DNA from: an uncultured Chloroflexota bacterium
Lineage (GTDB): Bacteria > Chloroflexota > Dehalococcoidia > Lucifugimonadales > GCA-002694895
Reading direction: 5' to 3'
NCBI GenBank assembly: GCA_913045935.1
Contig: CAJWSY010000008.1
Coordinates: 1-41,665, forward strand
Length of the DNA: 41,665 nucleotides
In this document: positions 1 through 41,665 of the stretch, in pieces
Layout of the letters: every line of letters begins with the position of its first letter
Position numbering within the stretch: the stretch's first letter is position 1
Translations under genes and position numbers: made by a program
Notes under the pieces: generated by a model
Databases searched by the model: none
Told to the model about the DNA's origin: nothing
The model's input: the letters and a program-made list of their open reading frames with translations, nothing else

Positions 1-1125
1 ACCGACTTCGTGTATTATGTTACCATTAGGTGTGTACCATTTTGCAATTGTCATAGAAATCCCGCCGCCGTTACTTAGGGGCCTCATTAAACCAACACTT
101 CCTTTGCCGAAAGACTTTTCTCCAACAACAATTGCTCTTTTATAATCTTGCAATGCTCCAGCGAGTACTTCGCTTGCACTTGCACTGTAATTGTTTATTA
201 ATACCACTATAGGAATTTTAAGATGTTTATTATAATTTAAATCTCTAATATTCCAAATTTTTTCACGATTATATCCATCTATTTCTTTCATTACTATTCC
301 TTGTTCTAGAAATAAGCTAGTGACATCTATCACAGAACTTAATAATCCACCAGGGTTATTTCTTAAATCTAATAGTATTGCTTGTGCGCCATTGTTTTTA
401 ACTTGGGTAATCATTTCAGATAAATCCTTTCCTGATTCAGGATAAAAGTTTGTCAATCTTATATGCGCAATATTATCATTTTTTTCTGAGCGAAGATTAA
501 CGCTATCTAGCTTAATTGATTCTCTTTTGATACTTATCAATTCTGTTTTTTGTGTTAATAAATGTTTAACAAGTAATTCTACTACTGTACCTTCGGGGCC
601 TCTTATTAAATTAATGGCTTCCATTAATGAATAGCCTTCTAGTGATATTCCATTAACTTCTATAATTATATCCCCAGGTAATATCCCGGCTTTTTTTGCA
701 GGGCTTCCATCAAATGGTGATACTATCACAACTTTTCCAGAACGATTCATGTCTACACTTGCTCCAATGCCTTGATATTTTCCTTGCATATCTGTGTTTT
801 CAACATTAAAAAATTCTGGAGGAATGTAATTTGAATGCTGGTCATCAAGAGATTTGAGCATTTCTTTAATTAACAGTTCTGTCATTTTTTCTTCATTAAG
901 GGAAGATCTTTCAACGTAATCTTTAGTTAAATAAGCCCAGGTTTCCCAAACTGGAGTTAATTCTTTAGAATATTCCGACGGGGCTTTCAATTCATTTTTA
1001 GGGAATATCAATTCGTAATCTTGATTTGCAGATTGCTCTGAGTCTATTTGGGCAGAAGAACAAGATAAAGCAGTAAGTGAAAGTATTATTATAAATAAAA
1101 ATCTTGAAAGTTTAAGTGAAGACAT
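1..1125 (-). CDS. S41 family C-terminal processing peptidase (lipoprotein signal, PDZ + S41 domains), 3' end truncated by window start
   Basis: Reverse-strand reading from ATG at 1125 gives MSSLKLSRFLFIIILSLTALSCSSAQ (lipobox), a PDZ-like GIGASVDMNRSGKVVIVSPFDGSPAKKAGILPGDIIIEVNG, then ILLDLRNNPGG and NNYSASASEVLAGALQDYKRAIVVGEKSFGKGSV (Ser/Lys dyad). It is absent from the ORF track because it runs off the edge. Confidence 0.93.
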   Translation of the reverse strand, partial: MSSLKLSRFLFIIILSLTALSCSSAQIDSEQSANQDYELIFPKNELKAPSEYSKELTPVWETWAYLTKDYVERSSLNEEKMTELLIKEMLKSLDDQHSNYIPPEFFNVENTDMQGKYQGIGASVDMNRSGKVVIVSPFDGSPAKKAGILPGDIIIEVNGISLEGYSLMEAINLIRGPEGTVVELLVKHLLTQKTELISIKRESIKLDSVNLRSEKNDNIAHIRLTNFYPESGKDLSEMITQVKNNGAQAILLDLRNNPGGLLSSVIDVTSLFLEQGIVMKEIDGYNREKIWNIRDLNYNKHLKIPIVVLINNYSASASEVLAGALQDYKRAIVVGEKSFGKGSVGLMRPLSNGGGISMTIAKWYTPNGNIIHEVG

Positions 1126-1215
1126 TTTTATTGTTATTTAATATATTAATAAGTATATTTTATCATCAATCATTTTTATTATAAAAGGGTTGAATTATAT
1201 ATGAAAAAAAAGTAC

Positions 1216-1243
1216 ATTGTATTCAATTGTAATTGAATACAAT
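1216..1243. promoter_or_regulatory. Perfect inverted repeat, 13-bp arms and 2-nt centre (ATTGTATTCAATT-GT-AATTGAATACAAT), operator-like
   Basis: Read directly. It lies between divergent genes (S41 on -, WH/TIR-like on +). The 2-nt centre is too tight for a normal terminator hairpin. Confidence 0.7.
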
Positions 1244-1318
1244 TTGAAATAAGTTTATAAAAATTTCATTTCATAAATTGAATAAACATCTATTTAATTT
1301 ATATAATTTTTATTATGA

Positions 1319-2380
1319 TTGAATAAAATTTTGAATAAAATGAATGATAAGTCAAAAAGGTCAAGAAAACGAGTATTCAGAGGTTATCCCAATAATACGC
1401 TAGAAAAAAGTATTTTAGATGCTAAGGATATAATTGAACAAAATTTAGGAATGACTATTCGCAAGAAAGCTTTGGCAAAATTGTGGGGCATCAGTGTCAA
1501 TAGTAGTAATTACACCTCAAAAATAAATAATATGAGAGGATATGGTTTGACGAATGCAAAAAAAGAATCTGAATACATTGAGCTAACGCGATTGTGTAAA
1601 GAGATATTAGAACCAGCTGACCAGGAACAGTATTTTAGAGTTCTTAGAGAAGCATGTAAAATTCCTAAGAAATTTTCTAAATTTTATAAATTATTAGAAG
1701 ATAAAAAGTTTCCGTCAATAGAAAATCTTAAGCGAATTGTTATTCAAAATATTTCAGTAGACAAGGATTTGGTTGATGAATTCATTTATATATCAAAAGA
1801 GAATGGAATATTTAGTGAATTAATAAGTAATGATGATGAGGTGTACTTTGGAGAAAACCATGATTCCGATAAGAAAGAATATGATTTCGAACCGTACATT
1901 TCGGACAATCAAGGTCAACTTACGTATGGCAATGATGGCACAAATATTCAAAAATTTAGACCAAGTATTATTAGTTCTAAGAAAAATGAGCAAATATCAT
2001 TAAAATACTTTAAAGAGACAAAAACTTTGCAATTAATTAAAGATATGCTTGAATTAATGGAAATAAAATATGATGAGGCATATGTTTCAATTACTGATTT
2101 TTTTGATTCAGAAAACTCGTCAGAATATAGTATATTTATAATTGATTCAGATATTAATCAAGATTCAACTGATATACAATTTTGGATGCAACTGGGAGCT
2201 TACTTGTCTCAATCATCAGAAAATTATTTATTTATTAGCAGCTTTGATGAGCCAATAAGTGTTCCTGATATATATAAAGATAAGATCTTGAAATTAGAAA
2301 GCTCAGAATTTGACCAAATATTTGCTCAAATTGTCAAACACCTTATTGTCGCAGGCGTTATAGATATAAACCTAACATAG
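1319..2380 (+). CDS. Hypothetical protein: N-terminal winged-helix-like domain + C-terminal TIR-like nucleotide-binding-type domain
   Basis: N-term 'SILDAKDIIEQNLGMTIRKKALAKLWGISVNSSNYTSKINNMRGYGLTN..SEYIELTRLCKEILEP' resembles the WH module found ahead of TIR-like domains. C-term 'YSIFIIDSD..IQFWMQLGAYLSQSSENYLFISSFDEPISVPDIYKDKILKL' follows a TIR-like strand/helix pattern. Start codon ambiguous (TTG 1319, TTG 1331 or ATG 1340). Confidence 0.55.
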   Translation: MNKILNKMNDKSKRSRKRVFRGYPNNTLEKSILDAKDIIEQNLGMTIRKKALAKLWGISVNSSNYTSKINNMRGYGLTNAKKESEYIELTRLCKEILEPADQEQYFRVLREACKIPKKFSKFYKLLEDKKFPSIENLKRIVIQNISVDKDLVDEFIYISKENGIFSELISNDDEVYFGENHDSDKKEYDFEPYISDNQGQLTYGNDGTNIQKFRPSIISSKKNEQISLKYFKETKTLQLIKDMLELMEIKYDEAYVSITDFFDSENSSEYSIFIIDSDINQDSTDIQFWMQLGAYLSQSSENYLFISSFDEPISVPDIYKDKILKLESSEFDQIFAQIVKHLIVAGVIDINLT

Positions 2381-2426
2381 TACTTTACATAATATTTATA
2401 GTGCGAACCACGATTGATTATTAAAA

Positions 2427-3536
2427 TTAATCTACTCTATCAATTTTGTCAGCTAAATATGTTAATTTTAGTATCAAATCTTCGATGTTAGTTTCTTTTA
2501 AAGCTGATATGAATGTAGTTTCATTTGTATTTGAATCAATTTTTGCTGTTTTATCATCCCAATTTTCAAATTTATCAATTTTATTTAAAACTATTAATGT
2601 TGGTTTTTTATCATAACCAAGATCAGCTAGTATTCTGTTTGATGTTTCAAATTTATTACTAAATTCTTTGTCACTTATATCAATTAAATGAATAATAATA
2701 TTTGCATCACTAATTTCCTCAAGTGTTGCTCTAAACGCTGCTACTAATGTTGTTGGCAACTTATCTATAAAACCAACTGTATCAGATAATAGTATATTTT
2801 TATTAATATTATATTTTCCTGATAATTTTCTTGTTGTTGGATCTAAAGTTGAAAACAACTTGTTTTGTGAATCTATGTTTGAATTGGTTAAAATATTAAG
2901 TAATTGGCTTTTACCTGCATTTGTATATCCAATAATAGAAGCAGTTAAGAATCCTGATCGATTTCTGTTTTTTCTATAATTTTTCCTATGCTTTCTTACT
3001 TTTTCAATCTGGCTTTTTATGACTTTTATTCTATTTCTTATTAATCTTCTGTCAGTTTCTATTTGAGTTTCACCTGGTCCTCTTGTGCCAATTCCTCCTC
3101 CCAGTCTCTCAAGGTGGCTCCATTGACCTGCAATTCTTGGAAGAAGATATTCGTGTTGTGCTAATTCTACCTGCAAACGACCCTCTTTTGTCCGAGCATT
3201 TTTTGCAAATAAATCTAAAATCAGCGCTGTTCTATCAATAACTTTTATAGGATCAAGTTTTTGTTCTAAGTTTTTTTGTTGTGAGGGTGATAGTTCATCG
3301 TTACAAATCAGTGTGTTGAAATTTGTTGTTTTTTTGAGATTAATAATTTCTTCTATCTTCCCTTTTCCAAGATAGTGTGTTGTTGGATTCTTTAAAGATT
3401 GAGTAATTTTTCCTACTACTTTTGCGTCAACAGATTTTACTAATTCTTCTAATTCTTGAATAGAAGTTTGAGAATTCATACGATTTTTGTTGTTCGATTT
3501 AATTCCTGCTATTAGTACTTTTTCTATTGATGACAT
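2427..3536 (-). CDS. hflX: GTPase HflX
   Basis: GGGIGTRGPGETQIETDRRLIRNRI, IGYTNAGKSQLLNIL, DTVGFIDKLPTTLVAAFRATLEE motifs. Confidence 0.95.
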   Translation of the reverse strand: MSSIEKVLIAGIKSNNKNRMNSQTSIQELEELVKSVDAKVVGKITQSLKNPTTHYLGKGKIEEIINLKKTTNFNTLICNDELSPSQQKNLEQKLDPIKVIDRTALILDLFAKNARTKEGRLQVELAQHEYLLPRIAGQWSHLERLGGGIGTRGPGETQIETDRRLIRNRIKVIKSQIEKVRKHRKNYRKNRNRSGFLTASIIGYTNAGKSQLLNILTNSNIDSQNKLFSTLDPTTRKLSGKYNINKNILLSDTVGFIDKLPTTLVAAFRATLEEISDANIIIHLIDISDKEFSNKFETSNRILADLGYDKKPTLIVLNKIDKFENWDDKTAKIDSNTNETTFISALKETNIEDLILKLTYLADKIDRVD

Positions 3537-3545
3537 TAATTAAAA

Positions 3546-4712
3546 TTAAATATTTAAATTAACTGATTCAAGTCTTTCAATTGCTTTTTCTATATCACTA
3601 TCTGGAGTAGTTAATGATAATCTAATATACCCTTCCCCACTATCTCCGAAACCATTTCCGGGAGTTACAACGATATCTAGATTTTCTAATAAGTATTCAG
3701 TAAAACTTGATGAAGTATGACCAGAAGGCACTTTTATCCACAAATAAAGACCTGCTTTCGGGGCATTAACTTCTAGTCCAAATAACTCAAGAGCTGAGAT
3801 TAGTCTGTCTCGACGGGTTTTATAAATTTCAATATTTTCAGATACAACAGAATTATCGCTATTTAAAGCCGAAATTGCCATATGTTGTATTGCCTGAGGA
3901 AGACCGGAATCTAAATTAGATTTAATTGTAGTTAACGCTGAGATTAATTCAGTATTACCTACTACTGACCCAACTCTCCAACCAGTCATGTTATAAGCTT
4001 TAGATAGAGAATGAAATTCTATGCTTATATCTTTAGCTTTTGGAAATTCCATAATACTAGGAGCTCTGTATCCATCAAAAGTTATTTCTGAATAAGCGGC
4101 ATCATGTAAAATAATAATATTATTTTTTATACCAAACTCGATTACTTCATTGTAAAATTTATCATCAGCTATAGCTCCTGTAGGGTTATTTGGATAGTTT
4201 ATCCACATTACTTTAGATTTTCTAATAACATTGTCAGGAATTGCAGCTAAATCTGGCAAAAAGTTGTTTTTTTCAATTAATGGCATGAAGTGACATTCAG
4301 CACCCGCAAACCAAGTCCCCCTAGAATAAACTGGGTAATGAGGATCTGGAACAAGCGCTATATCTCCAGGGTCTAAAAATGCAAAGGCTGCATGCCCCAC
4401 TCCTTCTTTTGCGCCAATCAGACTTATTACTTCTGAAGAAGGGTCTAAATTTACATCAAATCTTTTTTTATACCAATTTGCAATAGCTTCTCGCAGTTCT
4501 GGCATTCCATCTGATTCTGGGTATTGATGGTTGACTGGATTTTTAGCTTCGTCTATAAGAGCATCTACTATAAAATTAGGAGTAGGAATATCAGGATCTC
4601 CAATCCCAAAATCAACTATATCTCTTCCTTCAGATTGAGCTTTTTTGATTTTTTTTGATATTTCAAAAAATAAATAAGGAGGAATTTTATTAATTCTTTT
4701 TGATATATTCAT
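3546..4712 (-). CDS. dapL: LL-diaminopimelate aminotransferase (class I/II PLP aminotransferase)
   Basis: DFGIGDPDIPTP, NYPNNPTGA, HSLSKAYNMTGWRVG (PLP lysine); adjacent to dapF. Confidence 0.85.
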   Translation of the reverse strand: MNISKRINKIPPYLFFEISKKIKKAQSEGRDIVDFGIGDPDIPTPNFIVDALIDEAKNPVNHQYPESDGMPELREAIANWYKKRFDVNLDPSSEVISLIGAKEGVGHAAFAFLDPGDIALVPDPHYPVYSRGTWFAGAECHFMPLIEKNNFLPDLAAIPDNVIRKSKVMWINYPNNPTGAIADDKFYNEVIEFGIKNNIIILHDAAYSEITFDGYRAPSIMEFPKAKDISIEFHSLSKAYNMTGWRVGSVVGNTELISALTTIKSNLDSGLPQAIQHMAISALNSDNSVVSENIEIYKTRRDRLISALELFGLEVNAPKAGLYLWIKVPSGHTSSSFTEYLLENLDIVVTPGNGFGDSGEGYIRLSLTTPDSDIEKAIERLESVNLNI

Positions 4713-4723
4713 TAGTTTATCCT

Positions 4724-5584
4724 TTAATTTTGTATTTTATATGTCCCATTTCCTATAAATTCAATAGGACCTTCCATAAATATTGAATTTTCACCATCCC
4801 AATTACAAATCAACTTGCCTCCAGGAAAATTCATATCTAAATTATTACTATGCATGTTTAGTTTATGTGATATTGCTGCAACTGCGGCTGCCCCAGTGCC
4901 ACAAGCCAAAGTTATACCAGAACCTCTTTCCCACACTCTTACGTCATAAGTATTTTTGTTGATTATATTAACTATTTCAAAATTTACTTTGTTTGGGAAG
5001 TTTTTATGTTTTTCTACTAAAGGTCCTATATATTCTAGGTCAAAATCGTAGACAGGAGTGTCTATGAAAGCAACGCAATGAGGCACTCCTGTGTTAACAG
5101 AATATAATTTTAATTTTATATTATTATGTTCAAAAAAAACAAAAGGAATAGCAGATTCGAATTCATTACTAATAACAGGTATATTATCTGTTTCAAATAT
5201 TGGTCGGCCCATATCAACGGTCGCACTATTCATTATATTATTTGAATATTGAGGTTTAACATGAATGTGTCCAGCTTTTGTTGATATTGTAATTTTATCT
5301 TTAGAATTAGGAACAACATTCAAATCTTTTGCAAATCTAGCAAGGCATCTCATTCCATTACCGCACATTTCACCTTCTGAACCATCTCTGTTAAACATTC
5401 TCATGCTGAAATCAGCATTATCTTTACTTTTATCTAATATAATTAAACCATCGGATCCAATGCCAAAATTTGGGTCAGATATATTTTTAGCTAGCTGAAC
5501 CCAATCTGTATTGATTTCTCTAGCATCAATATAAATATAATTGTTACCAGCTCCAGTATATTTGTAGAATTCAATTTGATTCAT
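4724..5584 (-). CDS. dapF: Diaminopimelate epimerase
   Basis: Both catalytic Cys motifs present: MCGNGMRCLARFA and ACGTGAAAVAA. Confidence 0.95.
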   Translation of the reverse strand: MNQIEFYKYTGAGNNYIYIDAREINTDWVQLAKNISDPNFGIGSDGLIILDKSKDNADFSMRMFNRDGSEGEMCGNGMRCLARFAKDLNVVPNSKDKITISTKAGHIHVKPQYSNNIMNSATVDMGRPIFETDNIPVISNEFESAIPFVFFEHNNIKLKLYSVNTGVPHCVAFIDTPVYDFDLEYIGPLVEKHKNFPNKVNFEIVNIINKNTYDVRVWERGSGITLACGTGAAAVAAISHKLNMHSNNLDMNFPGGKLICNWDGENSIFMEGPIEFIGNGTYKIQN

Positions 5585-6497
5585 TTTCTTTTCTATATTT
5601 TATTATTTTATTTTTTATTAATTCGACTTGGTTAGATGATTTTGTAATATCAATCCAATTTATTCTTTCATCTGATTTTTTAAACCAAGTTCGTTGTTTT
5701 TTTACCAAATTTAAAGTTCTTTTAATTATGAGTTCTCTCATTTTATTAAGATCAATATCTTTGGTAAGATATAAATAAATTTCTTTATATCCAATTCCCG
5801 ACATGGAATGGTGAGATAAATTATATCCTTTTTGCATTAGATTTTCGACCTCATTTATCCAACCTTGATCAAACATTTTATCAATTCTTTTGCCAAGTTT
5901 TTGTTCTTGAGTATTTTTGCAATAATCTATCCCTATGATTAAATGATTATTTTTTTCTGTTTTTTTGTTTGCTAAAAATGCCTCAGGTCCTATTTCATTT
6001 ATTATTTCCAAGTATCTTATTAATCTACGATTATTGTTTAAATCGAAATTTTTAGAGTTTTCATGCCCTATTGCTGAAATAAACAAATTGGATAAATATT
6101 CAGGTTTGTTATTTTTGATTTTCATCTCAAGGTCATTTCTATATTCTTGATCAGGAGGAACATCTGGTAACTGCCAATCGTCTAAAAGAGCCCATATATA
6201 CAATCCGGTTCCTCCAACAATTATTGGAATTAAATCTTTTGAAACAATATTTTCATATGAAGTTTTAGCATCATTAATGAAATTGTTCAAACTATAATTT
6301 ATATTCGGATATACTTGGTCAACTATATAATGTTTTACTTTTGATCTTTGTTTTAAAGTTGGCTTAGCAGTACCTATATTCATGTACTTGTATATTTGAC
6401 GGCTGTCAGCATTAATAACATTAATTGGTATTTTTTCTGATAATTTTATAGAAAATTCTGTTTTCCCAGACCCCGTTGGCCCTATTATAGCTATCAA
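5571..6497 (-). CDS. miaA: tRNA dimethylallyltransferase
   Basis: IIGPTGSGKTEFSIKLSEK, NADSRQIYKYMNIGTAKP, VGGTGLYIWALL; overlaps dapF by 14 bp. Confidence 0.95.
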   Translation of the reverse strand: MIAIIGPTGSGKTEFSIKLSEKIPINVINADSRQIYKYMNIGTAKPTLKQRSKVKHYIVDQVYPNINYSLNNFINDAKTSYENIVSKDLIPIIVGGTGLYIWALLDDWQLPDVPPDQEYRNDLEMKIKNNKPEYLSNLFISAIGHENSKNFDLNNNRRLIRYLEIINEIGPEAFLANKKTEKNNHLIIGIDYCKNTQEQKLGKRIDKMFDQGWINEVENLMQKGYNLSHHSMSGIGYKEIYLYLTKDIDLNKMRELIIKRTLNLVKKQRTWFKKSDERINWIDITKSSNQVELIKNKIIKYRKENESN

Positions 6498-6508
6498 TGA
6501 TTTAAATA

Positions 6509-7237
6509 TTAAGAATTGTTAATAATTTTGTAAAAGGTTTGTGGATCCAAACTTGATCTACCAATAAGCAATCCATTTATATTTTGTTTTTCTAGATATT
6601 TTTTATAATTATTTATATTTACACTTCCTCCATATACTGCAGATGTATCAATTTGGTTATTTAAAATTTTTGCTTTATAGTGTATAAATTTTAAAACTTT
6701 ACTTGCCCTATCAGGATCACAAAATTTATCATTACCAATTGCCCAAACAGGCTCATAAGCAATGATTATATTTTTGAAATTAATGTTTTGGTAAATTGAT
6801 TCTAATTGTTGTTCAATAAATTCTAAAGTGTTATCTATGTTTTTGTTAAATATTTTTTCACCTATGCAAACAATGGGTATCAAATTATATTCAGAGCATA
6901 ATTTTAGTTTTGCTTGAATTTCTTTATTAGTTTCACCTTTTTCTCTGATTTCTGAGTGGCCAATTATAATATAACTACAATATGGACTTACTAGTTCGGC
7001 AGAAATACTTCCTGTATTTGCTGCATTGGTAGCGCTTGAAATATTTTGCGCTCCTAATTCAACGCTTTTCATTGTATTAAAATTACTTTCTGCATAATCT
7101 AATAGAGTAAATGGAGGACAAATAATTATTTTGGAAGATTCAGGAACATTACTTTTCGATAATATATTAGTAAAATCATCTACTAAGTTTTTTGACCCAT
7201 TCATTTTCCAGTTAGCGATGTAATAAGAGTTCTTCAT
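6509..7237 (-). CDS. tpiA: Triosephosphate isomerase
   Basis: YIANWKMNGS, IIGHSE, AYEPVWAIG, VYGGSVNINN, GLLIGRSSL. Confidence 0.96.
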   Translation of the reverse strand: MKNSYYIANWKMNGSKNLVDDFTNILSKSNVPESSKIIICPPFTLLDYAESNFNTMKSVELGAQNISSATNAANTGSISAELVSPYCSYIIIGHSEIREKGETNKEIQAKLKLCSEYNLIPIVCIGEKIFNKNIDNTLEFIEQQLESIYQNINFKNIIIAYEPVWAIGNDKFCDPDRASKVLKFIHYKAKILNNQIDTSAVYGGSVNINNYKKYLEKQNINGLLIGRSSLDPQTFYKIINNS

Positions 7238-7240
7238 TAT

Positions 7241-8386
7241 TTAATTTAATTTATTTTCTATTATAGCGTCTATTCCTGGCAATGAACCATTTTCAATGAA
7301 TTCCATGAATGCTCCACCCCCAGTAGAGACATGGTTAAAGTTACTGAAATTACCAAATTGGTTTATTGATTGGACAGTAGAACCTCCGCCTGCGACTGTA
7401 TATGCGGCTTCATTACCCTGAATCGAATTTATAATTTGCATAGTACCGATACTTGTTTCTTTTTCTTCGAATATACCCATAGGGCCATTCCATAAAATAT
7501 AAATTGAATCATTAATGATTTTTGTATATTTATTTATACTTTTTGGTCCTATATCAACTATTTGATCATCACTCGAAAAATCTTCAATTAGTTTAGTTTT
7601 AATTGTATTGTTTGATTTTATCAAAATATCATCTGGTAATATAATTTTAGTGATTCCGTTATTTAAAATTAATTTTGCTGTATTGTAGTTATCATCTTTG
7701 GAATTTATAAAAGATTTTATCATTCCTCCACCAATTAGTATTGTTTCTACTTTTTTTATAAAATTTTGAAGAATTAGTATTTTGTCGTCTATTTTAGCTC
7801 CACCAAAAATAGCAGTAGAATTTTTAAATTGTGGATTTGAATTTAATACAGAAGTGTATTCATCGTACATTTTATAACCCATATAACTTGGTAAATATAG
7901 AGGAACTCCCGTTATAGAAGAATGGTTTCTATGAGATACTGCAAAAGCTTCATTTATGTAAAAATCAGCTAAAGAAGATAGTTTTTTACTAAAAATATCT
8001 GAATAACTTTCTTCATCTCTGAAGAATCTTATGTTTTCAAGTAATATAATTTCATTTGTATTGATTGCATCGATTTTGTTTTTTATTTGTTGATCATCTA
8101 ATTCTAAAAAATTTACTTTATAATTAAGAACATTTTCAATTTCCATCACAAGTTTATTTAACGAAAAGGTTGGATTTTTCTTACCAGAAGGTCTACCTAA
8201 ATGAGAAATCAAAATAACTTTTATTTTGTTATTTATCAATAAGTCTATGGTTTTTTTTACAGCATGAATTCTAGTATTGTCTAATATAATATTTGTATCT
8301 GAAATAGGAACATTAAAATCAACTCTCAATAAGCATGATTTGTAGTTTTTGTTTACGATTTGTTCTATATGAAATTTTTCTTTCAT
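7241..8386 (-). CDS. pgk: Phosphoglycerate kinase
   Basis: LLRVDFNVPI, ISHLGRP, AVSHRNHSSITG, LWNGPMGIFE, GGGSTVQSI, STGGGAFMEFI. Confidence 0.96.
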   Translation of the reverse strand: MKEKFHIEQIVNKNYKSCLLRVDFNVPISDTNIILDNTRIHAVKKTIDLLINNKIKVILISHLGRPSGKKNPTFSLNKLVMEIENVLNYKVNFLELDDQQIKNKIDAINTNEIILLENIRFFRDEESYSDIFSKKLSSLADFYINEAFAVSHRNHSSITGVPLYLPSYMGYKMYDEYTSVLNSNPQFKNSTAIFGGAKIDDKILILQNFIKKVETILIGGGMIKSFINSKDDNYNTAKLILNNGITKIILPDDILIKSNNTIKTKLIEDFSSDDQIVDIGPKSINKYTKIINDSIYILWNGPMGIFEEKETSIGTMQIINSIQGNEAAYTVAGGGSTVQSINQFGNFSNFNHVSTGGGAFMEFIENGSLPGIDAIIENKLN

Positions 8387-9372
8387 TGTAATAAAGATTG
8401 TATGTTTATGCTTAAATCGTTATTTGTTTTGTTATTTTGAGAAATAAGTTTTTCAAGCTTAGTTTTTAATTTTTGTATGTGATTAGTATATTTTTTTGAA
8501 ATCTTATTTGAATAAAACAATTCATGCAAAAGTTTGATATCATTATTTTCCAACATTCGTTTCATATATATTGTACCTAGTTTTTTTACATGTTCGAGAT
8601 CATTTTCATATTCTTTAAAAACATAAGCTATCGGTAATATTTTTTTCTTATTTAAAATTTCATTTTCTAATTTACTAAAATTATAATTTAAATTTTCAGA
8701 AAGTAAATTTTTAAATGCGTATTCGTGCATTTCGTATAAATTTATTTCACCGATTGTTTTAAAAATACTTTTGATTAAATTTGTATTATCAAAAAGTTCT
8801 GAGATGTATAAATACGGCTCGATTTCTTTTAGTTCGTAGATGCTAACAATATTATCAAAGTTTATTTTGTATTGTTCAGAGTTTTGTAATTCTAAGAATT
8901 TACTTTTAAATATATTAGTATTCAATTTGTCGAATTTATTAAGTATGTTTAAAATTTCATTCTCTTCTATGTTTTTGTCATTAATTATTAATAACCTAGA
9001 TAAACTATATAGAGAATCTCCTACATTTATTGCTTGTGCAGGTCCCCATTTCCACCATAAAGTATCTTTGCCATTTGAGTTTGGTGTTCCCGACCCTATT
9101 TCGTCATGAACAATTATTCCAGATTTAAATAAAAACAAAGCAGATAAGCCTGTAATTATTTTAGAATAAGTAGTTTTATTAATGTGGGCATCAATGAAAT
9201 TAAGAGCATTTTTTATTTCTTTGAAATTTAGGTCTAAATATGAATTTTCAATTTTTATTTGATTAGTTTCATATATCTGATATGAGATCATATCTTTCAG
9301 GCCTTGGTCTATATCTTTAGTTGTATTCTCAATATTTATTACTATTTGTTCAAGGTGTTTGCTTAAATTCAT
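8383..9372 (-). CDS. Divergent polyprenyl synthetase-fold protein lacking canonical Asp-rich motifs
   Basis: SGIIVHDEIGSGTPNSNGKDTLWWKWGPAQAINVGDSLYSLSRLLI aligns with the HDDIxD..RxxxPTLWxxWGxxQAINxGDxLFALA region of polyprenyl synthetases. ATGA overlaps with both the upstream and downstream genes. Confidence 0.7.
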   Translation of the reverse strand: MNLSKHLEQIVINIENTTKDIDQGLKDMISYQIYETNQIKIENSYLDLNFKEIKNALNFIDAHINKTTYSKIITGLSALFLFKSGIIVHDEIGSGTPNSNGKDTLWWKWGPAQAINVGDSLYSLSRLLIINDKNIEENEILNILNKFDKLNTNIFKSKFLELQNSEQYKINFDNIVSIYELKEIEPYLYISELFDNTNLIKSIFKTIGEINLYEMHEYAFKNLLSENLNYNFSKLENEILNKKKILPIAYVFKEYENDLEHVKKLGTIYMKRMLENNDIKLLHELFYSNKISKKYTNHIQKLKTKLEKLISQNNKTNNDLSINIQSLLQ

Positions 9373-9989
9373 TGAATATTTATCCCGGTATTTTTAATAT
9401 CATTTATTGTTATTTTCCCTTCTCTTATAATTTTAATTTTTTCTTTTGTCATATCTAAGATTGTGGACGGATTATTTGATGTTTTATTATAATCACCAAA
9501 AATTATCAGATCTACTTGATCTCCTAAGTCTTTTACAATATTTTCTTTTATCAAGCTATGTTTTTTTCCTGATATATTTGCACTAGTGCCTGTAATTCCA
9601 CTTTTTATTTTATTCATAATTTCAATTAAGTTAGAATTATCAGGAATTCTAATTGCAACATTTTCTGTATTCCCACTAATTATATTTGATATATTTGATT
9701 TTTTCTTGACTATAAGTGTTAATGCTCCTGGCATGAATGTTTCAATCAATTCCTCACATTCTTGACTTATATGTTCAGAGTATTCGTAAAAAAAACTTTT
9801 ATCAGGAACTAAAACAGGTATTCCTTTAGAAATATCTCTGCCTTTGATTTTTAGAATTCTTTTCAAACTATTTTCTTCATTTATAATACAACTAAGTGAA
9901 TAGATTGTGTCTGTAGGTAGTACTACAACTCCGCCATTAGATAGTAAATTAGTTATAATATTTTTTGTTTTGTCTAAAGAGAACTCCAT
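9369..9989 (-). CDS. L-threonylcarbamoyladenylate synthase (Sua5/YciO/YrdC)
   Basis: GGVVVLPTDTIYSLSC, LKIKGRDISKGIPVLV, ALTLIVKKK, VAIRIPDN, TGTSANISGKKH. Confidence 0.93.
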   Translation of the reverse strand: MEFSLDKTKNIITNLLSNGGVVVLPTDTIYSLSCIINEENSLKRILKIKGRDISKGIPVLVPDKSFFYEYSEHISQECEELIETFMPGALTLIVKKKSNISNIISGNTENVAIRIPDNSNLIEIMNKIKSGITGTSANISGKKHSLIKENIVKDLGDQVDLIIFGDYNKTSNNPSTILDMTKEKIKIIREGKITINDIKNTGINIQ

Positions 9990-9995
9990 ATTTTG

Positions 9996-10024
9996 TTGAC
10001 CTTGGTTAATTAATAATTTAAGAT
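9996..10024 (+). promoter_or_regulatory. Sigma70-like promoter of guaA: TTGACC-17 nt-TAAGAT
   Basis: -35 at 9996-10001, -10 at 10019-10024; spacer counted as 17 nt; guaA ATG at 10031. Confidence 0.6.
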
Positions 10025-10030
10025 TTTTTT

Positions 10031-11590
10031 ATGAGCTTATTAAATAATACTGAAAAGAAATATAACACAGTTATTATAATTGATTACGGATCACAATATT
10101 CCAAACTTATTGCAAGAAGAATTAGAGAATGTAATGTTTACTCTGAAATTATTACTCCTGATGAAAGTTATAGTAATTTAGCAAATAAAAACATAGGCGG
10201 TATAATCTTATCTGGAGGACCTGCTGGGATAAACGAACCTGGATCTCCTAAGATTCCGAATTGGCTTTACAAATTTGATGTCCCAATATTAGGTATATGC
10301 TATGGTTTGCAAGCAATAATTCATGACCAGGGCGGTTCTGTATCTTCTTCACAGCATTCTGAATACGGAAATTCTAAAATAAAAATTAAAAATTCAAAAG
10401 AAAAATTATTTAAAGGTTGTGATAATAATTTTAATGTTTGGATGAGTCATGGAGATTCTGTAACTTCAATGCCTGAAGGCTATGATCTAATAGCCTCAAC
10501 AGATTCATGCAAATATGCTGCTGTTAAATCAGGAAATATTTATGGTATACAATTTCATCCTGAAGTAGTCCATACTGAGAATGGTAGTAAAATTTTAGAT
10601 AATTTTGTGAAAGAAATATGTAAGATTTATCCTGAATGGACTTCTGAACATTTTATTACTACAACTATTGAAAAAATCAGAAAACAAGTTAATGATAATA
10701 AAGTACTTTGTGCAATCTCTGGAGGAGTTGATTCTTCCGTGACAGCAGCTTTAATAAATAAATCAATCGAATCTAATTTGATATGCTTGTTCGTCAATAA
10801 TGGGCTTTTAAGGAAAAATGAACATAAAGATGTTGTTAGAAAATTCAAAGAAGCTAATATTGATGTTCAGTATGTAGACGCTACAGAACAATTTATTTCT
10901 AATTTAAAAAATATAACTGATCCTGAAGAAAAAAGAAAAATAATAGGCAATACATTTATTTCTGTATTTGAGTCATTCACAAAAAAAAATGACGATATTA
11001 AGTTCCTGGCACAAGGAACTCTGTATCCAGATGTAATAGAGAGTGCTACTAATGATTCTCCAAATGCGTCAAAAATAAAAACTCACCATAATGTTGGAGG
11101 ACTCCCTGAAGACATGAATTTTGAACTTGTCGAACCATTAAGAAATTTATTTAAAGATGAAGTGAGAGGCATAGGGCGAGAATTGGGACTTCCAGATTTT
11201 TTAGTAGACAGACAACCGTTTCCAGGCCCAGGACTAGGGATTAGAATAATGGGTGAAATCACTTTTCCAAAACTTGAGTTATTAAGAGAAGCAGATTGGA
11301 TATTAATGGATGAAATTAAAAAAAATAATTTGTATGAAGATTTATGGCAAAGTTTTGCTGTACTACTTAATACACAAACAGTTGGTGTAATGGGAGACCA
11401 TAGAACGTATGAATATACTATAGCTATTCGTGCAGTGAAAAGCGAAGATGCTATGACTGCTGATTGGGCTAAATTACCTTACGATCTTCTAGATTCAATA
11501 TCATCTAGAATTACTAACGAGGTCAATGGCATTAATCGAGTGGTTTATGATATTACTAGTAAGCCTCCAGGAACAATTGAATGGGAGTGA
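10031..11590 (+). CDS. guaA: GMP synthase (glutamine-hydrolysing)
   Basis: [51 protein letters not shown]-terminal [13 protein letters not shown]. Confidence 0.97.
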
Positions 11591-11603
11591 TGATTTAATT
11601 GTC

Positions 11604-13655
11604 ATGACTAATAAGTTAATAAATGAAATTAGTCCTTACTTGCAGCAACATGCAAACAATCCTGTTGATTGGTATCCATGGTCAGAAAAACCGTTTCAAA
11701 TAGCAAAAAAATATGACAAACCAGTTTTTTTAAGTATTGGATACTCTTCGTGTCATTGGTGCCATGTAATGGAAAAAGAAAGTTTTTCTGACAACGCAAT
11801 TGCTGAATATATGAATTCTAATTTTGTTTCTATTAAAGTGGACAGAGAAGAAAGACCCGACATTGATAGTATTTACATGGAATCTCTGCAGGCGTTAACC
11901 GGATCTGGTGGTTGGCCTGCTAGTTTATTTTTAACACCAGATAAGATTCCGTTTTTTGCTGGCACATATTTCCCGCCCAAAGATATGCATGGGCATCCGA
12001 GTTTTAAAAAGATTTTAGAATCTGTGCACGAACATTATATTCATAAAAAAGAGACAATAAATAGTATTGGAACCCAATTAAAAAAAATGTTACTTACTGA
12101 ATTAGAGGAAGATGGATTAACTAGTTCTGATCATGTGAAAAATACTTTAATACAACTTACCCAATCATTTGATTCTACAAATGGAGGATTTTCTAATGCA
12201 CCTAAATTCCCTCAGCCACATATTTTGGAATATTTATACTACTTAAAAATCAATTACCACAGGTATCAATCTTTAATTCCAGAAAATCAATTGGACCAAA
12301 TGATCATTCAATCAATTTCAAAAATGTCTAAGGGCGGCATATACGACCATATAGGAGGAGGGTTTCATAGATATACTGTTGATTCAAATTGGCAAACTCC
12401 TCATTTTGAAAAAATGTTATACGACAATGCTTTGCTTTCTAATATTTATTCAAAATTTTACGAAGAATATGATCAAGAATGGATGAAGTATATATCCGAG
12501 GATATTTTGGGATATTTAAACAAACACATGTCAAACAAATTTATTGGCTATTACGCGGCTCAAGATGCTGACTCTGAAGGTGAAGAAGGAAAGTATTATA
12601 TTTGGGAATTTAATGAATTGAAAGATAAATTAAGCAATAATGATTTAAAAATGGCAACGAAGGTTTTTAGTTTAAGCAAGAAAGGCAATTTTGAAAATAA
12701 AAATATATTAACAAAAGGATTGGTTGATATATACGAAAATGGTGGGATCCAGGAAAATGTTGATGAATTTAACAATTTAAAAGCTCATTTAAATAATATA
12801 AGAAATAAAAAAGAACAGCCTTTCACAGACAAGAAAATCATAACATCATGGAACGGAATGACAATTACTGCACTCATTCAAAATTACTTTTCCAGCTCTA
12901 AAATGGAATATTTAAATCAGGCAATTAATTCTACTCAATATATTTTAAATAATACTAAAAACAATAATTTAATTCCTAGATATATTATTAATGATAAACC
13001 AATCTATTCCCCTGCCCTTGAAGATTATGCTTTTTTTATAGAATCTTTACTCAAACTTAATCAAGCCACATTGAATTATAAATGGCTTGAAATTGCAATC
13101 TTATTAACTAATACAGTTATTGATTTGTATTGGGATGATAAATCAGGGTATATGTATGAAAGCAGCAAAGATGCTAAGGATTTATTTGTCAGACCTAAAT
13201 CTTTATATGACAACCCGTATACAAGCTCTTTTTCGAAAATGACTGAAATTTTGTATGTATTGGGTTCTTTTTTGGATAACCCAAATTATCTAAATATAGT
13301 ACAGAAAATAATGAATAAAATGATTCCATATATAGACAAAATTCCTCTACACACACTTTCTTGGATTAAAACTTTAGAAAAAATAAATTATGATCAAAAA
13401 TATCATTTATTTATAATTCATGAAGATAAAGATATAGATCTTGTGTTCAACAAGCTAAAAATAAATAATATTCCTAATCTTATTTATTTTGGTAAATCTA
13501 ATACCATTGATACTGGGTATCAAGTTTTTAAAGATAAAAAATCGATAGATGGTATTCCTACATTTTATTTATGCAAATCGTATTCCTGTGATTTGCCCAC
13601 AAATTCATTTGATGATATAAAATCACAATTAAAAAATGCCATTAATAATCTCTAA
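11604..13655 (+). CDS. Thioredoxin-domain protein, YyaL/DUF255 family
   Basis: [70 protein letters not shown]. Start moved from 11526 to ATG 11604, where the conserved N-terminus begins. Confidence 0.93.
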
Positions 13656-15303
13656 AAGCATCTCCGGGTTTTGATGGAAGAGCAAACCCACCACTTAAAC
13701 CAGCAGGAGATCCGTCAGCTCTATGACAAGCAGCACCTTCCATAGTGTCATTTTTAAATAATATGGCATTCATACCACCAGCTACTCTATTAACCGAATT
13801 GGTTTTATGTCCCAATTTAGTTAGTTGATTTAGTGTCTTTTCAGGAAATTCGTATTCGAGTTCAAGCTCATAACCATCTGTCCATATTCTTGGTGATTCT
13901 ACAGCTGATTGTAAAGAAAATTTGTTATCTATAATTGCTATCAATGCCTGGCAAACTGCTCCAAATATTCTTCTTCCACCTGGTGTGCCTAACACAAGGA
14001 AAGGTTTATTATTTTTTGTAATAATTGTAGGTGTCATTGACGACAAACTTCTTTTGTATGGCTTGATTGAATTTGCATTACCTTTGTGTGGATCAAAAAG
14101 TAGCATGCAGTTATTCATCATCATTCCGGTTTCATTTATAGCAACACGGCTTCCAAAAGCATTATTTATGGTTTGTGTCATGGAAACTATATTTCCTTCA
14201 TTGTCGGCTACATTAAAATGAGTTGTATTATTACTGTCATTATCTACCAATCCTTCGGTATATTGATAATCCTGTGATTTTTCTAAATCAATTTGTTTAG
14301 ATCTTTGAGTTGCATAGTTTTTAGAAAGCAAAGATTTTATAGGGATGTCTATATACTCAGGGTCACCTATGTATTGATATCTATCTGCAAAAACTAATTT
14401 AAAGGTTTCTGCTATTATGTGAATTCTTTCAGGGTCACTAAGTTTATATTTTTCGATTTCAAAATTTTCTAAAATATTTAACATTTGTATTAAACAAATG
14501 CCACCACTACTTACAGGCCCTACGGAGTTAATGGTGTAATTCTTATAGGTACCAATTATAGGATCTCTATAATAAATTTTTTGTTTTTTCAAATCTTCTA
14601 AAGTAATCAATCCATCATTTTTTTTCATTTCTTCTTCAATATGTTTACCTAATTCTCCTCCATGAAGGTAATCGGAACCATGTTTTGCTATTCCCTCTAA
14701 TGTTGTTGCAAAATTGGGGTTTTTTATAATTTGGTTTTTTTCTGGAATTATTCCATTGGGAAGATAAATATCTTTGCTTTCTTTAAATTGAGATAATCCT
14801 TCTGCGTTATCTCTGATATTGTTTGATAAATAATCCGATACTCTAAAACCATTTTTAGCAATATTTATTGCTGGATTAATTACTTCACTTAGAGGAAATT
14901 TTCCATGCTTTTCTACTAAATGAGTCCAAGTCAATAAATTTCCAGGAGTCCCTGATGCAAGATAGCCTATTGTATTAAGTTGGCCTTCAACTTCAAAATA
15001 TTTATCTAATTCATTGCTTATTGGATTAAACATAGATTCATAAGCTTTCCCAGGAGCACTACAATACCCGTCTATTGTAGAAAATCCAGATTCAGGTTTA
15101 TAAAAATTTGTAAATCCTCCCCCAAAAGGTCCTACCATCATAGGTTCAACAACTGACAAAGCAAATGCTGTTCCAACAGCAGCATCAAATGCATTACCTC
15201 CTGCCGCAAGAATCGATATTCCTACCGATGATGCAATTGGATGATTTGATGTAACTATGCCATTAGATGATGATATTGGTTGTTTTTTTGTAATTATATC
15301 CAT
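13642..15303 (-). CDS. ggt: Gamma-glutamyltranspeptidase family protein
   Basis: [48 protein letters not shown] (Thr nucleophile region), [20 protein letters not shown]; convergent 14-bp overlap with the preceding gene. Confidence 0.93.
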
Positions 15304-15350
15304 ATAAAATTTAGCCTTTCAAATATAATAATAGATATTATGGTTTTATT

Positions 15351-16757
15351 ATGAATATTAATCAATCTTTTAAGCAAAAATTAATTGATATCGTTGGATC
15401 TGATTACGTCATAGTCGATAAACAAGACATGATAGTTTACGAAAGTGATGGAACTCATGACAAAGGTATGCCTGATTATGTGACATTACCAGGTTCTGTT
15501 GAAGAAGTATCAAAATTAGTAATATTGGCAAATGATTATGGGATCCCAATTATAGCAAGAGGATCTGGAACAGGACTTAGTGGAGGTGCTGTTCCTATAA
15601 GCGGAGGATTAATAATTTCTGTGAATAGAATGAATAAAATCTTGAATATTGATCCAGAAAAAGCTACAGCTGTATTGGAAGCAGGTGTGATAAATTTAGA
15701 AATCAGTAAAAAAGCTTCTGAATATGGTTTGTTTTATGCTCCTGATCCCTCTAGTCAACAAGCTTGTTCGATTGGGGGTAATGTAGCAGAAAACTCAGGA
15801 GGACCTCATTGCCTTGCGTACGGAGTTACTACTAATCATATTTTGGCTATAGAGGTTGTTTTGCCTACAGGTGAAATTACATGGTTTGGAGAAATGAATA
15901 AAGAGAGTTCAGGAATTGATTTTAGAGGTTTGTTTATAGGATCAGAAGGTACTTTTGGTATATGTACAAAAGTTGTTGTAAAGTTATTAAAACAACCAGA
16001 AGAAGTTCAGACTTTTCTTATAGCATTCAATAATATAAATGATGCCGCAAATGCTACTACATCAATAATCGGTTCAGGCATAATTCCTTCTGCAATAGAG
16101 ATGATGGACCGCACAGCATCAAAAGCAGCAGAAGAAGGAACAAATGCAGGTATCCCTGAGAATTCTGATACAGTATTGTTAATTGAAATTGAAGGTTTCA
16201 AGGAAGATATAAAAGAGCAAGAATTATTAATAAAAGATATAGTAAATGAATTTGATCCAATAGAAATCAAATTAGCAGCAAATACAAAAGAAAGAGATCT
16301 GTTTTGGAAAGCAAGAAAAGGTGTATTAGGTGCTTTGGGAAGAATTGCGCCAAATTACTTTTTGGTTGACGGAACTGTCCCAAGAACAAAACTCTCTTTT
16401 GTTCTTTCAGAAGTAAATAAATTGGCAAAAAAATACGGTTTGATAGTAGCAAATGTTCTTCATGCAGGGGATGGTAATTTGCATCCATGTATTATTTTTG
16501 ATCAACAAACACCAGGAGATACACAAAAAGCATTATCATTAGGGGGTGATATTTTAAAAGTTTGTGTTGAAAATGGAGGTGTTTTGAGTGGAGAGCATGG
16601 CATAGGTTATGAGAAAAAGGAATATATGCCCTTATTATTTTCTGAAAATGATATTAATTATATGAAAGAAATGAAGAATATTTTTGATAGTAAAAATAAT
16701 TTTAACCCCGGTAAAATTTTCCCTGAAATGAGTGATACAATTGAACAACCAAAATGA
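15351..16757 (+). CDS. glcD: FAD-binding glycolate/D-lactate oxidase subunit GlcD-like
   Basis: PIIARGSGTGLSGGAVP, GLFYAPDPSSQQACSIGGNVAENSGGPHCLAYG, NVLHAGDGNLHP, GEHGIGYEKKEYM. Confidence 0.93.
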   Translation: MNINQSFKQKLIDIVGSDYVIVDKQDMIVYESDGTHDKGMPDYVTLPGSVEEVSKLVILANDYGIPIIARGSGTGLSGGAVPISGGLIISVNRMNKILNIDPEKATAVLEAGVINLEISKKASEYGLFYAPDPSSQQACSIGGNVAENSGGPHCLAYGVTTNHILAIEVVLPTGEITWFGEMNKESSGIDFRGLFIGSEGTFGICTKVVVKLLKQPEEVQTFLIAFNNINDAANATTSIIGSGIIPSAIEMMDRTASKAAEEGTNAGIPENSDTVLLIEIEGFKEDIKEQELLIKDIVNEFDPIEIKLAANTKERDLFWKARKGVLGALGRIAPNYFLVDGTVPRTKLSFVLSEVNKLAKKYGLIVANVLHAGDGNLHPCIIFDQQTPGDTQKALSLGGDILKVCVENGGVLSGEHGIGYEKKEYMPLLFSENDINYMKEMKNIFDSKNNFNPGKIFPEMSDTIEQPK

Positions 16758-17919
16758 CAATAAAATTTTAAGCAATATTAGCCCTTCTGACAAATCAGAA
16801 TTAAAGCAAGCAACCAAAGAACTTTACAACTCAAAATCTCCCATGTCATTTATTGGAGGAGGAACCAAAATAAATTTTGGCAATGATTTCACTAAAGATA
16901 TAACTTTAATTAATACAAGTAAACTCAATAATATTATTGACTACAATCCCTCAGATTTAGTAGTTACTGTAGAATCTGGTACACAAATTAGAAAATTAGC
17001 AGATACACTTAAAGCTAATAATCAATTTTTGGGTTTTAGGTTACCATTTTATGATACTAGCACAATCGGTGGGAGCCTGGCTTTTGGTTACTCCGGAACA
17101 TATAGATTTAACGATATTCATTTAAGAGATTCCGTGATTGGATTAGAATTTTTGAACCATTTTGGTAATTATGTTCAATCCGGAGGACGTGTAGTTAAAA
17201 ATGTATCTGGATATGATGTTCACAAATTATTTATTGGCACATATGGATCATTTGGTCCTATTTATTCAATATCATTTAAAGTTTATCCAATTCCAAAAAC
17301 ACGAAAAAAAATAGAATTGTTATTCGATAACATGAATGACGCTTTGATATTTGGCAAACAGTTTGTTTTATATAATTGGAATGTCCCAAGATTGTATGTA
17401 AGCAAATCTGATTCAACTAGTAAGTATAAACTAGGATTGGATATAGTAGGTACAAGTTCGGTAGTAAATAAAATTATAAATTCTATTAATTATGATTTCT
17501 CAAAGAACATATTATCTACTGACGAAATGCTTTCTGACAAGTATATAGATGATTTTGGATATTCATTAGATGCAAATGAAATTTTAGTTAAAATCAATTC
17601 CTATAAAAATGACTTTTTCGCACCAATAGTTAGTTATCTTGAAACACAAAAACTTAAATATGATTTCATGATTAATCCCATATTTGGATTTGCATTGTTA
17701 GTGATACAAGATAATAAAGATCTTAATAATTTTTTTAATAATTTAGAATTACAAATTATTAAAAATAATATGATTATGCAAATTGAATGGAATAATTCGC
17801 ATCAACACAATTTTAATTTGACTAATGATAATTCTGATAATATAAATAAAATCTTAACAAAATCTTTTAAAAATACTTATGATAAAAACAACTTGTTCAG
17901 CCCAGGTAAACTGTTATGA
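16732..17919 (+). CDS. glcE: FAD-binding glycolate oxidase subunit GlcE-like
   Basis: SFIGGGTKINFG, DLVVTVESGTQIRKLADTL, TSTIGGSLAFGYSGTYR, GGRVVKNVSGYDVHKLFIGTYG. Overlaps glcD; GTG start at 16732 or TTG at 16741. Confidence 0.9.
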   Translation: MIQLNNQNDNKILSNISPSDKSELKQATKELYNSKSPMSFIGGGTKINFGNDFTKDITLINTSKLNNIIDYNPSDLVVTVESGTQIRKLADTLKANNQFLGFRLPFYDTSTIGGSLAFGYSGTYRFNDIHLRDSVIGLEFLNHFGNYVQSGGRVVKNVSGYDVHKLFIGTYGSFGPIYSISFKVYPIPKTRKKIELLFDNMNDALIFGKQFVLYNWNVPRLYVSKSDSTSKYKLGLDIVGTSSVVNKIINSINYDFSKNILSTDEMLSDKYIDDFGYSLDANEILVKINSYKNDFFAPIVSYLETQKLKYDFMINPIFGFALLVIQDNKDLNNFFNNLELQIIKNNMIMQIEWNNSHQHNFNLTNDNSDNINKILTKSFKNTYDKNNLFSPGKLL

Positions 17920-19205
17920 CAATAAAATCGTATATAGATAATGTAAAAGATGAAGTTTACAAATGCGTCCACTGTGGATTTTGTTTGACCGCTTGCCCTA
18001 CATACCTTGTTAGTGGTCAAGAATTAGAATCTCCAAGAGGTAGAATTACTTTGATGAAAGCCACAATAGAATCAGAAATCATTCCCGATTCAAACACTTT
18101 TGCTCATTGGGATAGATGTATACAATGCAGGGCTTGTGAACCTGCGTGTCCGTCAGGTGTTAATTATGGTTTGTTAATTGAAGCAACCAAAACAGGAATG
18201 AATGAAGTGCGATCTGAATCTTTTATTTACCGTTATAATTTGAAAATCATTCTTAATTTATTAATTTCAAAATGGTTTGTAAATCTTAATGCGCTTATTT
18301 TTAGGATATATAACAAATTAAAAATTTCCCAATTAATAAATAAGGTTAAACTTAATAAGTTATTACCTAAGAAAATTAATGAACTAGAAAAAATGATCCC
18401 CATAATTAATGGATTCCCATTAAAGTCAGGAAATTATCCTTCTGACACAAATAATAATTTTAAAGTTATGTTATTTAGAGGCTGTGTTATGCCTGGTATT
18501 CATGGTGACAATATGAGAAAAACAATTTATTTATTAAATCATTTAGGATTTGATGTTGAAGTGTTAGATAATGAAGTTTGTTGTGGCTCAATAAGTTCGC
18601 ATAATGGTGACTCAGATATGACATTAAAGTTAGCAAAAACAAATATTGATAATTTTTTACAAAACGAATCAAAATATCTTTTAATATCATCCGCAGGCTG
18701 TGGTACCAGAATAAAAGAGTATAATCATTTATTTAATAAAAATTCATCATATTACAACAAAGCGTTATTGTTAAAAGAAAAGACTATGGATATTTATGAA
18801 TTTTTGTATAATAATTTGCCGTTTAAGCCAGAAGGTAATATTAATTTAACGGTATCATATCAACCTGCATGTCATTTGATAAATACACAAAAAATTATTG
18901 ATCCCCCTGTAGAGTTATTAAAAATGATACCTGGAATTAAGTACGTTGAATTACCTTCAAGTAACATATGTTGTGGAGCGGGAGGAGCTTACTCGATTAC
19001 TCAACCAGAGTGGTCAAAAAAAGTATTAAACAAAAAAATGACAGAATTTAAGTCAATAAATGCTGATATACTTACTGTATCCAACCCAGGTTGTTTAATT
19101 CAATTACAAAATGGAATACAAGAATCAAGTATTAGTTCTGATATTATGTACGTAACTGATTTACTTTATAATTCTTATTTGAAAGGAGAGAAAAATGAAT
19201 CTTAG
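17916..19205 (+). CDS. glcF: Glycolate oxidase iron-sulfur subunit GlcF-like
   Basis: Two 4Fe-4S motifs CVHCGFCLTACPTY and CIQCRACEPACPSG; two CCG domains (CCGS, CCGAGG). Confidence 0.94.
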   Translation: MTIKSYIDNVKDEVYKCVHCGFCLTACPTYLVSGQELESPRGRITLMKATIESEIIPDSNTFAHWDRCIQCRACEPACPSGVNYGLLIEATKTGMNEVRSESFIYRYNLKIILNLLISKWFVNLNALIFRIYNKLKISQLINKVKLNKLLPKKINELEKMIPIINGFPLKSGNYPSDTNNNFKVMLFRGCVMPGIHGDNMRKTIYLLNHLGFDVEVLDNEVCCGSISSHNGDSDMTLKLAKTNIDNFLQNESKYLLISSAGCGTRIKEYNHLFNKNSSYYNKALLLKEKTMDIYEFLYNNLPFKPEGNINLTVSYQPACHLINTQKIIDPPVELLKMIPGIKYVELPSSNICCGAGGAYSITQPEWSKKVLNKKMTEFKSINADILTVSNPGCLIQLQNGIQESSISSDIMYVTDLLYNSYLKGEKNES

Positions 19206-19986
19206 TTTAAATGATAAAGTAGCTATAATTACAGGAGGTAGCGACGGTATAGGTAAAGCAGCCGCTATTTCTTTGGCTAGAGAAGGAGCTAAAGTTGCAA
19301 TTATTGCAAGAAATCAAGAAAAAATTGATTTAGCTGTAAAAGAGATCAAGCAAATTACAAATGGTAGCGTTATTGGCATTTCTGCAGATGTTTCAGTTGA
19401 ATCAGATGTAAAAGACATGGTTTCAACCGTTAATGCTGAATTTGGCGGAGTAGATATACTAATAAACAATGCTGGAACGTCATCAGCTACAACTTTAGAA
19501 AAAATGTCAAATGAAGATCTTAAGGTAGACTTTGGTATAAAGGTATATGGAGCAATTTATTGTGCTCGGGCTGCCTTGCCATACTTGAAAAAATCAGGGA
19601 ATGGAGTGATTTTAAACACAACCACACCTGGAGGAAAAACTTCTAGTCCAGGCACTCAACCAACATCGCTTTCAAGGGCCGCAGGAATTTCTTTAACTAA
19701 ATCATGGGCGGGAGAATTGGCAGAATTTAATATAAGAGTTAACACTGTTTGTGTTGGATTATTAAAATCAGGTCAGCATAGAACTAGATGGGAAACTATG
19801 AATTCAAAGAATCCTGATTATTCTTTGGATGATCATTGGGAATCTATGGGAAAAAATATCCCATTAGGCAGAGTTGGCGAAGCTGAAGAAGTTGGAGACG
19901 TAATGTGCTTTTTAGCGTCATCTAAAGCAAGCTATGTGACAGGAACTGCAATAAATGTGGACGGAGGGACAGCTCCCGTTATTTAA
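19195..19986 (+). CDS. SDR family protein with altered catalytic motif
   Basis: [30 protein letters not shown] (TGxxxGIG), [16 protein letters not shown]; the YxxxK position reads TSLSR. Confidence 0.88.
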
Positions 19987-21071
19987 TCGAGAAAATTATT
20001 TTGTGCATTATGTCTTAATGAATGATCTAATAATACAATAGCAACCATGGATTCAACCATGGGCACTGCCCTAGGTAAAACACAAGGGTCATGCCGCCCC
20101 CTGCCACCGAATTCAATTTCTTTTCCACTATCAGTGACTGTATTTTGATTTTGTATAATAGTTCCAGTTGGTTTGAATGCAGCTTTTAATATAATATTTT
20201 CACCATTAGAGATTCCGCCCTGAATTCCTCCGCTATTATTAGTTTTAGTTCTTATTTTGCCATTATCATTATAAAATTCATCATTATGATCTGATCCCTT
20301 CATTAATGTTCCTTTAAATCCCGAACCAATTTCAAATCCTTTACAGGCAGGCAGAGAAAGTACGGCCTTACCAAGATCTGCTTCTAATTTATCAAATACG
20401 GGTTCGCCTAATCCTGGAGGAACATTTCTGCACACCAGTTCGACTACCCCTCCTAATGAATCACCCTGTTTTCTAATTTCTTTTATTTTATCAATCATGA
20501 TTTTGGCAATATCTTGGTCAGGGCATCTTACAATGTTTTGTTCGACATCTGAGATTTTTACTGTGTCGGTATTTACTTTTGCTTCCAAGTTTTGAATAGA
20601 CTTCACATATCCTACGATTTGTATATTGTATTTTTGTTTTAGTATTTTTTTTGCCAACGCACCTGCCGCTACTCTTCCTATTGTTTCTCTAGCACTTGCT
20701 CTGCCGCCACCTTTCCAGTTTCTAATACCATATTTTATGTCATATGTGTAATCTGCATGAGATGGGCGATAAAGGGATTTAAGTGCATCGTAATCTTTAC
20801 TTTTGGCATCTGTGTTAGATACTGATATATGGATTGGAGAACCTAAAGTCTTACCTTCAAATACCCCTGATAGTATCTCAGCTTTATCATTTTCTTTTCT
20901 CTGTGTAGTAATTTCACTTTGCCCTGGTTTTCTTCTGTTTAATTCAAATTGTATGTCTTCGTTTGAGATACTAATTCCTGGAGGGCATCCATCTATAGTT
21001 ACACCAACTGCTTCACCATGTGATTCACCCCAAGTAGTGATTTTATATGATTTTCCAAATGTATTTGGCAA
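19983..21071 (-). CDS. aroC: Chorismate synthase
   Basis: [89 protein letters not shown]. Confidence 0.97.
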
Positions 21072-21159
21072 TTTATTCCTACTAATATTTATAATTAAAT
21101 AAATTATACTACCACTAGGTTATTTTTTTTGGTACGATTTTAGTTATTTACACGTAACA

Positions 21160-21222
21160 GGGCTTGAGTGAACATTCTTGAAAACCTCGTTGTTTAACGT
21201 GAGCGTTTTCCCGCTCAAGCCC
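21160..21222. ncRNA. Candidate structured RNA element (63-nt rod-like inverted repeat), strand undetermined
   Basis: gggcttgag ... ctcaagccc perfect 9-bp outer stem; inner gaaaac/gttttc stem; then ctc-gtt / aac-gt-gag. About 49% GC by count in a strongly AT-rich intergenic region between divergent aroC and DUF2779. Confidence 0.35.
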
Positions 21223-21235
21223 CCAAACTAACATT

Positions 21236-22720
21236 TTGAATTTAACTAAAATAAATAAATCTAAGTATTTTTCCTGGGTCCAGTGTGATAAAAAATTATA
21301 TTTTGATTTAAATTTAGAAAAAAAATACAGAAATATCAGGCCAAGCAACAAACAGCAATTATTAAATTATACATTTGAGTTTTTTGATAGAAAATATAAA
21401 AATTTATATCCTAAACTGACTAACAAAAAAGATATTATTTCTAGCATTAAATCTGGTAATACATTTTATTCATTAGATTTCAAACTTGAAAATGAAAAAT
21501 TAAGTTTACATTATGATGCTATGTTGTTTGAAAATAATATAATTAAATTGTTTATTGTTAAGCCCGCAATCTACCCTAAGAAAAATTATATTAAAGAATT
21601 AAATCTTCAAAAATATTTGTTAAATAATTTTTTTGACAATGAAATCAGATCACATTTGATATTAATTAATAAAGATTATCGATTTACTGAAGAGTTACCT
21701 GATTTAGATCAATATTTGAACATTGTTGAATGTACTGAAAAAGTTGAATCTTTAAATTCAAATGAAATCGAGTTGAACATTTCACAAATTAATAAAACAA
21801 TCGTATCAAACAAGCTTCCCAACACTAAAATAGGATCACACTGCAAATCTCCTTACCAATGCGATTATTTTGATAATTGTAGAACAAAATTACCTGATTT
21901 TCATGTAGAGCAAATTCCTAACCAAAGTAAGGATCTGAAAGAAAATTTGTTGGCTTTGAATATAACTGATATAAAAAAATTACCTGATATGGAATATTTT
22001 ACCTCTTTACAAAAAAGAATAATTAAATCTGTGAAAAATTCTAAAGAATTTATAAGCGATGAATTGAGAAACATTATGAACTCATTCAAATATCCTTTAT
22101 ATTTTTTGGATTTTGAAACAATCATATCTCCGTATAAAATTTTCCCTAATACCAAACCATTTGAACCAATTCCATGTATGTGGTCTTTGCATAGCGAAAA
22201 ACAATTTGGTGTTCAAATTCAAGGTATGTATGAAAACAAAATTTATTATGACCGTTATTATAAATTTACAGGCGAAGATCCAAGAAGAGAATTTATTGAA
22301 AAATTAATTGTATCTGTGGGATCTTCAGGTTCAATATTTATTTATTCTGATTTCGAAATTAGAATTTTAAAAATGATTGCAATTATGTTTCCTGAATATA
22401 AGCATAAAATTGATTTAATTATAGATAGATGTGTAGATTTATTGAAAATAACAAAAAACCATTATTATCACCCCAAGTTTAAAGGCAGTTTTTCTTTAAA
22501 ATCAGTTTCAAAAATATTAACTGAAGAAAACATGTATGATTTGGAATTTGTTAACTCAGGAGATGATGCTTCTCGAGTATTAATTGATCTGATAACTAAT
22601 AAAATTAACTCTGCTCAAAGAAAACAAATAGAACTAGATTTATTAAAATACGCCGAAAAAGACACTCTTAATTTGGTCGATTTATACAAGCATTTAAAGT
22701 CTGTATCTGAATTCATGTAA
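21236..22720 (+). CDS. DUF2779-type protein (degenerate RecB-like + DnaQ-like exonuclease halves)
   Basis: HCKSPYQCDYFDNC Cys cluster, PLYFLDFETIISP, FIYSDFEIRIL, HYYHPKFKGSFSLKSVSKIL, YAEKDTLNLVDLYKHL. TTG start. Confidence 0.75.
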   Translation: MNLTKINKSKYFSWVQCDKKLYFDLNLEKKYRNIRPSNKQQLLNYTFEFFDRKYKNLYPKLTNKKDIISSIKSGNTFYSLDFKLENEKLSLHYDAMLFENNIIKLFIVKPAIYPKKNYIKELNLQKYLLNNFFDNEIRSHLILINKDYRFTEELPDLDQYLNIVECTEKVESLNSNEIELNISQINKTIVSNKLPNTKIGSHCKSPYQCDYFDNCRTKLPDFHVEQIPNQSKDLKENLLALNITDIKKLPDMEYFTSLQKRIIKSVKNSKEFISDELRNIMNSFKYPLYFLDFETIISPYKIFPNTKPFEPIPCMWSLHSEKQFGVQIQGMYENKIYYDRYYKFTGEDPRREFIEKLIVSVGSSGSIFIYSDFEIRILKMIAIMFPEYKHKIDLIIDRCVDLLKITKNHYYHPKFKGSFSLKSVSKILTEENMYDLEFVNSGDDASRVLIDLITNKINSAQRKQIELDLLKYAEKDTLNLVDLYKHLKSVSEFM

Positions 22721-22728
22721 AATTCTTC

Positions 22729-22756
22729 TTGTAATTTGTCTGACAAATGTTATAAT
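22729..22756 (+). promoter_or_regulatory. livK promoter: TTGTAA-16 nt-TATAAT with palindrome TTTGTC-T-GACAAA (22735-22747) in the spacer
   Basis: Read directly. The palindrome fits the GntR/FadR-subfamily consensus TNGTNNNACNA (TTGTCTGACAA). Confidence 0.55.
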
Positions 22757-22791
22757 TTGCGGATTAATGTATTACTCTATTGGAGGAAAAG

Positions 22792-24018
22792 ATGAAAAAA
22801 ATTCTATCTTTACCATTTTTGTTTGGCCTAATGGCTACCCTTCTTATGGTTGGGTGCCAAGGTGGAGAAACAATTAAAATTGGTACACTTTTAGATAAAA
22901 CTGGAGATCTTGGTAACTACGGCCCACCTATGGAAGTAGGAGCTGATCTTGCTATTCAATTATTAACCGATGCCGGTGTAGATATAGTAAAAGTACCTGG
23001 TGATTCAGGAACTGCAAATCAAAAATCTATAGCAGAAGCTACAAGATTAATTGATGTTGAAGGTGTTCATGCAATTGTAGGCTCACTATCAAGCGGAGTA
23101 ACAATGGCTACTGCTACTGCGGTAACAATACCTAAAGATGTTCCAATTATGTCGCCTGCTTCTACTTCACCTGCTATTACCACTATGGATGATAACAATA
23201 CTGTGTTCAGATCAACCGTATCTGATGCGGCTCAAGGTGTTGTATTAGCGAAAGTAGCTTATGACAGTGGAATAAGATCTGCTGGTGGTTTGTATATAAA
23301 CAACCCTTATGGTGAAGGGCTAGCTGGTATGTTTGGTGATGCGTTTAAAGCATTAGGCGGTACAATTACTGCTATGGTTCCAATAGAACCTGGGCAAACT
23401 AGTTACTTATCCGAAGTCAAAAAAGCTACAGATGGCACACCTGATGTATTGTTAGCAATGACATACCCTGTCACAGCGCAAATATATATAAGAGAAGCTA
23501 TCGAAGGTGGACACGCTTCTAAATTTATGTTCGTTGATGGTACCAAAGCTCAAGACATGTTTGATGCTATGACCAAAGTTCATGGTGCAAATTATTTTGA
23601 TGGTATGATTGGTACAGCTCCAGGAGCAAAAGGAAGTCCTGCTAAAAGCCAATTTGAATCTTTGTATAAAGATGCAAATAACGGTAATATGCCAACTGAT
23701 CCATTTATAGCTGAAACATTTGATGCAACTCTAATGTTAGGATTAGCAGCTGTTGCAGCTGAAAATGGTACTCTTTGTGATAGTATCAAAACTTGCTTAC
23801 CAATAATTGCTGGTGATGATGGAGACGCCGATCCAAATATTGAACCTAGTGATGTTAAAAGAGCTGTTAGCCTGTTGAAAAAAGGCGATGACATTAACTA
23901 TGAAGGAGCAGCAGGTTCTCAAGAAATTGATGCAAACGGAGACGTTAACAATACTATTGAAGTATGGGAAATTAAAGATGGTAAAATTACCTCTACAGGT
24001 CAATTCTTAAGTCCATAA
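22792..24018 (+). CDS. ABC transporter substrate-binding lipoprotein, branched-chain amino acid/amide type (LivK-like)
   Basis: Signal peptide/lipobox LMVGCQGG; IKIGTLLDKTGDLGNYGPPMEVGADLAIQLL; SSGVTMATATAV. ATG 22792 preceded by GGAGGA at 22782. Confidence 0.92.
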   Translation: MKKILSLPFLFGLMATLLMVGCQGGETIKIGTLLDKTGDLGNYGPPMEVGADLAIQLLTDAGVDIVKVPGDSGTANQKSIAEATRLIDVEGVHAIVGSLSSGVTMATATAVTIPKDVPIMSPASTSPAITTMDDNNTVFRSTVSDAAQGVVLAKVAYDSGIRSAGGLYINNPYGEGLAGMFGDAFKALGGTITAMVPIEPGQTSYLSEVKKATDGTPDVLLAMTYPVTAQIYIREAIEGGHASKFMFVDGTKAQDMFDAMTKVHGANYFDGMIGTAPGAKGSPAKSQFESLYKDANNGNMPTDPFIAETFDATLMLGLAAVAAENGTLCDSIKTCLPIIAGDDGDADPNIEPSDVKRAVSLLKKGDDINYEGAAGSQEIDANGDVNNTIEVWEIKDGKITSTGQFLSP

Positions 24019-24040
24019 TTTCTAAACTATAAATACTATT

Positions 24041-24080
24041 AAAAAAAGAGGAATCTTATAGGTTCCTCTTTTTTTTTTTT
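24041..24080 (+). terminator. Rho-independent terminator after livK
   Basis: aaagaggaa-tcttatagg-ttcctcttt hairpin followed by a long T run. Confidence 0.9.
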
Positions 24081-24125
24081 TAATTTATTATTAAATCACA
24101 AAAATTTCAAAAGGTAATTATTACA

Positions 24126-25499
24126 ATGGGCATAGAAGATATAAAGAAAAAAATAGAATCTAATATAGATAGTAATGCTGAAGATTTGATAGGAATAGCA
24201 AAAGATATACTTGATATGCCAGAGCCAGGATACAGAGAATTTAAAACTTCGAGGTATGCTGAAAAACAACTTAACAAATACGGATTTTCAAATATTGAAA
24301 AAGTATCACTGACTGGATTGAAAACCGTTATTGACACTGGCAGGCCTGGTCCTACTGTATGTGTAATGGGAGAACTTGATTCCTTAATAGTTTTAGGCCA
24401 CCCGCATGCTGATCAAGAAACAAATGCAGCTCATGCCTGTGGCCATCATACTCAGATAGCTCAGATGATAGCTGTTGGACAGAGTTTTAATGACCCAGAA
24501 GTACTAAAAGGATTATCAGGAAAAATAGTACTTATCGCTGTTCCGGCAGAAGAAAATATTGAAGTTGAATACAGGAAAACTTTAAGAGATGAAGGAAAGA
24601 TAGAATTTTTGTTGGGGAAACAAGAATTTGTAAAACTTGGTGCATTAGATGGAGTTGACATAGCTATGATGACTCATACAGGAAATCAAAGAGATAATAA
24701 AATTTTAGCTCTTGGAGGTTCTTCAACTGGATCAGTATCAAAGAGTATAAAATTCATAGGAAAAGCATCTCATGCAGGAGGATCTCCGCATAATGGTATA
24801 AATGCATTAAATGCAGCGAATCTTGCTATGGCAGGGATACATTTTCAGAGAGAAACTTTCCAAGAAAAAGATGTGATTAGAATTCATCCAATTATCACAC
24901 AAGGCGGAGCTGCGGTAAGCTCTGTTCCCGCTGATGTAAGGATGGAAACTTACGTAAGAGGAAGTTCCACTCAGGGATATTTAGATGCAAGTGAGAAAGT
25001 GGATCGAGCGCTGAGAGGTGGTGCAATGGCCGTTGGAGCTCAGGTGGAAATAACAACTATCCCGGGATATTTGCCAATGTATCAAAATGAAGATTTAAAT
25101 GAACTTTATGAACAAAATTCTGTATATTTAGTTGGAGATGAAGCTGTAGACAGATCTAATGTAGGAAGATTTGGTGGATTTTCAACTGATATGGGGGATA
25201 TGTCACAATTAATGCCAATTATACACCCCTCAGTTTTATCAACATCTGGGGATGGTCATGGAATTGATTATGTTGTTGAAGATTACCATTCGGCTGTAAT
25301 TACAGCTGCAAAAGCTATGGCTTTAACTGTAGCGGATTTATTGCATGGTAATGCAGAAAAAGGTAAAGAAATTGTAGATAAATTTGAACCATTACTAACA
25401 AAAGATAAATACCTAAAATTGTTAAGATCTATGTATAAGGAAGAAAAATTCAAAGATAATTTAGCTAATGTTAAATCTGATTATAAAGATTTTCTCTAA
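24126..25499 (+). CDS. M20-family amidohydrolase (M20D/AbgB-like)
   Basis: GELDSL, NAAHACGHHTQIAQM, VPAEEN, GKASHAGGSPHNGINALNAANLA, GGAAVSSVPADVRMETYVRG. Confidence 0.88.
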   Translation: MGIEDIKKKIESNIDSNAEDLIGIAKDILDMPEPGYREFKTSRYAEKQLNKYGFSNIEKVSLTGLKTVIDTGRPGPTVCVMGELDSLIVLGHPHADQETNAAHACGHHTQIAQMIAVGQSFNDPEVLKGLSGKIVLIAVPAEENIEVEYRKTLRDEGKIEFLLGKQEFVKLGALDGVDIAMMTHTGNQRDNKILALGGSSTGSVSKSIKFIGKASHAGGSPHNGINALNAANLAMAGIHFQRETFQEKDVIRIHPIITQGGAAVSSVPADVRMETYVRGSSTQGYLDASEKVDRALRGGAMAVGAQVEITTIPGYLPMYQNEDLNELYEQNSVYLVGDEAVDRSNVGRFGGFSTDMGDMSQLMPIIHPSVLSTSGDGHGIDYVVEDYHSAVITAAKAMALTVADLLHGNAEKGKEIVDKFEPLLTKDKYLKLLRSMYKEEKFKDNLANVKSDYKDFL

Positions 25500-25506
25500 A
25501 ATTAAA

Positions 25507-26526
25507 TTATTTTTTTGTACTTAGGTTATCAGTATTATCCGCGGACTTAGATGCAAGTTTGACTTTTTTTTCACCAATAATCCCTTCAGGTTTAAATATT
25601 ATTACTAAAGTGATTAAAAGTCCTATCATAAGAAATTTAAGATTTGGATCTGATAAAAATCCAGGTAAAAAATCAGTCCATGTCCAAATGGCCCAAACTA
25701 TAAACGCGCCTATTATAGCGCCTTTATTATTCCCACTCCCTCCAACCATTAACATAGCCCAAATGATAAATGTTGCCATTAATGGATCAAAAGTAAGTGG
25801 ATCTAGATATCTTATACCATGAGCATAAACTACTCCCCCTATTCCCATGATACATGCACCTAAAACAAATGATTGTAATTTGAACATAAATACATTTTTC
25901 CCACTTGCAGAAGTGGCAATTTCGTCTTCTCTTATAGCTTTTAAAACTCTACCCCATGGAGAATTAATTGCTTTTTGGACTATTAAATATAATACAAAAA
26001 TTAAAGCTAATATAAATAATCCATAAAAGTAGTTATAGTATGCAGGCGGAAACCAATCTCCAAGAAATTTTGGAATTCTGTACATTCCTCTCGAACCATT
26101 TGCTAACCATTTTTCGTTTAAAAAAATGAATCTGACAGTTTCTGCTAATCCGAGTGTGGCAATAGCAAAATAATCATCTCTCAATTTCAGTGTAATCCAG
26201 CCTATAATTGTTGCTGCTATTCCGCATACTATAACTGCACCAAACATACCCACAAAATACCACATGTCTATTCCCAAGTTAAATATGCCAAGAGTTTCAG
26301 GCAGGTTACCTCCCCAAACAAAGTCTTCAAACATCTTAGGCGAAGGGGTGGCTGAAGTCAAAATAGCTGCTGTATATGCACCTAAGGCAAAAAATGCAGA
26401 TATTCCGATATTAAATATACCTGTATATCCCCAATGTATATTTAGTCCAAGAGAAAATATTGCATAAATTCCAGCTATTACAACATAAGTAGATAAATAA
26501 TTAAAGATTGAGAAAATAAAATCCAT
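25507..26526 (-). CDS. Branched-chain amino acid ABC transporter permease LivM-like
   Basis: ALGLNIHWGYTGIFNIGISAFFALGAYTAAIL, RDDYFAIATLGLAE, GGSGNNKGAIIGAF; hydrophobic. Confidence 0.93.
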   Translation of the reverse strand: MDFIFSIFNYLSTYVVIAGIYAIFSLGLNIHWGYTGIFNIGISAFFALGAYTAAILTSATPSPKMFEDFVWGGNLPETLGIFNLGIDMWYFVGMFGAVIVCGIAATIIGWITLKLRDDYFAIATLGLAETVRFIFLNEKWLANGSRGMYRIPKFLGDWFPPAYYNYFYGLFILALIFVLYLIVQKAINSPWGRVLKAIREDEIATSASGKNVFMFKLQSFVLGACIMGIGGVVYAHGIRYLDPLTFDPLMATFIIWAMLMVGGSGNNKGAIIGAFIVWAIWTWTDFLPGFLSDPNLKFLMIGLLITLVIIFKPEGIIGEKKVKLASKSADNTDNLSTKK

Positions 26527-27581
26527 TAATCTTTACCTCCAAATAATCCTCTGGGTTTAAATGTAAGTACTAATAACATAATTGTGAAAGCTACACCTAA
26601 TTTATATGCAGGATTCATGTATTCAGTAGATACTTCCATTGCAACTCCAATAATGACAGCTCCTATGAATGCTCCGTAAGCATTTCCAACTCCTCCTAGT
26701 ACTACTGCAGCAAATATTGGAATGAGTAATTTCCAACCCATTTGTGGAACCATTTGAGCGGATCCAACTGCAATTAAAATTCCAGCACAGGCAGCTAATC
26801 CTGCAGCTATTATCCAGGTGTTAATTATTACTTTATTTACATTTATCCCAGTAACTAAAGCTAAATCAGGGTTGTCTGAAGTAGCACGCATAGATTTACC
26901 TGTTTTAGTGTACTGCAACACGACATGGGTTAATAAACATAGTATTAAAGCAACTAAACCTAAAAATAGTAAATCAGGAGGTACATCTATCCCCCATCCG
27001 AGTTCTAAAAATGGCTTTGATACTCTATCATAACTTCTTATTTGTGTGCCAAACAAAGTTGATAAGGCGCCTCTAAGTAAAATTGCAACACCGAATGAAG
27101 CCATAGCAATCATAACATCACTGCTGCCTCTATTTCTAAGTTTTCTATAAACCAAAATTTCTAAACTTACCGCAATTAAAGCTAGTATAGCCATAGTTAA
27201 AGGTATTGCAAGAATAATTGAATATCCAAAAGTAAATGGCCCTATCCCAACCTGGTCTAATCCTAATAAAGGAAATAATCCAGTGAATGAAAAATCATTA
27301 GCGTATGATACGTATTCTATGTTTATAACAGAGGCAACTAACGGAAATGCTATAAAAGCTCCTAATGTCATAAAATCACCGTGTGCTACGTGGGCAAAAT
27401 TTACTATCGCATACAACAAGGTTATTCCAATAGCACCTAATGCAAAAATACTTCCTAACAACATGCCGTGAACATAAAGGTCTTGTACTCCTAAAATAAA
27501 TGACAGAGTTAAGCTTGATGCAAAACCTATTATTATTTTAAATATTGTTGGTATGTTTGTTATTTTATCTTTAAAATTCAT
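26526..27581 (-). CDS. Branched-chain amino acid ABC transporter permease LivH-like
   Basis: GITLLYAIVNFAHVAHGDFMTLGAF, AVVLGGVGNAYGAFIGAVIIG; 1-bp overlap with livM. Confidence 0.93.
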   Translation of the reverse strand: MNFKDKITNIPTIFKIIIGFASSLTLSFILGVQDLYVHGMLLGSIFALGAIGITLLYAIVNFAHVAHGDFMTLGAFIAFPLVASVINIEYVSYANDFSFTGLFPLLGLDQVGIGPFTFGYSIILAIPLTMAILALIAVSLEILVYRKLRNRGSSDVMIAMASFGVAILLRGALSTLFGTQIRSYDRVSKPFLELGWGIDVPPDLLFLGLVALILCLLTHVVLQYTKTGKSMRATSDNPDLALVTGINVNKVIINTWIIAAGLAACAGILIAVGSAQMVPQMGWKLLIPIFAAVVLGGVGNAYGAFIGAVIIGVAMEVSTEYMNPAYKLGVAFTIMLLVLTFKPRGLFGGKD

Positions 27582-27582
27582 A

Positions 27583-28314
27583 TTATTTACCTCCTAGATA
27601 TAGGGAGGCTATTTCTTTATTTTTCAGTAAATTTTTACCAGTATCTGTTGCTTTATTTTCTCCTGTAGCTAAAACATATCCTCTATTTGATATTTCTAGG
27701 GCCGCTTTGGCATTTTGTTCTACCATAAGAATGGAAACACCTGATTTATGTATTTTTTTGATTGTATCAAAAACAGAAGCTACTAAATTTGGAGCTAGTC
27801 CAGCTGAGGGCTCGTCAAGAATAATTAATTTAGGCTTTAACATCATTGCTCTTGCAAAAGCTAACATTTGTCTTTGTCCGCCAGAAAGCTGACTTGCAGG
27901 ATCATTTCTTTTTTCATGTAAAACAGGAAATAATTCATACATTGAATTTATAGATTCCTCCATTCCTTCTTCTTTAATAAATGATCCCATTTCAAGGTTT
28001 TCTCTAATTGATAAAGAAGGAAATACATTGTCGGATTGCGGAACATATGACAATCCAATTTTAATTAGGTTTTCGGTATCATAACTTTGAATTTCAGTCA
28101 TTTTATTGTCAATAATGAATTCTATTGCACCAGATGTTGGTTTAAGTAACCCGAAAATTGTCTTCATTAGCGTTGATTTACCACATCCATTTGGGCCTAT
28201 TATAGTGACTATTTCTTTTTCATAAACTTCTATAGATACTCCATGTAATATTTGTATTTCTCCATATCCGGAAATTACATTATCAACATTTAATATTTTT
28301 TTTGAATTTTTCAT
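27583..28314 (-). CDS. ABC transporter ATP-binding protein LivF-like
   Basis: IIGPNGCGKSTLMKTIFG Walker A, LSGGQRQMLAFARAM signature, LIILDEPSAGLAP Walker B. Confidence 0.94.
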   Translation of the reverse strand: MKNSKKILNVDNVISGYGEIQILHGVSIEVYEKEIVTIIGPNGCGKSTLMKTIFGLLKPTSGAIEFIIDNKMTEIQSYDTENLIKIGLSYVPQSDNVFPSLSIRENLEMGSFIKEEGMEESINSMYELFPVLHEKRNDPASQLSGGQRQMLAFARAMMLKPKLIILDEPSAGLAPNLVASVFDTIKKIHKSGVSILMVEQNAKAALEISNRGYVLATGENKATDTGKNLLKNKEIASLYLGGK

Positions 28315-29094
28315 TTAATTGCCTAAATATGCATCTATGACTTCTTTATTATTGCGAATTGATTTTGCGTTTCCTTCTGCAAGTTTGCTTCCATAACTCA
28401 TAACTATTATCGGATCACATAAATTCATAATAATTTCCATATTATGTTCGATTATAAGAAAAGTTATTTTTAATTTATCAGAAATTTCTTTAATTCTTTC
28501 AACAATATTATTCATTAAAGTTGGATTTACACCTGCTGCAGGTTCATCTAGTAAAATAATTTTAGGATCTGACATTAAAGTTCTTCCAATTTCTAGTAAT
28601 TTTTTTTGACCCGTAGAGAGATTTCCTGCATATTCGTCAGCAAGATGGGATAGTTTTAAAAATTCTAAAGTTTCTTCAGCTTTTTGTAGGTTTTGCTTTT
28701 CTTCTTCCTTGACTTTCCATGGATTCAGCCAAGTTGTGAATAAACTTTCTCCAGATTGATTTCTTTTTACAAGCATTAAATTTTCTAACACTGTCATTCT
28801 TTTCATTTCTCTTGGAATCTGGAATGTCCGTACTATTCCTTTAGAATGAGTAATATAAGGTGGAAGATGCTCTATCTTTTCTCCATCCATAATAATATTT
28901 CCACTATCTGGAGCTAATTGTCCGGTAATAACATTAAATAAAGTTGTCTTACCTGCCCCATTTGGACCAATTAACCCAGTTATTGAACCTTTTGTTACAT
29001 TAAAAGTGCAATTATTGACAGCTTTAAGTCCTCCGAAAGATTTTGTTACTTCATTAATTACGAGTAAGTTTTCAGATTGATTCAAAAGTGACAT
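28315..29094 (-). CDS. ABC transporter ATP-binding protein LivG-like
   Basis: LIGPNGAGKTTLFNVITG, LSTGQKKLLEIGRTLM, IILLDEPAAGVNPT, VRTFQIPREMKRMTVLENL. Confidence 0.94.
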   Translation of the reverse strand: MSLLNQSENLLVINEVTKSFGGLKAVNNCTFNVTKGSITGLIGPNGAGKTTLFNVITGQLAPDSGNIIMDGEKIEHLPPYITHSKGIVRTFQIPREMKRMTVLENLMLVKRNQSGESLFTTWLNPWKVKEEEKQNLQKAEETLEFLKLSHLADEYAGNLSTGQKKLLEIGRTLMSDPKIILLDEPAAGVNPTLMNNIVERIKEISDKLKITFLIIEHNMEIIMNLCDPIIVMSYGSKLAEGNAKSIRNNKEVIDAYLGN

Positions 29095-29540
29095 ATCCCG
29101 CCTTTTGCTACGTATTGTTGGTGATACTCTTCTGCTTCGTAAAATTCAGAAGCTTCTACTATTTCTGTAACAATAGAGTTATTATAGTTTGGCTGAAGTT
29201 CATCAATTTTCGATAAAGCTTGTTTTTTTTGGCTTTCATTAAGGTAAAAAATGGAGGTTCTATATTGAGTTCCAATGTCAGGGCCTTGTCTATTTAGTTG
29301 GGTTGGATTGTGGTTTTTAAAGAAAATATTAAGGATATCTTCATATGAAATCTTGTTGTCATCAAAATCAACTTTAACTACTTCAGCATGCCCAGTCATA
29401 TCGGTGCAAACTTCTTCGTAAGTTGGATTTTGTTTATTACCGCCAGTATATCCAACTGTAGTATTTTTAACCCCATCTGTCGTTCTGTATATTTCTTCTA
29501 TTCCCCAAAAACATCCAGCAGCTAAAATTGCTGTTTCCAT
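29082..29540 (-). CDS. msrA: Peptide-methionine (S)-S-oxide reductase MsrA
   Basis: METAILAAGCFWGIEEIYRTTDGVKNTTVGYTGG, AEVVKVDFD, YRTSIFY, EYHQQYVAKG. Start refined to ATG 29540. Confidence 0.94.
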   Translation of the reverse strand: METAILAAGCFWGIEEIYRTTDGVKNTTVGYTGGNKQNPTYEEVCTDMTGHAEVVKVDFDDNKISYEDILNIFFKNHNPTQLNRQGPDIGTQYRTSIFYLNESQKKQALSKIDELQPNYNNSIVTEIVEASEFYEAEEYHQQYVAKGGICHF

Positions 29541-29687
29541 AACTTTCTCCTTTAATGGCACAAATTCGTAGAGTGTTTATGTTAGGTGTTCTTAGTTGTA
29601 CAAAATGTGCTTAATTTAACTTTACTACAGAGATTATAATATAAAGAACAAAATTTAATAACCTTTTAGATGATAAAAGAGTGTGTA

Positions 29688-30770
29688 ATGACAAATAAGA
29701 ATATGTTGATTGAACTTTCTGAGGCATTTGGTCCGTCCGGCTTTGAAGAAGAAGTCAAAACTATAATCGTAAATAAGTTTGATAAACTTAAATCATATAA
29801 AAAAACTGAAGACGGGCTAGGGTCTGTTATATTTTCTAAAGAAACTGATAAAGACAAACCTACTCTTACTTTAGTTTCACATATGGATGAAATAGGTTAT
29901 TTAGTTAAATATATAGATAATGAAGGGTTTTTAAAGGTACAAAACCTTGGGGGATGGTTAACTCAATCGATGATTAATCAAAGATGGGTAATAAGGACAA
30001 AAGATAAAGATATTATAGGTGTCTCAGGGATGAAAACAATACATGTAATGGATGCTAAAGAGAGAACCAGTTTTTATAAATCTAATAATGAATTATTTAT
30101 TGATGTTGGAGCTAAAAATCAAGAAGATGCTATGAATATGGGGATAAAACCAGGCAATCCTGTAGCTCCTTATAGCAAAGTTGTTGAATTAAAAAATAAC
30201 CGTTTATTAGGAAAAGCCTGGGATGACAGAATAGGTTGCGCTATGTTGATTGAATTAGCAACATTGATTGATGATAGATTGCTATCTTATAATTTGAATT
30301 TTGTATTTACTACCCAAGAAGAAATCGGCTTAAGAGGAGCTATGACATCAGCATACCTAACAAAATCTGATATGTGTATTAATTGTGAAGTTGGTGTTGC
30401 TGGAGATTATCCGTACATGTCAATGGACGAAGCTCAAGAAAAACTAGGAGGAGGCCCTTCCATTTTTCTTCATGATAGTTCAATGTTACCAGATAAAACA
30501 TTACAAAATTATATAGAAAATATAGCGACAAAAAATAAAATTGAGTTACAGTATGAAATCTTAGCAGGATACGGCGAGGATGGCTCTATGTATCAAAAAT
30601 CACGAGAAGGAATCCCTTCAATAAATTTAGGAATTCCAACAAGATACCTGCATAGCCATAATAGCGTGATTGACTTTAATGACTACAAAATCGGCATTAG
30701 ACTTGCATATTTGATTCTAGATGATTTAAGTGGAGAAAAAATAAATAATATTAAAAACAAACTTGACTAG
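29688..30770 (+). CDS. M42 family metallopeptidase (glutamyl aminopeptidase/endoglucanase-like)
   Basis: LSEAFGPSGFEEEV, TLVSHMDEIGY, GKAWDDRIGCAMLIEL, TTQEEIGLRGA. Start 29670 or 29688. Confidence 0.88.
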   Translation: MTNKNMLIELSEAFGPSGFEEEVKTIIVNKFDKLKSYKKTEDGLGSVIFSKETDKDKPTLTLVSHMDEIGYLVKYIDNEGFLKVQNLGGWLTQSMINQRWVIRTKDKDIIGVSGMKTIHVMDAKERTSFYKSNNELFIDVGAKNQEDAMNMGIKPGNPVAPYSKVVELKNNRLLGKAWDDRIGCAMLIELATLIDDRLLSYNLNFVFTTQEEIGLRGAMTSAYLTKSDMCINCEVGVAGDYPYMSMDEAQEKLGGGPSIFLHDSSMLPDKTLQNYIENIATKNKIELQYEILAGYGEDGSMYQKSREGIPSINLGIPTRYLHSHNSVIDFNDYKIGIRLAYLILDDLSGEKINNIKNKLD

Positions 30771-30793
30771 AACATATGTTCTGTGATATCTTT

Positions 30794-30850
30794 AAAAAAT
30801 TAGCAGGAATGTGAGAATCTTTGGATTTTTGGCTGTTACATTCCTGCTAA
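30794..30850 (-). terminator. Rho-independent terminator of the 30847-31584 gene; stop codon inside the stem
   Basis: TTAGCAGGAATGT (30800-30812) / ACATTCCTGCTAA (30838-30850), perfect 13-bp arms. On the minus strand it is followed by TTTTTT. Confidence 0.75.
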
Positions 30851-31584
30851 GCTAATTTTGCAACAGATAGTTTTCCATCCACTTTATGTTTCAGAATCAG
30901 TTTCTTTACAAATCCGCTTACTTTCATATTCTCTACAAAATCTGCTATATATTTTGATGCTTCTGTATTTTCTTTTGAAGTTCCTATAGCTTGTTGGACT
31001 GACATAAAGTACCCTTCTAATAACTTAGAACCCTTTATGGTCTTTACTGTTTCTATTAATTGTGGTCGCAATCCCGCTAGTGCATCTAAGTTTTTATTAA
31101 TAAAATTATCGACTGACTTTTCTACCCCGTCTATTGTTAATAATTTTGCATTTTTAATATTTCTCTCTAGCCATAAACCGTATGCTGTTCTGTCTGCAAC
31201 AGAAATTGTTTTCCCGTCCATATCTACATCTTCTATATCAGATATTGTTGAATTTGATTTTACTAAATATGTCGCTTGAATCTCGGCATACGCAGAACTG
31301 AAGTATATTTTTTCAGCTCTTTGTGGTTCTGCGCCAATATTGCATATATCCCATTTGTTTTTATCTGCATCATCTGCGATTTCACCCGGACTAGAATATG
31401 GAATTAATTCAAGTTTTAGATTTAGGTTTTTAGCTAATTCGTGTGCCATATCAGGTGATACACCAATAGGAGTACCATCTTGTTTCTTGTCTGTTACTAA
31501 AAGAAAGTTGGACATATTTATAGCAGCTCTAAGAACTCCATTAGCACTTAATTCATTTCTTATTTTTGTAATATTATAATTCAT
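30847..31584 (-). CDS. Family 3 substrate-binding-protein-like (amino-acid ABC SBP fold) without a signal peptide
   Basis: GVLRAAINMSNFLLVTDKKQDGTPIGVSPDMAHELAKNLNLKLELIPY, NKWDICNIGAEPQRAEKIYFSSAYAEIQATYLV. The N-terminus MNYNITKIRNELSANG is not a signal peptide. Confidence 0.85.
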   Translation of the reverse strand: MNYNITKIRNELSANGVLRAAINMSNFLLVTDKKQDGTPIGVSPDMAHELAKNLNLKLELIPYSSPGEIADDADKNKWDICNIGAEPQRAEKIYFSSAYAEIQATYLVKSNSTISDIEDVDMDGKTISVADRTAYGLWLERNIKNAKLLTIDGVEKSVDNFINKNLDALAGLRPQLIETVKTIKGSKLLEGYFMSVQQAIGTSKENTEASKYIADFVENMKVSGFVKKLILKHKVDGKLSVAKLA

Positions 31585-31606
31585 AACTATATTTGGATTT
31601 TTATTT

Positions 31607-31683
31607 TGGCACGCCTGGTAGGATTCGAACCTACGACCCGCTGATCCGAAGTCAGCCGCTCTAATCCACTGAGCTACAGGCGC
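31607..31683 (-). tRNA. tRNA-Arg(TCG), CCA encoded
   Basis: Reverse complement GCGCCTGTAGCTCAGTGGATTAGAGCGGCTGACTTCGGATCAGCGGGTCGTAGGTTCGAATCCTACCAGGCGTGCCA: complete cloverleaf, anticodon loop CTTCGGA. Confidence 0.96.
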
Positions 31684-31718
31684 TTGGTACCAAATTTGAT
31701 TTCTATATTATAATCTAT

Positions 31719-32252
31719 TTATCTTTTCTCGTTTATGTTTCCTGTGTACCAAATTTTGTTTTCCACTATTCCCCTAATATAGTTTATTTGCCCTACATGT
31801 TGAAGAGTTGCTGCTACCATTCTCATTAATTCATATTCGTACGTATTATTTGTTTCTTTGATTTCATCTTTGTAATTGATCTTCAAATTATTATTAAATT
31901 CTAAGCACATTTTTTGATATACAGATTCAAAATAATCTACTAACACTTCTAAGTTATTAGGTTTTATAGTTTTCACATCTTTCATCGTGTGCCCTATTCC
32001 AAGAGTTGTGTATGATTCTGGTAAATTATAGCTTTTATACCATCCTTCAGTCAGCCATTGTTGTTCATCGTTTAAAATAAGAGAAACTCTTCTGTCATAA
32101 CCTCTTGTCATGTGCCAAGAAAGCCATGCGATATTATTAGATTGATCTCCTGGTAGAAAAAGAATTTGTTTTAAGTTCAGTCCATTAAGAGATTTGTAAT
32201 ACATTTCTCTTACTCTTTCAATACATGATTTCACAAAACTGATTGTATTCAT
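31719..32252 (-). CDS. DinB superfamily protein
   Basis: GDQSNNIAWLSWHMTRGYDRRVS and ATLQHVGQINYIRGI. Start refined to ATG 32252 (MNTISFVKSCIERV). Confidence 0.8.
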   Translation of the reverse strand: MNTISFVKSCIERVREMYYKSLNGLNLKQILFLPGDQSNNIAWLSWHMTRGYDRRVSLILNDEQQWLTEGWYKSYNLPESYTTLGIGHTMKDVKTIKPNNLEVLVDYFESVYQKMCLEFNNNLKINYKDEIKETNNTYEYELMRMVAATLQHVGQINYIRGIVENKIWYTGNINEKR

Positions 32253-32320
32253 GGATAGATTATAACCCATTAAAATTTTATAAGTATATAAATGAGTTTA
32301 GTTTTCAATTATAAAGAAAA

Positions 32321-32396
32321 TGGGGCGAGTACTGGGAATTGAACCCAGCTCTCCCGGGCCACAACCGAGTGTAATAACCACTATACCATACCCGCC
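32321..32396 (-). tRNA. tRNA-His(GTG), CCA encoded, G-1 present
   Basis: Reverse complement GGCGGGTATGGTATAGTGGTTATTACACTCGGTTGTGGCCCGGGAGAGCTGGGTTCAATTCCCAGTACTCGCCCCA; anticodon loop TTGTGGC. Confidence 0.95.
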
Positions 32397-32467
32397 ACGG
32401 AGAATAGGATTTTATCATTTATAACAAGAATTATTCAACTGTATGAATAATGTTATATTGGAAAAAA

Positions 32468-32788
32468 TTATGCAGAAGCTGACTGGTTTTCATCAGTTGG
32501 TTGCACATTTAATGTAACGTTCAAAGCTTTTAAAATAGTTGAAACTTCAATATTTTTCTTTGAATGATGTCGTAAGTGGTTTCTGAAATTAACATCGTAA
32601 ATATTTCTTCTACCTACTTTTGTTTTTTTGATATAATCTGCTTGCTCAAGATCAGTAATGATCTTGTGAGTAGTTCTTTCTGTAATTCCAATTGTTAATG
32701 CAATTTCTCTTGCAGTAATGCTAGGATTTTGTGCTATGTGACTGAGGACAAGGCCATGATTTGTGATAAAAGTCCATTTTTCATCCAT
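32468..32788 (-). CDS. Small winged-HTH regulator (ArsR/MarR-like)
   Basis: MDEKWTFITNHGLVLSHIAQNPSITAREIALTIGITERTTHKIITDLEQADYIKKTKVGRRNIYDV; wing and recognition helix clear. Start refined to 32788. Confidence 0.82.
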   Translation of the reverse strand: MDEKWTFITNHGLVLSHIAQNPSITAREIALTIGITERTTHKIITDLEQADYIKKTKVGRRNIYDVNFRNHLRHHSKKNIEVSTILKALNVTLNVQPTDENQSASA

Positions 32789-32925
32789 TAAGTTTTCAAG
32801 GCCTCCACCGGTAGGCAAATTTTTGATAAAAAGTATTTGCGCCTCACCATTAAACGTTATTGAATCATAACAGAAAACCTATTAGTCTAGTCAACTAAAT
32901 TATCATCAATTTATGAAATTTTTTG

Positions 32926-34401
32926 TTAATTTTTTAATAAATTTAAAATAGTTCTAACACTTATTGCAGTTGGTCCTTTTGGATTATAACCTTTGTCTTT
33001 CGGGGAAGTAATTGTACTTGCTATATCTAAATGTATCCAAGATGTGTCTCCTGCAAATTCTCCAATAATCATAGCACCTGTAATAGAGCCTGCATCCCTA
33101 CCTCCAGAGTTTTGTATGTCCGCAATAGAGTTTTTATATTGGCTCGAATAATTTTGATCAACAGGTAATTCCCAAAATTTTTCACCTGTTTCAGCTGCAG
33201 ACTTTTTAAATTCATCAAGAAAATTTTGATCATTGCCAAACAATCCTGTGTATTCATTGCCTAATGCAACAGATATTGCGCCTGTTAGAGTGGCAATATC
33301 TATTATTTTATTAATACCTTTATCAACTGCATAGCTTAAAGCATCAGAAAGTACCAATCGACCTTCAGCGTCCGTATTATCTATTTCTATAGTTTTGCCA
33401 TTCATAGCTTTTACTACATCTCCAGGTCTTTGCGCACTTCCACCAGGCATATTTTCTGCAATAGCTAATATACCCATAATATTTTTTTTAGGTTTTTGAT
33501 GAGCTACAGCATTCATAACTCCTAACACAACAGCGGACCCGGACATATCAGTCTTCATAGTACGCATACTATTTCCTGGTTTTAAATTTAAACCACCAGA
33601 GTCAAATGTAATTCCTTTCCCGATTATAGCAATATTATTATCAGGATCAGATTTGTCACCTTGATAGTTTAATATAATCATTTTGGGATCATGTGTACTT
33701 CCCTTCCCTACTCCTAATATAACTTCCATACCTAGAATTTCCATTTCTTTTACGTTTAATACGGACATTTCAATTGGTCCTTTGGAAGCCACTTTTGTAG
33801 AAATTTCTTCTAATGTACCCGGATGCATATAATTTGGAGGTTCATTGATTAGATCTCGTACTAAATTGATAGATTCAGATTCGTTAATAATATCGCTTAA
33901 ATCATGGCTAATATTTTGACCTGAAGTATTTAGTAAAGTCAATTCTTGAAGAGAATTTGGAGATTTTTTAGTCTTGTATTTATCATATTTATAAGAACCA
34001 ATTAAAAATCCAAGTGCTACTGCATCAGCTGTTTCATTAAATTTCAGTTTGTTATTGTTTTCTCCAGGAATTATTATACTAGCTTTTTTAACATTCATAT
34101 TATTTATATAACGAGACAAGCTACCAGTGATTTTTCTTATTTTTTCATAATCTAAATCTGTTTTATTTCCCATTCCATAAGTTATTATTTGCTTTGCATT
34201 GATCTTATTTAATGTATAAATATTTGTGAATGAACCTTGTTTGCTTGATATTTGTTTGTTGTTAATTAATTCTTCAATCAAACCATCCAAGGCTGTATTT
34301 AAATAAGATAAATCATTATTGTCTTTTTGTTCGTAAACAGGAACACATAGTAAATTAGTTTCAAAGTCTGAAATCTTAGAATTTTTAATATTTAACTTCA
34401 T
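32926..34401 (-). CDS. pepA: Leucyl aminopeptidase (M17)
   Basis: GKGITFDSGGLNLKPGNSMRTMKTDMSGSA, NTDAEGRLVLSDAL. Confidence 0.95.
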   Translation of the reverse strand: MKLNIKNSKISDFETNLLCVPVYEQKDNNDLSYLNTALDGLIEELINNKQISSKQGSFTNIYTLNKINAKQIITYGMGNKTDLDYEKIRKITGSLSRYINNMNVKKASIIIPGENNNKLKFNETADAVALGFLIGSYKYDKYKTKKSPNSLQELTLLNTSGQNISHDLSDIINESESINLVRDLINEPPNYMHPGTLEEISTKVASKGPIEMSVLNVKEMEILGMEVILGVGKGSTHDPKMIILNYQGDKSDPDNNIAIIGKGITFDSGGLNLKPGNSMRTMKTDMSGSAVVLGVMNAVAHQKPKKNIMGILAIAENMPGGSAQRPGDVVKAMNGKTIEIDNTDAEGRLVLSDALSYAVDKGINKIIDIATLTGAISVALGNEYTGLFGNDQNFLDEFKKSAAETGEKFWELPVDQNYSSQYKNSIADIQNSGGRDAGSITGAMIIGEFAGDTSWIHLDIASTITSPKDKGYNPKGPTAISVRTILNLLKN

Positions 34402-34527
34402 AAATTACCTCTTTTAAAGTGATTATTTTCGTACGTAATTATATATTAAATTTTGCCTGATTAGAACTTTCAGTTTATAATAATCTGCATTGAATTAAAA
34501 TAAGTGTTTAAATTTGGAGATTAAATA

Positions 34528-35364
34528 ATGAAATTAGGATCAGCTTCTGTAAATTTAGTAAGTGACGGGTATCTGTCTAAAGATGGAGGTGCATTATTTG
34601 GAAGAGTTCCTAAAATGGACTGGGAACAAGCAATAAAACCTGACCGAAGAAACAGAGTGAAAATGGGAATTAATTTAATGTTAATCCAAACACCTAAATA
34701 TAATATTTTGGTTGACACTGGTATAGGATCAAAATCAGGTGGTTCAATCAAAGATACATACTCATTAAACGGAAATAAACTAGCAAAAGGATTAAAGCAA
34801 TTAAATTTAAGTCCAAAAGATATAAATTTAATTATCCTTTCTCATCTACAATTTGACAGAGCTGGTGGTTGTACAAAATTAGACCGATCAGGAAAATTAG
34901 TCCCTGTATTTCCAAAAGCTAAGCATTTAGTTCAGAAAATTTGTTTAGAAGAGAGTAAATCTCCATCAGAAATTGAAAAATCTTTTGTTAATGAAGACGA
35001 TTTTTTACCTTTAGTTGAAAAAGATTTAATAGAAGAATTAGATGGCCCAACAGAAATAATACCTGGAATTAGAACAGAAGTTACTGGAGGTCCTTCAAAA
35101 GGACATCAAATAGTTTTTATTGAATGGGGAAGTGAAAGAATAATTTATGTTGGTTCAGTAATACCAACTAGGCTACATATTTACCCTCAGAACGTTGCTG
35201 CTTATGATGTGTATCCTTACGAGACTTTGCAATGGAAACAAAAGTTAATTGACATGGCAGTAAATGACGGATGGCTTTTAGTTTTTGGAAATGAGGTTGG
35301 TTCATCAGCAGGATATCTATCATCTAACTCAGGAAATCTGGCTATACAATCCATAGAGTTATAG
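34528..35364 (+). CDS. Metallo-beta-lactamase-fold protein with degenerate metal ligands
   Basis: INLIILSHLQFDRAGGCT in place of THLHFDHAGG; YVGSVIPTRLHI in place of YxGDxxPTxxH; LLVFGNEVGSSAGYL in place of F.HDPxxxx. Confidence 0.82.
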   Translation: MKLGSASVNLVSDGYLSKDGGALFGRVPKMDWEQAIKPDRRNRVKMGINLMLIQTPKYNILVDTGIGSKSGGSIKDTYSLNGNKLAKGLKQLNLSPKDINLIILSHLQFDRAGGCTKLDRSGKLVPVFPKAKHLVQKICLEESKSPSEIEKSFVNEDDFLPLVEKDLIEELDGPTEIIPGIRTEVTGGPSKGHQIVFIEWGSERIIYVGSVIPTRLHIYPQNVAAYDVYPYETLQWKQKLIDMAVNDGWLLVFGNEVGSSAGYLSSNSGNLAIQSIEL

Positions 35365-35376
35365 TTTCATCATTGA

Positions 35377-36648
35377 TTATATTTCTATAACATCAGAATT
35401 TAATTTATTCAATTTAACTTCAGTTATTGTATTAAATAGTGGATTATTGGACTTAGTCATAACCTTTAGGTAGTCTTCTGTATATCCGTAATAAGTTTGG
35501 TCATTTGATTTGTTGGATTTTTCCCAAAGAACTCTTCGTTTTTCACCTAATATATTTTTTCTATAATTTACTTCAATATCTTTAATTAATTCTAATGCAA
35601 TTTGCATTCGTTGATTTTTTACCTGTGGATCTACTTTGTTTTTAATATAAAAAGATGAGGTGCCAGGCCTGTCAGAATATGGGAACAGATGTATTTTTGA
35701 AAAATTTGAAAATTTAATTACTTTTATAGTTTCTTTAAAATCTAAATCTGTCTCCCCTGGAAATCCAATTATTATGTCTGTAGAAATAGAGGGATTTCTC
35801 AATTTATCTCTAATTAAATTTACTGAATCTAGAAAGTTTGTTTGTGTATATTTTCTTCTCATGGATTTTAAAATCGAATCACTACCACTTTGTAATGCTA
35901 AATGAAAATGATTACATACTCTAGAGCTATGATTCTTGTATACTTGTAATAACTCCGAGTTTATTTCATGAGCTTGTATAGATGATATTCTCAATCTTTC
36001 TACATTTGTTTTCTCTAATATATATTTTATTAGTTCTGCTAAATTAATTTTGTAATTATTTTCATACCCATATGTACCTAATTGAGTTCCAGTTAGAATG
36101 ATTTCCTTAAAGCCACTATCTACTAAAAAATTTATTTCTTTAACGATTATGTCTTTATCGATACTTTTTTCTCTGCCTCTTACTTTGGGAACAATGCAGT
36201 AAGCACAAATTTGGTTGCAACCTTCCTGTATTTTAACTGATGCTCTAGTTCTATCAATTAATGTTCCAGGAATTATTTTTTCATTATTGATTTGAGGCAT
36301 TTGATAATCCATATGAAAAGACAAGTTTTGAACTATTTGCTCTTTTTCAGTATTGTCATAAATCAAATCTGCAATTTTACTATTAATCAGATTATCTTTG
36401 TCTCTTTGTGCATAACAACCAGTAAGAACTACAACTGAATTTGGATTTTCTTTTTTGTACTTTCTTAATGATTGTCTCGCTTTTTTATCGGCAATATGAG
36501 TTACTGTACAGGAGTTTAAAATATACACATCAGGTTTTGGGGTGTTTGAATTTACGTAATATCCAAACTCTGTTAGTTTTTTTTGTAATTGAATACTATC
36601 TGCCTGATTTAATTTGCATCCGTGTGTTTCAATTTTGACTGAAATCAT
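35377..36648 (-). CDS. mtaB: tRNA (t6A37) methylthiotransferase MtaB-like, radical SAM
   Basis: VKIETHGCKLNQADS, TVTHIADKKARQSLRK, IQEGCNQICAYCIVPKVRGREKS, DIIIGFPGET. Confidence 0.92.
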   Translation of the reverse strand: MISVKIETHGCKLNQADSIQLQKKLTEFGYYVNSNTPKPDVYILNSCTVTHIADKKARQSLRKYKKENPNSVVVLTGCYAQRDKDNLINSKIADLIYDNTEKEQIVQNLSFHMDYQMPQINNEKIIPGTLIDRTRASVKIQEGCNQICAYCIVPKVRGREKSIDKDIIVKEINFLVDSGFKEIILTGTQLGTYGYENNYKINLAELIKYILEKTNVERLRISSIQAHEINSELLQVYKNHSSRVCNHFHLALQSGSDSILKSMRRKYTQTNFLDSVNLIRDKLRNPSISTDIIIGFPGETDLDFKETIKVIKFSNFSKIHLFPYSDRPGTSSFYIKNKVDPQVKNQRMQIALELIKDIEVNYRKNILGEKRRVLWEKSNKSNDQTYYGYTEDYLKVMTKSNNPLFNTITEVKLNKLNSDVIEI

Positions 36649-36795
36649 ATTTGGAAATTTAATTAAAATAAAACTTAATTTTACAGCAAGCCAATATAAA
36701 TTTGATATAATTTTAAGTTGTTATAATTATGTTTTATACAATTAATTAAAAAACATTTTATTTTATATTAATACTTATTAGGATAAAGGTTTGAT

Positions 36796-37599
36796 ATGCA
36801 AAACTTAAAATTTTGGCAAGTTGATGCTTTTACAGCGAAACCATTTAAAGGAAATCCTGCTGCTGTGTTTATTTTAGATGAGCCATTGGAAGATAAGTTG
36901 ATGTTAAATATTGCAAAAGAAATGAATTTGTCTGAAACTGCATTTTTAGTTTTAAACCCTGATTCAAACCCTTATTTAAGATGGTTTACTCCTATGTTCG
37001 AAATAGATTTATGTGGGCATGCCACTCTTGCCACAGCTCATGTTTGTTTTTCGGAATATTTTAGTTCATTGAACGAAATTACATTTGATACTAAGTACGC
37101 AGGTCCTCTTAAAGTAGTTAAGAATGATGATTATATGACTATGGATTTTCCTAGTAGACCAGGTAAAGTAATTAGATTTAATGATGTACCTAATTTCGTT
37201 TACAAAGCACTTTCAAATATAAATCCCATTTTTGTTAAGCAGTCAAGAGACCTTATGTTAGTTTATGAAAATGAAGAAACAATACTTAATATGGCACCTG
37301 ATTTTAATGCTTTAATGAAATATGATGGGTTTATAATTGTAACTGCAAAAACAAAAAACACTGAATTTGATTTCATATCTAGATTTTTTTGCGCTTCAGA
37401 TGGTATCCAAGAAGATCCTGTTACAGGTTCTGCTCATTCTACTTTAGCACCTTATTGGAGCGAACAATTAGGAAAGCTTGTTATGAGTGCTTATCAAGCT
37501 TCAGAAAGAGGAGGAGTTCTTTATTTGAAAATGAATGATGACAGAGTCGAAATATCAGGAAATGCTGTAACAATCTTTGAAGGTGAAATGGTTATATGA
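36796..37599 (+). CDS. PhzF family isomerase-like protein
   Basis: QVDAFTAKPFKGNPAAVFIL, MNLSETAFL, RWFTPMFEIDLCGHATLATAHV, DPVTGSAHSTLAPYW, SERGGVL. Confidence 0.93.
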   Translation: MQNLKFWQVDAFTAKPFKGNPAAVFILDEPLEDKLMLNIAKEMNLSETAFLVLNPDSNPYLRWFTPMFEIDLCGHATLATAHVCFSEYFSSLNEITFDTKYAGPLKVVKNDDYMTMDFPSRPGKVIRFNDVPNFVYKALSNINPIFVKQSRDLMLVYENEETILNMAPDFNALMKYDGFIIVTAKTKNTEFDFISRFFCASDGIQEDPVTGSAHSTLAPYWSEQLGKLVMSAYQASERGGVLYLKMNDDRVEISGNAVTIFEGEMVI

Positions 37600-38552
37600 G
37601 TAATAAAAAACTAGATATAATTAGTTTTGGTGAAGTGTTAATAGAATTGCGGTCTAAAAAATCATTATCTGAAACAAATGTTTTCAATAAATCTTATGCT
37701 GGCGACACTATGAATATTATAAATATGGCCTCCCGTCTCGGTTCCAAATGTGGATATATAACAAAATTAGGAAATGATCCATTTAAAGAGTATTTAGAAA
37801 GTCAATGGAAAATTAATAACATTGATTTGAGTTGTACTCAAGTTGTTGAAGGATTTAATGCGATACACTTTACTGTATTGCAAGATGATGGTAATAGAGA
37901 ATTTGTTTATTACAGAAAAAACAGTGCAGCATCAGAGATTGACGAATCAATGATAAATATTGATTATTTAAGGTCTACTAAAATATTCCATACTAGCTCT
38001 ATAACTCAAAGCCTTTCCGATTCTTCTAAAATAGCTGTTGAGAGGTTTTTAATAACATCAAAAGAATTAGGTTTAATGACATCTTTTGACACAAATTTCA
38101 GACCCAATATGTGGTCTTCGAGGGAAGCAACTACTGCAATTGAAGATATTATTGATTACATCGATATATTAGCTCCTTCATACCCAGAAGAAGTCAATCA
38201 GATTTTTGGATTAGAAACACCACAAGAAATGATAAATTATGGTATTTCTAAAGGATGTAAAATAGTAATTGTAAAATGCGGTGAACTAGGTGCTTACGTA
38301 GGAACAAAGGATAAAATCATACGATCAAATGCTTATACTCCTAACGGACTATTAGATACAACTGGTGCAGGTGACGCTTTTATGGGAGGATTTTTAAATT
38401 CCTATTTATCAGGAAATGATATGGAACTAAATCTTAAATATGGTGTCATCTCAGCAGGATTAAAGGTCTCAGGCAGAGGAGGTATTCAAAGTCAGCCAAC
38501 TAAAAATGAGGTAGAAAAATTTGTATCGCTCCCAGAGATAGAATATTTGTGA
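37596..38552 (+). CDS. PfkB family carbohydrate kinase (2-keto-3-deoxygluconate kinase/fructokinase-like)
   Basis: ISFGEVLIEL, YAGDTMNIINMASRLGSKCGYITKLGNDPF, DTTGAGDAFMGGFL; ATGA overlap with phzF. Confidence 0.9.
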   Translation: MSNKKLDIISFGEVLIELRSKKSLSETNVFNKSYAGDTMNIINMASRLGSKCGYITKLGNDPFKEYLESQWKINNIDLSCTQVVEGFNAIHFTVLQDDGNREFVYYRKNSAASEIDESMINIDYLRSTKIFHTSSITQSLSDSSKIAVERFLITSKELGLMTSFDTNFRPNMWSSREATTAIEDIIDYIDILAPSYPEEVNQIFGLETPQEMINYGISKGCKIVIVKCGELGAYVGTKDKIIRSNAYTPNGLLDTTGAGDAFMGGFLNSYLSGNDMELNLKYGVISAGLKVSGRGGIQSQPTKNEVEKFVSLPEIEYL

Positions 38553-38634
38553 TTTTTTTAAAATATATCTTGAAAAGAATTTTTTCTTATTTGATTTTAT
38601 GATTAAATATATCAATTAATGTTAGGAGAATAAT

Positions 38635-39873
38635 ATGGCAAACGAAGTTGTAGTAACAGGAATGGGCATGGTTTCCCCTGTTGGAAATAATATTAATGAA
38701 TCATGGAATAACCTGATCGATGGTAATTCAGGAATAGATTACATCAAATCCTTTGATCCCGATGCACTTGAAACAAAAATTGCCGGTGAAATTAAAAACT
38801 TCGATCCAATAGGAATTATTGGCAAAAAAGAATCGAGAAGAATGGACAGATTTTCTCAATTAGCAATGGCAGCATCTCTTGAAGCATTAGAAAGTGCTGA
38901 CCTTTCAATTGATAGCTCTAATGAAAACAGAATTTCTGTAATGATAACTAGTGGTATTGGTGGAATCATAACACTTTCTGAACAAATGATTGTAATGCAA
39001 GAGCGTGGCCCGTCTAGGATAAGTCCTTTTTTGGTACCTATGATGTTGCCAGATATGGCTTCAGGCCAAGTTTCTATGTCTATTGGTGCGAAAGGACCTA
39101 ATTTTGCAGTAGTTTCAGCTTGTGCTAGCGGAGGTGATAGTATTGGCGTTGCTTCTGAATTCATTAAATCAGGAAGAGCAGATATTGTTCTTGCTGGTGG
39201 CAGTGAAGCTGCAGTTTGCCCAATTGGAATAGCAGGATTTAATGCCTGTCATGCTTTGTCAAAAAACAATGAAGATCCAAAAGGTGCTTCAAGGCCTTTT
39301 GATGTAAATCGAGATGGGTTTGTTCTAGGAGAAGGCGCTGCTATTTTAGTATTAGAATCTAAAGAAAGTGCTGAATCTAGAAATGCTAACATTTTAGCTA
39401 CCCTTTCAGGTTATGGTTCTTCGGCTGACGCAAATCATATTACTCAGCCAGCCCCTGGAGGTGAAGGAGGAGTTAGAGCAATGAATGAAGCAATTAAAAT
39501 TGCTGATATATCTCCTGATCAAATAGATTATATAAATGCTCACGGCACATCTACGCCATTAAATGACAAATTTGAAACTATGGGTATGAAGACTGTTTTT
39601 GGCGATCATGCTGAAAAAGTGTCAATAAGCTCAACAAAATCAATGACAGGACACTTGTTAGGTGCTAGTGGTGCTATTGAAGCAGCGATATCTGTTAAAG
39701 CATTAAATTCAAATATGATCCCCCCGACCATTAATTTAAATGACCCGGATCCTGATTGTGACTTGAATTACACTCCAAATAAATCTATAAACAAAGAAAT
39801 AAATTATGTGATGAGTAATTCATTTGGTTTCGGTGGGCATAATTGTTCTTTGGTATTTTCTAAAATAAATTAA
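38635..39873 (+). CDS. fabF: Beta-ketoacyl-ACP synthase II
   Basis: VVVTGMGMVSPVGNN, VVSACASGGDSIG (Cys), NAHGTSTPLND, STKSMTGHLLGASGAIEA, NSFGFGGHNCSLVF. Confidence 0.95.
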   Translation: MANEVVVTGMGMVSPVGNNINESWNNLIDGNSGIDYIKSFDPDALETKIAGEIKNFDPIGIIGKKESRRMDRFSQLAMAASLEALESADLSIDSSNENRISVMITSGIGGIITLSEQMIVMQERGPSRISPFLVPMMLPDMASGQVSMSIGAKGPNFAVVSACASGGDSIGVASEFIKSGRADIVLAGGSEAAVCPIGIAGFNACHALSKNNEDPKGASRPFDVNRDGFVLGEGAAILVLESKESAESRNANILATLSGYGSSADANHITQPAPGGEGGVRAMNEAIKIADISPDQIDYINAHGTSTPLNDKFETMGMKTVFGDHAEKVSISSTKSMTGHLLGASGAIEAAISVKALNSNMIPPTINLNDPDPDCDLNYTPNKSINKEINYVMSNSFGFGGHNCSLVFSKIN

Positions 39874-40604
39874 TTTTTAAGATATTTTGAATTTGGATCA
39901 TTAATAAATCTCCATAACCATAATACAGCCCTAAAAGTTATGAAGTGCTTTGATATGTCATCTATTTGCTTGTATTCATACCCTGTTTTTCGTTTTTCTA
40001 CTCTTAATACACCTGCGCTATTTACTTGTTTACCTGTTAATTCAGTATATGCGTTAGCATATGCGGAAACTTGAAGTAAGTTTTCAAGATATAAATTCGT
40101 TGATGTTTTCCAATCTAATATAACCAAATTGTTTTCGATAAAACCTATTGCATCGGCTGTTCCTGCATATCCGTATTTTACAGAATGCAATGATTTCTCC
40201 AATTCAATACTTTTAAAATTATAATCATTAAGCCATTTGGTGAAATTTGTATGTACCCATTTCATATTAGATGGAATGTCTTCAATTTTACCTAATTTTA
40301 AATAATTCTCGATATATTCATGTGCTTCAGAACCAAATTCTCCTGCTTTATTCTTAATAAAATTTGGATGATTACTAGCTTCTTCTATTAATGATTCAAC
40401 GCCAATCCCATTTAAATCTGCTGATTTATTTAATTTAGAACGCACATAATCTAATGCAATGTTTTTTTCCCATTTAATTAATCCAGGTTTGGCTATTGTA
40501 GATAAAATTGAAGTTACACTAGGTAAAGGTTCTTCTACTCCTGGAATCAAATAATATCTACTTCCCTTGTCATTGATGACTGAAATTTCGGATTTGTTTG
40601 TCAT
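39870..40604 (-). CDS. PD-(D/E)XK nuclease superfamily protein
   Basis: LPSVTSILSTIAKPGLIKW, GSEAHEYIENYL, YGYAGTADAIGFIENNLVILDWKTS, LLQVSAYANAYTELTG. Confidence 0.82.
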   Translation of the reverse strand: MTNKSEISVINDKGSRYYLIPGVEEPLPSVTSILSTIAKPGLIKWEKNIALDYVRSKLNKSADLNGIGVESLIEEASNHPNFIKNKAGEFGSEAHEYIENYLKLGKIEDIPSNMKWVHTNFTKWLNDYNFKSIELEKSLHSVKYGYAGTADAIGFIENNLVILDWKTSTNLYLENLLQVSAYANAYTELTGKQVNSAGVLRVEKRKTGYEYKQIDDISKHFITFRAVLWLWRFINDPNSKYLKN

Positions 40605-41479
40605 GAATTTTTACTTTTAGCAGATCTTCTACGTTCAGCTCTGGTTTTACCTTTATTAGTCATTAATTGGAAAACATTTGAATTAGAGTAATTAAGATTA
40701 ATAATAATTATTGGTAAACACACAACAATACAAACTACAGCAATCCATTGTGCTTCTGTTAAGCCCATAGCCCAAATTCTATCAAATCTTAAAAATGATA
40801 TAAAAAATCTTCCTGTTGAATATAAGAGGATAAATAGAACCCATGTCATACCGTGAGGATATAATTTAAATCTGAAATACCACAGTATATATACAGAAAT
40901 TAAATTCCATATCATTTCATACATTATCGCAGGTTGTACAGCTACTCCTATTCCGGATCCTTTCATTTTACAACTAGAGACATCCGAATTTGGATGATCC
41001 CAGGAAAATGCAAATATACCTTCATATGCTTTGGCGCAATGTTCGCCGTTTACTATATCTCCCAATCTGCCGATTACCATAGCAAACAGAAGCGCAGGAG
41101 CAGCAATGTCCGCCATAATAAATTTTGGATATTTATTTATATGTGAACACAACATACCACCAGCAAATCCACCTAACACTCCTCCCCAAACACCAATACC
41201 ACCTTTCCAAATTTTAAAAATTTCCAAAGGTAAATCGCCATAAAACCACCAAAAATCAATGACGTGTACTATTCTTGCTCCTATTACTCCGCCAATAATT
41301 CCCCATACAGCAACATGTAATATATCTTCTTTATCAATTTTGTAATCTCTTGCCCATTCTCCTACTAAGGAAACTGCAAAAACTACTCCTAAGAAACTAA
41401 AAAACCCATGCCAGCTTACCACCCAGTTGCTAAAACTAATTAGGATGGGATCTATGTTTACATTTATTATGTTTTCCAT
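40601..41479 (-). CDS. lgt: Prolipoprotein diacylglyceryl transferase
   Basis: HGFFSFLGVVFAV, GARIVHVIDFW, GGIGVWGGVLGGFAGG, GRLGDIVNGEH, QPAIMYEMIWNL; multi-TM. Confidence 0.94.
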   Translation of the reverse strand: MENIINVNIDPILISFSNWVVSWHGFFSFLGVVFAVSLVGEWARDYKIDKEDILHVAVWGIIGGVIGARIVHVIDFWWFYGDLPLEIFKIWKGGIGVWGGVLGGFAGGMLCSHINKYPKFIMADIAAPALLFAMVIGRLGDIVNGEHCAKAYEGIFAFSWDHPNSDVSSCKMKGSGIGVAVQPAIMYEMIWNLISVYILWYFRFKLYPHGMTWVLFILLYSTGRFFISFLRFDRIWAMGLTEAQWIAVVCIVVCLPIIIINLNYSNSNVFQLMTNKGKTRAERRRSAKSKNS

Positions 41480-41562
41480 ATTTTAAAAATTAAGAACTTT
41501 ATATATATAGCTTATACATTTACAAATAATAAATAATAGTAAATATTTATTATTTATATAAT

Positions 41563-41665
41563 ATGTTAAATAAAACATCAATAAATTTTTTTACAGATGA
41601 ATTTATAAATTATATTGTCTTAGAAAAAAATTTATCAAACAATAGTGTATCCAATTATAAAATTG
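41563..41665 (+). CDS. Tyrosine recombinase (XerC/XerD-like) N-terminus, truncated by window end
   Basis: MLNKTSINFFTDEFINYIVLEKNLSNNSVSNYKI matches the SAM-like N-terminal core-binding domain pattern (YLxxEKnLSxNTxxxY). Partial only. Confidence 0.6.
   Translation, partial: MLNKTSINFFTDEFINYIVLEKNLSNNSVSNYKI

What the first reader, a model, noticed from the sequence alone, without database searches (positions are those of the whole stretch)
8383..9372. Polyprenyl-synthetase-like pseudoenzyme embedded in a pgk/tpiA/miaA operon
The region HDEIGSGTPNSNGKDTLWWKWGPAQAINVGDSLYSLSRLLI is recognisable as polyprenyl synthetase, but the first DDxxD motif reads DEIGS. The expected GxxFQxxDDxxD region reads GEINLYEMHEYAF although the following KKKILPIAYVF (canonical RKKTLPV) is kept, and no GGKRxRP motif is visible. 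Both Mg-binding Asp clusters therefore appear lost while the fold is kept. The gene is ATGA-coupled to both sua5 and pgk, so it is clearly maintained. Binding a prenyl diphosphate, or acting as the non-catalytic subunit of a heterodimeric synthase, are possible roles. Its co-operonic neighbour miaA uses DMAPP.
Basis: partly seen in the sequence, partly recalled or inferred. Interest (0 to 1): 0.65.

Follow-up and report, generated by a model that had tools for sequence, protein, structure and literature searches.

The report
Prenyl synthase that lost its catalysis
A gene that once encoded an isoprenoid-building enzyme has lost its catalytic residues throughout a large group of marine SAR202 bacteria, yet is kept intact in the same operon, most likely because its protein now serves as the non-catalytic half of a two-part enzyme.

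Summary
Window 8383-9372(-) encodes a 329-aa protein with the trans-isoprenyl diphosphate synthase fold. It has no GGKRxRP, reads HDEIGS at the first Asp motif and has no conserved acid at the second. It is not one decayed gene. Orthologs at the same operon position (sua5-X-pgk) occur throughout its order (SAR202-type Dehalococcoidia, Chloroflexota). Only 1 of 105 relatives keeps the three Mg-ligand Asp; most keep just the non-ligand Asp of each motif. The window's genus lost those too. Outside the order, the same locus, there often beside dxs, carries a fully canonical enzyme. So this is an in-situ catalytic loss, maintained by purifying selection (dN/dS 0.13-0.26, like pgk and miaA). All 15 order genomes examined also have a canonical short-chain paralog, near hopanoid genes in several. 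That paralog keeps every catalytic residue but has rewritten helix E (AGD to AGN in 13 of 15), while the pseudoenzyme keeps helix E as WWxWGPAQAINxGD. Helices E and F form the dimer interface in this fold. Best explanation: a non-catalytic partner subunit of the short-chain synthase, like Dlp1/PDSS2 or plant SSU. Pairing is inferred, not shown; rivals are interface insulation or a new ligand-binding role.

The parts
8383..9372 (-). PPSL: polyprenyl-synthetase-like pseudoenzyme, 329 aa
   Evidence: homologs in 59 of 60 relatives
9091..9108 (-). remnant of the first Asp-rich motif, HDEIGS (residues 89-94); canonical HDDxxD
9016..9057 (-). helix E signature WWKWGPAQAINVGD (residues 106-119), the most conserved stretch of the family
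   Evidence: AF2 helix 111-130
8707..8751 (-). region of the lost second Asp-rich motif, GEINLYEMHEYAFKN (residues 208-222); low-confidence in the model
8632..8652 (-). retained NKKKILP (residues 241-247)
8539..8580 (-). family-specific C-terminal motif LGTIYMKRMLENND (residues 265-278)
9369..9989 (-). sua5 (t6A tRNA modification), overlaps the PPSL start by 4 bp
7241..8386 (-). pgk, overlaps the PPSL stop by 4 bp

Best explanation
PPSL descends from a canonical short-chain trans-prenyl diphosphate synthase that occupied this same operon position, in several relatives beside dxs (shown by synteny and tree). In the order ancestor or soon after, it lost the IPP-binding Lys/Arg and the Mg-ligand aspartates; the window's genus went further and lost the rest of the second motif (shown). 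A canonical short-chain paralog elsewhere in the genome kept all catalytic residues but rewrote helix E, the known dimer-interface helix (shown as sequence change). I infer that the two descend from one homodimer and now form an obligate or preferred heterodimer: the paralog catalyses, and PPSL supplies the opposite half of the interface, stabilising the enzyme or setting its product length or regulation. In the window genus, PPSL has shed almost everything except helix E, the NKKKxxP strip and the LGxIYxKR...D motif, as expected of a pure structural or regulatory subunit.
For: Outside the order the same locus holds a canonical enzyme with GK..R, DDxxD and a second Asp motif. PPSL is one clade (99/98) whose sister is such an in-situ enzyme, G095 (98/84). 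Catalytic loss: IPP-site K 7% and R 12%; first motif D5 17%; second motif D1 14%; the non-ligand D2 of each motif 93%. In human FPPS the Mg ligands are Asp103, Asp107 and Asp243, which by motif order are D1, D5 and second-motif D1 (PMC3343387). Short-chain paralog: all five catalytic residues in 15 of 15, but helix E AGD to AGN in 13 of 15; the long-chain synthases of the same order keep GD in 13 of 13. Of 99 ancestrally conserved columns, those lost only in the paralog fall in helix E (6 of 12 against 2 of 87, p 2e-5), and the window genus keeps 10 of 12 helix E columns against 18 of 87 elsewhere (p 4e-5). Helices E and F form the dimer interface in most trans-prenyltransferases (PMC7261888). 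The paralog was found in all 15 PPSL-bearing order genomes checked. Purifying selection on PPSL matches pgk, tpiA and miaA.
Against: No direct evidence of interaction. Mirror-tree correlation is not specific: PPSL tracks pgk (r 0.73) better than the paralog (r 0.62) once the window genus is removed. Conservation across all columns shows no overall anticorrelation between the two paralogs (rho 0.006). The genes are unlinked. The helix E test was defined after looking at the alignment, and columns are not independent. In most of the order D2 of both motifs and several basic residues survive, so some residual ligand binding is possible there.
Confidence: 0.5

Rival explanations
1. Insulated homodimer with a new job: after duplication the two paralogs diverged at helix E to avoid cross-dimerising. 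PPSL homodimerises and binds a prenyl diphosphate or another ligand as a sensor or carrier, without catalysis.
For: Helix E divergence between the paralogs is equally expected from avoidance of paralog interference. Family-specific conserved residues (WWxWGPAQ, R126, K244, YxKR, D278) could line a ligand site.
Against: The window genus lost most of the other ancestrally conserved columns and kept helix E, which fits a partner better than a ligand sensor.
Confidence: 0.25
2. Still an enzyme, but a different one: most of the order uses the surviving D2 residues and basic residues for an IPP-independent reaction on an allylic diphosphate (terpene-cyclase-like or phosphatase-like).
For: First- and second-motif D2 are 93% conserved, and K187, R102 and K253 (numbering of the canonical relative) are 79-98% kept in the wider family. 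Class I terpene cyclases share this fold and do not use IPP (general knowledge).
Against: Three Mg ligands together in only 1 of 105 relatives. The window genus has D2 to E, no acid at the second motif and a low-confidence second-motif region.
Confidence: 0.15
3. Slowly dying relic: catalysis was taken over by the paralog and PPSL is decaying, held only by operon position.
For: The stem branch of the window genus is very long (2.68 changes per site), and the canonical function is clearly carried by the paralog.
Against: No internal stop in the best matches, found in most of the order (59 of 60 relatives match, and the strict signature in 139 of 197 genomes), dN/dS 0.13-0.26 like essential neighbours, and kept in streamlined genomes near 1.3 Mb.
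Confidence: 0.05

Closest known systems
Dlp1 / PDSS2 (D-less subunit of decaprenyl diphosphate synthase, fission yeast and human)
   Same: Prenyl diphosphate synthase relative that lost the Asp motifs, works only with a catalytic paralog, heterotetramer (PMC4049637).
   Different: Eukaryotic, long-chain ubiquinone pathway; the proposed partner here is a short-chain enzyme near hopanoid genes, and PPSL is an in-situ descendant in a bacterial operon. No sequence comparison with Dlp1 was made.
Geranyl(geranyl) diphosphate synthase small subunit (SSU), mint and other plants
   Same: Same fold, DDxxD lost, regulatory partner of a catalytic large subunit in (LSU.SSU)2 (PMC7839719).
   Different: Arose in plants; the plant-specific features were not looked for here.
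HexA / HepS, small subunits of Gram-positive hexa- and heptaprenyl diphosphate synthases
   Same: Bacterial non-catalytic subunit paired with an Asp-motif-bearing partner; HexA influences chain length (PMC7839719).
   Different: Long-chain products; no HexA- or HepS-type family appeared in the Pfam or NCBIfam scans of PPSL.
Canonical short-chain trans-IPPS (IdsA/IdsB/FPPS type)
   Same: Ancestor by synteny and tree; same fold.
   Different: IPP site and Mg ligands lost.

Membership tests
Canonical trans-isoprenyl diphosphate synthase (PF00348) | all-alpha isoprenoid synthase fold | tested here: met
   AF2 pTM 0.81; Foldseek TM mostly 0.68-0.74 to GGPPS/FPPS
Canonical trans-isoprenyl diphosphate synthase (PF00348) | first Asp-rich motif DDxxD | tested here: not met
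   DEIGS in the window; D5 in 17% of the family
Canonical trans-isoprenyl diphosphate synthase (PF00348) | second Asp-rich motif | tested here: not met
   no acid at the aligned positions in the window genus; D1 in 14% of the family
Canonical trans-isoprenyl diphosphate synthase (PF00348) | GGKRxRP IPP-binding Lys and Arg | tested here: not met
   K and R together in 1 of 105 relatives, none of the window genus
Canonical trans-isoprenyl diphosphate synthase (PF00348) | Pfam gathering score | tested here: not met
   18.6 bits against 27; order relatives outside the genus score about 70-132 bits
Non-catalytic subunit of a heteromeric prenyl diphosphate synthase | Asp motifs lost, fold kept, stably maintained | tested here: met
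Non-catalytic subunit of a heteromeric prenyl diphosphate synthase | catalytic paralog in the same genome | tested here: met
   15 of 15 order genomes checked
Non-catalytic subunit of a heteromeric prenyl diphosphate synthase | physical complex with the catalytic subunit | not testable with these tools
   no multimer prediction available; sequence evidence is indirect
Non-catalytic subunit of a heteromeric prenyl diphosphate synthase | correlated evolution with the partner | tested here: inconclusive
   mirror-tree r 0.62, below that with pgk at 0.73

The most novel reading that the evidence does not exclude
An order-wide bacterial heteromeric short-chain prenyl diphosphate synthase in SAR202: a duplicated homodimer split into a catalytic subunit with a rewritten dimer helix and a catalytically dead subunit that preserves that helix. 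The relatives record successive steps: canonical, canonical with the new WWxWGPAQ helix (G095/L124, L112), dead, and finally reduced to the interface in the window genus.
Probability: 0.42. Interest if true: 0.65.

Novelty: new variant of a known kind. Interest (0 to 1): 0.52.

Why it matters
Non-catalytic prenyl synthase subunits are known from plants, fission yeast and human, and Gram-positives, mostly without a record of how they arose. Here the ancestor still sits at the same locus in sister lineages, and catalytic and dead forms can be lined up step by step. If pairing is confirmed, product control of the farnesyl- or geranylgeranyl-level step in one of the most abundant deep-ocean bacterial groups would rest on a subunit that annotation pipelines call a synthase or miss (the window copy fails the Pfam cut-off). 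If it is refuted, an order-wide pseudoenzyme under strong selection still has no function, which is directly testable with two genes.

Tried and rejected
Pseudogene: rejected on intact frames, synteny and dN/dS. Misalignment hiding the Asp motifs: rejected, since the flanking H89, GPAQAIN and KKKxLP anchors align and the loss is shared by the family. Functional link to miaA via DMAPP: not needed, the operon position is inherited from a canonical prenyl synthase, beside dxs in several relatives. Mirror-tree coevolution: not discriminating. Whole-protein anticorrelation of conservation between the paralogs: absent. Literature searches combining SAR202 or Chloroflexi with polyprenyl or heteromeric prenyl synthase found nothing.

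Full report
What is there. The ORF 8383-9372(-) encodes 329 aa and overlaps sua5 and pgk by 4 bp each. Sequence matches to polyprenyl synthetases are weak and confined mainly to the N-terminal half (Pfam 18.6 bits, cut-off 27; NCBIfam 1.7e-6; PDB 1e-6). An AF2 model built from the window protein and 71 relatives has pLDDT 80.7 and pTM 0.81, with residues 36-48 and 207-229 (the second Asp-motif region) below 50. The best Foldseek hits in the PDB, as listed, are trans-isoprenyl diphosphate synthases, most of the top matches at TM 0.68-0.74. The fold claim therefore holds, with the caveat that the alignment includes at least one relative that still looks canonical (L124).

How widespread. Homologs were found in 59 of 60 relatives, although some of the weaker matches are canonical paralogs. 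A scan of GTDB genomes for GPAQ[AG]IN[AV]G gave 165 loci, of which the best 80 were kept; their titles name SAR202, Dehalococcoidia or Chloroflexi. The strict DNA pattern for WWxWGP[AG]QxIN[AV]G matches 139 of 197 order genomes and, in a phylum sample, 6 of 8 order genomes against 0 of 392 others; the reversed-pattern control gave none. The gene order sua5-PPSL-pgk-(apgM)-tpiA-miaA is shared by most of the 20 neighbourhoods read. Among named loci, sua5 precedes PPSL in 54 of 73 and pgk follows it in 63 of 73.

Where it came from. In Dehalococcoidia outside the order the same locus carries a canonical enzyme with GK..R, DDxxD and a second Asp motif, often in the order sua5-rpiB-dxs-PPS-pgk-apgM-tpiA-miaA. 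A maximum-likelihood tree puts all 30 PPSL rows in one clade (99/98) with the in-situ enzyme of G095 as sister (98/84); its bootstrap had not fully settled. G095/L124 already has WWIWGPAQGINAGD but is otherwise canonical. L112 likewise keeps the three ligands and the IPP-site Lys and Arg. So the new helix E motif preceded the loss of catalysis.

What was lost. In 105 order relatives outside the genus the IPP-site Lys is kept in 7% and its Arg in 12%; first-motif D1 57%, D2 93%, D5 17%; second-motif D1 14%, D2 93%. In human FPPS the three Mg ions are held by Asp103, Asp107 and Asp243 (PMC3343387), which correspond by motif order (my mapping) to D1, D5 and second-motif D1. The family thus kept the non-ligand Asp of each motif and lost the ligands; all three occur together in 1 of 105. 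The window genus has D90-E91 and nothing acidic at the aligned second motif.

It is maintained. Against its three congeners PPSL shows dN/dS 0.13, 0.20 and 0.26, within the range of pgk, tpiA, miaA and sua5 (dS is high, 1.7-1.8, so values are rough). Amino-acid identities (65, 57, 50%) resemble pgk and miaA.

The paralog. PF00348 hits per genome are three in the order (PPSL plus two canonical; two in G004, which is incomplete), and one to three outside it. In all 15 PPSL-bearing order genomes checked there is a canonical short-chain paralog; 15 of 15 keep K, R, both first-motif ligands and the second-motif ligand. In several order genomes it lies near presqualene/phytoene synthase, squalene-hopene cyclase or HpnH genes, so an FPP-type product is inferred. 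Its helix E has changed from QAINAGD to forms such as KALIAGN; the GD aspartate is Asn in 13 of 15, while the long-chain synthases keep it in 13 of 13 order and 8 of 8 outgroup genomes. Among 99 ancestrally conserved columns, 6 of 12 in helix E are lost only in the paralog against 2 of 87 elsewhere; PPSL lost 0 of 12 there and 17 of 87 elsewhere; the window genus keeps 10 of 12 against 18 of 87. Published structures put the dimer contact of most trans-prenyltransferases at helices E and F (PMC7261888).

Interpretation. Catalysis concentrated in one paralog and the dimer helix frozen in the other is what a homodimer split into a heterodimer would leave. Known parallels are Dlp1/PDSS2 (PMC4049637), plant SSU and HexA (PMC7839719). 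It is equally what two paralogs avoiding each other would leave, and the mirror-tree test does not separate the two. I put pairing at 0.5.

Limits. The genome is 76% complete. Region tests were chosen after inspection and columns are not independent. The taxonomic names come from record titles of relatives, not from the window's own record. No complex was modelled or measured.

Noticed in passing
L207, L208, L209, L211 (G076:C30, G097:C7, G066:C11, G088:C22): Other Dehalococcoidia outside the order carry a further divergent polyprenyl-synthetase-like protein: one long-branch clade without GGKR (L207-L209) and a degenerate one with a WW motif (L211). Degenerate prenyl synthases seem to recur in this class.
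   Followed up: partly
L055, L213-L218: The canonical short-chain paralog lies beside nuo genes and, depending on genome, suf genes or presqualene/phytoene synthase, squalene-hopene cyclase and HpnH genes.
   Followed up: partly
window 7237-7241; L043:6445-7245: The apgM-type phosphoglycerate mutase found between pgk and tpiA in most of the order is absent there in the window genus; in G040 a histidine phosphatase gene lies at that place.
   Followed up: no
window 11526-11590: The listed start of the yyaL-like ORF overlaps the guaA end by 65 bp; the true start is probably downstream.
   Followed up: no
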